Shown here piece by piece: positions 1-64,000 of a stretch of 64,000 nucleotides of DNA. The DNA comes from Aestuariimicrobium kwangyangense DSM 21549 (lineage in GTDB: Bacteria; Actinomycetota; Actinomycetes; Propionibacteriales; Propionibacteriaceae). The notes under the pieces are model-generated. The model made no database searches and was not told the origin of the DNA. It saw only the letters and a program-made list of their open reading frames with translations. The translations under genes were made by a program, and so were the position numbers. Numbering within the stretch: the first letter of the stretch is position 1; each line of letters begins with the position of its first letter. The stretch spans positions 434,001 to 498,000 of the forward strand of contig NZ_ATXE01000002.1 in NCBI RefSeq assembly GCF_000421525.1, given 5' to 3'.

Positions 1-853
1 TCACGAGCAGACCGGTGAGCACCACCGTCAGTACCCGGACCGGGGTGTGACGGTCGGCCAGGCGTCCGGTGAAGGCGTTGCCCAGCATGCTGGCCGCGCC
101 GTAGCCGAACATGATCAGGATGATCGCCCAGCCCAACGGGAAGTACGGACGAAGGATCAGCGCGGCAAAGGTGAAGCACGCGTAGCTGGACGACAGGATC
201 CCGATGGTGACCAGGAGCGCCACCACCAGGCGCGGCTGTCGGAGCGGGGCGAGACGCTCGGCCAGGGTGGTGCTGGGCAGGTGCAGGTGCGGCAGCCGGG
301 CCAGAATCCCCAGCAGGGCGACGGTTCCCACAGCGGCCACCATCACCAGCGGGAACCGCCAGTTCGACTGACCCAGCAGCAGTCCCACGGGCACCCCGAG
401 GGCGGTTGCCGTCATCCAGCCCCCGAGCACGAACGACAGCGCCCGGCCGCGCTGGTCGGGCGGGGCGAGGTGGATGACGTAGCTGGTGATGGCTGCGCTG
501 AGCAGGCTGCCACCCAGGGCCGACACCACCCGGCCGGCCAGCGCCACCGAGAAATCGGGCGCGAGCGCCACGATGACATTGCCGACCACGAACACCGCCA
601 ACGCGACCGTGATGGTTCGCCGTCGCTCCCATCCGCTGGTGAAGGTGCCGAGCAGGGGTCCGGCGAAGGCGGAGGTGAGCGCGAACACGCTGACCAGTTG
701 CCCGGCGAGGGCGTTGCTGACGCCGAGGTCGGTCGAGATGGTGGGCAACAGCCCGGCGAGCACGTACCCGTCGATGCCGGTGGAGAACCCGGCCACCGCG
801 AGCCAGATCAGGGCGTGGTAGGGCAGCCGGGCGACGGGCGTGGGTTCGGACAC
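1..853 (-). CDS. MFS transporter, DHA1-like drug exporter (partial, C-terminus missing)
   Basis: The gene runs off the left edge, so the C-terminal part is missing; about 284 residues are visible. The protein starts VSEPTPVARLPYHALIWLAV and shows alternating hydrophobic helices, a GIDGYVLAGLLP motif in helix 1 and the helix 2-3 loop GTFTSGWERRR, typical of 12-helix proton-coupled major facilitator exporters of the DHA1 (arabinose efflux/chloramphenicol resistance-like) type. Such proteins sit in the inner membrane and export small molecules; the substrate cannot be inferred. The GTG at 853 is preferred because a GATAAT box ends 9 bases before it, giving an almost leaderless mRNA; an in-frame GTG at 862 is the alternative but would overlap that promoter. 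It diverges from the DUF2231 gene. Confidence 0.85.
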   Translation of the reverse strand, partial: MSEPTPVARLPYHALIWLAVAGFSTGIDGYVLAGLLPTISTDLGVSNALAGQLVSVFALTSAFAGPLLGTFTSGWERRRTITVALAVFVVGNVIVALAPDFSVALAGRVVSALGGSLLSAAITSYVIHLAPPDQRGRALSFVLGGWMTATALGVPVGLLLGQSNWRFPLVMVAAVGTVALLGILARLPHLHLPSTTLAERLAPLRQPRLVVALLVTIGILSSSYACFTFAALILRPYFPLGWAIILIMFGYGAASMLGNAFTGRLADRHTPVRVLTVVLTGLLV

Positions 854-862
854 CGTCAGCAC

Positions 863-868
863 ATTATC
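863..868 (-). promoter_or_regulatory. Candidate -10 box GATAAT for the MFS gene
   Basis: On the minus strand GATAAT lies 9 bases before the GTG at 853 and predicts transcription start about 3 bases before that codon. No convincing -35 hexamer is visible 16-18 bases upstream. Inference from sequence only. Confidence 0.4.
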
Positions 869-951
869 GACGCCGGCGCTCCCCCGAGGATCGACACCTG
901 GGTTGGTGGATGGCCGGTCATTCCTGGTGATCACCTGACATGCTTTCGCCC

Positions 952-1398
952 ATGAACCTTCCGCTGCACCCGCTGTTCGTCCACCTGCCGGTCGTCCTCT
1001 TCCCGCTCGCCGCGATCGCCGGCATCGTCCACGTGGCGGTCAAGCGCTGGCGTGGTCACCTGCTGTGGCCGACCGCTGTCGCTGCCCTGGTGGCCTTCCT
1101 CGCCACCCTGGTCGCCCGGACGACCGGCGAGGACCTGGCCCAGAGGTTCCCCGGCGAGGCCGCCCAGGTGGCGGTGCACGAGCAGTACTCCAGTCTGCTG
1201 GTGGCCGCCGGCTCCGCCTTCGGACTCGGCATCCTGCTGGCGCTGCTCACCCGCCCGGGTACCGGCTTCGGCCCGCGGTTGAAGCCGGGCTGGGTGGCCC
1301 TGTTGGGTCACGTGCTGATGGTGCTCGGTGGGCTCGCGGTACTCGTGACCATCGTGCTCACCGGGGACTCCGGGGCCCGGATGGTGTGGGGCGGCTGA
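952..1398 (+). CDS. DUF2231 membrane protein
   Basis: A 148-residue protein with four predicted transmembrane segments. It opens MNLPLHPLFVHLPVVLFPLA, the N-terminal hPlfvHlP signature of the DUF2231 family (predicted inner-membrane proteins, some suggested to bind haem or redox partners). The function is unknown. An earlier in-frame ATG at 940 would add MLSP; I prefer 952 because the family signature begins there and a CATGCT element sits 7 bases upstream, but the choice is weak. It converges on gltD, with a shared hairpin covering its stop codon. Confidence 0.8.
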   Translation: MNLPLHPLFVHLPVVLFPLAAIAGIVHVAVKRWRGHLLWPTAVAALVAFLATLVARTTGEDLAQRFPGEAAQVAVHEQYSSLLVAAGSAFGLGILLALLTRPGTGFGPRLKPGWVALLGHVLMVLGGLAVLVTIVLTGDSGARMVWGG

Positions 1399-1413
1399 GC
1401 CAGCCCCACACCA
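1382..1413. terminator. Bidirectional hairpin between the DUF2231 gene and gltD
   Basis: A perfect 11-base stem (TGGTGTGGGGC, 1382-1392, with its complement at 1403-1413) closes a 10-base loop. It overlaps the stop codon of the DUF2231 gene and sits 13 bases beyond the gltD stop. There is no long T run on either side, which is common in GC-rich actinobacteria. Position between convergent genes supports a shared terminator. Confidence 0.65.
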
Positions 1414-1425
1414 CCTTGTCTGGAC

Positions 1426-2887
<1,462 letters not shown>

Positions 2888-2895
<8 letters not shown>

Positions 2896-5800
2896 GAGCG
2901 GCCTCCATCATCAGTGCGGTCGTGGCGGCCTCGTCGAGGCCCTTCTGCATGGCCTCGGCGCGAGCACGCATCACCTTGGCGAAATCGCGCGGCTCCACCT
3001 TCGTGAACACCTGCGCGAGGTGGTCGCGACCGGCCTCGAGCAGTTCCGCGGCCTTGGTCGAGCCGGTGCGGTCGCGGTGTTCGGTCAGCAACTCGGTCAC
3101 GCGGTCGAGATCGTCCGCGGTGAGTTCGACCGCGTCGACCAGTTCGGTGTTGAGCCGGTCACGGTTGAGGTCGAGCACCCAGGCGTGGCCACCCGACATC
3201 CCGGCGGCGAAGTTGCGCCCGGTGGGACCGATGATCAGCACCTCACCCCCGGTCATGTACTCACAACCGTGGTCGCCCACACCCTCGACGACCGCCGAGG
3301 CCCCGGAGTTGCGCACGCAGAACCGCTCCCCCACCACTCCGCGCAGGAACAACTTGCCCGAGGTGGCGCCGTAGCCGATCACGTTGCCGGCGACGATCTG
3401 GTCGTGCGGATCGAAACTGACCTCGTCGGCCGGGGTCACCACCACGGTGCCACCCGACAGTCCCTTGCCGACGTAGTCGTTGGAGTCACCGATCAGGGTG
3501 AGATCGACCCCCGCGGGGAGGAAGGCGCCGAAGCTCTGCCCGGCCGTGCCGGTGAAGGTCAGCGAGATGGTGCCCTCGGGCAGCCCTCGGCCCTCGGTCG
3601 CCTTGGTGACCTCGTGGCCCAGCACCGTCCCGACGGTGCGGTCGATGTTGCGGATGCCGAAGCTGGCCTCGACCCGCTCCCCCCGGTCGAGGGCGGGACG
3701 GGCGGCCTCGATCAACTGCACGTCGAGTTTGGTGTCGAGGCCGTGGTCCTGACCGGTGGTGTGGTGGAGGGACGAGCCGGCGGCGAGCCCGACCTGGTGC
3801 AGCACCGGCGACAGGTCGAGCCCCCGTGCCTTCCAGTGGTCGACGGCCGAGGACGAGTCGAGGGCCTCGACGTGGCCCACGGCTTCCTCGATGGACCGGA
3901 AGCCCAGCTGGGCCAGGTACTCGCGCACCTCCTCGGCGATGAAGGTGAAGAAGTTGACGACGTGCTCGGCCTTGCCGTGGTAGTGCTCGCGCAGTTCCGG
4001 GTTCTGCGTGGCGATGCCGACCGGGCAGGTGTCCTTGTGGCAGACGCGCATCATGATGCATCCCGAGACCACCAGCGGCGCCGTGGCGAAACCGAACTCC
4101 TCGGCACCCAGCAGGGCGGCGATGATGACGTCGCGTCCCGTCTTGAGCTGCCCGTCGCACTGCACGACGATCCGGTCACGCAGACCGTTGATCAGCAGGG
4201 TCTGCTGGGTCTCGGCGAGCCCCAGCTCCCAGGGGCCGCCGGCGTGCTTGAGCGAGGTCAGCGGTGCCGCCCCGGTGCCACCGTCATGTCCCGAGATCAG
4301 CACCACGTCGGCCTTGGCCTTCGAGACACCCGCCGCCACCGTGCCGACGCCGATCTCGGCGACGAGCTTGACGTGCACCCGCGCCGAGGGGTTGGCGCAC
4401 TTGAGGTCGTGGATCAGCTGCTTGAGGTCTTCGATCGAGTAGATGTCGTGGTGCGGCGGTGGCGAGATCAGACCGACTCCGGGGGTGGAGTGGCGGGTCT
4501 TCGCGACCCACGGGTACACCTTGGCCCCCGGCAGCTGGCCGCCCTCGCCGGGCTTGGCGCCCTGGGCCATCTTGATCTGGATGTCGGTGGCGTTGGTCAG
4601 GTAGTCGGAGGTGACTCCGAACCGTCCCGAGGCGACCTGCTTGATCGCGGAGCGACGCTCCGGGTCGTGCAGTCGGTCGGCGTCCTCACCGCCCTCGCCG
4701 GTGTTCGACTTGCCGCCCAACCGGTTCATGGCGATGGCCAGGGTCTGGTGGGCCTCCATCGAGATGGAGCCGTAGCTCATGGCTCCCGTCGAGAACCGCT
4801 TGACGATCTCCGAGACGGGTTCCACCTCGTCGATGTCGATCGGCTCGCGGTCGGAGTTGAAGGTCAGCAATGAGCGCAGCGTCATCAACCGCGCCGAGTT
4901 GTCGTCGACCAGCTGGGTGTAGCGCTTGAAGATGTCGTAGCGGCCGGTCTGGGTGGAGTGCTGCAGCCGGAACACCGACTCGGGGTCGAACAGGTGCTGT
5001 TCGCCCTCGCGACGCCACTGGTACTCGCCCCCGACGGGCAGCGTGCGGTGGGCGTTCGGCACCCCCGACAGCGGGTAGGCCTGCTGGTGGCGAAGGTTGA
5101 CCTCCTCGGCGATCTCGTCGAGACCGATCCCCTCGATCCGGCTGGTGGTGCCGGTGAAGAACTCGTCCACGAAGTCGCTGCGCAGTCCGACGGCCTCGAA
5201 GATCTGGGCGCCGGTGTAGCTGGCCAGTGTCGAGACGCCCATCTTGCTCATCACCTTGAGCACGCCCTTGCCGAGCGCCTTGTAGACGTTCTTGATCGCC
5301 TTCTGCGGGTCGACGCCCACGTAGAGCTCGTTGCGGGCCATGTCCTCGGCCGACTCGAGCACGAGGTAGGGGTTGACGGCTGCCGCGCCGTAGCCGATCA
5401 GCAGCGCGACGTGGTGCACCTCGCGCACGTCACCGGCCTCGACGATCAGGCCCACCTGGGTGCGGGTCTTCTCGCTGACCAGGTGGTGGTGGATGGCGGA
5501 GGTGAGCAGGAGGGAGGGGATCGGGGCCAACTCGCGGGTGGAGTGGCGGTCGGAGAGCACGATCACCCGGGCCCCCTCGGCGATGGCGGTGCTGACCTCG
5601 GCGCGGATCTCGTCCAGCCGGGTGCGCAGCGCGTCGCCGCCCCCGTCGACCGAGTAGAGGCCCCGCACGACATGGGCCGCCAGGTGGGGGTGCACCCCGC
5701 CGTCGGAGATGTGGATCAGCTTCGACAACTGCTCGGAGTCGAGGATCGGGAAGGGGATCACCAGTTGGCGACAGGACTCCTCGCTGGGGCTGAGCAGGTT

Positions 5801-7423
5801 GCCCTCGGGCCCGATGGTGCTGGCCAGCGACGTGACCAGTTCCTCACGGATGGCGTCGAGCGGCGGGTTCGTCACCTGCGCGAACAGTTGCGCGAAGTAG
5901 TCGAAGATCAGCCGTGGCCGCTCCGACAGCACGGCGATGGGGGTGTCGGTACCCATCGAGCCGATCGCCTCGGCACCGTCGTTGGCCATCGGCGCGATCA
6001 GATGGCGCAGTTCCTCGTGGGTGTAGCCGAACAACTGCTGGCGCCGGGTGACCGACGCGTGGGAGTGCACGATGTGGGTGCGCTCGGGCAGGTCGTCGAA
6101 GCGGAGCTTGTTCTGCAACCACTCCTGGTAGGGGTGTTCGGCGGCCAGCGCCGACTTCACCTCGTCGTCGCCGATGATGCGGTGCTGGTCGAGGTCGACC
6201 AGGAACATGCGGCCCGGCTGCAGGCGTCCCTTCTGCACCACCTGGTCGGGCTCGACGGGCAGCACACCAGCCTCGGATGCGAAGATCACCCGTCCGTCGG
6301 TGGTCACCCAGTAGCGCGCCGGACGAAGCCCGTTGCGGTCGAGCACCCCGCCGATCACGGTGCCGTCGGTGAAGGTGACGCAGGCGGGGCCGTCCCAGGG
6401 CTCCATCATCGAGGAGTGGAACTCGTAGAAGGCGCGACGGGCGGGATCCATCTCGGTGTGGTTCTCCCACGCCTCCGGGATCATCATCAGCACCGCGTGC
6501 GGCAGGCTGCGACCGCCCAGGTGCAGCAGTTCGAGCACCTCGTCGAAGCTGGCCGAGTCGGAGGCCTCGGGGGTGCAGATCGGGAACAGCCGCTCGAGGT
6601 CGCCGGGCAGCAGGTCGCTGGTCAGCAGGGCCTCACGCGCACGCATCCAGTTGCGGTTGCCGCGCACGGTGTTGATCTCGCCGTTGTGGGCCATCAACCG
6701 GTACGGGTGGGCCAGTTCCCAGGCGGGGAAGGTGTTCGTCGAGAAGCGGGAGTGCACCAGCGCGAGCGCCGAGGTGAACGACTCCTCGTGCAGCTCGGGG
6801 TACACCTGCTCCAGCTGGTCGGTGGTGAGCATGCCCTTGTAGACCAGCGTGCGTGACGACAGCGACGAGAAGTAGACGTCGACCTCGTGCTGGGCACGGC
6901 GACGCAGGCCGTAGACGAGCCGGTCGAGGGCGAGTCCGGTCACCGGCTCGCCCGACTTGGGCGGGGGTGCGCTGACGAACAACTGCGCGAAGTGCGGCAT
7001 CACGGCGAGCGACACGGGGCTCAAGGAGTCGGTGACCACCGGCACCTCTCGCCAGCCCAGCACGGTCAGGTTCTCGTCGGCGGCGATCCGCTCGATCGAG
7101 GTGCGGGCGTTCGCGAGTTCGGCCTCGTCCACGGGAAGGTGGGCCATGCCGACGGCGTAGGCGCCGGCGGCCGGCAGGTCGAAGTCGACCGCGGCGCGCA
7201 GGAAGGCATCGGGAACCTGCACCAGGATGCCGGCACCGTCCCCTGCTGCCTCGTCGGCGCCGGTGGCACCACGGTGGTCAAGGTTGCGCAGGGCCTCGAG
7301 TCCCTGCTCGACGATGGCGTGGCTGGGCACACCGTTCAGCTGCGCCACGAAGGCGACACCACAGGCGTCGTGCTCGAAATCCGGACGGTAGAGACCCTGC
7401 TTGGGGTGGTGGCCAAAGACCAT
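2888..7423 (-). CDS. gltB: Glutamate synthase (NADPH), large subunit
   Basis: A 1511-residue alpha subunit with all expected parts in order: a class II glutamine amidotransferase domain, a central domain, the FMN/2-oxoglutarate synthase domain with the 3Fe-4S cluster cysteines ([15 protein letters not shown]), and the C-terminal beta-helix (GXGXG) domain. The catalytic cysteine is Cys21 in EHDACGVAF, implying removal of a 20-residue propeptide, as known for the family. The ATG at 7423 is chosen over an upstream GTG at 7444 because GGAG lies 6 bases before it. The gene starts 50 bases after lgt on the same strand, so it could be read from the trp-lgt transcript, from its own promoter, or both. 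Confidence 0.97.
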
Positions 7424-7472
7424 CGTTGACTCCAATCGGCTCACGCGTGCCCGGGTGGCAAGCGGTTCAATC

Positions 7473-8342
7473 TCACACAGCAGGACTGGCTGCCTCTGCC
7501 TCGTCCGGGATCTGGACGAAGGGCTGCGGGTCGCGTCCGGGGTACCTCACGAACTGGACGACCAGCAGTGCGACCGCCGCCAGGAAGACCACCAGCGAGA
7601 CGTACTCGTTGACGCGCAGTCCCCCGAACTGATTGGCCTTGTCGATCCGCACGCCCTCGATGAAGAAGCGACCCAGGGTGTACCAGATGACGTAGCTGGT
7701 CATCAGTTTGCCTCGACCCAGCCGCAACGGCCGCTCCAGCACCAGCAACAGCGCGGCACCGAGCAGGCACCACACCAGTTCGTAGAGGAAGGTGGGGTGG
7801 AAGGTCGCGAACTGCTCATATCCGACGGGACGGTACTGGGGAGCGATCTCCAACCCCCAGGGCAGGGTGGTCGGCCCTCCGAAGAGTTCCTGGTTGAACC
7901 AGTTCCCCAGTCGTCCGATGGCCTGGGCGATCAGCAGGGCGGGTGCCATCACGTCGGCGACGGCGCCGAAGTTGACCTGCCAGCGGCGGCACAGCCACCA
8001 CACCACCAGGGCACCCGCGGCCACACCACCCCAGATGCCGAGCCCTCCCTCCCAGATGAAGAAGGCCCGGTACCAGTCCCGGCCCGGCCCGAAGTAGAGC
8101 TCCGGGTCGGTGGTGACGTGGTAGATCCGCGCGCCGATGATGCCCGCCAGCACCGCCCACAGGGTGAGCGACTCGACCTGTTCGGGATTTCCTCCCCGGA
8201 CGCGGTAGCGGTGCCTGACCAGCAGCCAGGCGACCATCACCCCCGCCAGGATGCACAGGGCGTAGGCGTGCACCCGCAGCGGCCCCAGGTTGAAGCCGTT
8301 CCAGGAAGGGCTCGGGATCGACAGCCAGACCAGTTCGGGCAT
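7473..8342 (-). CDS. lgt: Prolipoprotein diacylglyceryl transferase
   Basis: A 289-residue inner-membrane enzyme with seven predicted helices. It transfers diacylglycerol from phosphatidylglycerol to the lipobox cysteine of prolipoproteins. The Lgt signature is present ([16 protein letters not shown]), as are the [10 protein letters not shown] helix and the late [12 protein letters not shown] motif. I use the ATG at 8342; a GTG at 8354 overlaps the stop of the upstream SCO1-like gene as GTGA and is an equally possible coupled start. lgt directly behind trpA is a known actinobacterial arrangement. Here a lipoprotein gene intervenes, and that lipoprotein is itself an Lgt substrate. Confidence 0.95.
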
Positions 8343-8350
8343 CGGGTGGC

Positions 8351-8992
8351 TCACTTCTGTTGGTTGACGAGACGGGCGATGTCGGTGACGTAGTCGGCGA
8401 CGCTGGTACCGGTCGACCACAGCACGGCCGCGGTCTCGTCCCTGCCGAATCCGATCACCTGGGTGGAGTGGGTGACCTCGTAACCGCCCGAGGGCAGTTT
8501 CGTGGCGTCATCGATGCTGAGACCGATCTGGGAGGCCGCCTTGACGATCACCGACAGCTTCCCGGTCAGGCCCACGAAACCGGGATCGATCCGGTCGAGG
8601 TACGCCTTCAGCACCGCTGGGGTGTCCCGGGCCGGGTCGGTGGTCACGATCACGACCTTGACCTGCTCACGCACCCGTGCGTCGACCCGCTGCAGGGCGC
8701 TGGCCAGGTCGGCCATGATGCCGGGGCAGACGTCGGGGCAGTTCGTGTAGCCGAAGAAGACCAGGGTGGCCGCTGACCCGTGGTGGGAGTTCAGGGGGGC
8801 TACCGCACCCGTGGTGTCGGTGAGCTCGGCCATGGGCAGCTTCCAGCCGGTCGAGGTGATCTCGGTACCGGCCGCATAGCCGCCCGGACGACCACCGGTG
8901 GTGGCCGGCGCCGATGACGAGCAACCGGACACGGCCACGGCTGCCCCGGCAGCGGTCACCGAACCCAGCAGCGCGCGTCTGGAGAGCTTCAT
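8351..8992 (-). CDS. SCO1/SenC-family copper-binding lipoprotein
   Basis: A 213-residue exported protein with a thioredoxin-like SCO fold. SCO proteins deliver copper to the CuA centre of cytochrome c oxidase or act as thiol reductases outside the membrane. The copper ligands are visible: CxxxC in GYTNCPDVCPG and a distal histidine in THSTQVIGF. The N-terminus combines a twin-arginine-like SRRALLGS motif with a lipobox (VSGC), so export as a lipoprotein is likely. Its ATG overlaps the trpA stop by 4 bases (ATGA), coupling it to tryptophan genes with which it has no metabolic link. Family assignment is firm, exact partner unknown. Confidence 0.93.
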   Translation of the reverse strand: MKLSRRALLGSVTAAGAAVAVSGCSSSAPATTGGRPGGYAAGTEITSTGWKLPMAELTDTTGAVAPLNSHHGSAATLVFFGYTNCPDVCPGIMADLASALQRVDARVREQVKVVIVTTDPARDTPAVLKAYLDRIDPGFVGLTGKLSVIVKAASQIGLSIDDATKLPSGGYEVTHSTQVIGFGRDETAAVLWSTGTSVADYVTDIARLVNQQK

Positions 8993-9804
8993 CGGGCGCG
9001 GCGCACGCCGGCGGCCAGGTCGTCCACCACCGCGCGCAGACCAGACAGGTCGGACGATCCGGTGCGCTCGTTGTCGATCAGTTCCTTCACCAGCGCCGAA
9101 CCGACGATCACCGCATCGGCATAGGCCCCGATCTCGGCGGCCTGGTCACCGTTGGAGACCCCCAGTCCCACTCCCACGGGGAGGTCGGACTGGGCTCGGA
9201 TGCGCGCCACCAGGTCGGGAGCGGCCGAGGACGTCTGCTGCCGGGCTCCGGTGACACCCATGACGGCGGTGGCGTAGACCCATCCCCGGCAGGCGCGGGT
9301 GGTGAGCGCGATCCGCTCGTCGGTCGACGAGGGTGCGATCAGGAAGATGCGGTCGAGGTCGTGCTGCTCGCTGGCAGCGATCCACGGCTCGGCATCATCG
9401 GGGGTGAGGTCGGGGGTGATCAGTCCCGATCCCCCGGCCGAGGCGAGGTCGCGGGCGTAGCGCTCGACCCCGTAGTGCTCCACCAGGTTCCAGTAGGTCA
9501 TCACGACGGCCGGCGTCCCGGTGGCGGTGACGGCCTCGACGGCGCGGAAGACGTCCGCGGTCCTCACCCCACGCTCGAGCGCCCGGGTGGCGGCGTGCTG
9601 GATCGCCAGTCCGTCCATCACCGGGTCGGAGTACGGCGCGCCGATCTCGACGAGGTCGACCCCGGTACCATCCGATCCCTCGGTGATCGCGCGCAGCGCA
9701 TCGAAGGACCCGGCCACGTCGGGGTACCCGACGGGCAGGTAGCCCACCAGCGCCGCCCGGTTCTGCGTCCTGGCGGTGAGGATCGCCTGGGCACTGCTGC
9801 TCAC
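8989..9804 (-). CDS. trpA: Tryptophan synthase, alpha subunit
   Basis: A 271-residue TIM-barrel enzyme that cleaves indole-3-glycerol phosphate to indole, which is channelled to TrpB. The acid pair is present in [15 protein letters not shown] (Glu and Asp matching Glu49/Asp60 of the enteric enzyme). The phosphate-binding region [11 protein letters not shown] is also intact. It starts at a GTG overlapping the trpB stop (GTGA), and its own stop overlaps the SCO1-like gene. Length is normal. Confidence 0.97.
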
Positions 9805-11075
9805 CTGACCTCCTCGGTCTCACGGTCGACGGAACCGTCGATGCCGAACCACTCGAGCGCGGTTGACACGTCCTTGTCACCGCGTCCCGAGATGTTGACC
9901 AGGATGGTCGGTGGCTTCGTCCTGAACTCGGGACGCTCGACCAACTCCAATGCCAACTTCTGGGCACCGGCGACGGCGTGGGCGGACTCGATGGCTGGCA
10001 GGATGCCCTCGGTCCGGGTGAGCAGCATCAGCGCGTCCATCGCCTCGGTGTCGGTGATGGGACGGTAGGTGGCCCGTCCGGTACGGGCCAGCCAGGCATG
10101 CTCGGGACCCACCCCCGGGTAGTCGAGCCCCGCCGAGATGGAGTGCGACTCGACGGTCTGCCCGTCCTCGTCCTGCAGCACGTAGGTGCGGGCCCCGTGC
10201 AACACGCCGAGCGAACCCGCGGTGATGCTGGCGGCGTGGCGTCCGGTGTCGACCCCGTCGCCCCCGGCCTCGAAGCCGTACAGGCCCACACCCTCGTCGG
10301 GGATGAAGTCGGCGAAGATGCCCATGGCGTTGGAGCCGCCACCGATGCAGGCGCAGACCGCGTCGGGCAGTTGTCCGTACTTCTCCAGCACCTGCGCCCT
10401 CGACTCGGTCGAGATGATCCGCTGGAACTCGCGCACGATCCTCGGGAACGGGTGCGGGCCGCCGACGGTGCCGATCAGGTAGTGGGTGTCGTCGACATGG
10501 GTGACCCAGTCACGCATGGCCTCGTTCATCGCATCCTTGAGGGTCTGCGAACCGGCCTTGACCGCCACCACCTCGGCGCCGAGCATCTGCATGCGGGCCA
10601 CGTTCAGGGCCTGCCGGTCGGTGTCGACCTTGCCCATGTAGACGCGACACTCGAGCCCGAGCAGCGCCGCGGCGGTGGCGCTGGCCACGCCATGCTGCCC
10701 GGCGCCGGTCTCGGCGATCACCCTGCGCTTGCCCATCCGGCGGGTGAGCAGGGCCTGGCCCAGCACGTTGTTGATCTTGTGGCTGCCGGTGTGGTTGAGG
10801 TCCTCGCGCTTGAGCAGCATGCGCGCACCACCGCAGTGTTCCGAGAACCGGGTGGCCTCGGTGATGGGGGTGGGGCGGCCGGCGTAGTCACGCTGGAGAC
10901 GGCTCAGTTCGGCCGCGAAGTCGGGGTCCTGCTGGGCGGCGTCGAAGGCATCCTCGAGCTGGGCCAGGGCGGCATAGAGGGCCTCGGGGACGAACTTGCC
11001 CCCGAACTCCTCGAAGTGGCCGCCCTTGTCGGGCAGCGGGGCCCCGGACGGATGGGTGGCGCGCGGTTCGGTCAC
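9801..11075 (-). CDS. trpB: Tryptophan synthase, beta subunit
   Basis: A 424-residue PLP enzyme that condenses indole with serine to give tryptophan. The PLP lysine lies in [14 protein letters not shown], and the glycine-rich phosphate cup GGGSNAMG is intact. The N-terminus [14 protein letters not shown] is typical of TrpB1 that pairs with TrpA. The GTG start at 11075 overlaps the trpC stop by 4 bases, indicating translational coupling. Confidence 0.97.
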
Positions 11076-11890
11076 AGGTTTCCTCCCGTGGTGGGGGTTG
11101 ACGTGGCGAGCATCGCCTCGATGGCGTGGGCGGGATCGTGATGGCGCACGAGCGCCTCTCCCACCAGGACGACGTCGGCCCCCTGCTGGGCGACCAGGGC
11201 GACGTCCTGTGGCCCGGTCAGGCCGCTCTCGGCGACCTTGATGGCAGTGGCCGGGAGTTCGGCGACCAAGGAGCCGAACTGGAAGATGTCGACCTCGAGG
11301 GTGACCAGGTTGCGGTTGTTGACGCCGATCACGGCCTCGGCTGGGTCCTCGGACACCAGGTCGGCTGCCCGCTTCGCCTCGTCCGGGGTGTGCACCTCGA
11401 CCAGGGGGGTGAGTCCCAGGTCGAGGGCGAGCCGGTGCAGGCGACGCAGTTCGGCGTCGTCCAGCGAGGCGACGATCAGCAGCGCCAGGTCGGCACCGTG
11501 CACCCGCGCCTCGACCAGTTGGTACTCGGTGACCATGAAGTCCTTGCGCAACACCGGCAGGTCGACCCGGTCACGGACGGCGTCGAGGTCGGCGAGGCTG
11601 CCACCGAAGCGCCGCTTCTCGGTGAGCACGCTGATGGCGGCGGCGCCGCCTGCCTCGTACAGGGCGGCGAGGCTGGCGGGATCGGGGATGTCGGCGAGGG
11701 CGCCCTTCGAGGGGCTCGACCTCTTCACCTCTGCGATCACCTGGACCCCCGCCCGTCGGAACGCGGGTCGTGGGTCCCGGGGGGCGGGCGCCCGGTCGAG
11801 CAGGGCCTCGAGGTCGCGCCGGGGCGTCAGCTGCTCACGAACGGCCAGGTCTTCCCGCACACCGGCGACGATGCTGTCGAGCACACTCAT
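11072..11890 (-). CDS. trpC: Indole-3-glycerol phosphate synthase
   Basis: A 272-residue single-domain TIM barrel converting carboxyphenylaminodeoxyribulose phosphate to indole-3-glycerol phosphate. The catalytic motif [13 protein letters not shown], the second lysine in LRKDFM and the NNRNL motif are present. There is no fused TrpF, which is normal for actinobacteria. The ATG at 11890 shares one base with the upstream stop codon (TGATG). trpD, trpF and trpG are not in this window. Confidence 0.97.
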
Positions 11891-12141
11891 CAGCCGTTGC
11901 CGAAGCCAGCGGCCTTCAGGATGCCGCTGATGACCAGGCTCAGCACGATCAGCACCCCACCGACGATGGCCAGCACCCAGTTGGGTCCGGTGACGGCGGC
12001 GATGGCCGCCAGCAGGAATCCGACGCTGGCCAGCACGACGCCGGTCCAGGCAGCCGGGCTGCGGCCATGGTGGTAGTGACGCACCGGCTTGCTGCGGCGA
12101 CCCGCGGTGGCGGTGGTGATGGCCTCGGTGGTGTCAGCCAT
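11890..12141 (-). CDS. HGxxPAAW-family small membrane protein
   Basis: An 83-residue protein with two hydrophobic helices and the motif HHGRSPAAWTG after a basic N-terminus, matching the small actinobacterial HGxxPAAW family that is typically encoded between trpE and trpC. The biochemical role is unknown. The termination codon overlaps the trpC start by one base, so it is translated with the pathway genes. A link to tryptophan metabolism or transport rests on position only. Confidence 0.85.
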   Translation of the reverse strand: MADTTEAITTATAGRRSKPVRHYHHGRSPAAWTGVVLASVGFLLAAIAAVTGPNWVLAIVGGVLIVLSLVISGILKAAGFGNG

Positions 12142-12189
12142 GGTCGTCCTCTCGTGGTCGTGCCCCTGGGATGTGAGGGTGAGCGCAGC

Positions 12190-12684
12190 CTATCGCGGGT
12201 CCTCGGTGGGGTCGTGTCCCGCGTCCATGGCCTTCCACAGGTCGGCATCGGTGGCCTCGGCGCGTCGGCTGTACCGATCGGGACGACGACCCGCCTGCCC
12301 CGCGGTGACCAGGGCGACCACGCCACCGAGTGCCAACAGCAGCCCGGCCCCCGCGAACGCGAAGCGCCACGGATCCCGGTTGGCCTGGGCGGCGACGGCG
12401 GCGGGCAGGTCCTGGGCGGGGAAGGAGGCGGTCAGTCCCGACAGCAGCGCGCCGATGCCCAGCACCAGGGCGAGCGCGCCCACCACCCTGCTACCCCGTC
12501 GTCGCACCACGAGCAGCAACAGGGCCAGTGCGGCGCTGGCCCAAGCCAGGGTGGTCACCAGGCCCCCGGTGGCGTCGGCACCCGACACCGACAGCACCCC
12601 GTCATGGGCCCAGGTGCGCTGACCCGCGACGGCCGAGAGCCCCGCGGCGACGGCCCACGACACGGCGGCGTACCAGCGCCTCAC
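12190..12684 (-). CDS. Trp biosynthesis-associated membrane protein
   Basis: A 164-residue protein with four predicted membrane helices and a polar C-terminal tail. Sequence character and position just after trpE match the Trp_oprn_chp family of actinobacterial membrane proteins that travel with tryptophan genes. No catalytic motif is seen and the function is unknown. The GTG at 12684 overlaps the trpE stop (GTGA). About 48 bases separate it from the HGxxPAAW gene. Confidence 0.82.
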   Translation of the reverse strand: MRRWYAAVSWAVAAGLSAVAGQRTWAHDGVLSVSGADATGGLVTTLAWASAALALLLLVVRRRGSRVVGALALVLGIGALLSGLTASFPAQDLPAAVAAQANRDPWRFAFAGAGLLLALGGVVALVTAGQAGRRPDRYSRRAEATDADLWKAMDAGHDPTEDPR

Positions 12685-14168
12685 CGGCTCACCCCGGCAG
12701 CGCGGCGCACCGCGTTCACCACCGACCGGGCCTTGTGCTGGGTCTCGTCGTTCTCGGTGTCGGGCACGGAGTCGGCCACGATCCCGGCACCGGCCTGCAC
12801 ATAGGCCCGCCCGTCCTTCAACAGTGCGGTGCGGATGCCGATGGCGGTGTCGGCATTGCCGGCGAAGTCGAAGTAGCCCACCACGCCCCCGTACACGCCG
12901 CGCCTGGTCAGTTCGAGCCGGTCGATGATCTCCATGGCGCGCACCTTGGGTGCACCCGACAGGGTGCCGGCGGGGAAACAGGCCAGGGTGACGTCGAGTG
13001 CGTTGCGCCCCTCGGCCACCTCTCCCTCGACCCGTGCCTCCAGGTGCATGACGTGGGAGTAGCGGGCCACCTTCATGAACTCGGTGACCTCGACGGTGCC
13101 GGGGCTGCAGACCCGGCCCAGGTCATTGCGACCCAGGTCGACCAGCATGATGTGCTCGGCGCGCTCCTTGGGGTCGGCGAGCAACTCCTCCTCGTTGCGC
13201 TGGTCGTCGGCCATGGTCGCGCCACGCGGGCGGGTGCCCGCGATCGGGTTGGTGGCGGCCCGCCCGTCGACCACGGTGACCAGGGCCTCCGGTGAGGCGC
13301 CAACGATCTCGAAACCGGGCAACGTCAGCAGGTACATGTAGGGACTGGGGTTCATCAGCCGCAGCTCGCGGTACACGTCGATGCCGGGAACGTTGGTGGC
13401 CAACTCGAACCTCTGGGAAGGCACGACCTGGAAGGCCTCACCAGCCCGGATCTCCTCGACCGCGTCGCGCACCATCTGCTGGTACTCCCCCGCGCCACGC
13501 TGCCAGTGGATCGGCAGGTCGGGCTGGCTGGAGCGTTCGCGCAGGCGTCGTCCACGGGGACGCGCGAGAACGTCGGCCATGGCGTCGACCCGGCTGACCG
13601 CGTCACGCCAGGCCTCGTCGACGCCGGCATCCGAGTCGTCGAAGTTGATGGCGTTGGCGATCAGCCACAACTCACCGGTGTGGTGGTCATAGGCGGCGAG
13701 GTCGGTGGTCACCAGCATCATCAGCTCGGGGATCCCCAGGTCGTCCACCGTCGTCTCGGGCAGCTTCTCGAGATGGCGCACGCAGTCGTAGCCGAGGTAA
13801 CCCACCAGACCCGAGGTGAACGGGGGCAGGTCGGGAGCAGGTTCGGTGTGCAGCGCGTCGATGGTGGCGCCCAGCACCTCGAGCACGTCACCCTCGGTCG
13901 GCAACCCCGCGATGGGACGACCCAGCCAGACGGCCTGTCCGTCGGTCTCGGTGAGGGTGGTCGAACAGTTCACCCCGATGAACGACCACCGCGACCAGAC
14001 CCCGGCATCGGCTGATTCCAGCAGGAAGGTGTTGACGCGGTCACCGCACAGGGTCTGGTGGATGCCGATGGGCGTCAGGTCGTCGACCAGGACGCGTCGG
14101 TGCACGCTGATCACCCGGCGCTGGCTGGCCAGCCGCCGGAACTCGTGCAGCGAGGGGGTGATGGTCAC
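12681..14168 (-). CDS. trpE: Anthranilate synthase component I
   Basis: A 495-residue chorismate-using enzyme making anthranilate with ammonia or TrpG-derived nitrogen. Its C-terminal half has the chorismate-binding hallmarks [17 protein letters not shown] and [18 protein letters not shown]. The feedback motif LLES (residues 49-52) is intact, so inhibition by tryptophan is expected. The GTG at 14168 is chosen because it overlaps the hisI stop (GTGA) and gives the family N-terminus; the frame stays open further upstream but that stretch is the antisense of hisI and has no family similarity. Confidence 0.96.
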
Positions 14169-14599
14169 GGGCGCTCCATGGCTTGCTGATCGGACAGGTG
14201 GTGCACGTGGGTGGCGGGCGAGGGGTCGGCCAGCAGGGGGTCGGCCAGCAGCAGATCGGAGTCGAAGCAGGTGCGGTCGCCGGTGTGGCAGGCTGCGCCG
14301 GTCTGGTCGACCTTCAGCAGCACCGTGTCGCCGTCGCAGTCGAGTCGCACCTCGCGCACGACTTGGGTGTGACCACTGGTCAGTCCCTTGACCCACAGCT
14401 CGTCGCGCGAGCGCGACCAGTACGTCGCCCGGCGGGTGGCGAGCGTCGCCGCCAGGGCCTCGTCGTTCATCCAGGCCTGCATCAGCACCTCGCCGGAGGT
14501 CGCGTCCTGGGTGACCACGGCCACCAGTCCTGCCTCGTTGCGCTTGAGGCGGCCAGCGAGGGCGGGGTCCAGTCCGGACCGGGGGTCGGCAGAAGGCAT
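14165..14599 (-). CDS. hisI: Phosphoribosyl-AMP cyclohydrolase
   Basis: A 144-residue metal enzyme for the third step of histidine synthesis. Conserved elements are [24 protein letters not shown], the metal-binding [10 protein letters not shown] and the CHTGDRTCF pair of cysteines. It heads the trp run, a common actinobacterial placement. The start at 14599 is preferred over an ATG at 14608 because a CATAAT -10 box overlaps the latter and predicts a leaderless mRNA beginning at 14599-14600. Near the C-terminus LLADP is repeated, encoded by a perfect 15-base tandem duplication. Confidence 0.95.
14222..14251. repeat. Perfect 15-base tandem duplication inside hisI
   Basis: The 15-base unit GGGGTCGGCCAGCAG occurs twice in a row. 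It is in frame and doubles a five-residue LLADP block just after the last catalytic cysteine of HisI, so the reading frame survives. It may be a recent slippage event. Confidence 0.9.
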
Positions 14600-14606
14600 G
14601 GCGCCC

Positions 14607-14612
14607 ATTATG
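14607..14612 (-). promoter_or_regulatory. -10 box CATAAT of the hisI-trp operon (leaderless)
   Basis: CATAAT on the minus strand ends 7 bases before the ATG at 14599, which places the transcription start at or one base before that codon. A poor -35 match (TTAGGC) lies 19 bases upstream. There is no room for a tryptophan leader peptide or attenuator between this promoter and hisI. Confidence 0.5.
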
Positions 14613-14634
14613 GCCCGGCTTGCTCGCCCGGGCC

Positions 14635-14640
14635 TAAGGT
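14635..14640 (+). promoter_or_regulatory. -10 box TAAGGT of the TIGR03085 gene (leaderless)
   Basis: TAAGGT fits the TAnnnT consensus and is followed by 7 bases and the GTG at 14648, so the mRNA would begin at the start codon. It is back to back with the hisI promoter, 22 bases apart. No -35 hexamer is evident. Confidence 0.5.
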
Positions 14641-14647
14641 GGGGCAG

Positions 14648-15298
14648 GTGACCATCGCCTCCGACGAACGTTCCCTGATCTGTGACCTGTTCGACCAGTT
14701 GGGCCCCGACCAGCCGACGCTGTGCGAGGGCTGGACGACCGGCGACCTGGCCGCGCACCTGATCGTCCGCGAGAACGACCCCATCGCAGCGGGCGGGATC
14801 GTGCTCAAACCGCTGGCCGCGCACACCGAACGTCGGATGACCGAGGTGCTGGCGGCCGAACCGTGGACGCAGGTGGTGGAGAGGCTGCGGCGTGGGCCCG
14901 GGCAATGGAGCCCGTTCCGGGTGCCCGGGGTCGATGAGGGCGCCAACGCCATGGAGTTCTTCATCCACTGCGAGGACGTCCGTCGGGCCCAGACACCGCC
15001 ACTGCCGCCGCGTGAACTGCCCGAGGAGGTCGAGGAGTTCTGCTGGAAGCGGCTGAAGTTGCTGGCCCGCGCCATCTTCCGCAAGGTGGACGCCGGGCTG
15101 GTGCTCGAACGGGTCGGCGCCGACGGCACCCCCGGCGAGTCGCTGCGGGTCCGCCCCGGCAGCCACACCGTCACCCTGCAGGGACGCGCCAGCGAACTGC
15201 TGCTGGCCGGCTACGGCCGCGGCGCCCACGCCGACGTCACGGTGATCGCCGACGAGGAGGGCCAGTCAGCCCTCGAGGCCGCCGCCATCAGCCTGTGA
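14648..15298 (+). CDS. TIGR03085-type metal-binding protein (maleylpyruvate isomerase/DinB-like)
   Basis: A 216-residue protein resembling the actinobacterial TIGR03085 family, related to the mycothiol-dependent maleylpyruvate isomerase N-terminal and DinB four-helix folds. The N-terminal helix has the family pattern [14 protein letters not shown], with the usual metal-binding histidine, and a second histidine lies in [12 protein letters not shown] role as a mycothiol- or metal-dependent enzyme is inferred from the family; no substrate is known. It is transcribed divergently from hisI and ends 3 bases from the convergent NERD-helicase gene. Confidence 0.8.
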
Positions 15299-15301
15299 CC
15301 C

Positions 15302-16972
15302 TCACCGGTGGGGGGTGGTGACCCCCAACTTGTGGGCCAGGTCGCGTCCTCCCACGCGGACGATGTGATCGGGATCAGCCACGACGACCAGCAGATCGGT
15401 CGCACGTGACATGCCCACGTAGAGGCGCTCCCGCGCCCGTTCGGGATCCATTCGCCCGTCGTTGACGGCCAGCACCACCACGGTGCGTTCCATGCCCTTG
15501 AACCCCAGGGCGGTTCCGTAGAAGACCTCGTCGCCGGCGAAGAAGCTCGCCCAGTACCCCTGGTTGCCGTACCGGTCGAACAGCTCCCGCTGCACCTCGT
15601 GCCGCTTGCCAGTGGTGATCAGGGCGACATCGCCCGGGGCCCAGCCCTCGCCCAGCAGCTCGTCGACCAGGTCGTCGGCCACACCGACCACCTGGTCAGG
15701 GTCGGCCGCGACGAAGCGGACCGCCGGCCCGTCCAACCCGCGTGGGCGGATGTGGGGGGCGAAGGGGCGCAGCGACTCGGCGATCTGACGACTGTTGCGA
15801 AGGTTGTGGTCGAGCACCAGCGGAACCATGGGCACCCCGGGCGTCCCACGACGCCCGAACACCCCTTGGTCAGGATCGGCGTAGGTGTAGATGCCACCGC
15901 TGTCGGGGTCCCGCAGGCAGCCCAACAGCGGGGTCCACCAGGCATCCGCGAAGTCCTGTGCCTCGTCGACCACGAGGGCGTCGAACTTCTGCACCTCGTC
16001 GAGCTGCTTGGCGGCCTCCGCCATCTGCGCGGGGAGTTCCTGTTCCCACCACTGTGAGTCGTCGCGGTCATGGGGTGGGATGCCCCAGTCCTCGGCGAGT
16101 TCGTCGTAGCGTCCGACGAACGCGGGCCGGGAGCGTCGGGGCCAGCTGGCGACCTCACGCTTGAGGTGTTCGGCCAAGCCGTGGGTGTAGCAGATCACCG
16201 CCACCTTCTGGGCGGGGTGTCCCTGCCGTCCGCCGGCCAGTTGGCGGGCCTGCTCGAGGGCCAACGTGGTCTTGCCGGACCCGGCGCTCCCCCGTACCTC
16301 GACCCGGTTCAGCAGCCGCGTGACGCCCAGCAGGGAGTACTGCTCGGTGGTGAGCCGCGCCACCTGGCCGGCCCGCAGGTCGGCCTCGGGTCGCGGACCG
16401 TCCTGCCAGACCTCGCCGCCCAGGAGGATCTCGACGGCCACCTCGATGTCGTCGTGGTCGGGCACCCGGTCGCCGGGGCGGAGCTCGGCGACCAGGCGCC
16501 GGAGTCGTCCGCCGATCTGGGGCAGGTCGGCCTTGTCGTGCAGCGCTGAGCGGGACAGGTCAGCGGAGTGCCAGGTGTCGGGGAACTCCGAGAAGGGAAC
16601 GGCGACACTGTGCACGAATGCGATCCGTCCCCTGCGCCCCCAGCGGGAGTCTCGCTCCAACCGCTCGATGACGGCGTACTTGCCGCGCCTGGCCTGGTCG
16701 ACGGGGTCCACCCTCGCGAACCTGCTGCCCCTCGACCTGGTCCACCACTGCCCGTCCTTGTCGTGGCTGACCAGCCCTCCCTTGGCCTCGACCACGGCGA
16801 AACCCGTGCCGGGCATCATCACCAGGAAGTCGACCTCACGGTCACGGTCGGCCTCCATCAGGTTGAGGTGGACGAGCACCACGTCCTCGTCGGTCAGGGT
16901 CTGGTGGAGCGCCTTCATGACGGGGTGTTCGGAGTCCGACCATTCCTCGGTCGGGGGCAGGATGCGAGCCAT
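15302..16972 (-). CDS. NERD nuclease domain fused to an SF1 (UvrD-like) helicase
   Basis: A 556-residue protein. Residues 15-130 form a NERD domain with the PD-(D/E)XK-type core VDFLVMMPGTGFAVVEAKGG (Asp48, Glu62, Lys64). Residues 205-550 are a superfamily 1 helicase with Walker A GSAGSGKTT (228-236), Walker B VVDEAQDF (335-341), a DHNLRNS motif and the late motifs GFKGMER and RERLYVGMSRA. Together this predicts an ATP-driven enzyme that unwinds and cuts nucleic acid. Such fusions occur in defence islands and also as scattered repair-type genes, and the neighbours here are housekeeping. The ATG at 16972 precedes the conserved domain directly. It lies 34 bases after the symporter-kinase gene on the same strand. 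Confidence 0.88.
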   Translation of the reverse strand: MARILPPTEEWSDSEHPVMKALHQTLTDEDVVLVHLNLMEADRDREVDFLVMMPGTGFAVVEAKGGLVSHDKDGQWWTRSRGSRFARVDPVDQARRGKYAVIERLERDSRWGRRGRIAFVHSVAVPFSEFPDTWHSADLSRSALHDKADLPQIGGRLRRLVAELRPGDRVPDHDDIEVAVEILLGGEVWQDGPRPEADLRAGQVARLTTEQYSLLGVTRLLNRVEVRGSAGSGKTTLALEQARQLAGGRQGHPAQKVAVICYTHGLAEHLKREVASWPRRSRPAFVGRYDELAEDWGIPPHDRDDSQWWEQELPAQMAEAAKQLDEVQKFDALVVDEAQDFADAWWTPLLGCLRDPDSGGIYTYADPDQGVFGRRGTPGVPMVPLVLDHNLRNSRQIAESLRPFAPHIRPRGLDGPAVRFVAADPDQVVGVADDLVDELLGEGWAPGDVALITTGKRHEVQRELFDRYGNQGYWASFFAGDEVFYGTALGFKGMERTVVVLAVNDGRMDPERARERLYVGMSRATDLLVVVADPDHIVRVGGRDLAHKLGVTTPHR

Positions 16973-17006
16973 GGGCCCATCATGGCAAGCCGCACCGACA
17001 TCTGCC

Positions 17007-19097
17007 TCAGAGCACGGCCGTGGGGTACTTCGTCCGGTAGACGTCGACGATGGCATCGACGGCCTGGTCGAAGGTGAAGGTGGCCGTGTTCAGCACGAGG
17101 TCGTAGAAGGTGTCGTCGTTGGGGTCGACCTGGTGCAGCCTGATCGACATCTCGGCGCGGAGCCTGTCGTCGTTGCGCAGCCTGGCCAGCGCCTGGTCCT
17201 CGGGCAGTCCCGTCAGGTAGGCCACGCGCTGGGTACGCATGCTGACCGGCGAGGTGAGCCGCACGTGCAGCGCCCCCACGGCACGAGCCAGCACGGCCTG
17301 ACCGTTGTGTCCGAGCACCACGGCACCGTTCTGCACCCCGGCGAGCAGTTCGTCGGTGTTGCGCACCACCATGGTGTGGTCGAGGCTCTGGTGCGCGGCC
17401 CGCGAGATCTCCGAGTCGGACGACCCCGCGTCCTGGAAGGTCTGCAGGAACCGGTCCCAGATGCCTGGGTTGTCGCTGCGCCCCGTGGGATCGGCGATCT
17501 GCTCGTGGCTGAAGGCCTGCCCGATGAAGCGCACCCCCAGCCGTTCGGCCACCGCCGGTGCGATCACCGAGGCGCCCGAGCCGTACTGGGCGAAGATCGT
17601 GACGATCGGCGGCACCTGCGCACCAAGCGTCGCGGGGGGAACGGTGACCATGGTGTCGCGACCGTCGCCGACACCGGTGATCGTGACCTCGTCCACGCCC
17701 TGTTCGGCGGCTGCCGCGCGAGTGCGACGGTCACTGAGTTCACGCACCAGGGAGCGGTGCTGGTCGGCGGTGAGCGGGTAGAAGATGATCACCAACGCGG
17801 CCAGCACGGCCAGCCCGGCCGGCACCAGCCCGGCCGACAGCTTGATACCGGTCAACGCGTGGGCGCTCTGTGAAGGCGCCTGGGCCACGTAACCGAACGC
17901 ACCCACCACGGCCCCACCGACCGCCCCACCGACACCCTGGCCGACCTTGCGGACGAACGACAGGATCGAGTACGAGCCTCCCTCGGACCGGATGCCGGTG
18001 CGCCACTCGCCGTAGTCGACGGTGTCGGCCTGCATGGCGAACATCAGCGCGTTGGTGCCGCCCATCCCGATGCCGAGCAGCAGCCAGGCGATCATCGCGA
18101 TGAACAGGCTGCCCTCGCCGCCGGGGACGAGGAAGACCAGCAGGTGGGCGATCACGGCGACGGCCGCGAAACCGATGTAGCCCCGGCGCTTGCCCCACCG
18201 CATCGTCAGGGTGGGCACGAGGGAGGCGGCGGCGATGGTCCCGACGGTCTGCGCCAGCATCAGCCAGGTGAACCACGAGGCGTTGCCGAGCACGTAGCGG
18301 GTGTAGTACATGGCCACGGCATTCATCGTGAAGTTCGCGGCCAGCAGGAACAGGGCCCCCAGGCAGAGCACCAGCAGGGGCCGGTTGCGGCGCACCATCA
18401 CCAGCGTGTTGCGCAGGTTGATCCGTGCCGTGCCGCGTGGCACGACCTCACGGGTGTTGCGGAAGCACACCAGGTGCAGTCCGAGCGCGATGGCGCCCAG
18501 CACGATGGTGGTGAGGGTGAAGGTGAGCCGTACCCCGTCAGCGGCGGTGTCCTTGAACTGTGGGGCGACAACGGCCGCCAATCCCACCCCGGTCAGCGCG
18601 GAGGCGATCGCCCGGGCACCGGAGAGTCGGGAGCGGTCGACCGAGTCCTGGGTCATGGCAGCCGACAGGGAACCGTAGGGAATGTTGACGAAGGAGTAGA
18701 AGAGCTGGAAGAGCGCGTCGAACAGGAAGATCCACGCGACCGAGGCGGCCGGACTGAGTCCCGCCGGCACCGAGAAGAGCAACACGAAGACCACGGCCAG
18801 CGGTGTCGAGCACCACAACAGCCACGGACGAAGCCGTCCCCACCTGGTGCGCGCACGGTCGACGGTGGAACCGGCGATCAGGTCGGCGACGCCGGCCCAG
18901 ATCTTGGTGATCGCGTAGATGGTGCCCGCCACCCCGGCCGAGATGCCCACGATGTCGGTCATGTAGATCATCAGGAACATGGACGTGAGCTGGAAGCTCA
19001 GGTTGTTCGCCACGTCGCCGAGGGCGTAGGAGAAGATCCGCGACCGCGGCAGTTGGGAGGTGGTGGACGGCGTCAGTTCCAGGGTCGGGGCGGACAT
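17007..19097 (-). CDS. GPH-family sugar:cation symporter fused to a cytidylate-kinase-like domain
   Basis: A 696-residue fusion. Residues 15-445 are a 12-helix transporter of the glycoside-pentoside-hexuronide (MelB) group, with FSYALGDVANNLSFQ at the N-terminus, the helix 2-3 loop DRARTRWGRLRPWLLW and the YGEWRTGIRSEG motif. Residues 494-696 resemble Cytidylate_kin2 proteins: IVTIFAQYGSGASVIAPAVA corresponds to the family P-loop, followed by an AERLGVRFIG strand. The P-loop lacks the usual GSGG(R/K) ending, so phosphotransfer is doubtful and nucleotide sensing is more likely. The two parts share one uninterrupted frame. Related LacS transporters carry a regulatory IIA domain in the same place, so a regulatory role is inferred. 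Upstream lies an SMP-30 lactonase gene on the same strand. Confidence 0.85.
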   Translation of the reverse strand: MSAPTLELTPSTTSQLPRSRIFSYALGDVANNLSFQLTSMFLMIYMTDIVGISAGVAGTIYAITKIWAGVADLIAGSTVDRARTRWGRLRPWLLWCSTPLAVVFVLLFSVPAGLSPAASVAWIFLFDALFQLFYSFVNIPYGSLSAAMTQDSVDRSRLSGARAIASALTGVGLAAVVAPQFKDTAADGVRLTFTLTTIVLGAIALGLHLVCFRNTREVVPRGTARINLRNTLVMVRRNRPLLVLCLGALFLLAANFTMNAVAMYYTRYVLGNASWFTWLMLAQTVGTIAAASLVPTLTMRWGKRRGYIGFAAVAVIAHLLVFLVPGGEGSLFIAMIAWLLLGIGMGGTNALMFAMQADTVDYGEWRTGIRSEGGSYSILSFVRKVGQGVGGAVGGAVVGAFGYVAQAPSQSAHALTGIKLSAGLVPAGLAVLAALVIIFYPLTADQHRSLVRELSDRRTRAAAAEQGVDEVTITGVGDGRDTMVTVPPATLGAQVPPIVTIFAQYGSGASVIAPAVAERLGVRFIGQAFSHEQIADPTGRSDNPGIWDRFLQTFQDAGSSDSEISRAAHQSLDHTMVVRNTDELLAGVQNGAVVLGHNGQAVLARAVGALHVRLTSPVSMRTQRVAYLTGLPEDQALARLRNDDRLRAEMSIRLHQVDPNDDTFYDLVLNTATFTFDQAVDAIVDVYRTKYPTAVL

Positions 19098-19206
19098 GGT
19101 GCAGCACTCTTTTCGTGGGAGCGGGGCCCACCGGGGGCCATGCATCCACGCTACGTCCGGCCTTGCCCGCCCGCGCAGCGAACGGAGGCGCTTGCCTGAT
19201 GTTGCC

Positions 19207-20052
19207 TCAGCCAGGCAGGTCGTGGATCCGGAACCGGTAGAGGCTGGTCGAGGCCGTGACATAGACCCAGTCGTCGTCACCGAAGCAGAGGTTCGAGACC
19301 ACCTCGGGCACCCCCACGAACCCGACGTGGGTGCCGAGGGTGTCGTACACGTGCACCCCATCGGCCGCGGACGACCACACCCGCCCCGAGGCATCCACCC
19401 GGATCCCGTCGGGCACGCCCGCCGGCACGGTGGCGAACCAGCGTCCGTTCTTGGCCCTACAGCCATCGACGACGTCGTAGACCCTGATCTGGGCGGCCAC
19501 GTCGGAATCGGCGACGTAGAGCAGGGTCTCGTCCGGTGAGAACGCCAGCCCGTTGGGAGCGACGATGTCGGTGACGACGGGGCTCAGTCGACCGGTGGGG
19601 TCGAGCCGGAAGACCCAGCGGTCGCCGTACTCGCGCTCACCGGGGTGCCCCTCATCGGGCAGATCGATGCCGTAGCTGGGGTCGCTGAACCAGATCGCTC
19701 CGTCGCGGCTCACCACCAGGTCATTGGGCGAGTTCAACCGGTGGTCGTGCCAACGGTCGACGAGCACCTCGGTGGACGACCCGTTCTCGGTGAACTGTCG
19801 GCGCTGCACCGCGCGGCGGCCGTGGCTGCACTCCAGCAACGAGCCGTCGGCGGCCAACGTGCGTCCGTTGGTGAACTCGCACCGGTCCTCCAACACGGTC
19901 AGCTCACCGGTCTCGGCATGCCATTCGAGCACCCGATTGCCCGGGATGTCGGACATCACGACACTGCGCCGAGCCGGCACCCAGCAGGGTCCCTCGAGCC
20001 AGCGTGCGGCCGTGGCCAGCCGCTCGACCCCGTTCACCAACGCATCCGTCAT
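19207..20052 (-). CDS. SMP-30/gluconolactonase-family protein
   Basis: A 281-residue six-bladed beta-propeller of the SMP-30/LRE family, whose members hydrolyse sugar lactones with a divalent metal. Metal-site landmarks include the early WLEGPCWVP glutamate, [23 protein letters not shown] and [12 protein letters not shown]. It is cytoplasmic, since no signal peptide is seen. Its ATG overlaps the gatB stop by 4 bases, which makes it a passenger of the gatCAB transcript. The symporter-kinase fusion lies 109 bases downstream. A sugar-lactone function is inferred from family and neighbour; the true substrate is unknown. Confidence 0.9.
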
Positions 20053-21557
20053 GACTGTGCGAGCTTGGCCAGCACGAGTTCACGCACCCGGGCCGCATCG
20101 GCCTGGCCACGCATGGCCTTCATCACCGAGCCGATCAGGGCTCCAGCCGCCTGCACCTTGCCCTCACGGATCTTCGCGGCGACGTCGGGGTTGGCCGCGA
20201 TGGCGGCATCGACGGCGGCGGAGAGTTCGCCCTCGTCCGAGACGACGGCCAGGCCCCGTGACTCGACGACCTCGGCCGGTTCGCCCTCACCGGCCAGCAC
20301 GCCTTCGATCACCTGCCGGGCCAGCTTGTCGTTGACGGTTCCCGCCTCGACCAGACCCTGGACGGCCGCCACCTGGGCCGGGCTGATGCCAAGGTCGGCC
20401 AGGTCGACGCCGGCCTCGTTGGCGCGGCGCAGCAGCTCACCGGTCCACCACTTGCGGGCGGCCTGCGGACTGGCGCCGGCGGTGACCGTGGCGTCGATCA
20501 GGTCGAGCGCGCCGGCGCTGATCACCGCCTGCAGTTCGAGCTCACCCAGCTGCCACTGCTCGGCGAGGCGTCGCATGCGCTGGGCGGGGGGTTCGGGCAG
20601 GGTGGCCCGCAGTTCCTCCACCCAGGCGGTCGCGGGGGCCACGGGAACCAGGTCGGGCTCGGGGAAGTAGCGGTAGTCCTCGGCGGTCTCCTTGGAGCGT
20701 CCCGGTGAGGTGTTGCCCTGGGACTCGTTCCAGTGACGGGTCTCCTGCTTCACCCGTCCTCCCCCAGCCAGCACCATGGCCTGACGCCGCATCTCGAAGG
20801 CGAGGGCGTTCTCGACCGAACGCAGGGAGTTCACGTTCTTGGTCTCGGTGCGGGTGCCGAACTCGGTCGCGTCCTTGGCCATCAGCGAGACGTTGGCATC
20901 GCAGCGCAGCGAACCCTGCTCCATGCGGACGTCGGAGACGCCGAGCGCGCGCAGCAGTTCGCGCAGGTGCGCCACGTACGCCCGGGCCACCTGGGGTGCC
21001 TTCGCCCCGGCGCCGACGATCGGCTTGGTGACGATCTCGATCAGCGGCACACCGCACCGGTTGTAGTCCAGCAGCGAGTACTCCGCCCCCTGGATGCGAC
21101 CGGTCGAACCGCCGACGTGCAGCGACTTGCCGGTGTCCTCCTCCATGTGGGCGCGCTCGATGTCGATGCGGAAGGTCTCACCCTCGACGTCGACGTCGAG
21201 GTGGCCGTTGAAGGCGATCGGCTCGTCGTACTGGCTGATCTGGTAGTCCTTGGGCATGTCGGGGTAGAAGTAGTTCTTCCGGGCGAACCGGCACCACTGC
21301 GCGATCTCGCAGTTGAGCGCCAGACCGATCCGGATGGCCGATTCGACGGCCTTGCCGTTGACCACCGGCATTGACCCGGGCAGGCCAAGACAGACGGGGC
21401 AGACCTGGGTGTTGGGCTCGGCGCCGAACGTGGTGGGGCAGCCACAGAACATCTTGGTGGCCGTGTTGAGTTCGACGTGCACCTCGAGCCCCATCACCGG
21501 GTCGAAGCGGTCGAGCACCTCGTCGTAGTCCATCAGCTCGTCGGCGGATGCGCTCAT
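20049..21557 (-). CDS. gatB: Asp-tRNA(Asn)/Glu-tRNA(Gln) amidotransferase subunit B
   Basis: A 502-residue tRNA-binding and kinase subunit of GatCAB, which converts Glu-tRNA(Gln) or Asp-tRNA(Asn) to the amidated forms. The N-terminal [34 protein letters not shown] and [18 protein letters not shown] blocks are intact, as is the C-terminal YqeY-like helical domain. An ideal AGGAGG sits 6 bases before the ATG at 21557, overlapping the end of gatA, and settles the start. Confidence 0.97.
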
Positions 21558-21558
21558 C

Positions 21559-23094
21559 TCAGGCCTCCTGTGAAGGTTCGGCCAGACTGCCGGGCAGCTG
21601 GGGAATGACGGTGGAGGTGCCACGCGTGGCCAGCGCCCGTTCGAGGGCGGCGCCGACGCGGTAGAGGCGGTCGTCGGCCATCGGGGGCGCCATCACCTGG
21701 AAACCGACGGGCAACCCGTCCTCGGGTGCGGTGCCGCAGGGGAACGACGCCGAGGCATTGCCGGCCAGGTTCGAGGGGATGGTGCACAGGTCGGCCTTGT
21801 ACATCGCCAGGGGGTCGTCTATCCGCTCCCCCAGCTTGAACGCGGTGGTGGGCGTCGATGGCGAGACGAGCACGTCGCACTGCGCGAAGGCAGCGTCGAA
21901 GTCACGTGTGATCAGCGTGCGCATCTTCTGGGCGGAGCCGTAGTAGGCGTCGTAGTAACCGGCAGACAAGGCATAGGTGCCAATGATGATCCGTCGCTTG
22001 GCCTCCGACCCGAAACCGGCTCCGCGGCTGAGCCGCATCACCTGCTCGGCCGAGTTCTGGCCGTCGTCGCCGACCCGCAGGCCGTAGCGCATGGCGTCGT
22101 AGCGGGCGAGGTTCGAGCTCATCTCGGCCGGCATGATCAGGTAGTAGGTCGACAGCGACTGGTCGAAGTGGGGGCAGGAGACCTCCACCACCTCGGCCCC
22201 TTGGGCCCTGAGCAGTTCGACGGCCTCGTCGAAGCGCTGCTCGACACCGGGGGCATAGCCCTCGCCGCCGAGTTCGCGGACGACGCCGATCCTCATCCCC
22301 CGCACATCGCCTGCGCGGGAGGCCTCAGCCACGGCGGGTACCGGCTGATCGATGGAGGTGGCATCCATCGGGTCGTGCCCCGCGATCACCTCGTGCAGCA
22401 GCGCAGCGTCCTCGACGGTGCGGGCACAGGGGCCGCACTGGTCGAGCGAGGAGGCCATCGCGATGATGCCGTAGCGACTGACGCCACCATAGGTCGGCTT
22501 CACCCCGACGGTGCCGGTCACCGACGCCGGCTGGCGGATCGATCCACCCGTGTCGGTGCCGATCGCCAGGGGTGCCTCATGGGCCGCCAGGGCCGCGGAC
22601 GATCCGCCGCCGGAACCGCCCGGGATCCGGTCCAGGTCCCACGGGTTGTGGGAGGCGCCGAAGGCTGAGGTCTCCGTGGAGGAGCCCATGGCGAACTCAT
22701 CGAGGTTGGTCTTGCCGAGGATCACCAGCCCGGCGTCGAGCAGGCGCTGCACGACCGTGGAGTTGTAGGGCGGGGTCCAGTTCTCGAGCATCCTCGAGCC
22801 GGCCGTGGTGGGCAGCTCCTGGTAGCAGAGCAGGTCCTTGACCGCGATCGGCACCCCCGCGAGCGGACCCAGTCGTTCCCCGGCGGCGATCCTCTCGTCC
22901 ACCCGGCGGGCGGCTGCGAGCGCACCCTCCCGGTCGACGCTGACGAAGGCGTTCACCCGGTCGTCGACGGCGTCGATCTGGGCCAGGAAGGCGGTGGTCA
23001 CCTGCACCGAGGTCCAGGTGCCGGCGGCGATGGCTCGTCCGAGCTCGGCGGCGGTGGCGGTGATGATCCGCGCGTTCAGGTCGGCTTGGGACAC
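21559..23094 (-). CDS. gatA: Asp-tRNA(Asn)/Glu-tRNA(Gln) amidotransferase subunit A
   Basis: A 511-residue glutaminase subunit of GatCAB, of the amidase signature family. The Ser-cisSer-Lys triad is visible: Lys in PIAVKDLL, the serine-rich loop [13 protein letters not shown] and the second serine in [12 protein letters not shown]. It supplies ammonia to GatB through an internal tunnel. The GTG at 23094 is chosen because GAGGAG lies 5 bases before it; a GTG at 23100 that overlaps the gatC stop is the alternative and adds two residues. Confidence 0.97.
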
Positions 23095-23096
23095 GA

Positions 23097-23390
23097 TCAC
23101 TCCTCGTCCAGGATGCGGGGCACGCGGAACCGGTCGTCCTCCGAGACGGGTGCCATCGCGAGCGCCTGCTGCGGGGTCAGGCCCGGGCGCACCACGTCGT
23201 CGCGGAACACATTGGTCAGACCCATCGCGTGCGAGGTGGGCGGCACGTCGTCGGTGGCGACCTGGGCGACACTGGCCACGGAGTCGAGGATCACGTCGAG
23301 CTGCGGCGCGAACAGGCGGAGCTCCTCGGGGGTCAACTCGATGCGGGCCAACTCGGCGAGCCGAGCGACCTCTCGTTCGGTGAGTGCCAC
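23097..23390 (-). CDS. gatC: Asp-tRNA(Asn)/Glu-tRNA(Gln) amidotransferase subunit C
   Basis: A 97-residue subunit that wraps around GatA and anchors it to GatB. The family pattern is clear: [21 protein letters not shown] near the start and [16 protein letters not shown] near the end. The GTG at 23390 has AGGAGG 4 bases upstream, which fixes the start. First gene of the gatC-gatA-gatB-SMP-30 unit. Confidence 0.95.
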
Positions 23391-23413
23391 GAAACCTCCT
23401 GCAGCCCGGGCAT

Positions 23414-23449
23414 GTGCGGGACCGACCCGCACGGGGCCACCCCATCCTA
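23414..23449 (-). promoter_or_regulatory. Candidate gatC promoter and 5' leader hairpin
   Basis: On the minus strand TAGGAT (23444-23449) is a good -10 box; TTGCAG lies 15 bases upstream as a short-spaced -35 candidate. The predicted 45-50 base leader contains a perfect 7-base hairpin, with GTGCGGG at 23414-23420 and its complement at 23426-23432. Role of the hairpin is unknown. Confidence 0.35.
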
Positions 23450-23515
23450 GGGGGTGAAACAGGACTGCAACACGGTCGGCTTGGGCTCGTCGCCGCCGTC
23501 GGTCACACTGGGGGG

Positions 23516-24130
23516 GTGCTGTTGCTCCGAGTCCAACTCCCCGACCGTCCCGGCTCCCTGGGCCAGGTGGCGACCGCCATGGGCACCGTGGGTGCCGACA
23601 TCTCCGCCATCGAGATCGTCGAGAAGCAGCAGGGTTCGGTGATCAACGACTTCATGCTGACGATGCCTCCCAACAGTCTTCCCGACACCTTGGTGAGCGC
23701 CTGCAACGAGTTGCCGGGGGTACAGGTGCTGTGGCTGTCGCGGTACCCGGAGAACTGGGGGCTTGAGTCAGACATCGACCTGCTCGACCGCATCTCGGCC
23801 GACCCCGCCCGTGCCAGCGAGACGTTGACGGCCCACGCGCCGGTGGTCTTCCACAGCCAGTGGGCGGCCGTGGTCAACGCCGACGGTTCGTCGACGACCA
23901 GCCAATTGGCCCCCGAGTTGGACGACGAGGCGATCAGCGCCCTCGGTCCCCTCGACGAGGCCGCCACCCGCGACCTGCCCGAGGGGTGGCTGCCGGGCTG
24001 GGGCGAGACCACCATCGCCTTCGCGCCCCTCCAGAACGGATCCGCGTTGGTGCTGGGCCGTCAGGGAGGGCCCGCCTATCTGGTCTCGGAGGTGCGCCGG
24101 CTGCAGCACCTGGCAGGGATGACCCTTTGA
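23516..24130 (+). CDS. ACT-domain protein
   Basis: A 204-residue protein whose first 75 residues are an ACT domain (LLRVQLPDRPGSLGQVATAMG), a small ligand-binding fold that usually senses amino acids. The remainder is not recognised beyond a beta-rich pattern. The protein is probably a cytoplasmic regulator or sensor. It starts at GTG with a CACACT element 6 bases upstream, again a possible leaderless start. It is divergent from gatC, and its stop overlaps the TTG of the next gene, so the two are coupled. Confidence 0.75.
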   Translation: MLLLRVQLPDRPGSLGQVATAMGTVGADISAIEIVEKQQGSVINDFMLTMPPNSLPDTLVSACNELPGVQVLWLSRYPENWGLESDIDLLDRISADPARASETLTAHAPVVFHSQWAAVVNADGSSTTSQLAPELDDEAISALGPLDEAATRDLPEGWLPGWGETTIAFAPLQNGSALVLGRQGGPAYLVSEVRRLQHLAGMTL

Positions 24131-24633
24131 TCAGCTGGCACCAGTGGCTCGAGGTGATCTCGTCGATCGGCTACGGGGTGCTGTCGTCGATCGTCCCCGT
24201 GTTCCACACCGAGGCCTTCATCGTGGCCGCGGCGGCGTCCAACCTGCTGGGCCCGGTGGAACTGTCGGTGGGACTGGCCATCGGCCACACCATCGGCAAG
24301 CAGGTGATGTTCCTGGCGGTCAGGCACGGCAAGAAGCTGCCGTGGCTGAACCGGGGTGAACCGGTCCAGGTGCCCGCCGGATCGTGGCGGGCCCGGTGGC
24401 GCCGCTGGTCGGCCCGTACGGCGCGTCTGGTCGAGAACCCACGGTGGGGGATGCCGATCCTGTTCGTCTCATCGGCCACCGGGGCGCCCCCGGTCTACGG
24501 TGTCGTGCTGGTCGCGGGCACCACGGCGATGAACTTCTGGGCCTTCAGCCTGGTCATGCTGGTCGGGTTCTTCGTGCGTTGCATCGTGCTGGCCCTGGGC
24601 ACCATGGGAGCCTTCCAGGGCATCTTCGGCTGA
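24127..24633 (+). CDS. VTT/SNARE-associated (DedA-like) membrane protein
   Basis: A 168-residue inner-membrane protein with four to five hydrophobic segments. Elements such as VFHTEAFIVAAAASNLLGP, AIGHTIGKQVMF and ILFVSSATGAPPVYGVVLVAG fit the VTT (DedA/YqaA-like) fold, linked in other bacteria to lipid carrier recycling or membrane homeostasis. The start is a TTG overlapping the TGA of the ACT gene (TTGA); no ATG or GTG comes earlier in frame. Short length compared with DedA proteins makes the assignment tentative. Confidence 0.7.
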   Translation: MISWHQWLEVISSIGYGVLSSIVPVFHTEAFIVAAAASNLLGPVELSVGLAIGHTIGKQVMFLAVRHGKKLPWLNRGEPVQVPAGSWRARWRRWSARTARLVENPRWGMPILFVSSATGAPPVYGVVLVAGTTAMNFWAFSLVMLVGFFVRCIVLALGTMGAFQGIFG

Positions 24634-24642
24634 GCGCCGGCG

Positions 24643-24849
24643 TCACGCGGTCTGGGTGAAGGCCTTGAAGAACGTCCACCCCACGAACACCAGGACGGCC
24701 AGCACCACCACGAACGCAATGCTCACCCAGATGCGCATCCGCTTCTTCGCGGCCGTCGTGGGCACCTTGGTCGGTCCCCATTCCCCCACCTTGGGCTGAA
24801 CCCGGGCCGGGGTGGTGCCGTTGAGGTTCAGGTTGGTGAAGATCCGCAC
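24643..24849 (-). CDS. Small single-helix membrane protein, unknown function
   Basis: A 68-residue protein: a polar, proline-containing N-terminus, a basic AAKKRMR patch and one hydrophobic helix (residues 46-65). I do not recognise a family. The GTG start at 24849 is the only reasonable start before the helix. It converges on the VTT gene and lies 17 bases after the MetE-like gene on the same strand, so it is probably its cotranscribed partner. Confidence 0.55.
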   Translation of the reverse strand: MRIFTNLNLNGTTPARVQPKVGEWGPTKVPTTAAKKRMRIWVSIAFVVVLAVLVFVGWTFFKAFTQTA

Positions 24850-24866
24850 CCGGCCCACAGTACCGC

Positions 24867-25853
24867 TTAGGTGGTTGACTCCAGAGCGGCCTCGGCCAGC
24901 CACACCAGCGAGTCGAACACGCGTGGGACGGTGCCCTCGCTCCACCCGGCCAGCCCACAGGCAGGGCTGACCGCCGAGCGTTCGTCCACCACCAGGGGGT
25001 CGAGCCCGAGCCGATCGACGACCCGGCGGTGGGTGGCCACCAGTTCGTCCCGGCTGAGCACCCGGTCGGGTACCTGGGTGGGTTGCACGCCCCACCACAC
25101 CTGGTTGCCCGATTCCAGCCAGCCGGCCAGGGCAGCCAGGTCGTGATCGGTCAGCAGGGCCACGTCGAGCGCGACAGTGCCGATCCCGGCGCGCTCCAAC
25201 CACTGCAGCTGGAGCCCGGGCGCGCAACAGTGCAGGGCCACCTGGGCACCCGCGGCGGCCACCGCCGACGCGACCGCCGTCAGCCCACCACCGATGACGG
25301 ACTCGTCCACGGCGCGATGGCGGCCGAAACCCGAGGCCGTGCGCAGGGCACCGGAGCTCACGGCCGGAAGGGAGGGCTCGTCCAGTTGCACCGTCCAGCT
25401 GGCGGCGGGAAACCTGCGGCGCAGTTCGCCGACCAGGTCGGCCAGTCCCGAGGCGAGCGAGGCTGCAACGTCGCGGGTCGCACCCGCGTCGGCGAGCACC
25501 AGTTCACCGCGGGCCAGTTCGACACCGGCGGCCAGTGTCCATGGTCCGGCCACCGACAGCTTCGCGGGGCCGGCGAAGGTGGAGCACTCCTCCTCGAGGT
25601 CGTCGAGGTCACGCCGGAACAGGGCGAGGGCGCGCCGCTGGTCGCGTCCGGGGTGGTCGGTCAGCCGCCACCCTGCAGGCTGCAGGTCGACGGCCAACCC
25701 GTCGAGCAGGGAGGCCCCTCGCCCGACCAGTTGGGCACCCACCCCACGGGCGGGCAGCTCGGGCAGGTCGGCCCGTCCGAGCCGGTCACGGACCAGTCGC
25801 ACGGCTGCGCGGAAGTCGGTGCCCGGGAGCGATCCCAGATGGGTGGCGAACAT
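24867..25853 (-). CDS. MetE C-terminal-domain-like protein (UROD/MetE fold)
   Basis: A 328-residue protein resembling the catalytic barrel of cobalamin-independent methionine synthase but with no N-terminal folate-binding half. It starts MFATHLGSLPGTDF, the family's SxPGxxF entry. Zinc-ligand-like residues remain in VALHCCAPG (His-x-Cys) and SPACGLAGW (Cys). The same gene accompanies mnmA and the cysteine desulfurase in many actinobacteria. Stand-alone 'core MetE' enzymes elsewhere take methyl groups from corrinoid proteins; whether this one makes methionine is unproven. Its start lies one base after the mnmA stop. Confidence 0.8.
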   Translation of the reverse strand: MFATHLGSLPGTDFRAAVRLVRDRLGRADLPELPARGVGAQLVGRGASLLDGLAVDLQPAGWRLTDHPGRDQRRALALFRRDLDDLEEECSTFAGPAKLSVAGPWTLAAGVELARGELVLADAGATRDVAASLASGLADLVGELRRRFPAASWTVQLDEPSLPAVSSGALRTASGFGRHRAVDESVIGGGLTAVASAVAAAGAQVALHCCAPGLQLQWLERAGIGTVALDVALLTDHDLAALAGWLESGNQVWWGVQPTQVPDRVLSRDELVATHRRVVDRLGLDPLVVDERSAVSPACGLAGWSEGTVPRVFDSLVWLAEAALESTT

Positions 25854-25854
25854 G

Positions 25855-26928
25855 TCAGCGGGTCCCACTGATGGTGGCGCTGCCGACCACGCGGTCGTCG
25901 GCGTACACGACGGCGGCCTGGCCGGGGGCAATGCCCTCGCAGGGGTGGTCGAGCTCGACGTGCAGAGCGTCGGCGCTGAACTCGACGGTGGCCGGCATCG
26001 GTACGCCGTGCGCCCGCACCTGCACGTGCCCGCGCCACCGTCCGGGCACGGCGGCGCCGGCCAGGATGGGCCGGATCGCGTCGATCACCCCGACTGCCAG
26101 GTGCTCCCTCGCACCCACCGTGACCCGGTTCTGGACGGGCTCGATCGACAGCACGAAGCGCGGTCGTCCGTCATCGGCGGGCACACCCAGGTGCAGGCCA
26201 CGCCGCTGGCCCACGGTGAACTGGTGGTGACCCGGATGGCTTCCCACCACCCGTCCGGCGGTGTCGACGACCTCGCCGACCCGCTCACCGAGCTGGCGGG
26301 TCAGGAAGCCCGCGGTGTCACCATCGGGGATGAAGCAGATGTCATGGCTGTCGGGTTTCTTGGCCACCCCGAGCCCGAGGGCTGCGGCCTCGGCCCGCAC
26401 GTCGGTCTTGTGGGTGTCGCCGAGCGGGAAGGCGCAGTGCGCGAGTTGGTGTGCGTCCAGCACGCCCAGCACGTAGGACTGGTCCTTGGCGGGGTCAGCG
26501 GCGCGGCGCAGTTCCACCTGGCCGGCGGACGAGCGGGTCAACCGGGCGTAGTGCCCGGTGGCCACCACGTCGAATCCCAACTGCAGCCCTCGGTCGAGGA
26601 CGGCAGCGAACTTGATCTTCTCGTTGCACCTCAGGCACGGGTTGGGGGTACGGCCGGCGGCGTACTCGGCGACGAAGTCCTCGACGACGTCGGCATGGAA
26701 ACGCTCGGCGAAGTCCCAGACGTAGAAGGGGATGCCCAGCTTGTCGGCGGCGCGGCGGGCGTCATGGGAGTCCTCCAGCGAGCAGCACCCACGGGCACCG
26801 CTGCGATACGACTCGGGGTTCTTCGACAGCGCCAGGTGCACGCCGGTGACGTCGTGACCTGCGGCCACCATGCGGGCAGCGGCGACGGCGGAGTCCACTC
26901 CCCCGCTCATGGCTGCCAGAACTCTCAC
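25855..26928 (-). CDS. mnmA: tRNA-specific 2-thiouridylase
   Basis: A 357-residue enzyme that thiolates U34 of tRNAs for Lys, Glu and Gln. The PP-loop [12 protein letters not shown] binds ATP; the two catalytic cysteines lie in [12 protein letters not shown] and HDICFIPDG; the C-terminal beta-barrel ends in [18 protein letters not shown]. Sulfur would come from the cysteine desulfurase encoded just upstream. The GTG at 26928 starts the [11 protein letters not shown]-terminus and has its own TAGACT box 8 bases before it. Confidence 0.96.
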
Positions 26929-26936
26929 GGCGGACG

Positions 26937-26942
26937 AGTCTA
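26937..26942 (-). promoter_or_regulatory. -10 box TAGACT upstream of mnmA
   Basis: TAGACT (TAnnnT type) on the minus strand lies 8 bases before the mnmA GTG and predicts a near-leaderless mRNA. It sits in the 42-base gap after the cysteine desulfurase gene, so mnmA may be transcribed on its own. Confidence 0.4.
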
Positions 26943-26970
26943 CCCCGCCGCCCTCGGTGGCCCGGCGGCC

Positions 26971-28116
26971 TCAGACTCCCCGCGCCCGCGCCAGCGCCCG
27001 GGGCAGTTCCCTCACCAGCGCCGCGACGTCGTCGTCGGTGGTCGACCAACCCATCGAGAAGCGCAGGCTCGACAGGGCGTCCTGGGTGGAGCCGGTCATC
27101 GCCAACACCACCTCGCTGGGCTGGTGCACCCCCGCCCGGCACGCCGACCCCACGGAGGCGTCGATGCCGACCCGGTCGAGCAGCAGGAGCACATCGTCGG
27201 CGCGTACCCCGGGGGCGGTGAGGTGGACGATGGCCGGGTTGACGACCTCGCCGCCGTTCACGCGCACCCCCTCTCCCTGGCCTGCTGCGGCCAGACCGGC
27301 CAGCAGTTCAGCCCTCAGTCGAGCCATCCGGACGCGCTCGGCCTCTCGGCTCGCCACCGATTCGTGCAGCGCCGCGGCGAAGGCTGCCGCCAGCGCCGCG
27401 GACTGAGTGCCTGAGCGCAGGTCCCGTTCCTGGCGCCCTCCCAGTCCGGTGACGGCGGGGGCCACCTCACGTCGGACGAGCAGCGCCCCCACCCCGACGG
27501 GGCCACCCAGCTTGTGGGCGGAGACCGACACCAGATCGGCCGCGCTGGCTGAGAAGTCAAGCCCGGGTGAGACCAGTGCCTGGACCGCGTCGGTGTGGAA
27601 CCAGGCGCCGGCCGCGTGGGCGATCTCGGCGGCCTCGGCCACCGGCTGCACCACCCCGACCTCGTTGTTGACGGTCTGCACGCTCACCACCGCCGTCGAC
27701 GGACCGACCAGACGGGCCAGTTCGTCCAGCATCACCGAGCCGGTCGGGTCGACACCGGCGATCAGGGTGCCCGGCCACTGTCGGGCCAGTTCGCCGACCG
27801 CGGGGTGCTCGACGGCCGAGATCACCACCAGATCGCGGCCCGACGACGCGCGCCCACGCACACCACCCCACACCGCCAGGGTGTCGGCCTCCGACCCGCC
27901 GGAGGTCAGCACCACCTCGGTGGGGTGCGCCCCCAGATCAGCCGCGATCGACTCGCGGGCGTCCTCCAGCGCGGCCCGGGAGCGCCGGGCTGAGGCGTGC
28001 AGGGCGGCCGGGTTGCCGACCAGGTCGGCGGCCTGCAGCCACGCCTGCCGGGCAGCGGGCCGCAGCGGCGAGTGCGCCGCGTGGTCGAAGTAGTGTCGGG
28101 TCGCCTCAGCGGCCAC
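26971..28116 (-). CDS. Cysteine desulfurase (NifS/IscS family)
   Basis: A 381-residue PLP enzyme that takes sulfur from cysteine for tRNA thiolation and cofactors. The PLP lysine is in SVSAHKLGGPVGVG, the PLP-ring histidine in AVEHPA and the persulfide cysteine in SACRAGVHQPS; this is the group I (IscS-like) loop. It starts at a GTG that overlaps the crotonase stop by 11 bases, with AAGG 9 bases upstream. No iscU or iscA is near, and the mnmA neighbour suggests tRNA thiolation as the main use. Confidence 0.94.
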   Translation of the reverse strand: MAAEATRHYFDHAAHSPLRPAARQAWLQAADLVGNPAALHASARRSRAALEDARESIAADLGAHPTEVVLTSGGSEADTLAVWGGVRGRASSGRDLVVISAVEHPAVGELARQWPGTLIAGVDPTGSVMLDELARLVGPSTAVVSVQTVNNEVGVVQPVAEAAEIAHAAGAWFHTDAVQALVSPGLDFSASAADLVSVSAHKLGGPVGVGALLVRREVAPAVTGLGGRQERDLRSGTQSAALAAAFAAALHESVASREAERVRMARLRAELLAGLAAAGQGEGVRVNGGEVVNPAIVHLTAPGVRADDVLLLLDRVGIDASVGSACRAGVHQPSEVVLAMTGSTQDALSSLRFSMGWSTTDDDVAALVRELPRALARARGV

Positions 28117-28888
28117 GGAAGACGGCCTTGCCGGGCCCGGACTCCAGGAAACTCTTCATGCCGATCCGACGGTCCTCGGTGCCGAACAGTGACGCGAACC
28201 CGGTCGCCTCGATGGTCAGTCCGTTGTCGAGGTCGGTCTCGAGGCCGGTGTCGATGGACTCCTTGGCCCAGCTGATCGCCCACGAGGGCGAGTTCTCGAA
28301 CTGCGCGGCCCACGCAACGGCCCGGTCGACCAACTCCGCATCGGGCACCACCTCGTCGACCAGGCCCAGCGCCAGTGCCTCCTGGGCGTGCACCCGGCGT
28401 CCCGTGAAGATCAGGTCCTTGGCCGCGGACGAGCCGATCAGCCTCGGCAGCCGCTGGGTGCCACCCGCCCCCGGCATGATGCCCAGCAGGATCTCGGGCT
28501 GGCCCAGGGTGGTCGACTCCCCCGCGATCCGGCGGTCGGCGCACAGGGCCAGTTCACAGCCCCCGCCCAGTACGTAGCCGTTGACGGCGGCCACGACCGG
28601 TTTGCCGATCTTCGCCACGGCCGTGAAACACTCCTGCATCACCTTCACGCGCGACGACATCTGCGTCACGCCCAGCTGCGACATCTCCTTGATGTCGACA
28701 CCGGCGGCGAAGTTCTTGCCGTTGCCGGTGACCACGACCGCCCGTACCCCGGCATCCGCTGACAGGTCATGGGCGATCTCACCGAGGCGGTCCTGCATCG
28801 CCATCGAGAGGGCATTCACCGGCGGACGATCCAACCGGATGACCGCCACTCGTCCGACACGCTCGACCACGACGTCCGCTCTGTTCAT
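28106..28888 (-). CDS. Enoyl-CoA hydratase/isomerase (crotonase) family protein
   Basis: A 260-residue crotonase-fold enzyme that acts on acyl-CoA thioesters. The oxyanion-hole segments are visible (KNFAAGVDIKEM and NGYVLGGGCELALCAD). The catalytic glutamates match classical hydratases (GCE in the second segment, and PEILLGIMPGAGGTQRL), so true enoyl-CoA hydratase activity is likely. The ATG at 28888 is chosen because a TAAGTT box lies 7 bases upstream; a TTG at 28897 is the alternative. It is divergent from glgX and overlaps the cysteine desulfurase gene. Confidence 0.92.
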   Translation of the reverse strand: MNRADVVVERVGRVAVIRLDRPPVNALSMAMQDRLGEIAHDLSADAGVRAVVVTGNGKNFAAGVDIKEMSQLGVTQMSSRVKVMQECFTAVAKIGKPVVAAVNGYVLGGGCELALCADRRIAGESTTLGQPEILLGIMPGAGGTQRLPRLIGSSAAKDLIFTGRRVHAQEALALGLVDEVVPDAELVDRAVAWAAQFENSPSWAISWAKESIDTGLETDLDNGLTIEATGFASLFGTEDRRIGMKSFLESGPGKAVFRGR

Positions 28889-28895
28889 GTCGGTC

Positions 28896-28901
28896 AACTT
28901 A
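28896..28901 (-). promoter_or_regulatory. -10 box TAAGTT of the crotonase gene (leaderless)
   Basis: TAAGTT fits TAnnnT and is followed by 7 bases and the ATG at 28888. The expected transcript starts at or one base before the start codon. No clear -35 element. Confidence 0.5.
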
Positions 28902-28911
28902 CCGTGGCGGT

Positions 28912-28917
28912 TACAAT
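28912..28917 (+). promoter_or_regulatory. Candidate -10 box TACAAT for the glg operon
   Basis: TACAAT matches five of six consensus positions and predicts a start near 28924, giving a leader of about 22 bases that still includes the AAAGGA ribosome site of glgX. No -35 match is seen. The box faces the crotonase promoter 10 bases away. Confidence 0.4.
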
Positions 28918-28945
28918 CAGTCGCCGGTCAACCAAAGGATGTGAA

Positions 28946-31099
28946 TTGAGCGAGATCAGCGCTGCTGAGTCCCGTCGAGCCCAGGATTCATCGAGCTTGG
29001 GGGCACACCTCGTCGACGACGGTTGTCGATTCTCCCTGTGGGCGCCTCGCGCCACGCGGGTGGAACTCTCCCTCCTCGAACTCGACCGCAGCCAGCAGAA
29101 CCATGACATGGCCCAGCAACCAGACGGCACCTGGCTGGTGCACGTGCCGGGTGTGCGCGCAGGTCAGCTCTACGGCTACCGGGTGCACGGTGAGTGGAAC
29201 CCCAACCGGGGCATGCGCTTCAACCCGGCCAAGTTGCTGCTCGACCCCTACGCCCGCGCCATCACGGCCGGGGTGGACTACGCCGGACCCATCCGCGACC
29301 ACACCGCCGAGTCCAACTACCAGCCCGACACCCGCGACAGTGCCTCGGCGGTGCCCCTGGCCGTGGTGGTGGCCGACGGACCGGCGCCGACCCCGCTCGC
29401 CCGGCGTCGTCCGATGTCGGAGACGGTCATCTACGAGACGCACCTGTCGGGCTACACCCATCAGCACCCGCAGGTCCCCGAGCACCTGCGTGGCACCTAC
29501 GGCGGGTTGGCCTATCCCGCCGTGGTCGAGCACCTCGTGAGGACGGGCATCACAGCGGTGCAGTTGATGCCGGTCCACCACTTCGTCTCGGAGCCGTTCG
29601 TGGTCGGCAAGGGACTGACGAACTTCTGGGGCTACAACACGCTGGGCTTCTTCGCACCGCATGCCGCCTACTCGTCGATGGGGACCACCGGCGAACAGGT
29701 GCTGGAGTTCAAGCAGATGGTCTCGACGCTGCACGAGGCGGGCATCGAGGTGATCCTCGACGTCGTCTACAACCACACCGGTGAGGGCGGTCACGAAGGA
29801 CCCACCCTGGGCTACCGCGGCATCGACCACGGGGCCTACTACCGGCTCACACAGGACCTGCACAACGACTACGACGTCACCGGTTGTGGCAACTCGGTCG
29901 ACACCTCCCACCCGGCGGTGCTCGACATGGTGCTCGACTCGATGCGTTACTGGGTCACCGAGATGGGGGTCGACGGGTTCCGGTTCGACCTCGCCACCAC
30001 CCTCATCCGCGACGCCCAGCACCACGTCGACCAGAACCACCCGTTCAAGCAGGCACTGGCGGCCGATCCGGTCTTCGCCGACATCAAGTTGATCGCCGAG
30101 CCGTGGGACGTGGGCCCCTTCGGCTACCAAGTGGGCAACTGGGGGCCGGGCTGGGCCGAGCACAACGACCACTTCCGCGACCACGTGCGCGACTTCTGGC
30201 GTGGCGCCACCCACGGTGTGCGCGAACTGGCGACCCGCATGGCCGGGTCCCCAGACATCTTCCAGACCCCGGGGCGCGATGCCACGGCGGGTATCAACTT
30301 CGTGGCCGTGCACGACGGTTTCACCCTGCGCGATGTCGTCAGTTACGACGTCAAGCACAACGACGCCAACGGCGAGTCGAACCGCGACGGCTCCGACAAC
30401 AACCACTCGTGGAACCACGGGTGGGAGGGCGACACCGACGACGAGGCCCTGCTCGACCTGCGCCACCGACAGATCAAGAACATGATGCTCAGCCAGGTGA
30501 TGGCGGTGGGCGTGCCGATGCTGCTGGCCGGTGACGAGATCGGACGCACCCAGCGGGGCAACAACAACGCCTACTGCCAGGACTCCCCCATTTCGTGGGT
30601 GCACTGGGAGATGGCAGACGACTGGGCCGACGTCACCGGTTTCACCGCGCGCGCCCTCAAGCTGCGGGCCGAGCAGCCGCTCCTGCGCCGGCCCGAGTTC
30701 AGCGGACACGACGAGATCCTCGATGCCGACGGTGAGCCGACCGGTCGCCACCGCCTCGCCTGGCTCAACGGCGGGGCCGGGGAGATGGGGGACGCCGACT
30801 GGGCCGACGCCGGACGCCGCACCCTGGGCATGTACGTCTCCGACGAGACCGACGCGTTCATCGTCTGGCTGCACGCCGGCCCGGAACCCCTCGACCTGGT
30901 GATGCCGCCCGCCGAATGGGGAGCCGGCCACGAGGTGCTGCTCGACTCCTGGTCGGCACCGGAAACGGACGGCACGACCGGGTCGGCTCCGACGGTGCTG
31001 GCCCCGGGTGAGACGCTGACCATCCCGGGACGATCCTCACTGGTGGTGCGCGTGCATCTGGCCCCCAGCAAGGCCGGAGCCGATACGTTGGAGGCGTGA
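28946..31099 (+). CDS. glgX: Glycogen debranching enzyme GlgX
   Basis: A 717-residue GH13 enzyme (subfamily 11, isoamylase-like) that hydrolyses alpha-1,6 branches of glycogen limit dextrin. An N-terminal carbohydrate-binding domain (GCRFSLWAPRATRVELSLLE) precedes the barrel. Active-site regions are DVVYNHTGEG, DGFRFDLATTL (nucleophile near Asp348), LIAEPWDVGPFGYQ (acid) and FVAVHDGFTL. The start is a TTG with AAAGGA 6 bases upstream; no ATG or GTG nearby gives as good a site. The TGA overlaps the glgE start. Confidence 0.93.
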   Translation: MSEISAAESRRAQDSSSLGAHLVDDGCRFSLWAPRATRVELSLLELDRSQQNHDMAQQPDGTWLVHVPGVRAGQLYGYRVHGEWNPNRGMRFNPAKLLLDPYARAITAGVDYAGPIRDHTAESNYQPDTRDSASAVPLAVVVADGPAPTPLARRRPMSETVIYETHLSGYTHQHPQVPEHLRGTYGGLAYPAVVEHLVRTGITAVQLMPVHHFVSEPFVVGKGLTNFWGYNTLGFFAPHAAYSSMGTTGEQVLEFKQMVSTLHEAGIEVILDVVYNHTGEGGHEGPTLGYRGIDHGAYYRLTQDLHNDYDVTGCGNSVDTSHPAVLDMVLDSMRYWVTEMGVDGFRFDLATTLIRDAQHHVDQNHPFKQALAADPVFADIKLIAEPWDVGPFGYQVGNWGPGWAEHNDHFRDHVRDFWRGATHGVRELATRMAGSPDIFQTPGRDATAGINFVAVHDGFTLRDVVSYDVKHNDANGESNRDGSDNNHSWNHGWEGDTDDEALLDLRHRQIKNMMLSQVMAVGVPMLLAGDEIGRTQRGNNNAYCQDSPISWVHWEMADDWADVTGFTARALKLRAEQPLLRRPEFSGHDEILDADGEPTGRHRLAWLNGGAGEMGDADWADAGRRTLGMYVSDETDAFIVWLHAGPEPLDLVMPPAEWGAGHEVLLDSWSAPETDGTTGSAPTVLAPGETLTIPGRSSLVVRVHLAPSKAGADTLEA

Positions 31100-33177
31100 G
31101 CACTCCCAGCAAGAAGCCCGCCCAGAAGGCCACCGAACCCTCGGCCGTCCAGGCCGACACTGCCACCACCGCGGCTCCCGCCGTGGCTGCGATCACCCTC
31201 GAACGCAACCCTCACCCGGCCGCCATGGGACGTATCCCCGTGCGGCTCACCGAGCCGCTGGTCGACTGTGGCGCGTACCCCACGAAAGCGGTCGTCAAGG
31301 AGCAGGTGCTCGTCCGGGCGCACGTCTTCCGCGAGGGGCACGACGCGGTCGCCGCGACCGCGGTGCTGACCGCCCCCGACGGTCGACGACTGACCACTGC
31401 GATGGTCCAGGTGGAGCCGATGGGGCTCGACATCTTCGAGTGCTGGGTTCGCCCCGATGCCGAGGGTGACTGGACCCTCCACGTGGAGGGCTGGGCCGAC
31501 GAATGGAACACCTGGCTGCACCACGCCGAGGCGAAGCTGCCGCTGGCGATCGACGTCGCGCTGGTCTGCCTCGAGGGACGCGACGTGCTCACCCGGGCCG
31601 CTGACCTGGCCCGCACGGCCGGTGACACCACCACCGCCACCGTGCTCGACTCCGTCGCCGCGACCCTGCTGCCCGAACGTGACCCGGCCGAACTGCTCGA
31701 GACGGTGCAGACCCGGGCCGTCTCCAACGCCATGGCCAGGTTCCCCGTACGCGGTCTCGTGACCCCCACCAGCCCCGTCCCGGTGCGGGTCGAGCGGCGG
31801 CTCGCGGCGTTCTCGAGTTGGTACGAGTTCTTCCCCCGTTCCCAGGGGGCCCACATCGACGCCCAGACCGGACGATGGGTCTCGGGCACCTTCGCCTCGT
31901 CGCACGAGCGGCTCGAGGCAGCGGCCGCGATGGGCTTCGACATCGTCTACCTGCCACCCATCCACCCCATCGGGACCTCGTTCCGCAAGGGCAGGAACAA
32001 CACCCTGACCCCCGGCGAACAGGACCCCGGCTCTCCCTGGGCGATCGGTTCCCCGGCCGGCGGCCACGACAGCATCCATCCCGACCTGGGCACCATGGCC
32101 GACTTCGAGGCCTTCGTGTCCAGAGCCCGGGAGCTGGGGCTGGAGGTGGCGATGGACTTCGCCCTGCAGGCATCGCCCGACCATCCGTGGGTGACCTCGC
32201 ACCCGGAGTGGTTCACCACCCGGCTGGACGGCACCATCGCCTACGCCGAGAACCCTCCCAAGAAGTACCAGGACATCTACCCCATCAACTTCGACAACGA
32301 CCCCGAGGGCATCTATGCCGAGTCGTTGCGGCTGCTGGAGTTGTGGATCTCGAAGGGGGTGACCGTCTTCCGGGTCGACAACCCCCACACCAAGCCCGTG
32401 GACTTCTGGGAGTGGCTGATCGGGCGGGTCAACGCCGCCCATCCCGAGGTGGTGTTCCTGGCCGAGGCGTTCACCCGCCCCCAGATGATGCAGGCCCTGG
32501 GCAAGGCCGGGTTCCAGCAGAGCTACACCTACTTCACCTGGCGCAACACCAAGCACGAACTGACCGAGTACGTCACCGAACTGGCCACGGAGTGGGCCGA
32601 CTGCTACCGGCCCAGCTTCTGGGTCAACACGCCCGACATCAACCCCTTCGCCCTGCAGTCGGGCAACCCGGCCCAGTTCGCGATCCGGGCCATCCTGGCG
32701 GCCACCCTCGCGCCGAGTTGGGGGGTGTACTCCGGCTTCGAACTGTTCGAACACCTGCCCCTGGCACCCGGTCGTGAGGAGTACCTCGACTCGGAGAAGT
32801 ACGAGTACCGGCCCCGTGACCACAACGCGGAGCCCAACCTGAACGCGCTGATCGGCCTGCTCAACGACATCAGGCGCCGGCACCCGGCCCTGCAGCAACT
32901 GCGCCGCACCAGTTTCCAGCACACCACCTCCGAGGCGATCCTCGCCTACGCCAAACGCGACGGTGACGACGTCGTGCTGGTGATCGTCTCGCTCGACCCC
33001 AACCTGGAGCAGTCGGCCGAGGTGTCCCTCGACCTGGCCGGTCTGGGCTTCGATGCCGGGGCGGTGCTGCGCGTGCACGACGAACTGACGGGGTCCACCT
33101 TCAGCTGGGGGCAGACCAACTTCGTCAAGCTCTCGCCCGCGACGCCCGCCCACATCTTCAGTGCCCGCCAGCAGTGA
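31096..33177 (+). CDS. glgE: Alpha-1,4-glucan:maltose-1-phosphate maltosyltransferase
   Basis: A 693-residue GH13 subfamily 3 enzyme that extends alpha-1,4-glucans with maltosyl units from maltose 1-phosphate. Family marks include SSWYEFFPRS, YLPPIHPIGTSFRKGRNN and AENPPKKYQDIYPI. The nucleophile is Asp428 in FRVDNPHTKP and the acid Glu457 in LAEAFTRP, the same 29-residue spacing as in studied GlgE. The first 35 residues are a variable Ala/Thr-rich tail. The GTG start overlaps the glgX stop (GTGA). Trehalose synthase was considered and excluded by these motifs. Confidence 0.96.
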   Translation: MSTPSKKPAQKATEPSAVQADTATTAAPAVAAITLERNPHPAAMGRIPVRLTEPLVDCGAYPTKAVVKEQVLVRAHVFREGHDAVAATAVLTAPDGRRLTTAMVQVEPMGLDIFECWVRPDAEGDWTLHVEGWADEWNTWLHHAEAKLPLAIDVALVCLEGRDVLTRAADLARTAGDTTTATVLDSVAATLLPERDPAELLETVQTRAVSNAMARFPVRGLVTPTSPVPVRVERRLAAFSSWYEFFPRSQGAHIDAQTGRWVSGTFASSHERLEAAAAMGFDIVYLPPIHPIGTSFRKGRNNTLTPGEQDPGSPWAIGSPAGGHDSIHPDLGTMADFEAFVSRARELGLEVAMDFALQASPDHPWVTSHPEWFTTRLDGTIAYAENPPKKYQDIYPINFDNDPEGIYAESLRLLELWISKGVTVFRVDNPHTKPVDFWEWLIGRVNAAHPEVVFLAEAFTRPQMMQALGKAGFQQSYTYFTWRNTKHELTEYVTELATEWADCYRPSFWVNTPDINPFALQSGNPAQFAIRAILAATLAPSWGVYSGFELFEHLPLAPGREEYLDSEKYEYRPRDHNAEPNLNALIGLLNDIRRRHPALQQLRRTSFQHTTSEAILAYAKRDGDDVVLVIVSLDPNLEQSAEVSLDLAGLGFDAGAVLRVHDELTGSTFSWGQTNFVKLSPATPAHIFSARQQ

Positions 33178-33187
33178 GGTGTCGCCC

Positions 33188-34462
33188 GTGACCACGCTGC
33201 TCGAGAGCCCCGCCCTGTCCGACCACGTGCTGGGGGCCCGTTGGTTCTCCGGCAAGGGCCGTGGCGGTCGCCTGACCGCCCTCGTCCCCCTCGACTGGTA
33301 CGTACGCTCCGACGAGTTGTCGGTGCGCAGCGAGATCGTCACCGTCACCTACGACGACGGCGGCCACGAGTTCTACCAGGTGGTGGTGAGCTACCGGCCC
33401 CAGGCGCTGGGATCCGGCGGTCTGGGCCACACGAACGAGGGCCACGCCCACGACGCCACCCGCGATCCCGCCGCCCTGCGGGCCATGGTGTCCGCCATGG
33501 CTCAGCGCGGGGGGGAGTCGGGCACGTGGTCATCGGTCGTCAGCCACCCCGAGGCGCTGTCGGGCGAGGTCACCGTCTTCGGTGGCGAGCAGTCCAACAC
33601 CAACCTCGAGGTCGGCGGCGCGGCCCTGGTGAAGCTGTTCCGCAAGTTGGAGGCCGGACGAAACCTCGACATCGCCGTGCACGACGCCCTCGCCCGGGCC
33701 GGGTCGGGTGCGGTGGCGCGACTCTACGGCTGGGTCGAGTCGACGGCACCGGTGCCCGGACTGGGTGGTTGCGATCTGGCGATGATCGTCGAACGCCTGC
33801 AGGACGCCGTCGACGGCTGGGGGCTCGCCTGCGAGGCGGCCCGCACCGATTCCGACTTCACCGACCACGCGGCCGCCCTGGGCAGTGCGCTGGCCCAGGT
33901 GCACCGGGCACTGGCCGACACCTTCCCGGCGCAACGCGTCGACGGTGCCACCGTGGCGGCGACCATGCGGGCGCGGCTCGACCAGGCCGTGCTGGCCGCA
34001 CCGGTGCTCGAGCCGCACGTCACGGCGCTGACCTCGCTGTTCGAGGGCCTGGTGGGGTTGCAGTTGAACACCCAGCAGACCCATGGCGACTTCCACCTGG
34101 GCCAGACCCTGCACACCCCCGGCGGCTGGCGGATCATCGACTTCGAGGGGGAACCCATGAAGTCCTTGGAGGAGCGCCGCCTGCCCGACTCCAAGTGGCG
34201 TGACGTCGCCGGCATGGTGCGCTCCTTCGGTTACGCCACCTCGGCAGCCGACGACCCGTCAACGGCCGCAGGCTGGCTCGACCGCACCACGGCGGCCTTC
34301 CTCGGCGCCTACGCTCCACAGATCACGGCCGAGCAGCGCCGGATCCTTGCCGCCTACATCGCTGACAAGGCGATCTACGAAGTGGTCTACGAGACACGCA
34401 ACCGACCGACGTGGGTTGGGATTCCTCTGCTCGCCCTGCAGCAGCTGACCGAAAGGAACTGA
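33188..34462 (+). CDS. mak: Maltokinase
   Basis: A 424-residue ATP:maltose 1-phosphotransferase that makes the maltose 1-phosphate used by GlgE. It has the aminoglycoside-phosphotransferase-like fold: a [11 protein letters not shown] loop, the catalytic [11 protein letters not shown] and the metal-binding IIDFEGEP. Cap-domain sequence [13 protein letters not shown] at the N-terminus is typical of Mak. Three in-frame GTGs exist (33161, 33179, 33188); the last has GAGGTG 6 bases upstream and is preferred. It begins 10 bases after glgE. Confidence 0.94.
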
Positions 34463-34463
34463 C

Positions 34464-36392
34464 GTGGCACACGACTTCTCCGGTGGACTCACCGGCTGGG
34501 ACCTGGAGGGCTTCCACTCCGGTGGCGACACCGAGTGCTGGAAGCGTCTGGGAGCCGTCGTCACCGACGTGCACGACGACGAGCGCGGGTCGGTGAGGGG
34601 CACCCGTTTCTCGGTCTGGGCACCGAACGCGCAGCGCGTGATGGTGATCGCCGACTTCAACGGGTGGCAGGGCGACGAGCTCACGCTCGTTCCCGGCTCG
34701 GGGGTGTGGGCACGCTTCGTCGAGGGAATCGACACCGGCACCGTGTACAAGTACAAGATCCTCACCGCCGACGGGAGGTGGATCGAGAAGGCCGACCCGA
34801 TGGCCCGCTTCTGCGAGGCCGCACCGTCGACCGCCTCGATCGTCTACGAGAGCAAGTACCTGTGGGCGGACGAGGACTGGATGGCCAAGCGGCGCACCAG
34901 TCAGGCCCATCAGGAACCGATCAGCGTCTACGAGGTGCACCTGGGTTCATGGCGGCGCGGCAAGACCTACCTGGAGCTGGCCGAGGAGTTGGTCGAGTAC
35001 GTCACCTGGCAGGGCTACACCCACGTGGAGTTCATGCCGGTCGCCGAGCACCCCTTCGAGGGTTCCTGGGGCTACCAGGTGACCGGGTACTTCGCCCCCA
35101 CCAGCCGGTTGGGCCGTCCCGACGAGTTCCGGTACCTGGTCGACCGCCTGCACCAGGCCGGCATCGGGGTCATCCTCGACTGGGTGCCGGGCCACTTCCC
35201 CAAGGACGACTTCGCCCTGGGTCGCTTCGACGGGACCGCTCTCTACGAGCACTCCGACCCCCGCCAGGGCGAGCACATGGACTGGGGCACCTACATCTTC
35301 AACTACGGCCGCAACGAGGTGAAGAGCTTCCTCGTCTCGAACGCGCTGTACTGGATCCAGGAGTTCCACATCGACGGTCTGAGGGTCGATGCCGTCGCAT
35401 CGATGCTTTACCTGGACTACTCGCGCAAGGAGGGCGAATGGGTGCCCAACCAGTTCGGTGGCCGCGAGAACCTCGAGGCGATCGACTTCCTGCGCTACGT
35501 CAACACCCACCTCTACGAGCGTGAACCGGGGGTGCTGATGATCGCCGAGGAGTCGACCAGCTTCCCGGGGGTCACCCGGCCGGTGCACCACGGCGGGTTG
35601 GGGTTCGGGTTCAAGTGGAACATGGGCTGGATGAACGACTCCCTGCGCTACCTCGAGGAAGACCCGATCAACCGGCGCCACCACCACCACCTGATGACGT
35701 TCGCGATGGTCTACGCCTACTCCGAGAACTTCATGCTGCCGATCAGCCACGACGAGGTCGTGCACGGCAAGGGTTCGATGTTCGGCAAGATCCCCCAGGA
35801 CGACTGGCGCAAGCTCGCCACCCTGCGTGCCTTCTACTCCTTCATGTGGAGCTTCCCGGGCAAGCAGTTGCTGTTCATGGGGCAGGAGTTCGGGCAGTCG
35901 GCCGAGTTCTCCGAGACCCGCGGCCTCGACTGGTGGCAGGCCGACCAGCACGGACACCACGGGCTCAAGCTGCTGTTGCGGGACCTGAACGGTCTGTACC
36001 GCTCGCTGCCGGCACTGCACAAGCTCGACAACGACCCGGCTGGCTTCCGGTGGATCAACGCCGATGACTCGGCCGCGAACGTGTTCGCCTTCCTGCGCTC
36101 CGACGGGGAGGGGCAGTTGGTGGCCTGCATCACCAACTTCTCCCCCACCCCGCACGACCACTACCAACTGGGGCTGCCGAAGCCCGGCGTGTGGACCGAG
36201 ATCCTGAACACCGATTCGGCCTACTTCCAGGGCACGGGCAGCTACGGGAACATGGGCCAGGTGATCGCTCGCGAGATCCCGGGTGGGCGCGGGGCCATGG
36301 CCGGGGCGAGCGTGTGCCTGCCCCCGTTAGGTTCGGTCTGGCTCAAGTACGACGGACGACTGACCTCACTCTCGAACGCCGTCGTCGACTGA
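34464..36392 (+). CDS. glgB: 1,4-alpha-glucan branching enzyme
   Basis: A 642-residue GH13 subfamily 9 enzyme that introduces alpha-1,6 branches. It has the single N-terminal CBM48 ([20 protein letters not shown]) and the barrel motifs [44 protein letters not shown] and [14 protein letters not shown]. The first N1 module of longer actinobacterial GlgB proteins is absent, so this is the short form. GTG start with AAGGA 7 bases upstream, one base after mak. Last glucan enzyme of the four-gene set. Confidence 0.96.
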
Positions 36393-36395
36393 CGG

Positions 36396-37667
36396 GTGCC
36401 CACGCACGAGGTGCTCCGGCAGCCCAGGTTCGCCCTCTTCTGGGGAGCCCACACGCTTCGGCTGGCGGGTGCCTCCGTGTCCGGGGTGGCCCTCAACGTC
36501 GTGGTGGTCACCCGGCTGGGGGCGACCCCACTGCAGATCAGCGTGCTCAGCGCACTGGGCGTCCTTCCCTACCTGTTCCTGGGACTGGTCGTGGGGGCGT
36601 TGATGGACCGCTGGCCCCGGCAGCGAACACTGGTCCTCACGAGCCTGGGGCGGGCCTGCCTGCTGGCCCTGGTCCCGCTGCTGATGGTGACGGGACACCT
36701 GTCCTTCCCGGCACTGGCCCTGGTGGCCCTGTGGCTGGGAGTGTTGGTGCTCTTCGGCGATTCAGCAGCCCAGCCGCTGCTGCCGCGACTGGTTCCACGC
36801 CGCTCCCTGGTGATGGCCCACGCCAGACTCGGTCAGAGCGAGACCGTCGCGGGAACCGCGGGTCCGGCCCTGGGAGGGGTGTTGCTGACCCTGATCGGGG
36901 CCCCGCTGCTCTTCGTGGCCGACTCCGCACTCACGGGGTTGGCGGCCCTGCTGCAGGCACGGATCAGCGTCCGCGAGCCACGCGCCCAGGCTCGCCCAGC
37001 CGGAACGCACCTGGGCCACGACATCGCCGAGGGAATGAGGTTCACCTACCGCCATCGCACCCTGCGGCCACTGGCCCTGTCGGTGCACCTGTGGTTCCTG
37101 GGCAACTCGCTGGTGATGACCGTGTTCGCGGTCTTCGTGCTTCGCGAACTGCGGGTACCGGCCTGGGGCTATGGACTGGCGCTGGCCTGCGCGGGGGTGG
37201 GCGGGCTGGCGGGAACCCTGGTTTCGCCCGGGCTCGGTGACCGACTCGGCGCTGGCCGCGCCATCCTGCTGGGACGAACGCTGGTGTTCCTGCCTTGGGC
37301 GGCACTGGCACTGTGGCCACCGGAGCTGGGGGCTGAAACGCGGACCATCGTGGCGGTGGCGGCGGTCCAGGTCGTGCACGGGCTGGCGATGGGCATCGAG
37401 GACGCCAACGACACGGGCTATCGCCAGTCGGTCACCCCCGACCGCCTGCAAGGGCGCATGAACGCCACCATTCGCACCACGAACCGGGTGGTCTTCTTCT
37501 TCGGGGCGCTCGTCTCGGGCTTGCTCGCGACCCGATTCGGCTACAGGGCGACCATGGGCGTCGGGGCGACGGCGTTCGTCCTCGCTGCCCTCGTCGTGGC
37601 CCTGTCGCCCCTGCGGTCTGCGCGGCACGCGGTGGACGGGAGCGGGGTCTCAGAACAGGGCTGTTGA
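36396..37667 (+). CDS. MFS transporter (MFS_3/enterobactin-exporter type)
   Basis: A 423-residue protein with 12 predicted helices. The motif A loop between helices 2 and 3 reads GALMDRWPRQRTL, and the repeated half has GLGDRLGAGRAIL. The general layout fits the EntS-like efflux group. Substrate is unknown. It begins 3 bases after glgB, so it is transcribed with the glucan genes, but no functional tie is evident; its end overlaps the convergent thioredoxin-fold gene by 18 bases. Confidence 0.87.
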   Translation: MPTHEVLRQPRFALFWGAHTLRLAGASVSGVALNVVVVTRLGATPLQISVLSALGVLPYLFLGLVVGALMDRWPRQRTLVLTSLGRACLLALVPLLMVTGHLSFPALALVALWLGVLVLFGDSAAQPLLPRLVPRRSLVMAHARLGQSETVAGTAGPALGGVLLTLIGAPLLFVADSALTGLAALLQARISVREPRAQARPAGTHLGHDIAEGMRFTYRHRTLRPLALSVHLWFLGNSLVMTVFAVFVLRELRVPAWGYGLALACAGVGGLAGTLVSPGLGDRLGAGRAILLGRTLVFLPWAALALWPPELGAETRTIVAVAAVQVVHGLAMGIEDANDTGYRQSVTPDRLQGRMNATIRTTNRVVFFFGALVSGLLATRFGYRATMGVGATAFVLAALVVALSPLRSARHAVDGSGVSEQGC

Positions 37668-38579
37668 GAGTTCCCGCCGGGCCTTCAGCACCCGCGGGTC
37701 ACCGTTGCCGAGCAGACTGAACAACTCCACCAAACGCAGGCGCACCTGTTCGCGCTCGTCCCCCGACGTGTTCCGCACGAGGACGAGCAACCTGTCGAAT
37801 CCCTCCTGGGCGCGGTTGTTCATCAACTCGACGTCGGCGGCTCGAAACTGGGCCTCCAAGTCGTCGGGGTTGGCCTGGGCTGCCGCGAGCACCCCGGCCG
37901 GGTCATGGGCCCCGGCGCGGACCAGCAGGGCCGCCTGGGCTCGCCCGGCGAGCACCTCAGCGTCCCGTGGCGTCTCGGCAACCAACTTGTCGAACTCGGC
38001 GAGGGCGGCGGCGAAGTCTCCCCGTTCGAGGGCGGCATCGGCGGCAGCGAACCGGGGATTGGCGGGTGACTCGTCCGGGCTGCCCGCCGAAGCGGCGGCA
38101 GAGCGTCCCAGCGGCTGGGCCTTGCCCACCATGCCCCCGGCAGCCGCCGCCTGACCGATCTGGTCGAGCGCCGCCTTCACCTCGTCCCGTGAGCGGGTGC
38201 CCTGGAACAGCGGGGCCACCTGCCCACCCAGCAACACGACGACGTAGGGCACGGCCTGGGCCTGGAGTGCCTGGGCGATGCGCGGTTCGGTGTCGACGTT
38301 CACCCGGCCCAGCAGCCAGGACCCCCGGGCGGCGTCGGTGAGTTCGGCCAGGTCTCGGGCCAACTGCTCGCCACCCTGGGCACGGGGGGACCACAGTTCG
38401 AGCACCACGGGGTACTGCATCGACAACTGGACGAAGTCGTTGAAGCTGGCCTCGGTGAGGTCGGTCACCCACGTGTCGCCGCCGGGGGCTGCCGCGGGCG
38501 ACGTCTGGGCGGCCTGCGTGAGGGAGGAGAGGTCAACGGCACCGGGACGGGAGAACTGAGCGTCGGTCATGGCTCCCAT
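37650..38579 (-). CDS. Thioredoxin-fold/TPR chaperone-like protein (CnoX/YbbN type)
   Basis: A 309-residue cytoplasmic protein. Residues 35-150 have a thioredoxin fold (NDFVQLSMQYPVVLELWSPRAQGGEQ, then VNVDTEPRIAQALQAQAVPYVVVLLGG), and residues 175-305 are alpha-helical repeats like the TPR half of CnoX. The redox CxxC is replaced by SPRAQG, so it cannot act as a dithiol reductase; a holdase role is inferred from family. The start may instead be the ATG at 38570. It is divergent from pgm. Confidence 0.85.
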   Translation of the reverse strand: MGAMTDAQFSRPGAVDLSSLTQAAQTSPAAAPGGDTWVTDLTEASFNDFVQLSMQYPVVLELWSPRAQGGEQLARDLAELTDAARGSWLLGRVNVDTEPRIAQALQAQAVPYVVVLLGGQVAPLFQGTRSRDEVKAALDQIGQAAAAGGMVGKAQPLGRSAAASAGSPDESPANPRFAAADAALERGDFAAALAEFDKLVAETPRDAEVLAGRAQAALLVRAGAHDPAGVLAAAQANPDDLEAQFRAADVELMNNRAQEGFDRLLVLVRNTSGDEREQVRLRLVELFSLLGNGDPRVLKARRELSTALF

Positions 38580-38631
38580 TCAACCAAACCTTCGCCCTGC
38601 ACCAACCCCGACTATCCGCAAGGATGGGGCC

Positions 38632-40272
38632 ATGGCACATGTACGAGCGGGCCAACCCGCGACCGAGGCGGACCTGATCAACGTCGATGAGGTGCTGGCC
38701 GCCTACCACGAGCTGGTACCCGACCCGAGCAACCCCGACCAGCGGGTGGTCTTCGGCACCTCCGGGCACCGCGGTTCGAGCCCGGACACCAAGTTCAACG
38801 ACGCCCACATCGCCGCCACAACGCAGGCGATCATCGAGTACCGCGCGGGTCAGGGCACCACCGGACCGCTGTTCATCGGCAAGGACACCCACGCCCTCTC
38901 CCTGCCCGCCTGGACGACCGCCATCGAGGTGCTGGTGGCCAACGGGGTCGCCGTCCTCGCCGAGCGGGAGGACGAGTACACCCCCACCCCGGCCGTCAGC
39001 CGCGCCATCATCCGGTACAACCGCGAACGCCCCGAGGCCCTGGCCGACGGCATCGTGGTCACCCCCAGCCACAACCCTCCGCGTGACGGGGGCTTCAAGT
39101 ACAACCCGCCCAACGGTGGACCGGCCGACTCCGACGCCACGGGCTGGATCGCCGACCGGGCGAACCAGTTGCTGGCCGAGCTGAAGGAGGACGCGGGGGC
39201 GATCGCGCGCACCCCCTACCCCTTGGCCTCGTCCTCGGTGACACGCTACGACTACCGCACGGCCTACGTCGCCGACCTCGCCCAGGCCATCGACTTCGAG
39301 GCCATCCAGAGGTCGGGTCTGCGGATCGGGGCCGACCCGATGGGTGGCGCCTCGGTGCAGTACTGGGGTGCGATCGCCCACACGCACGGGATCAACCTGA
39401 CGGTGATCAACCCCGAGGTCGACCCGACGTGGCGCTTCATGACCCTCGACACCGACGGCAAGATCCGCATGGACTGCTCCTCCCCCAACGCCATGGCCTC
39501 GCTGATCCGCAACCGCACCGCGTTCGACCTGTCGACCGGCAACGACGCGGACGCCGACCGTCACGGCATCGTCACCCCTGACGCCGGACTGATGAATCCC
39601 AACCACTTCCTCGCCGTGGCGATCTGGTACCTGTTCACCCATCGCCCCGGGTGGTCGGCCGACGCCAAAGTGGGCAAGACCTTGGTCAGTTCCTCGATGA
39701 TCGACAAGGTGGCCGCCGAGATCGGACGAGAACTGGTCGAGGTGCCCGTCGGTTTCAAGTGGTTCGTGCCCGGACTGATCTCGGGAGAGATGGGGTTCGG
39801 CGGCGAGGAGTCGGCGGGGGCCTCCTTCCTCGCCATGGACGGCTCCACGTGGACAACCGACAAGGACGGGTTGGTGCTCGACCTGCTGGCCTCCGAGATC
39901 ACTGCGGTCACCGGCCGCACCCCGAGCCAGCACTACGCCGACCTCGAGGCCCGCTACGGTGCCTCGTCCTACGCCCGGGTCGACGCCGACGCCACCCGGG
40001 AGCAGAAGGCGCGCCTGTCGAAGCTCTCCGCCGACGACGTCACCGCCACGGACCTCGCAGGTGAGCCCATCACCGCCGTGCTCACCCACGCACCGGGCAA
40101 CGGGGCGGCCATCGGCGGGATCAAGGTGACCACCGAGCACGCCTGGTTCGCGGCCCGACCCTCCGGCACCGAGGACAAGTACAAGATCTACGCCGAGTCG
40201 CTCAAGAGCCCAGAACACCTCCAGCAGGTGCTGGCCGAGGCCAAGCAGGTGGTCGACGCCGCACTGGCGTGA
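38632..40272 (+). CDS. pgm: Phosphoglucomutase (alpha-D-glucose specific)
   Basis: A 546-residue alpha-phosphohexomutase that interconverts glucose 1-phosphate and glucose 6-phosphate. The phosphoserine is Ser146 in TPSHNPPRDGG, the metal loop is GNDADADRHG, the sugar loop GGEESAGAS and the C-terminal phosphate site ARPSGTEDKYKIYAES. Length and Ser position match the bacterial Pgm (TIGR01132) type rather than ManB. The ATG at 38632 has AAGGA 7 bases upstream. It links free sugars to the glucan pathway encoded nearby. Confidence 0.97.
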   Translation: MAHVRAGQPATEADLINVDEVLAAYHELVPDPSNPDQRVVFGTSGHRGSSPDTKFNDAHIAATTQAIIEYRAGQGTTGPLFIGKDTHALSLPAWTTAIEVLVANGVAVLAEREDEYTPTPAVSRAIIRYNRERPEALADGIVVTPSHNPPRDGGFKYNPPNGGPADSDATGWIADRANQLLAELKEDAGAIARTPYPLASSSVTRYDYRTAYVADLAQAIDFEAIQRSGLRIGADPMGGASVQYWGAIAHTHGINLTVINPEVDPTWRFMTLDTDGKIRMDCSSPNAMASLIRNRTAFDLSTGNDADADRHGIVTPDAGLMNPNHFLAVAIWYLFTHRPGWSADAKVGKTLVSSSMIDKVAAEIGRELVEVPVGFKWFVPGLISGEMGFGGEESAGASFLAMDGSTWTTDKDGLVLDLLASEITAVTGRTPSQHYADLEARYGASSYARVDADATREQKARLSKLSADDVTATDLAGEPITAVLTHAPGNGAAIGGIKVTTEHAWFAARPSGTEDKYKIYAESLKSPEHLQQVLAEAKQVVDAALA

Positions 40273-40299
40273 CCGCCCCTCGGCTCAGTTGCCGTTCGA

Positions 40300-40848
40300 T
40301 CAGTTGCCGTCTTGGGCGTCGTCGTCGGTCTGTCGGCTGAATGAGGCCCGCAGACCGGCCCGCTGGATCGTCCGCTGGATGGTCAGGTCGCGGCCCTCGG
40401 GATCGGGGACGAAGCGGATGTCGCGCAGTCCCTGGTCCTGGGCGGCCGACTCGAAGGTGAAGTGCCCGTAGCCGACCAGCCGGCCCAGGAAGGGCTGGAA
40501 GACCGAGATGTCGAGGATGCGGGTCATCGGCATGGTCGCCAAGTGCTGGCTCAGCACCCCGTGCACCCTGAAGACACGCATGTTGGTCACCACGAACCGG
40601 TCCATGTACTCCACGTGGATCCGGACCAGACAGAACACCAGAAGGGGCACACCGACGACGAACGACAACCAGAACCACGGGCCCAACCAGATCATGGCCA
40701 GGAAGATCGGGATGCAGGCGACCACACCCAGGGTGGGCCCCAGAATGGTCACCCAGTGCTTGGTCACCTCGTCGATCACGTACTCCCCCTCCTGGGTGAG
40801 CAGGTGGCGGTCGATGTCCGGTTCGACGAAACGGGTCAGCAGGCCCAT
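40300..40848 (-). CDS. PH-domain membrane protein (bPH_2)
   Basis: A 182-residue protein: a short N-terminus with a charged EGEYVIDEVTKHW segment, two adjacent hydrophobic helices (residues 35-85) and a bacterial PH-like domain starting YMDRFVVTNMRVFRVHGVLSQ. This matches YdbS/YdbT-type bPH_2 proteins, whose role is unclear. It starts 19 bases after a tiny membrane-protein gene and ends 28 bases from pgm, with which it converges. Confidence 0.85.
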   Translation of the reverse strand: MGLLTRFVEPDIDRHLLTQEGEYVIDEVTKHWVTILGPTLGVVACIPIFLAMIWLGPWFWLSFVVGVPLLVFCLVRIHVEYMDRFVVTNMRVFRVHGVLSQHLATMPMTRILDISVFQPFLGRLVGYGHFTFESAAQDQGLRDIRFVPDPEGRDLTIQRTIQRAGLRASFSRQTDDDAQDGN

Positions 40849-40867
40849 CGCTGCGGCACCGCTGTGA

Positions 40868-41014
40868 TCAGGAGGCCAGGGCGCGGAACAACGTGAAGAT
40901 GCCCCCGAAGAAGTTGCGGACGACGGTGGCGGTCTGCTCCGGCTGCGTGAAGATGTAGTACAGCGCGAAGGCAGCAAGCAGCGCCCACAGGATCTTCTTG
41001 AGCCAGCCTGGCAT
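40868..41014 (-). CDS. Very small membrane protein (48 residues), unknown function
   Basis: A 48-residue reading frame, MPGWLKKILWALLAAFALYY followed by an amphipathic C-terminal half ending FTLFRALAS. One hydrophobic helix spans residues 7-24. AGGAG lies 6 bases before the ATG at 41014, a convincing ribosome site; an ATG at 41020 is too close to it. It sits directly ahead of the PH-domain gene in the same orientation. No family recognised; the start signal and position are the evidence that it is real. Confidence 0.55.
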   Translation of the reverse strand: MPGWLKKILWALLAAFALYYIFTQPEQTATVVRNFFGGIFTLFRALAS

Positions 41015-41205
41015 GGTCATCTCCTAGTGGCGGGGAAGGTCACGGGATCATGGCACACCGAGCGATCGGTCTCCACTCCAGCTCACATGATGCCCGCCGC
41101 GGCTGCCTCCTCGCGGGCGGCGCGCCGGGGGCCAGGCGCAGCAACCGCAATCGGAATGGGCGCCCCGCCCCGACGAGTGGCCATCCGGTTTGGGACGATG
41201 GGCCC

Positions 41206-41679
41206 ATGGAAAACGGCGCACACACCCCAGTCACCCTCCCCCAGGACCTGTTCATCTGCATCGACCACGTCGGTCTGGCCGTGCCCGACCTCGACGAGGC
41301 GATCCGCTTCCACACCGAGGTCTTCGGGTGGCGTCTGCTGCACCGCGAGACCAACGAGGAACAGGGTGTCGAGGAGGCCATGATCGGTACCGGATCGCAG
41401 CTTCCCGAGAGCGCGCAGATCCAGTTGCTGGCTCCTCTGCGCGAGGACTCGGCGATCGGCAAGTTCCTCACCAAGAACGGTCCGGGCATGCAGCAGCTCT
41501 GCTACCGCGTCGCAGATCTCGAGCATGTCTCGGCGGTGCTCCGTGAGCGTGGTGTGCGACTGCTCTACCCCGAGTCGAAGACCGGCACCGGTGGCGCGCG
41601 CATCAACTTCGTGCACCCCAAGGATGCCGGCGGCGTGCTGCTCGAGCTGACCGAACCCCCGGCCGCAGCCGCTCACTGA
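41206..41679 (+). CDS. mce: Methylmalonyl-CoA epimerase
   Basis: A 157-residue vicinal-oxygen-chelate enzyme that interconverts the (S) and (R) forms of methylmalonyl-CoA, between propionyl-CoA metabolism and the B12-dependent mutase. The metal ligands are visible: His21 in FICIDHVGLAV, a second histidine in INFVHPKDAGG and the final glutamate in VLLELTEP. The 'KFLTKNGPGMQQLCYRV' stretch is a family mark. A GACGAT element lies 6 bases before the ATG. In propionic bacteria this step belongs to the Wood-Werkman cycle. Confidence 0.95.
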   Translation: MENGAHTPVTLPQDLFICIDHVGLAVPDLDEAIRFHTEVFGWRLLHRETNEEQGVEEAMIGTGSQLPESAQIQLLAPLREDSAIGKFLTKNGPGMQQLCYRVADLEHVSAVLRERGVRLLYPESKTGTGGARINFVHPKDAGGVLLELTEPPAAAAH

Positions 41680-41712
41680 GCGCCACCCACAATCCGCCAG
41701 AAACCCGCCGAG

Positions 41713-41757
41713 TCGTCCCCGAGCACCCCGCCACTGGCAGGGTAGCCTCGGGGACGA
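41713..41757 (+). terminator. Long hairpin between mce and the Scy-like gene
   Basis: TCGTCCCCGAG at 41713-41723 and its exact complement at 41747-41757 form an 11-base stem; the intervening bases extend it with further pairs (ACCC with GGGT, GCC with GGC). It lies 34 bases past the mce stop. No T run follows, and only 18 bases separate it from the next start codon, so it may instead be a structured leader of the downstream gene. Confidence 0.5.
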
Positions 41758-41775
41758 ACGTGTTCTGGAGGGCTC

Positions 41776-42921
41776 ATGAGCGACAACGACCAACTGCAGG
41801 TGCGTGACCTCGGCGAAGAGACCGGGCTCAACCTGTTCGACGACCAGGCCAGTGCCGCTGGCACCTTCCCGAGCGCCATGATGGGCTACGAACGCCGGGA
41901 GGTCGACCGCTACGTGCGCGAGATCGAGACACAACTGTCGACCCTCAAGCAGCTGGCCCGACAGTTGCGCCGCGAGGTGGCTCTCGCCCACGAGGCCCAC
42001 GGCACCACCGACCTGACGCGGCTCGGGGCACATGCCCAGGGGCTGCTCAAGGCCGCCGAGGCCCAGGCTGCCGACCTGGTCAGCCGGGCGGGACTCGAAG
42101 CCGAACGGATCAAGGAGGAGGGCCGGAGGGTGGCGGCCGACCTGCGCGCCAATGCCCAGGCGGAGGCCGACGACATCCGCGTGGCCGGGCTGGCCAACCT
42201 GCGCAAGCTCCGGTCCGAGCACGAGGCCGTGCACGAGCAGACCCTGCGGCAGGCGAAGTCACAGGCCGCCTCCCTGGTGGCGGCAGCTCGGCGTGAGGCC
42301 GACGGCAAGGTGCACGCCGCCGAGCGCACCGCCGCCTCGCTGATCGAGGCTGCCAAGGCCGAGGGCAGCACGCTTCGTGCCCAGGGTGAGAGGGACGCCG
42401 CTGCGGCGATGCTGCAGGCCCGCAACGACTCAGAACAGCTGATCTCGAAGGCCCAGTCCGACCATCTGGAGGCCAAGGACCGCTCGCAACAGATGTTGGC
42501 CGACGCCACCCGTCACCTGGAGGCGGCCGCGGCGCACCTGACCACCGAGACCGACAACGCGCAGAAACTGCGCAGCGACGCCCTGACCGAGGCCGAGACC
42601 ATCAAGGTCGAGGCGGCTCGCGAGTCGGAGCAGCAGATCGCTGCCGCCCATCGCCAGGCGGCCATGATGAAGGACCGGCTCGAGGAGCAGTTCGCCTGGC
42701 GCAAGGAGCAGTTGGAGCGAGAGGTCGCCACCCTGCTGCAGCGTAAGCAGTCCGTGCTGGCCCAGTTGTCGAACCTTCGCCAGCTGGCAGGTCAGTCGGT
42801 CGGCGACTTCCCCGACGCCGACCCCTTCGAGACTCCCGAGTCCGAACCCACGATGGTCCTCGACCCGAACAATCCCCCCTCCGAACCGGCAGCCTCCTCG
42901 TCCGCGGACCGCAGGGCCTGA
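41776..42921 (+). CDS. DivIVA/Scy-like coiled-coil protein
   Basis: A 381-residue protein with a DivIVA-like N-terminus (GYERREVDRYVREIE, residues 37-51) and an almost continuous Ala/Glu/Arg-rich coiled coil to about residue 345. A short acidic, proline-rich tail follows. It resembles the actinobacterial coiled-coil proteins formerly called 'cellulose-binding', relatives of Streptomyces Scy and FilP that organise the cell pole and polar growth. GGAGG lies 4 bases before the ATG. The neighbours mce and nucS give no functional hint. Confidence 0.82.
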   Translation: MSDNDQLQVRDLGEETGLNLFDDQASAAGTFPSAMMGYERREVDRYVREIETQLSTLKQLARQLRREVALAHEAHGTTDLTRLGAHAQGLLKAAEAQAADLVSRAGLEAERIKEEGRRVAADLRANAQAEADDIRVAGLANLRKLRSEHEAVHEQTLRQAKSQAASLVAAARREADGKVHAAERTAASLIEAAKAEGSTLRAQGERDAAAAMLQARNDSEQLISKAQSDHLEAKDRSQQMLADATRHLEAAAAHLTTETDNAQKLRSDALTEAETIKVEAARESEQQIAAAHRQAAMMKDRLEEQFAWRKEQLEREVATLLQRKQSVLAQLSNLRQLAGQSVGDFPDADPFETPESEPTMVLDPNNPPSEPAASSSADRRA

Positions 42922-42935
42922 TCGGGCGAATCGGC

Positions 42936-43646
42936 TCAGAACAGTCGGTCCTCGGCGTGGTCGAGTCCACGCAGGGCGTCGTAGTCGACGGTGACGCAGG
43001 CGATGCCACGGTCGGTGGCCAGGGTCTTCGCCTGTGGTTTGATCTGCTGGGCGCAGAAGACGCCGCTGACCTGCCCCAGCAGGGGGTCGCGGTTCATCAG
43101 TTCGAGATAGCGGGTCAACTGCTCGACGCCGTCGATCTCGCCCCGGCGCTTCACCTCGACGGCCACATAGGCACCCCGGTCGTCGCGCAGCAGCAGGTCG
43201 ACGGGGCCGATGGGCGTCATGTACTCCCGCTGCACGAGGGTGTACCCCCTCCCGAAGGTCGCCGGGTTCTCGGCCAGCAACGCCTGCAGGTGCGCCTCGA
43301 CCCCGTCCTTCTGCAGCCCGGGGTCGACGCCCAACTCGTGACTCGAGTCGTGGAAGACCTCGCCCAGAGAGATCTGCAGGGTGTCACCGTTCTTGCCCTC
43401 GACCACCCAGACCCGGGTGATCCTCGGATCGACGTCGACGGTGGCTGCAGCCTCGTCGGGCTCCGGCTCGCGTTCGACCAAGGTGCACGGAGGGCTCATC
43501 CAGTTGAGCGGTTTGTAGGCCCGGTCGTCGGCGTGGATCGAGACCGAGTTGTCGGCCTTCACCAGGATCAACCGCTTGGCCATCGGCAGATGGGCGGTCA
43601 GCCGGCCCGCGTAATCGACCTGACACTCCGCTATCACCATTCGCAC
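42936..43646 (-). CDS. nucS: Mismatch-specific endonuclease NucS (EndoMS)
   Basis: A 236-residue nuclease that starts the non-canonical mismatch repair used by actinobacteria lacking MutS/MutL. The N-terminal DNA-binding domain opens [20 protein letters not shown]. The RecB-like nuclease core has Asp150 in PVDLLL and Glu164/Lys166 in VEVKRRGE. The last residues EDRLF match a sliding-clamp-binding tail. The GTG at 43646 gives the family N-terminus and has a TAAGGT box 6 bases upstream. It converges on the Scy-like gene. Confidence 0.96.
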
Positions 43647-43652
43647 GCCGAC

Positions 43653-43658
43653 ACCTTA
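43653..43658 (-). promoter_or_regulatory. -10 box TAAGGT of nucS (leaderless)
   Basis: TAAGGT is followed by 6 bases and the GTG of nucS. It is 12 bases from the oppositely facing TAGGCT box, so the two promoters share the DNA where -35 elements would lie. Confidence 0.55.
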
Positions 43659-43670
43659 GCGAACCGACGC

Positions 43671-43676
43671 TAGGCT
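43671..43676 (+). promoter_or_regulatory. -10 box TAGGCT of the zinc-ribbon gene (leaderless)
   Basis: TAGGCT fits TAnnnT and lies 6 bases before the GTG at 43683. Paired with the nucS box on the other strand. Confidence 0.5.
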
Positions 43677-43682
43677 GGTCGG

Positions 43683-43958
43683 GTGGCACGACGAGTCAGC
43701 AAACATCAGCGGGCGCATCGTCCCTTGTCAACCGGGAGTCTGGCGAGCGTGGTCGAGAAATCTGACGGCCGCTGGATCGTCCGCACCGTGACCGGCACCG
43801 CCGCACAGAAGACCTACACCTGCCCCGGCTGCCACCGCACCATCCCGGCTGGCACCGCCCACGTCGTGGCCTGGCCCGCCGAACCGGACTGGGGTGTCGA
43901 GCGCGCCTCCGACGTCCGGCGCCACTGGCACGGGCACTGCTGGACCACCAGGCACTGA
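43683..43958 (+). CDS. Small zinc-ribbon-like protein, unknown function
   Basis: A 91-residue basic protein with CPGC at residues 47-50 and a late HWHGHCW cluster, together a plausible zinc site. Similar short actinobacterial proteins are often labelled 'ATP/GTP-binding', but no P-loop is visible here, so I do not use that name. The GTG start has a -10 box 6 bases upstream. The gene is divergent from nucS and ends 6 bases before the hydrolase gene. Confidence 0.75.
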   Translation: MARRVSKHQRAHRPLSTGSLASVVEKSDGRWIVRTVTGTAAQKTYTCPGCHRTIPAGTAHVVAWPAEPDWGVERASDVRRHWHGHCWTTRH

Positions 43959-43964
43959 GTCGCC

Positions 43965-44786
43965 GTGAGCCAACCGATCCACGCCCTGCACCACGGCTCC
44001 GGCCCCCGACAGGTGGTTTTCCTGCATGGCCTCTTCGGGCAGGGGAAGAACTTCTCGACCGTCGCCAAGGCCCTGGCCGACGAGCTGGGTGACGTCACGG
44101 TCCACCTGCTCGACCTGCCCAACCACGGCCATTCAGCGTGGACCGTCGATCTCTCCTACCCCCAGCTGGCCGACCAGATCGCCACGTGGATGCACACGCA
44201 CACCGGCTCGGTCGCCCGTGGACGAGGAGCGACCCTGCTGGGCCATTCCATGGGTGGCAAGGTGGCGATGCTGGTGGCCCTGCGGCACCCGGAACTCGTC
44301 CAGCGGCTCGTCGTCGCCGACATCTCACCGGGCCAGTCGACGGGGGTCAGCGCGTTCGCCCCCTACATCGAGGCGATGCGGGCCATCGACCTCGAACGGC
44401 TCACCGCCCGCAGTCAGGCCGACGAGGCCCTGCGCTCGGCCGTGCCGTCGGCGACGGTGCGGGGGTTCCTGCTGCAGAACCTGCGCCGCATCCCCGGCGA
44501 CCACGGTCCCGCCCAGTGGCGGTGGCAGATGAACCTCGACCTGCTGGCGGAACAGTTGCCCGCGATCGGGGGCTGGCCCGACGAAGAGTTCACACCGTGG
44601 CCGGGCCCTGTTCTCTGGTTGGCCGGGCAGGACTCCGACTACATCACCGATGCCGACCGGCCGCTGATGCGCAGTCTCTTCCCGCAGGTGCGGTTGGTCA
44701 CCATCAAGAACGCGGGCCACTGGGTGCACGCCGAGCAGCCAGCCGCCTTCGTGGCGGTGGTGAAGGCCTTCCTCAGCCCAGCGTGA
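43965..44786 (+). CDS. Alpha/beta hydrolase
   Basis: A 273-residue alpha/beta-hydrolase. Motifs are VVFLHGLFGQGKNFSTVA (oxyanion loop), LLDLPNHGHS, the nucleophile elbow LLGHSMGGKVAM, an Asp in LWLAGQDSDYI and the final His in NAGHWVHAEQP. The pattern is closest to YbfF-like esterases; substrate unknown. It follows the zinc-ribbon gene by 6 bases and its end overlaps the convergent cyclophilin gene by 14 bases. Confidence 0.9.
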   Translation: MSQPIHALHHGSGPRQVVFLHGLFGQGKNFSTVAKALADELGDVTVHLLDLPNHGHSAWTVDLSYPQLADQIATWMHTHTGSVARGRGATLLGHSMGGKVAMLVALRHPELVQRLVVADISPGQSTGVSAFAPYIEAMRAIDLERLTARSQADEALRSAVPSATVRGFLLQNLRRIPGDHGPAQWRWQMNLDLLAEQLPAIGGWPDEEFTPWPGPVLWLAGQDSDYITDADRPLMRSLFPQVRLVTIKNAGHWVHAEQPAAFVAVVKAFLSPA

Positions 44787-45444
44787 CCGACGTGATCGAG
44801 GCGTCGGCGATCGGCGAGACCCCATCGGTGCCGTCGACACCTTGGGAGGCGATCGAGGCCACCACGTTCAGCGACGCATCGTCCAGATGCCCGAAGACGG
44901 TGTAGTTCGGGTCGAGCGGGCTGTCCTGCCAGACCAGGAAGAACTGGGAGCCGTTGGTGTCGGGTCCGGCGTTGGCCATCGCCACCGTGCCCCGCGGGTA
45001 GGTCTCCTTGCCCGTCAGTTCGTCGGCGAAGGAGTACCCGGGGCCACCGGTGCCGGTGGCGCTGGGGTCACCGCACTGCAGGATGAAGATGCCGGTGTCG
45101 ACCAGTCGGTGGCACGTGGTGTGGTCGAAGAACTGCTGGGCGGCCAAAGACTCGAAGTTGTGGACGGTACAAGGCGTCTTGGCTCGATCCATCGTGATGG
45201 TCACCGTGCCGGCGGCCATCTTCAGGGTCGCCGTGACGGTGCCCGTGGTGGGCACCCGATCGGTGCTGGGCGGGTCGACCGGACGAGCCGGTTCGCGTCC
45301 ACCCACCGGGTAGGCGCACCGGGGCTGCTTCCCCGAGGCGACGGTCGCGGGATCGTCGGCTGCGGAGGGTGAACCGCTGCAGCCTGCGGCGACCAGTGCC
45401 AGCGCAGCCATCAGCAGGGTCAAGGAGCGGGGGGAGGAAGCCAC
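44773..45444 (-). CDS. Cyclophilin-type peptidyl-prolyl isomerase, lipoprotein
   Basis: A 223-residue exported protein: a hydrophobic signal (SLTLLMAALALVAAGC) with a lipobox cysteine, a Ser/Ala-rich linker, then a cyclophilin domain. Domain marks are FFDHTTCHRLVDTGIFILQCGDP and AMANAGPDTNGSQFFLVW. It should sit on the outer face of the membrane and assist folding of exported proteins. Cysteines in TPCTVHNF and HTTCHRLV are unusual additions. Starts at 45444 or GTG 45459 are both possible; the former gives a standard signal length. Confidence 0.88.
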   Translation of the reverse strand: MASSPRSLTLLMAALALVAAGCSGSPSAADDPATVASGKQPRCAYPVGGREPARPVDPPSTDRVPTTGTVTATLKMAAGTVTITMDRAKTPCTVHNFESLAAQQFFDHTTCHRLVDTGIFILQCGDPSATGTGGPGYSFADELTGKETYPRGTVAMANAGPDTNGSQFFLVWQDSPLDPNYTVFGHLDDASLNVVASIASQGVDGTDGVSPIADASITSVTLG

Positions 45445-45459
45445 TGCTCCACTGTTCAC

Positions 45460-45465
45460 TAGGGT
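45460..45465 (+). promoter_or_regulatory. -10 box TAGGGT of the cobalamin adenosyltransferase gene (leaderless)
   Basis: TAGGGT is followed by 6 bases and the ATG at 45472. The GGTGGG within it could also act as a weak ribosome site on a longer transcript. Confidence 0.45.
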
Positions 45466-45471
45466 GGGTAC

Positions 45472-46086
45472 ATGGTCAATCTGACACGCATCTACACCCG
45501 CACCGGCGACGCCGGTCAGACTCGGTTGAGTGACAACTCGGTCGCGTCCAAGACCGATCTGCGGGTTGCCGCCTACGGTCACGTCGACGAGGCCAACTCG
45601 CTGCTGGGGGTGGTGCTGGCCGCCGCCGACCTCCCCGAGGCCGTGGCGGGCGTGCTGACGCTCATCCAGAACGAACTCTTCGACGTCGGCGCCGACCTGT
45701 CCACGCCCATCCAGCAGTCACCGCCGTGGCCGCCGCTGCGCATCGAGCAGGAGTCGATCGACCGACTCGAGGCGTGGTGCGACGAGTTCTCCGAACCGCT
45801 GCCGAACCTTCGCTCGTTCATCCTGCCCAGCGGGTCGCCTGCGGGCGCGCAGTTGCACGTGGCCCGCACGGTCGTGCGTCGGGCCGAGCGCGCCGGATGG
45901 CAGGCAGCCGAGGCCCACGGCCTCGAGACAGATGGTGGGCTGCACGTGCTGGCGTTGACCTACCTCAACCGGCTCTCCGACCTGCTGTTCATCCTGAGTC
46001 GGTCGGTCACCACCGAGTCCGGAGCGCACCCCGAGCGCGAGGTCTTGTGGGTGCCCGGAGGCGACCGTCCGCGTCCCGAACGCTGA
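45472..46086 (+). CDS. Cob(I)yrinic acid a,c-diamide/cobalamin adenosyltransferase, PduO type
   Basis: A 204-residue enzyme that adds the adenosyl group of ATP to cob(I)alamin to give coenzyme B12. Conserved parts are the N-terminal IYTRTGDAGQTRL ATP loop, AYGHVDEANSLLG, and RTVVRRAERAGW (the RRAER motif of PduO enzymes). Its product is the cofactor of methylmalonyl-CoA mutase, the partner of the epimerase found 4 kb away. The same gene follows the atp-DUF2550 block in mycobacteria. Converges on the DUF2550 gene. Confidence 0.94.
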   Translation: MVNLTRIYTRTGDAGQTRLSDNSVASKTDLRVAAYGHVDEANSLLGVVLAAADLPEAVAGVLTLIQNELFDVGADLSTPIQQSPPWPPLRIEQESIDRLEAWCDEFSEPLPNLRSFILPSGSPAGAQLHVARTVVRRAERAGWQAAEAHGLETDGGLHVLALTYLNRLSDLLFILSRSVTTESGAHPEREVLWVPGGDRPRPER

Positions 46087-46089
46087 GCC

Positions 46090-46536
46090 CTACTCCAGTC
46101 CGGGGTAGCGCAGACCCCCCGGGGGGGCGGCCTCGAGCCAGCTGAGCAGGCCCATCAGCGAGGCGGGGGTCATCGCCAACTGGTGGGACTGGTCGGGGCG
46201 AGTGCTGCGCAGGGTGACCACCACGTCATGGCTGAACAACTGGATCGCCTCCGAGACGTCTGGCTCCCGCTGTGACTCGAATGTCGTCTCGGTCCGGTCC
46301 AGGGTCAGCGCCGGACGAAGGCTGACACCCAGCGCCGGGTACCACTGGAGCGTGTTTCCCTCGTAGCGGGCCAGACCCAGGGCCCACCGATGACTCTGGC
46401 CCCTGGCCAGGGAACAGTCGAACAGACCGCCTCGACCGGTCAGCCAGCGGCGCCGGACGAACAGCCAGACCAGCGGGAGCACCACGATCACGAAGACCGC
46501 GAGAGCGATCTCGACCGGAAGCTCCCACTCGTTCAT
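46090..46536 (-). CDS. DUF2550 family membrane-anchored protein
   Basis: A 148-residue protein with one N-terminal helix (ALAVFVIVVLPLVWLFV) and a cytoplasmic beta-rich domain. It matches the DUF2550 family, conserved right after atpC in actinobacteria; function unknown. ATG start at 46536. A strong hairpin separates it from atpC, so it is not simply the last gene of the ATP synthase operon. Confidence 0.85.
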   Translation of the reverse strand: MNEWELPVEIALAVFVIVVLPLVWLFVRRRWLTGRGGLFDCSLARGQSHRWALGLARYEGNTLQWYPALGVSLRPALTLDRTETTFESQREPDVSEAIQLFSHDVVVTLRSTRPDQSHQLAMTPASLMGLLSWLEAAPPGGLRYPGLE

Positions 46537-46559
46537 GTTCAGAAGATAGCCAACGGCGA

Positions 46560-46597
46560 AGGCCCCGTCACATCGCGCTCGGATGTGGACGGGGCCT
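46560..46597 (-). terminator. Terminator after the ATP synthase operon
   Basis: AGGCCCCGTC (46560-46569) pairs with 46588-46597; after one bulged base five more pairs (ACATC with GATGT) extend the stem around a 7-base loop. It lies 28 bases past the atpC stop and before DUF2550. No long T run. Confidence 0.7.
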
Positions 46598-46624
46598 CCG
46601 TGTCAGCGGGGGTCATACGTGGCC

Positions 46625-47038
46625 TCAGTGAGGCTCGTTCCCCTGTCGCCTGAGCACCGCCAGTTGGGCGACGGCGAGGTGGTAGCGGTGCTGCTCCTCG
46701 TCGGTGGCGTCACCCGAATCCATCAGGACCTGCAACTTGTCGAGCTCACGCTGGGCCTGGTCGGGCTTCACCTCGGTCGCCAACGAGGCGTACTGGGCCA
46801 GCAGGGAGACGCGTTCGGGGGTCACCGAGACGAAGCCGCCGTCGAGGGCGATCACCTCACGGCCGCCCTCGGCGGTGACGATCTCGGCAGCGCACGGCAC
46901 CAGGGCGGCCAGCAGCGGTTCGTGGCCGGGCAGGATGCCGATGTCGCCCTCGGTGGTGCGGACGATCACATTGACCGCGCGCCCCTCCCAGACCCGACGA
47001 TCCGCCGCGACCACCTCAACCTGGTATGGCTCGGCCAC
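46625..47038 (-). CDS. atpC: ATP synthase F1, epsilon subunit
   Basis: A 137-residue subunit of the F1 central stalk. The N-terminal beta-sandwich (YQVEVVAADRRVWEGRA, TEGDIGILPGHEPLLAALV) is complete; the C-terminal helical hairpin is present and ends with a short basic-acidic tail. The GTG start lies 2 bases after the atpD stop. Last gene of the atp operon. Confidence 0.95.
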   Translation of the reverse strand: MAEPYQVEVVAADRRVWEGRAVNVIVRTTEGDIGILPGHEPLLAALVPCAAEIVTAEGGREVIALDGGFVSVTPERVSLLAQYASLATEVKPDQAQRELDKLQVLMDSGDATDEEQHRYHLAVAQLAVLRRQGNEPH

Positions 47039-47040
47039 GA

Positions 47041-48528
<1,488 letters not shown>

Positions 48529-49440
48529 TCACGCTTGCGGTGCGGAATCGGCCAGCGCCGAGGCGCCGCCGACGATCTCGCTGATTTCCTGGGTGATCTC
48601 GGCCTGCCGCGCCTGGTTCTCCTGGCGGGTCAGGGTCTCGATCAGTGTCTGTGCATTGTCGGTGGCCGACTTCATGGCCCGTTGACGGCTCGCCAGTTCC
48701 GAGGCTGCCGACTGCAGCAGGGCGAAGTGCACGCGGTTGGCGACGTACAACGGCAACAACCGGTCGAGCACCGTCTCGGGGTCGGGCTCGAACTCGTACT
48801 CGGGCAACAGTTCACCCGGGGCCGGGGGTTCAGTGCCCTCGACGACCTCGAGCGGGAGCAGGCGCACCACCGTCGGGGTCTGGGTCATCATCGAGACGAA
48901 ACGGGTGAAGACGATGTGGATCTCGTCGACACCGCCCTCCTCGGTCGGGGTGAGGAAGGCCTCGATCAGCGCGTCAGCGATCTCGCGAGCCTGGGTGTAG
49001 GTGGGTGAGTCCGAGAACCCGTCCCACTGCTGGGCCACCTGGCGCTTGCGGAACCCGTAGTAGCCGATCGCCTTGCGACCCGCCAGATAGGGCAGCACTT
49101 CCTGGCCCTGCTCATGGTGCAGGCGAGCGGTCAACTGCTCCCCCGCCTTGATGACGGACGAGGAGTACGCCCCCGCGAGCCCCCTGTCGGAGGTGATCAG
49201 CAGCACGGCGGATCGCTGCGGCGACTCCACGTCATTGGTCAGCGGGTGGTCGACGTCCGAGAAGGTCGCGACTGCCGAGACCGCCCGGAACAGTTCACGG
49301 CTGTACGGGGCGGCGGCTGCGGCAGCCTGCTGGGCCTTGACGATCCGCGAGGCGGCGATCAGTTCCATGGCCCGGGTGATCTTCTTCGTGGTCTGGACAG
49401 ACTTCCGCCGCTGCCTGAGTTCACGCAGACTGGCTGGCAC
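48529..49440 (-). CDS. atpG: ATP synthase F1, gamma subunit
   Basis: A 303-residue rotor shaft. The N-terminal helix ([25 protein letters not shown] is the family pattern) and the C-terminal helix with [14 protein letters not shown] are intact, with the [11 protein letters not shown] core strand between. A short insertion rich in Pro/Glu (residues 205-225) occurs in other actinobacterial gammas. GTG start, 5 bases after atpA. Confidence 0.97.
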
Positions 49441-49445
49441 GTCGA

Positions 49446-51083
49446 TCAGCCCCGCTTCTGCTTGACGATGGTCTCCTGGCCGATCTCTTCCTCGGCCAGT
49501 GGCTCCGCCTCCTCATGACCGAGCAGGAGCTTGCCCGCTGAGGTGCGGAAGCCCTGCTTGAACGAGGCGATGGCCTCCTTGGCAGCCTGCTTCTGGTCGT
49601 CGTCGAAGACCTGCGTCTCGGCGATCGTCTTCAGGATGGGAGTGTTGTGGCGCATGTGCTCGAGCAGTTCCTGCTCGAAGCGGAGCACGTCGTCGACGGG
49701 GACGTCGTCGAACTCACCGGTGGTGCCGGCCCAGACGCTGACCACCTGGTCCTCGACCGGGTAGGGCGCGTACTGCCCCTGACGGAGCAGTTCGGTGAGG
49801 CGGGCGCCCCGGTCCAGCTGCCGGCGCGTGGTCGCGTCGAGGTCGGAGGCGAACATGGCGAAGGCCTGCATGTCGCGGTACTGGGCCAGGTTCAGCTTCA
49901 GCGAGCCGGCGACACCCTTCATGGCCTTGATCTGTGCCGCGCCACCCACGCGCGAGACCGACACGCCGACGTCGATGGCCGGGCGCTGGTTGGCGTTGAA
50001 CAGGTCGGACTGCAGGAAGATCTGGCCGTCGGTGATCGAGATCACGTTGGTGGGAATGTAGGCAGACACGTCGTTGGCCTTGGTCTCGATGATCGGCAGA
50101 CCGGTCATCGAACCACCGCCCAGCTCGTCGGAGAGCTTGGCACAACGCTCCAGCAGACGGGAGTGGAGGTAGAACACGTCGCCGGGGTAGGCCTCACGGC
50201 CCGGGGGACGACGCAGCAGCAACGACATGGCGCGGTACGCCTCGGCCTGCTTGGTGAGGTCGTCGAAGATGATCAGCACGTGCTTGCCGGCGTACATCCA
50301 GTGCTGCCCGATGGCCGATCCGGCGTAGGGGGCGATGTACTTGTACCCGGCGGGGTCCGACGCAGGGGCGTGGACGATGGTGGTGTACTCCAGCGCCCCG
50401 GCCTCCTCGAGCGCACCGCGCACCTCGGCGACGGTGGAGCCCTTCTGCCCGACCGCGACGTAGATGCACCGCACCTGCTTCTTCGGGTCGCCGGAGGCCC
50501 AGTTCGACTTCTGGTTGATGATGGTGTCGATCGCCAGCGCGGTCTTGCCGGTCTTGCGGTCGCCGATGATCAACTGACGCTGTCCCCGGCCGATCGGCAC
50601 CATGGCGTCGATGGCCTTGAGACCGGTCTGCAGCGGCTCACGCACCTCCTGGCGATCCATCACACCCGCAGCCTGGAGCTCGAGGGCACGACGGCCGTCG
50701 ACATCGGTGATCTCACCGAGACCGTCGATCGGGTTGCCCATGGCGTCGACGACGCGACCCAGGAAGCCGTCGCCCACCGGGACCGAGAGCACCTCACCGG
50801 TGCCGGTGACGCTCGAACCCTCCTCGATGCCCTCGGAGTTGCCCAGCACCACGACACCGATCTCACGCACGTCCAGGTTCAGGGCGATGCCGAGGGTGCC
50901 GTTCTCGAACTTCAGCAGCTCGTTGGCCATGGCCGAGGGCAGTCCCTCGACACGGGCGATGCCGTCGCCGGAGGTCACGACGGTGCCGACCTCTTCGCGG
51001 CTGGCCGCCTCAGGGGTGTAGTTCTGGACGAAGGTGTCCAGAGCGTCGCGGATCTCGTCCGGACGAATCGTCAGTTCCGCCAT
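49446..51083 (-). CDS. atpA: ATP synthase F1, alpha subunit
   Basis: A 545-residue non-catalytic nucleotide-binding subunit with Walker [12 protein letters not shown], the VAVGQK strand and the arginine-finger region [10 protein letters not shown]. The long charged C-terminal tail after residue 510 is typical of actinobacteria. ATG at 51083 with GAGGA 4 bases upstream. A 62-base gap separates it from atpH. Confidence 0.98.
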
Positions 51084-51145
51084 AGCGTCCTCATCTCAAG
51101 AAGTACTGGGTGGCGACGGCAGCCGCCGGTTGAAGTTGTCGCTGG

Positions 51146-52715
<1,570 letters not shown>

Positions 52716-52781
52716 GTGGTTTCCTTTCGGATTGCTCTCCACTGGCGTGGAGAAGTTCTGGGGTGGGGTGGTCGGACCGGG

Positions 52782-53579
52782 TCAGTGGGACTCGGCCAGG
52801 GAACTGGAGATGTACTGCGCGGTCAACACCGTGAAGATGTAGGCCTGCAGCGACCCCACGAACAGCTCCAGGCACAGGATGGCGAAGCTGAACAGCAGCG
52901 AGACGCCGCCGGAGATGTTGTAGAAGAGGTTGTCCTGGTACTGCAGCAGGAAGGCGCCGCCGACCACGAACACCGAGACCACCAGGTGTCCGGCGAACAG
53001 GTTCGCGAACAGACGCAGGGCCAACGTGATCGGCCTGGTGATGAAGTTCGAGAGGAACTCCAGCGGGATGATCAGCACCCACAGGTACCACGGCACGCCC
53101 GAGGGCAGCAGGGAGTTCTTGATGTAGGTGAGCCCGTGCCGCTTGAGGCCCGCGCCGATGTAGATGAGCCACGTCAGCAGGGCCAGTCCGTACGCGAACC
53201 CGACTCGCGAGAAGGTCGGGAACATGAACAGGAAGAACTGCCCGAACAGGTTGTTCACCAAGATGAAGCTGAACAGCCCCAGCAGGTAGGGCAGGAACTT
53301 GCGGTAGTCGTGACCCAACAGGTCGCGTGCGATGCCGTTGCGCACGAAGTCGTAGAGGTACTCCGAGATGAACTGCGCCTTGGTGGGCACCGTCCTCAGT
53401 CGGCGTGCCGCCAACCACCACAACGCCACCACGATCACAGCACCCAGGACGGCTTGGAAGATCACCCGGTCGACCTGGGCCACCCCGAACAGGTTGTCGA
53501 AGTAGAAGTCCTCGACCGAGGGCGCGTGGTAACCACCACCGTGACCGGCGGTCTCGAGGGGCAGGAAGGGGATCAGCAT
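52782..53579 (-). CDS. atpB: ATP synthase Fo, a subunit
   Basis: A 265-residue proton-channel subunit. The essential arginine is in TLALRLFANLFAGH; the family PLEFLSNFITRPI and a late glutamine helix (VGSLQAYIFTVLTAQYI) are present. ATG start. First Fo gene of the operon, 19 bases after the small AtpZ-like gene. Confidence 0.97.
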   Translation of the reverse strand: MLIPFLPLETAGHGGGYHAPSVEDFYFDNLFGVAQVDRVIFQAVLGAVIVVALWWLAARRLRTVPTKAQFISEYLYDFVRNGIARDLLGHDYRKFLPYLLGLFSFILVNNLFGQFFLFMFPTFSRVGFAYGLALLTWLIYIGAGLKRHGLTYIKNSLLPSGVPWYLWVLIIPLEFLSNFITRPITLALRLFANLFAGHLVVSVFVVGGAFLLQYQDNLFYNISGGVSLLFSFAILCLELFVGSLQAYIFTVLTAQYISSSLAESH

Positions 53580-53598
53580 GGCCGCTCCGCGGTGCTCA

Positions 53599-53826
53599 TC
53601 ATCGTGTCGGGCTCCCGTATCGCTTGACGATCAAGAAAAGGCTCAGTCCGAGTCCGAGAATGAGGCCGGCTGGAAGCATCCAGACCTGGCCCAGGAAGTG
53701 AGCACCTGCCCAGCCGAGTCCGCCATAGAGGAGGATTCCCGACAAGACATAGCTCAGCACCACCATGCCGTCCTCACCGTTGCCGGATCTGACTGGCGGA
53801 GCCTTCTTCGAACTCTCGTCGTCCAT
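53599..53826 (-). CDS. AtpZ/AtpI-like small membrane protein
   Basis: A 75-residue protein with two hydrophobic helices and short charged ends (SYVLSGILLYGGLGWAGAHFLG, then PAGLILGLGLSLFLIVKRYG). This size and pattern fit the AtpZ/AtpI helpers encoded ahead of atpB, thought to aid c-ring assembly or magnesium/calcium entry. The assignment rests on topology and position. Confidence 0.75.
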   Translation of the reverse strand: MDDESSKKAPPVRSGNGEDGMVVLSYVLSGILLYGGLGWAGAHFLGQVWMLPAGLILGLGLSLFLIVKRYGSPTR

Positions 53827-53882
53827 GTCGCTGCGACTCTATCAGCACAAGTCAGTGCGGGTCACACTGCGGCGTCCACCCC

Positions 53883-54353
53883 TCAGACGCGGTCGCTGCC
53901 CTCGTCGGGGCCACCATCGTCGGTGTCGTAGACGGGGATCCGCAGACGCGCGTGGGCCCAGAACATACCGGCCAGCCACCCCGCGAGCACCAGACCGACC
54001 CCCCAGCAGAAGGGCACCGGACGAAAGGCATCGGCCACCTTCTGCGAGTTCTGCACCGCCAGCAGCGCCGCGGCCAGCAGCGCTGCCCTGACCAGGTAGC
54101 TGAGCAGCGTCAGTCCAAGACCGGCACGTGGGTCGAGTTCCCCGGCCAGCACCTGTACCCCTTGGCCGGCCGCGAAGAACAGCACCACCATCGCTCCCCC
54201 GATGGCCGCGTTGGCCAGACCAGCCGCCCCAGATGTGAGCCATCCCACACCGAGCGCGATCAGCAGGGCTGCGTGCGCGAACAGCACAGACCCTCGCATC
54301 ATGGACGACAGCAGCCTCGCGCTGACGCTCACCCGGTGTCCGGCACGGTTCAT
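53883..54353 (-). CDS. Membrane protein ahead of the atp operon, unknown function
   Basis: A 156-residue protein with four hydrophobic segments and an acidic C-terminus (VYDTDDGGPDEGSDRV). The placement just before the small AtpZ-like gene and the four-helix layout recall ATP synthase protein I, but no clear motif allows naming it. The ATG at 54353 overlaps the stop of the WecA-like gene (ATGA). Confidence 0.7.
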   Translation of the reverse strand: MNRAGHRVSVSARLLSSMMRGSVLFAHAALLIALGVGWLTSGAAGLANAAIGGAMVVLFFAAGQGVQVLAGELDPRAGLGLTLLSYLVRAALLAAALLAVQNSQKVADAFRPVPFCWGVGLVLAGWLAGMFWAHARLRIPVYDTDDGGPDEGSDRV

Positions 54354-55450
54354 GCCGCCCGCGCCCCTCGGCCACGGATCAGGGTGAGGACGACCGCGAG
54401 GGCCACCGCGACAGCCGTACCCCCGATGGTCCAGGCATTGGTGCGCATGCCGATCGCCACGGTGCCGAAACTCAGGATGGCCGTCCACAGGTACATCACG
54501 CCGACGGCACCCGCCTGGCTGTGACCCTGTTGCAGCAGGCGGTGGTGCAGGTGCTGCTTGTCGGCGACGAACCACCAGTTGCCGTTCATGGTGCGCCGCA
54601 CGTAGGCCAGCACCAGGTCGAGCAGGGGGATGGCCATGATGGCGAAGGGAAGCACGATCGGCAGGTAGCTCGGCACCAGCGACCCGTTGGTGGCCGACAG
54701 TGCCGACGAGTCGATCTGGCCCGTCAGGGAGATCACCGAGCAGGCCATCAGCAGTCCGAGCAGCAGCGCGCCGGAATCACCCATGAACATGCGCGCGGGC
54801 GAGAAGTTGTGGGGCAGGAACCCCAGGCACACCCCCGTGATGCCCACCGTCACCAGACTTGCTGTGGTCGCGCGGGTGATGTCCTGCTCGTAGGCGAGCA
54901 GGTAGGTGTAGATGAAGAAGGCTCCGGCACCGATGGCGACCACGCCCGAGGCGAGACCGTCGAGACCGTCGACGAAGTTGACGGCGTTCGCACACAGCAC
55001 GATGAAGAAGACCGTGATCACGATCGAGGAGGCCTGGTCGAGGGCGAAGATCGAACTCGACAGGGGGATCCAGTACATCCGCACGCCGTTGGTCACCACG
55101 ATGGCGGCCGCGAGGATCTGACCGGCGAACTTCGCCAGCGCGGGCAGGTCGATCATGTCGTCCACCACCCCGACGAGGCAGATGACGGTGCCCGCCAGCA
55201 AGATGGTCATGGCGTCATGGCTGACCAGTGCGAAGCGGCCCAGGAAGGGCAGCTGGGCGGCCAGCAGGAAGGCTGCCGCGGCGCCACCGAGCATGGCGAC
55301 CCCGCCGAAGTACGGGATGGGCACGGCGTGGACGTCGCGGTCGCGCACCATCGCCAGTGCGCCCACACGCAGAGCCACGCGACGACACATGCCTGCGAGC
55401 AGGTAGGTGGTCATGGCCGCCGTCAGCAGCACCAGCAGGTATTCGCGCAT
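54350..55450 (-). CDS. WecA/MraY-family undecaprenyl-phosphate sugar-1-phosphate transferase
   Basis: A 366-residue polytopic enzyme moving a GlcNAc-type sugar phosphate from a UDP donor to a polyprenyl phosphate. Motifs in order: the early PIPYFGGVAML, VGVVDDMIDLP (metal-binding DD), NAVNFVDGLDGLASG, FMGDSGALLLG and the cytoplasmic KQHLHHRLLQQGHSQ histidine loop. The last two place it with WecA/Rfe rather than MraY. It likely starts arabinogalactan-like or teichoic wall polymer linkage. ATG at 55450, one base after the Sua5 gene. Confidence 0.93.
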   Translation of the reverse strand: MREYLLVLLTAAMTTYLLAGMCRRVALRVGALAMVRDRDVHAVPIPYFGGVAMLGGAAAAFLLAAQLPFLGRFALVSHDAMTILLAGTVICLVGVVDDMIDLPALAKFAGQILAAAIVVTNGVRMYWIPLSSSIFALDQASSIVITVFFIVLCANAVNFVDGLDGLASGVVAIGAGAFFIYTYLLAYEQDITRATTASLVTVGITGVCLGFLPHNFSPARMFMGDSGALLLGLLMACSVISLTGQIDSSALSATNGSLVPSYLPIVLPFAIMAIPLLDLVLAYVRRTMNGNWWFVADKQHLHHRLLQQGHSQAGAVGVMYLWTAILSFGTVAIGMRTNAWTIGGTAVAVALAVVLTLIRGRGARAA

Positions 55451-55451
55451 G

Positions 55452-56279
55452 TCAGCGGACGGGTTCGTCCTCGCTGGTGGCGTCGTCGTCGGACTCGGCA
55501 AGCTCGACGGGCGTCCCGGGATCCTGGCTGGGCTGGGGCGCGAACTCGCCCAGGTCCAGCTGGGGCAGCCGCTCGGTCAGTTGTTCGATCGTCAACGCAC
55601 CCAGACGCACCAGCCGGCCGTCGGGGTTCGTGGAGAAGTCGACGATGGACGAGGGCGCGAGTCCCGGGGTCGGCCCTCCGTCCAGGTAGACCGAGATCGA
55701 CTCCCCCAACTGGTCGATCGCCTCGTCAACGGTGGTGGCGGCGGGATTGCCCGAGATGTTGGCCGAGCTCACCGCCAACGGACCGGTGCGCCTCAGCAGG
55801 GCGCGGGCACCGTCGTGGTTGGGCACACGCACCGCGATCGTCCCCTCGGTCTCCCCGAGGTCCATGCCCAGGCTCGACTGGGCCTTGAGGATCACCGTCA
55901 ACGCCCCCGGCCAGTGGGCGGCGGTCAGCGCGTGCACCGACTCGGGCACCTCGTCGGCGAGCGAGCCGAGCATGATGGCGTCAGAGATCAGCACCGGCGG
56001 GGGCATGTCGCGACCCCTCACCTTGGCGTTGAGCAGGCGCTGCACGGCCTCGGGACTCGTGGCGTCAGCGGCGACCCCGTAGACGGTGTCGGTGGGGATG
56101 ACGATCACCTCGCCGGCGCGCACTGCCTTCACCGCGGCGTCGAGCCCGGCCTCGTCATCGATCCCCAGCGTGTGGCGCTGCCAGGCGGGCTCCACGGGGG
56201 CCAGGGGCAGTTGGTCGCCGGTCGACTCGTCAGGGGTCCACTCGTCAAGGGGGGACTGTTCGGGTTCGTTCACGCTCAC
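55452..56279 (-). CDS. L-threonylcarbamoyladenylate synthase (Sua5/YwlC/YrdC family)
   Basis: A 275-residue enzyme for the first step of tRNA t6A37 synthesis. The YrdC core is clear: VIVIPTDTVYGVAADAT, a basic KVRGRDMPPPVLIS segment, ALTVILKAQ and AVSSANISGNPAAT. It lacks a full C-terminal Sua5 domain but has acidic tails at both ends (about 40 and 30 residues), an actinobacterial habit. GTG at 56279 with AGGA 7 bases upstream inside the end of prmC; GTG at 56273 is an alternative. Confidence 0.92.
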   Translation of the reverse strand: MSVNEPEQSPLDEWTPDESTGDQLPLAPVEPAWQRHTLGIDDEAGLDAAVKAVRAGEVIVIPTDTVYGVAADATSPEAVQRLLNAKVRGRDMPPPVLISDAIMLGSLADEVPESVHALTAAHWPGALTVILKAQSSLGMDLGETEGTIAVRVPNHDGARALLRRTGPLAVSSANISGNPAATTVDEAIDQLGESISVYLDGGPTPGLAPSSIVDFSTNPDGRLVRLGALTIEQLTERLPQLDLGEFAPQPSQDPGTPVELAESDDDATSEDEPVR

Positions 56280-56283
56280 GCGA

Positions 56284-57099
56284 TCATCCTGCCACGGCGG
56301 TCGTGTACCGAGGACGACCCACCAGATCGGCATGGGTCTCGACCCGGGTCAGTCCCGCACGCTCGAACAGTCCACGGACGGCCTCCGGATGGGACTCGTC
56401 GTGCTCGCAGCCGAGCACTCCACCGGCACGCAGCAGCCGGGCCGCCACCTCGGCGACCACCCGCACCGCATCCAGCCCGTCCTCCCCGCCGAAGACGGCG
56501 GCCGCGGGATCATGGTGCACCTCGGCCGACACCCGGGTCGGCAGGGGCACGTAGGGGGGGTTGACCACCAGCAGGTCGACCTTGGAGTCGAGGTCGTGGA
56601 ACGCGTCCGCCATGTCACCGGGGCGCAGGTCGACATCGGTTCCCGCGAGGTTCTCCCGGGCGAAGGTGAGCGCGGTCTCGCTGATCTCGACTGCGTACTG
56701 GTGGTGACCCGGCGCCTCGTCGGCGATCGACCGGCTGATCGCCCCCGACCCGGCACACAGCTCCACCACCACCCGACCGTGGGTGTCCCCCAGCTGGTCG
56801 ATGGCCCAGCCCGCCAGCAGTTCGGTCTCCGGGCGGGGCACGAAGACTCCTGGCCCGACCCGGAGCCGGGCGTGACGGAACCAGACTTCACCGGTGATGT
56901 GTTGCACGGGCTCGCCGGCCAGCCTCCGTCGGGTCGCAGCCATGAGGGTGGCCTGCTGCTGTTCGGAGAGTTCGCCGACCAGGAACAGGCGATCGAGCGG
57001 CACGCCCGTGACGTGGCTCAGCAAGGTGCGGGCCTCCGCCTCGGGGCTGGGCGAACCCCCTTCCGCCAGCTGACGGGTCAGACGACGCAGGTCACTCAC
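56284..57099 (-). CDS. prmC: Peptide chain release factor N5-glutamine methyltransferase
   Basis: A 271-residue SAM-dependent enzyme that methylates the GGQ glutamine of release factors. The N-terminal helical domain ([11 protein letters not shown]) precedes the Rossmann fold with [12 protein letters not shown] and the substrate motif VVNPPYVPL. It modifies the product of the gene just upstream. GTG start overlapping the prfA stop (GTGA). Confidence 0.95.
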
Positions 57100-58163
57100 G
57101 CCTGGCCCAGACGTTCGGCGACGTCGGCGGACTGGAGTGCCTCGACGACCGCCTCCAGGTCACCGCCCAGCACGGCGTCGAGATTGTGCGCCTTGAAACC
57201 GATCCGGTGGTCGGCAATGCGGTTCTCGGGGTAGTTGTAGGTGCGGATTCGCTCGGATCGGTCGACCGTCCTCACCTGCGAACGTCGTGCCGCCGACGCG
57301 GACGCGGCCGCCTCCTCGTCGGCGCGCGCCACCAGCCGGGCCCGCAGCATGCGCATCGCCTGCTCACGGTTCTGCAACTGGCTGCGTTCGTTCTGGCAAC
57401 TGACCACGATGCCCGTCGGCAGGTGCGTGATCCGTACGGCCGAGTCGGTGGTGTTGACCCCCTGTCCGCCGGGCCCCGACGAGCGGAAGACATCGATCCT
57501 CAGGTCCGACTCGCGCAGGTCGACCTCGTCGGCCTCGAGGTCGGGCATCACGAGCACCCCCGCAGCCGAGGTGTGGATCCTTCCCTGGGATTCAGTCACG
57601 GGCACGCGCTGCACCCGGTGCACCCCTCCCTCGAACTTCAGCACCCCGTAGGGCAGTCGTTCGGGCGGGCAGGCAGCGGTCGCCTGCACCGAGAAGGTGA
57701 TCGACTTGTGCCCGCCCAAATCGGTGTCCTGGGAGTCGAGCACCGCGATCCTCCACCCCACCCTCTCGGCATACCTGGAGTACATCGAGAACAGGTCGGC
57801 AGCGAACAGGGCCGACTCCTCCCCACCCTCCCCTGCTTTGATCTCGACCAGGGCGTCGAAGGAGTCATGGGGGTCGCGCGGCGCCAACAACTCGGCCACT
57901 CGACGCTGGGCCAGGTCGAGTCGCTCGGCAAGCGTCTGGGCGTCGGCGGCGAAGTCGGGGTCCTCCTCGGCGAGTTCGCGGGCGGCCTGTACGTCGGCGA
58001 CGAGGGCGTCCCGATCGTCCAGGGCCCGGACGATGCCGGTCAGTTCGGAGTAGCGCCGACCCACCCTTCGGCTCTGGGCCACATCGCCCAGCACCGCGGG
58101 ATCGGCCAGTTGACGTTCCAGGTCGGCGTGCTCGGCCCGCAGGCCTTCAGCCAGATCAGCCAC
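57096..58163 (-). CDS. prfA: Peptide chain release factor 1
   Basis: A 355-residue factor reading UAA and UAG stops. The GGQ motif lies in [17 protein letters not shown] and the expected downstream [16 protein letters not shown] helix is intact. No programmed frameshift is seen. GTG start with AGAGGA 7 bases upstream. First gene after the rpmE terminator; everything from here to atpC is on one strand with small gaps. Confidence 0.97.
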
Positions 58164-58223
58164 GGATGAATCCTCTCCCCTGCGTCGGCTCTGATCGATG
58201 GTCTCGGGTCAGCCCCGGACGAG

Positions 58224-58255
58224 AACGACCCCCCGCGTGAACGCGAGGGGTCGTT
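58224..58255 (-). terminator. Terminator between rpmE and prfA
   Basis: AACGACCCC (58224-58232) pairs exactly with 58247-58255, and after one mismatch CGCG pairs with CGCG around a TGAA tetraloop. It lies 40 bases beyond the rpmE stop, so L31 probably forms its own transcript. Confidence 0.75.
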
Positions 58256-58295
58256 GGAGGCCGCACGAGGGTGGGCCATCAGACGGTCGGCAGCG

Positions 58296-58502
58296 TCACT
58301 TCTTGGCGTAACGGCGCTCGAACCGGGCCACGCGGCCGCCGGTGTCGAGGATCTTCTGCTTGCCGGTGTAGAACGGGTGGCACTCGGAGCAGACGTCAGC
58401 GGTCAGCTGGCCGCCCTTCGCGGTGCTCTTGGTGGTGAACGTGGCGCCACAGGTGCAGGTGACCGTGGTGTCGACGTACTCGGGGTGGATGCCCTGCTTC
58501 AT
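58296..58502 (-). CDS. rpmE: 50S ribosomal protein L31 (zinc-binding form)
   Basis: A 68-residue ribosomal protein starting MKQGIHPEY. The zinc-ligand cysteines Cys16, Cys18, Cys38 and Cys41 are all present, so this is the C+ form normally used when zinc is sufficient. AAGGAG lies 4 bases before the ATG. The C-terminal [13 protein letters not shown] is standard. Confidence 0.97.
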
Positions 58503-58561
58503 GATTCTCCTTGGGTTGGTGCCCCGGGTCGCAGGAGTGCGTGAACCGGGACCGAGGATTG

Positions 58562-58567
58562 ATTATG
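58562..58567 (-). promoter_or_regulatory. Candidate -10 box CATAAT of rpmE
   Basis: CATAAT on the minus strand predicts a leader of about 50 bases before rpmE. A weak TTCGGA lies 18 bases upstream. The box overlaps the stop codon of the TetR gene. Confidence 0.4.
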
Positions 58568-59219
58568 CCACGGAAGGGCGCTGCATCCGAATCGACAACT
58601 GGTGGAGCCAGTCGCTCGATCGGGGCTCGGCATTGTGGGCCTCGGTGACCCAACCGGCGGCATTGGCAAGCAGCAGGGTCTCGTACAGGGCATCGTGGTC
58701 GGGGAGCATCTCGAAATGGCCCTCGATCTCGAGGACGACGAAGCCGTGGACGATGGACCAGAACAGCATCGACAGCAGGTAGACGTCCCCACGGAAGAGG
58801 TCCTCGTCGATGCACCGGCGGATGCAGTCCTTGACCGGGTCCATGGCGGTGGGAGTGGAGGCCGACAGGCTGAGCGCCTGCTCGCGGAACATGCCCACGT
58901 AGAAGTGGGGGTGCTTCAGGGCCCAGCGACGGTAGTCGCGACCGATCTCGCACAGGTCGGCGAAGGCATCGTCCGTGGTGGGCACAGCCGCTTGGGAGGC
59001 CGCCAGACTCTCGTAGGAGGTGATCGTGACCGCGCTCACCAGCTCGTCCTTCGACCCGAACAGGGAGTAGATCGCGGTCGTGGAAGTACCCGTGGCCGTG
59101 GCCACCCGGCGAAGGTTCAGGCTGTCCGGACCGTGCCTGGCGATCACCTTCGAAGCCTCCTCGATCAGGGCCTCGCGCAAGGTTTCGTCATGAAGTTTCG
59201 GTCGGGTCACGCAGGACAT
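58563..59219 (-). CDS. TetR-family transcriptional regulator
   Basis: A 218-residue one-domain repressor. The N-terminal helix-turn-helix reads LRRVATATGTSTTAIYSLFGSKDEL (family pattern), followed by an all-helical ligand domain with a WxxxHGFV element of the TetR_C_13/33-like class. The ligand is unknown. ATG at 59219 is chosen; a GTG at 59210 would also fit. It lies directly downstream of the ABC importer genes but is separated from them by two hairpins. Confidence 0.88.
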   Translation of the reverse strand: MSCVTRPKLHDETLREALIEEASKVIARHGPDSLNLRRVATATGTSTTAIYSLFGSKDELVSAVTITSYESLAASQAAVPTTDDAFADLCEIGRDYRRWALKHPHFYVGMFREQALSLSASTPTAMDPVKDCIRRCIDEDLFRGDVYLLSMLFWSIVHGFVVLEIEGHFEMLPDHDALYETLLLANAAGWVTEAHNAEPRSSDWLHQLSIRMQRPSVA

Positions 59220-59260
59220 CCAAGCACAGCTTGCACCGGCCCCCTGACATGAACACCCAA

Positions 59261-59288
59261 AAGGGGGTGAGCGCCTGCTCACCCCCTT
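59261..59288 (-). terminator. Terminator of the ABC importer operon, distal hairpin
   Basis: A perfect 12-base stem (AAGGGGGTGAGC at 59261-59272 with 59277-59288) around a GCCT-type loop. On the minus strand it is followed by TTTT, the best intrinsic terminator in the window. Confidence 0.85.
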
Positions 59289-59300
59289 CAGGGTCGACTG

Positions 59301-59325
59301 CCCCGTCCCGAGTGGTGGGACGGGG
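59301..59325 (-). terminator. Terminator of the ABC importer operon, proximal hairpin
   Basis: A perfect 9-base stem (CCCCGTCCC at 59301-59309 with 59317-59325) with a 7-base loop, 5 bases past the stop codon of the last ABC gene. Tandem with the distal hairpin. Confidence 0.65.
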
Positions 59326-59330
59326 GTGAC

Positions 59331-60116
59331 TCAGTGGACGAGTTCGCCCAGCTCGCCGTGCAGCTTCGGGACGTCGGCCAGGAGCTGCTTGGTGTACTCG
59401 TGCTGCGGGTTGAACACCACGTCCTGGCTCGTGCCCTGCTCGACCATGTCACCCTTCTGCATCACCAACATGCGGTCGGCCACGTAGGTGGCCTGTCCGA
59501 TGTCGTGGGTGATGATCATGATGGTGGTGCCGAGGTTGTCGCGCAGGTCCTTGAACACGTTGAGCACGTTCACCCGCAGTGAGGCGTCCAACATGGAGGT
59601 CGCCTCGTCGGCCAGCAGCAGCTTGGGTCGCATCATCAGCGCTCGTGCGATCATGATGCGCTGCCGCTGCCCGCCGGACAGTTCGTGCGGGTGCTTCTTG
59701 ATGACGTCGGCCACCTCGAACCCAACGTGGTGGAGGGCCTCCTCCATGCGGGTCCTCGCCTCGGCCTTGTTGTCGATCAGCTTTGCCGAACGGTCGAGCA
59801 GGCGCTCGACCGTGAAGAACTGGTTGAACGCGCTGAACGGGTCCTGGAAGACCGCCTGCACCTCCTGCCAGTACTTCTTCGACTGCAGGAAGCTCATCTT
59901 CGTCACGTCACTACCGTCGAAGGTCATCGTTCCACCCGACGAGGGCAGTAGCCCCAGCACCAACCGGGCGAGCGTCGACTTGCCCGAACCGGACTCCCCC
60001 ACGACTGCTGTGATGGATCCCGGCTCCAGCCCGAAGGTGGCTCCCTTGACGGCGTGCACCGCACCCTTGCCGCCGCCGAAGGTCTTGGACAGGTTGTCGG
60101 CTTCGAACAGTGCCAT
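59331..60116 (-). CDS. ABC importer ATPase, Opp/Dpp F type
   Basis: A 261-residue ATPase that powers import. Walker A is VGESGSGKSTLA, the Q-loop VFQDPFSAFNQ, the signature LSGGQRQRI and Walker B LLLADEATSMLD, with the switch His in ITHDIG. It ends soon after the ATPase core and lacks the C-terminal cysteine-containing extension found in most OppF/DppF proteins. ATG start one base after the upstream ATPase gene. Confidence 0.93.
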   Translation of the reverse strand: MALFEADNLSKTFGGGKGAVHAVKGATFGLEPGSITAVVGESGSGKSTLARLVLGLLPSSGGTMTFDGSDVTKMSFLQSKKYWQEVQAVFQDPFSAFNQFFTVERLLDRSAKLIDNKAEARTRMEEALHHVGFEVADVIKKHPHELSGGQRQRIMIARALMMRPKLLLADEATSMLDASLRVNVLNVFKDLRDNLGTTIMIITHDIGQATYVADRMLVMQKGDMVEQGTSQDVVFNPQHEYTKQLLADVPKLHGELGELVH

Positions 60117-60117
60117 G

Positions 60118-61179
60118 TCAGGCCTCCTTCTTGATCAGCACGGGGGCCTCGATCTCGTCGTTGCGACGCAACACGTCTTCGATACGGATGGGCTCGTGGG
60201 GATGTTGCTGTGACCAATGACACTTGGCGAACTGCAGCTCGTTGCCCTGGGCACGTGGCATCACCTGGGTGCAGATGTCCATCGCCAGGCCGCAGCGAGG
60301 GTGGAACCGGCATCCCGACGGCGGCTTGGCAAGGCTGGGCGGGGAGCCCTTGATGCCCTCCACCCTCTTCGCAAGGGTGTCCTCCTCGGGTGCGAGCACC
60401 GCGTTGAGGAGGGCCTTCGAGTACGGGTGGCGGGGCCGCTCCGCGATGTCCTCGGAGTTCGCCACCTCGACGATCTGGCCCGCGTACATGATGGCGACCC
60501 GGTCAGAGATCGTCTTCAGCAACGGCAGGTCGTGGGTGATGAAGATGACGCCCTTCATGATGTCCTGGTTGAGCATCTCCCGGAGCATCTCGACCAGGGC
60601 CCGCTGGCTCGACACGTCGAGCGCCGACGTGGGCTCGTCGGCGATCAGCAATCGCGGGTTGAGCAAGGTCGAGATCACCGTGATCACGCGCTGCTTCATA
60701 CCGCCCGACAACTGGTGGGGGTAGGAGTCGAGGGCCCGGGTGGGCAGCCCGAGGTTCTTCATCCTGTCCCGGGCGAGGTCGAGGCATTCGTCCTTCGACA
60801 ACTTGGTGCCGTGCGACTTGAGCACGTCGACCACCAGCCCGCGGATCTTGGCCGTGGGCGACAACGAGTTCAAGGCACCCTGGGGCAGCATCGAGACCAC
60901 CGAACCACGCCAGGTGCGGGGCACCTTGTTGTTCTGCCCGAGCTCGAGCACCTGGCCGTCGATGTTCAGAGTGCCGCTGATCGGGTACAGCGGCGGACGA
61001 GCGGTCAGGGCCAGCACGTTGCCGAGGGTGGACTTGCCACACCCCGACTCGCCCGCACAGCCCAGGATCTCGCCCTCGTTCACGAACACGCTGACGTTGT
61101 CGACGGCGCGCACCTCACGTCCGTCGGGTGTGTGGTAGGCCGCAGTGACCTGCTTGGCCTCCAACAGGCGCTTCGTCAT
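60118..61179 (-). CDS. ABC importer ATPase, Opp/Dpp D type
   Basis: A 353-residue ATPase partner with Walker A AGESGCGKSTLG, signature LSGGMKQRV and Walker B LLIADEPTSALD. The C-terminal oligopeptide/dipeptide extension is present (GCRFHPRCGLAMDICTQV and a later cysteine), which can hold an iron-sulfur cluster in relatives. The ATG overlaps the upstream permease stop (ATGA). Confidence 0.93.
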   Translation of the reverse strand: MTKRLLEAKQVTAAYHTPDGREVRAVDNVSVFVNEGEILGCAGESGCGKSTLGNVLALTARPPLYPISGTLNIDGQVLELGQNNKVPRTWRGSVVSMLPQGALNSLSPTAKIRGLVVDVLKSHGTKLSKDECLDLARDRMKNLGLPTRALDSYPHQLSGGMKQRVITVISTLLNPRLLIADEPTSALDVSSQRALVEMLREMLNQDIMKGVIFITHDLPLLKTISDRVAIMYAGQIVEVANSEDIAERPRHPYSKALLNAVLAPEEDTLAKRVEGIKGSPPSLAKPPSGCRFHPRCGLAMDICTQVMPRAQGNELQFAKCHWSQQHPHEPIRIEDVLRRNDEIEAPVLIKKEA

Positions 61180-62138
61180 GGTCGGGCCTCCTCACGAGTC
61201 CTGTCGACGACGGCCGCTTCCATCAGGGCTGCGGGACCGGCCGCCGAACCTGCCTCGGGCAGGAACTCGTCGTCTTGGTCGGGGGTGACAACGCCGGCCT
61301 TGACCTTCTTGCCTCGGCGCAGGCGCGGGTTGAACAGCTCGTCCAGGCTGGACTGCAGCAGGAAGAGCGAGAACGCGATCAGGGTCAACATCAACGTCGG
61401 CGGGATGAAGGCCCACCAGGCACCGACCCGGATCGATCCCCACGCCAGTGCCCAGTTGAGCATCATGCCGATCGACACGATGTTCGAGGGACCGAGCCCC
61501 AGCATCGACAGTGAGGACTCCGTCAGGATGGCGCTGGCCACCTGGAGGACGAAGGCCATCACGACATAGCTGAGCAGGTAGGGCAACACGTCCCAGACCA
61601 GGATGCTCCAGAAGTTCGCACCCGACATCTTGGCGACCTCGATGTGCTCGCGGGTGCGAACCGAGGTTGCCTGGGCACGAACCGCTCGTGCCGTCCAGGG
61701 CCACGAGGTGATCCCGATGACCAGCGCAAGGGTGAAGATGTTGCGCTGCGGCAGTGACACCGACAACAGGATGACGATCACGATGCTGGGGATGGCCAAC
61801 ATGATGTTGGTCAGGCCCATCAGGATCTCCTCCACCAGACCACCGGCATACCCGGCGATCAGGCCGATGACCAGACCGATCGCAGAGGCGACGATGCCAG
61901 CGATCAGGCCGACCAACAGTGAGGTGCGGGTGCCGTACAGCAGGTTCGACATCACCGACTGGCCCTCGTTGTCGGTGCCGAGGATGCCCCCGAAGCCGGG
62001 GTGGACCCCGGGTTTGTCGTACAGACCACCGATGGAGGTGTTGGGGTCGACGCCGATCAGGAACGGGCCGAGCAGTGCCGCCAGCAGAACCAGCACGACC
62101 AGACCGGCCGCGACGTAGAAACGGACGGAGAATCTCAT
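61176..62138 (-). CDS. ABC importer permease, Opp/Dpp C type
   Basis: A 320-residue inner-membrane permease with an N-terminal helix and a BPD_transp domain; the coupling EAA-type loop reads VRTREHIEVAKMSGANFW. Its Asp/Glu-rich C-terminal tail (DQDDEFLPEAG) follows the usual LRRGKK end. ATG start overlaps the upstream permease stop by 4 bases. Confidence 0.93.
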   Translation of the reverse strand: MRFSVRFYVAAGLVVLVLLAALLGPFLIGVDPNTSIGGLYDKPGVHPGFGGILGTDNEGQSVMSNLLYGTRTSLLVGLIAGIVASAIGLVIGLIAGYAGGLVEEILMGLTNIMLAIPSIVIVILLSVSLPQRNIFTLALVIGITSWPWTARAVRAQATSVRTREHIEVAKMSGANFWSILVWDVLPYLLSYVVMAFVLQVASAILTESSLSMLGLGPSNIVSIGMMLNWALAWGSIRVGAWWAFIPPTLMLTLIAFSLFLLQSSLDELFNPRLRRGKKVKAGVVTPDQDDEFLPEAGSAAGPAALMEAAVVDRTREEARP

Positions 62139-63145
62139 GACTTGTCACCACCTTGGGTGGCCCGGATGCGGGGATCGATGAGGCCGTAGAGAACTTCGAC
62201 GGCGAAGTTGGCGACGAGCACCGTCACCGTGATGATCAACGTGATCGCCTGGATCACGGGGTAGTCGTTCGCCGAGATGGCGGTGAACAACAGTGAGCCC
62301 ATGCCCGGGTAGTTGAAGACCAGTTCGGTGATCAGTGCGCCACCCACCAGACCACCCAGCGACAGCGCCAGACCGGTGATCTGGGGCAGCATGGCGTTGC
62401 GGAAGATGTAGCGCACCATCTGGCTGTCGCGCATGCCCAGGCCGCGACCGTAGTTCACGTAGTCGGAACCCAGTTCGTAGATGGCCATGGAGCGCATGCC
62501 CACGGCCTGGCCACCGATGAAGATCAGCACCAGCGACCAGAACGGCAACCACCAGTAGCTGATGGCGTCCATGAAGAAGGGCATCGAGAACTCGGGGGTG
62601 AGCCCGATGGAGTAGGCCCGGCCCTGCGGGAAGACCGGCTGCCACACGGCGAAGCCGAACAGCAGCAGGATGGCCAGGCAGTAGTACGGCATCGACGACA
62701 GGAACAGCGAGCCGACGAAGGCTCCCCTGTCGAACCAGCCGCCCTTGAAGGCGGCCACGGCGCCCAGCAGGTTGCCCACCAGCCATCCGATGATGACGGC
62801 CGGCAACTGGATCGCGAGGCTCCAAGGAAGGGCGTCTCCGATCAGCTTGTTGACCGAGGCGGGGTACTGCATGAATGAGGTACCGAGATTCCCGGTGAAG
62901 GTGTTCTGCAGGTACACCAGGAACTGTTCCCACATTGGCTTGTCAAGGCCGAATTCCTTGACGTAGTGCTCGTAGATGGTCTGCAGTTGGTCGCTGCCGG
63001 CGCCCCCCTGCGCCAACTTCCCCACCAGCGCATCCACCGGGTTGCCGGGGATGAGTCGCGGGAGGAGGAAGTTGAGCAGGAGAGCGACGAACAGTGCAGC
63101 GATGTACCACAGAGCCTTCCGCAGCAGGTAGCGGCCGAGGCCCAT
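62135..63145 (-). CDS. ABC importer permease, Opp/Dpp B type
   Basis: A 336-residue permease. It starts MGLGRYLLRKALWYIAALFV, contains the family RLIPGNPVDAL loop and the coupling segment VNYGRGLGMRDSQMVRYIFRNAMLPQI. A family 5 importer of peptides or oligosaccharides is predicted with its partners. A hairpin at the end of the binding-protein gene precedes it, so its mRNA may be less abundant. Confidence 0.93.
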   Translation of the reverse strand: MGLGRYLLRKALWYIAALFVALLLNFLLPRLIPGNPVDALVGKLAQGGAGSDQLQTIYEHYVKEFGLDKPMWEQFLVYLQNTFTGNLGTSFMQYPASVNKLIGDALPWSLAIQLPAVIIGWLVGNLLGAVAAFKGGWFDRGAFVGSLFLSSMPYYCLAILLLFGFAVWQPVFPQGRAYSIGLTPEFSMPFFMDAISYWWLPFWSLVLIFIGGQAVGMRSMAIYELGSDYVNYGRGLGMRDSQMVRYIFRNAMLPQITGLALSLGGLVGGALITELVFNYPGMGSLLFTAISANDYPVIQAITLIITVTVLVANFAVEVLYGLIDPRIRATQGGDKS

Positions 63146-63166
63146 GTCTGTCCTTCCGGGGAGAGG

Positions 63167-63186
63167 GAGTCACCCAGGGGTGACTC
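63167..63186 (-). terminator. Attenuating hairpin between binding-protein and permease genes
   Basis: An 8-base perfect stem, 63167-63174 with 63179-63186, and a 4-base loop. The downstream arm covers part of the stop codon of the binding-protein gene. In this position such hairpins often stabilise the binding-protein mRNA or lower permease expression. Confidence 0.5.
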
Positions 63187-64000
63187 AGGCGCCAACCTTC
63201 TTGATGTTCCAGAGGAACTTGCGTCCCGCGCCCTTCCAGGTCGGGGGGGCGTAGGGGTTGGCCTCGGTCGGGAAGTTGGTCCAGGTTCCCTGGTTGAACT
63301 CGTAGAACTGGCTCGGACGGTACATCACGGGGATCGCCGGCACGTTGGTACGGAAGATCTCGTCCAACTTTCCGTAGATCTCCTTGGCCTTGGCCTCGTC
63401 GGTCTCGGCCGCCGCCTGCTTCAGCAGCGCGGTGACGTCGGCGTTCTTGAACCGGCCGTAGTTCCAGAAGGCACGCTGGCCGACGGGTGCGACACCCTCG
63501 TCACCGAGGTAGTCACGGAAGCGCTGCCACGGGGTGGCGGAGCCGACCGAGGCGTAGCTGTAGTGCACCAGGTCGAAGTTGCCGTTCTGCATGGCGTCGA
63601 TCATGGTGGCGGCCTGCGGGAAGTTGGTCTGCACGTCGATGCCGATGTCCTTGCAGGACTTGGCGATGATCTCGCAGGAGGTGTTCCAGTCGGTCCAGCC
63701 GGTCGGGGTCTGCAGCTTCCACGGGCCCAGACGAGTGCCGTCAGGCAGGGAGTAGATGCCGTCGGAGCCCTTCTTGCACTTGAGCTCCTCCTCGAGGATC
63801 TTGACGGCCTTCTCCTTGTCGAACTTCCAGCCCGACTTCTCGACGGCGGCCTTGTCGAAGTACTTCTCCTCCGAGCCCTTCGGCAGCACGATCGAGGCCT
63901 GCATCTCGTCGGAGTAGTCGCTCATGGCCTTCGAGGCGATGTCACCGTAGTTGATCGCGTAGGCGATGGCCTTGCGGACGCCGACGTTGTCGAGGCCCTT
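63185..64000 (-). CDS. ABC importer substrate-binding protein, family 5 (partial, N-terminus missing)
   Basis: The last 271 residues of a family 5 solute-binding lipoprotein; the signal peptide and the first lobe lie beyond the right edge. VRKAIAYAINYGDIASKAM at the visible start is the family mark and SYASVGSATPWQRFRDYLG belongs to the ligand region. Family 5 members bind peptides, nickel or oligosaccharides. The ligand is not readable here, but TPTGWTDWNTSCEIIAKSCK and the aromatic-rich C-terminus (YRPSQFYEFNQGTW) are compatible with sugars. First gene of the importer operon. Confidence 0.92.
   Translation of the reverse strand, partial: KGLDNVGVRKAIAYAINYGDIASKAMSDYSDEMQASIVLPKGSEEKYFDKAAVEKSGWKFDKEKAVKILEEELKCKKGSDGIYSLPDGTRLGPWKLQTPTGWTDWNTSCEIIAKSCKDIGIDVQTNFPQAATMIDAMQNGNFDLVHYSYASVGSATPWQRFRDYLGDEGVAPVGQRAFWNYGRFKNADVTALLKQAAAETDEAKAKEIYGKLDEIFRTNVPAIPVMYRPSQFYEFNQGTWTNFPTEANPYAPPTWKGAGRKFLWNIKKVGA

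Follow-up and report, generated by a model that had tools for sequence, protein, structure and literature searches.

A UidB-like GPH symporter fused to a predicted kinase-fold domain without the Walker-A lysine in Aestuariimicrobium kwangyangense and other Actinomycetota

GPH symporters are textbook carriers, and both MFS transporters with C-terminally fused regulatory domains and the protein family PF13189 are already known. In LacS, the C-terminal IIA domain regulates the transporter and is dispensable for transport, according to the portions available of two sources (PMC10703360; PMC10710835). That a IIA domain stands in LacS at the place occupied here by a different domain had been pointed out in an initial annotation of this locus, and the same portions bear it out (PMC10703360; PMC10710835). 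As far as the available part of the second source goes, KUP K+ transporters carry a PPAT-type domain that binds c-di-AMP, and MFS transporters occur fused to CBS, CNBD, PAS, and UspA domains, the UspA fusions being uncharacterised (PMC10710835).

The gene described here lies in a 64,000 bp window of the genome of Aestuariimicrobium kwangyangense DSM 21549 (NCBI accession no. NZ_ATXE01000002.1, positions 434,001 to 498,000), where it occupies positions 17007..19097. These coordinates had been given correctly in the initial annotation, to which the strand (minus) can now be added. The complete gene runs from an ATG at 19097 to a stop codon at 17007-17009 and, in the reading of open reading frames, encodes 696 amino acids in one uninterrupted frame with no internal stop. 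A longer open frame extends upstream to 19466, but full-length relatives align starting at residues 1-21, which makes the ATG at 19097 the fitting start. Residues 1-460 (17718..19097, minus strand) form a GPH symporter of the MelB/UidB type, as had been proposed. The MFS_2 family (PF13347) matches residues 23-443 with 292.9 bits against a Pfam cut-off of 27, and the GPH model TIGR00792 matches the whole transporter domain with 382.2 bits against an NCBIfam cut-off of 231.35. The full-length AlphaFold model (pLDDT 80.2, pTM 0.66) contains 12 transmembrane-length helices, the number initially annotated, while a crude hydropathy count on the same protein finds eight segments. They are followed in the model by a low-confidence linker (residues 467-493; 17619..17699, minus strand; pLDDT <50), which from the model is probably flexible and would act as a tether, and then by an alpha/beta domain. 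Frame, Pfam match, and model agree that this domain is in the same frame and C-terminal to the last transmembrane helix. It spans residues 494-696 (17010..17618, minus strand), and the Cytidylate_kin2 assignment made earlier holds, with PF13189 matching residues 498-672 at 90.3 bits against a Pfam cut-off of 28. No PTS IIA (EIIA-Glc) domain was found in the window protein, which matches three Pfam families at E<=1.

Directly upstream, across a gap of 109 bases, lies an SMP-30/gluconolactonase-family gene (19207..20052, minus strand; PF08450, 139.1 bits), possibly an operon partner of the fusion gene. It is overlapped by four bases by gatB (20049-21623), a name assigned from reading the translation. 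It is possible that this stretch (19207-21623) places a housekeeping amidotransferase, carbohydrate genes, and the symporter in one transcript. Downstream of the fusion, a helicase-like protein with a UvrD_C_2 match (15302-17056, minus strand) has a longest open frame that overlaps the 3′-end of the symporter gene, and a later start is likely for it.

The tail was predicted to adopt a kinase-like fold, as the initial annotation had anticipated. Built on a 28-row alignment (pLDDT 84.1), the predicted tail matches two PF13189 proteins of known structure, 3hdt (Z 20.8, rmsd 1.6, 158 aligned) and 3fdi (Z 19.6), and also E. coli CMP kinase (1kdo; Z 16.3). The genome has a true CMP kinase elsewhere (G000:C2:355296-355832) with an intact P-loop, GPSGSGKSS, so the tail is not the cytidylate kinase of the cell. 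The tail scores 36.3 bits with the (d)CMP kinase model TIGR02173, below the equivalog cut-off of 102.1. In an alignment of the tail to this CMP kinase, the column of the Walker-A lysine is taken by Ala509, which lies in a degenerate P-loop with its glycines kept (Q504-Y-G-S-G-A-S-V-I-A513; 17559..17588, minus strand). The GR(D/N) and lid positions also align, the former as G596-H-N598 (17304..17312, minus strand), the counterpart of the CMP kinase “GRD”, and the latter as the segment R639..D644..R647 (17157..17183, minus strand).

The Walker-A lysine is absent from all 27 fused domains compared, where position 509 is Ala in 25 and Gly in two. Gly506 is kept in 27/27 and Gly508 in 26/27, while P-loop positions 507 and 509-510 vary. 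His611, Arg613, Arg621, Asp644, and Arg647 are found in every one of the 27, and the kept kinase-type arginines presumably correspond to the CMP kinase arginines that bind substrate or phosphate. At position 597, 25 of the fused tails have Arg and two have His, the window protein being one of the two; this His597 in place of Arg weighs against reading the tail as a small-molecule sensor. The kept shape of the phosphate loop and the arginines, together with the missing catalytic lysine, would fit binding without turnover. The same conclusion had earlier been drawn from a P-loop ending in GSGAS (G506-S-G-A-S510 in the window protein) instead of GSGG(R/K). The reading of the residues is correct, and the absence of the lysine from all fused tails, with Ala509 opposite that of Cmk, favours the conclusion; the contrast on which it was based does not stand, since GSGG(R/K) has no Walker lysine either. 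The loss is also wider than the window protein, with no lysine at positions 506-510 in any of 27 fused, six adjacent, and 24 stand-alone relatives. Of 32 PF13189 domains more distantly related, 28 carry Gly at position 509, followed by Arg (11), Ser (6), His (4), or other residues.

The fusion architecture is widespread rather than singular. Full-length fusions with 52-62% identity are present in several genera of the same family and order. A scan of named genomes, which used a full-length alignment query with both of its patterns taken from the transporter and therefore reaches near relatives, yielded 28 loci with a fusion-type transporter; many of them are the same contigs as the family and order loci, and the two sets are not additive. 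The same contig collection scanned with the tail alone gave no relative. Transporter and tail share one stop-free frame in 24 of the 28 loci, at full length in 23 (including L117, with 10 undetermined bases); in the 24th, L129, the frame opens within the transporter, at the edge of the contig. Frame changes occur within the fusion gene in L122, L127, and L128, while in L125 the contig ends inside the transporter and no tail is visible. The tail is thus present in all 27 loci whose contig continues past the transporter. Intact copies were found in ten named actinobacterial genera, namely Tessaracoccus, Corynebacterium, Knoellia, Trueperella, Propionimicrobium, Georgenia, Nigerium, Amorphoplanes, Raineyella, and Actinotignum; the only other genome of the genus of the window that was searched (G001) gave no match. 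The tail of L122, a locus titled Acidobacteria, groups among actinobacterial fused tails, and judging by its sequence the contig is probably mis-binned. The loss of a stop codon through sequencing error, which the initial annotation had raised, is rejected by the stop-free frames in many independent genomes. Frame-broken or shortened copies were also observed (L031:6393-7480, L074:7319-8689, L122, L127, and L128), so that either some lineages can do without the fusion or draft assembly has affected it.

In the transporter tree, fused transporters form one clade (SH-aLRT 100; 26 rows, with the contig-end locus L125 counted as fused). In the tail tree, fused tails lie on one side of a branch (support 86.9, unstarred) from 30 stand-alone or adjacent rows, but the fused label needs two changes when outgroup rows are counted. 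A single fusion event, while the simplest history, is therefore not proven. Among relatives lacking the tail, the closest one seen is an unfused paralogue (L161:6157-7506), approximately 45% identical to the symporter. Ratios of pairwise dN and dS were about 0.03-0.30 for the tail (seven pairs), a range similar to that for transporter plus linker (0.05-0.22), with a dS of ~1.6 in the pair L106/L110 that is near saturation. By these values, the tail is maintained by purifying selection.

PF13189 domains also occur as stand-alone genes. Within the family, we surveyed the genomic context of the best matches only, amounting to 47 loci that contain a tail match. A stand-alone tail gene adjoins a GPH gene in six of 32 family loci (L024, L030, L078, L085, L087, and L089), always on the same strand; the transporter is cut by the contig in L085 and L089 and spread over two frames in L087. 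By a rough estimate, with a few GPH genes per ~3000, far fewer than one such neighbour in 32 would be expected by chance. A seventh two-gene locus, L160 (G139), was reached through the transporter search and lies outside the six of 32. Among the seven, the transporter precedes the tail in four and follows it in three. The spacers from transporter stop to tail start are 5, 27, and 36 bases in L024, L030, and L078, respectively, while in L160 a possible transporter start lies 46 bases past the stop of the tail. The transporters next to these tail genes come from more than one branch of the GPH tree, those of L078 and L087 lying near the fused clade and L008 and L010 elsewhere (the last two rows are labelled “none” in the transporter tree, yet are the neighbours in L030 and L024).

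The other 26 of the 32 stand-alone loci have neither an adjoining GPH gene nor a common neighbourhood. Their scanned neighbours include YaaA, a sulfatase, a 5′-nucleotidase, VanY, a methyltransferase, RNase J, GNAT, a GntP permease, an aromatic amino acid lyase, a prolyl oligopeptidase, DmsC, and DnaB, and with stand-alone neighbours so mixed, the neighbourhood was dropped as a pointer to the tail ligand. Among the genes near stand-alone tails, six of 63 encode polytopic proteins, compared with 14 of 319 for all genes (near ones included), counted by hydropathy on crude gene calls, an excess that is only suggestive. In a phylum sample of 396 genomes, the tail profile matched 136 at E<=0.001, many of these being short P-loop matches. 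No GPH frame was found in the 1.5-kb flanks of the 29 best loci, including L131, the closest tail there, so the tail domain has uses outside GPH transport. The link to GPH transporters is a feature of only part of the family.

In the phylum sample, PF13189 ends long frames without any other Pfam family in L132 and L134, though the frames may be over-long. Stand-alone tails lie near a GntP permease in L080:1142-3805 and L081:4539-7205 (assigned by clustering and by search, respectively) and near an MFS_1 protein in L088:7958-9799. On the Raineyella antarctica contig (L071, the same as L123), a stand-alone tail gene and a fused copy lie a few kb apart (7384-8019; 11108-15073), and the fused copy is next to a sulfate permease that itself carries a STAS domain at its C-terminus.

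The substrate of the symporter can be approached through its relatives. MelB structure chains match it by sequence at E 1.5e-42, with Asp72 aligned to an Asp and Ala68 to a neighbouring site position, both of which we take to be positions of the cation site. The glucuronide transporter UidB model (NF007353) is the best-scoring NCBIfam model at 444.6 bits, below its equivalog cut-off of 528, and by this measure the symporter half is UidB-like. The initial annotation had called the protein a sugar symporter; that it is a transporter stands, and the description can be refined to a UidB-like one that has glucuronide genes linked to it in several of the genomes. In four Corynebacterium loci (L104, L107, L108, and L115), the gene immediately upstream of the fusion encodes a GH2 enzyme; the product of L104, the only one of the four scored, is above the beta-glucuronidase equivalog cut-off (825.2 against 544 bits). 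A mannitol-dehydrogenase-family gene precedes the GH2 gene in all four and lies immediately before the fusion in L109 and L127. In L104 and L107 this gene has matches to fructuronate reductase and D-arabinitol dehydrogenase NCBIfam models, all below cut-off, from which we infer that these neighbours may be fructuronate-reductase-like. Glucuronate isomerase (uxaC) is found farther upstream in L108, L109, L115, L116, and L127, and the order in L108 and L115 is uxaC, fructuronate-reductase-like, GH2/uidA-like, fusion. Since the symporter is UidB-like and has glucuronide genes beside it in several Corynebacterium genomes, its substrate is probably a glucuronide or a hexuronate-type or related glycoside; another glycoside is possible. 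No glucuronide-type or GH3 neighbours were detected among the genes scanned at the fused loci L028, L029, L065, L066, L071, L076, L113, and others, and uidA is not among the neighbours of the fusion in the window.

The locus thus encodes, in one protein, a symporter and a predicted kinase fold whose sequence has lost the Walker-A lysine and kept the glycines and lid-type arginines. We somewhat favour the reading that it is a glucuronide or glycoside:cation GPH symporter with a built-in cytoplasmic regulatory domain derived from a nucleoside-monophosphate-kinase fold. MFS carriers have both termini in the cytoplasm, which places the tethered tail inside the cell. There it would no longer phosphorylate, and could instead use the retained pocket to bind a phosphorylated small molecule, with a nucleotide as the most likely ligand. 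The ligand-bound tail would then change symporter activity through the linker, such that uptake could track the cell's energetic or metabolic state, a role analogous to that of the PTS IIA domain in LacS. The probable route of origin would be an operon of a symporter and a stand-alone pseudo-kinase, followed by one gene fusion and its spread through Actinomycetota.

The same tail control could serve a symporter that carries another glycoside in this organism, such as the products of GH3 enzymes, and we regard this as a real possibility, if one short of an even chance. A GH3 glycosidase lies directly downstream of the fusion in L103, L121, L122, and L124 (the organism of L063), the neighbour in the window is an SMP-30-family protein, and the GH2 and GH3 enzymes of the window genome are encoded elsewhere in it, the GH2 matches falling in frames of 1118, 1010, 867, and 607 amino acids, none of which is established as UidA. 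Weighing on the side of glucuronides are the best curated model, which is that of a glucuronide transporter even at a score below its cut-off, and the presence of UxaC in the genome itself.

Other explanations concern the tail. It might still be a phosphotransferase with a substitute for the Walker lysine, phosphorylating an incoming sugar, or a nucleotide, where the symporter opens into the cell and thereby coupling uptake to trapping. The kept fold, GR(N/D)-like motif, Arg621, Asp644, and Arg647 agree with this, physical fusion would favour channelling, and a kinase without a Walker lysine is not impossible, which counts against a non-catalytic tail. The lysine, however, is missing from all 27 fused tails, with position 509 always Ala or Gly, the score with TIGR02173 is below its cut-off, and the linked uidA/uxaC pathway has, to our knowledge, no kinase step at entry and so needs no entry kinase. 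Catalysis is the weaker rival for these reasons, and we judge it quite improbable. An unlikely role, though less so than catalysis, is a structural one, in which the tail binds no small molecule and serves oligomerisation, folding, or the docking of other proteins. This would suit the tolerance of P-loop positions 507 and 509-510 to change and the ability of GPH carriers to be dimers, as stated for LacS in the available part of the source (PMC10703360), but the pocket-type residues Gly506, Arg621, Asp644, and Arg647 are invariant, and such conservation is more in keeping with a ligand site than with a simple surface. Scarcely credible is an accidental fusion or sequencing error with no function: the same-genus genome G001 lacks a match and L074, L031, L122, L127, and L128 are broken or shortened, but the frame is stop-free in ten named genera and purifying selection acts on the tail.

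The preferred reading, that of a ligand-binding regulatory tail, invites a broader one. PF13189 domains without a Walker lysine might be a general plug-in sensor for membrane transport that GPH symporters (through fusions and operon partners) and DUF6198 proteins acquired independently. In Actinomycetota, such sensors would provide inducer exclusion that is gated by nucleotides or energy and independent of the PTS, with glucuronide uptake among the processes controlled. This extension is weakened by the absence of GPH frames from the 29 phylum-sample loci, and we consider it doubtful. LacS shows that GPH symporters can be controlled by a tail, and the protein described here carries a second, unrelated tail that is conserved across actinobacterial genera. 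If the proposed regulation is true, it would show a PTS-free way for bacteria to adjust secondary uptake to their metabolic state and would supply the first testable function for PF13189. No functional study of PF13189 was found in the literature searched, and, in line with the initial annotation, neither was a characterised example of the architecture. No paper on a fusion of a GPH symporter with PF13189 was found in the literature searched, in which the most relevant survey, that of Willson et al. (2019, Microbiology 165:419), and a review accompanying it were covered through what PMC10710835 says of them. Domain databases probably list the MFS_2 plus PF13189 architecture.

Among known systems, UidB/GusB resembles the transporter half, providing the best NCBIfam model over the whole transporter and having a beta-glucuronidase neighbour as the fusion does in Corynebacterium; it differs in that the window protein scores below its cut-off and in that the UidB model has 457 positions and no tail. 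The stand-alone PF13189 proteins 3hdt and 3fdi resemble the tail in fold but have no membrane part; their P-loops read GSGGR and GSGGH, and they were entered as a putative kinase and an uncharacterized protein. Cytidylate kinase, whether that of E. coli or the genome's own, shares the fold and the GR(D/N) and lid positions with the tail but has the Walker-A lysine that the tail is without. A membrane domain followed by a PF13189 tail, as in the window protein, is also found in two cases with a distant PF13189 domain, the single frames L149:610-2133 and L151:748-2106, where the membrane domain is a different one (DUF6198, PF19700, with several hydrophobic segments) and the Cytidylate_kin2 tail keeps YGSGGRE; L181 is a further long frame in the family of these two. 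The KUP-PPAT and MFS-CBS, -CNBD, -PAS, and -UspA proteins, as far as the available part of the source describes them, likewise place nucleotide-binding or enzyme-type domains on transporters, but the domains differ (PMC10710835). LacS, to judge from the available portions of its sources, belongs to the same transporter family and carries an extra cytoplasmic domain at the same end (PMC10703360; PMC10710835). Its tail is a PTS IIA domain and that of the window protein a PF13189 kinase fold, unrelated to it in fold and LacS-IIA-like in proposed role.
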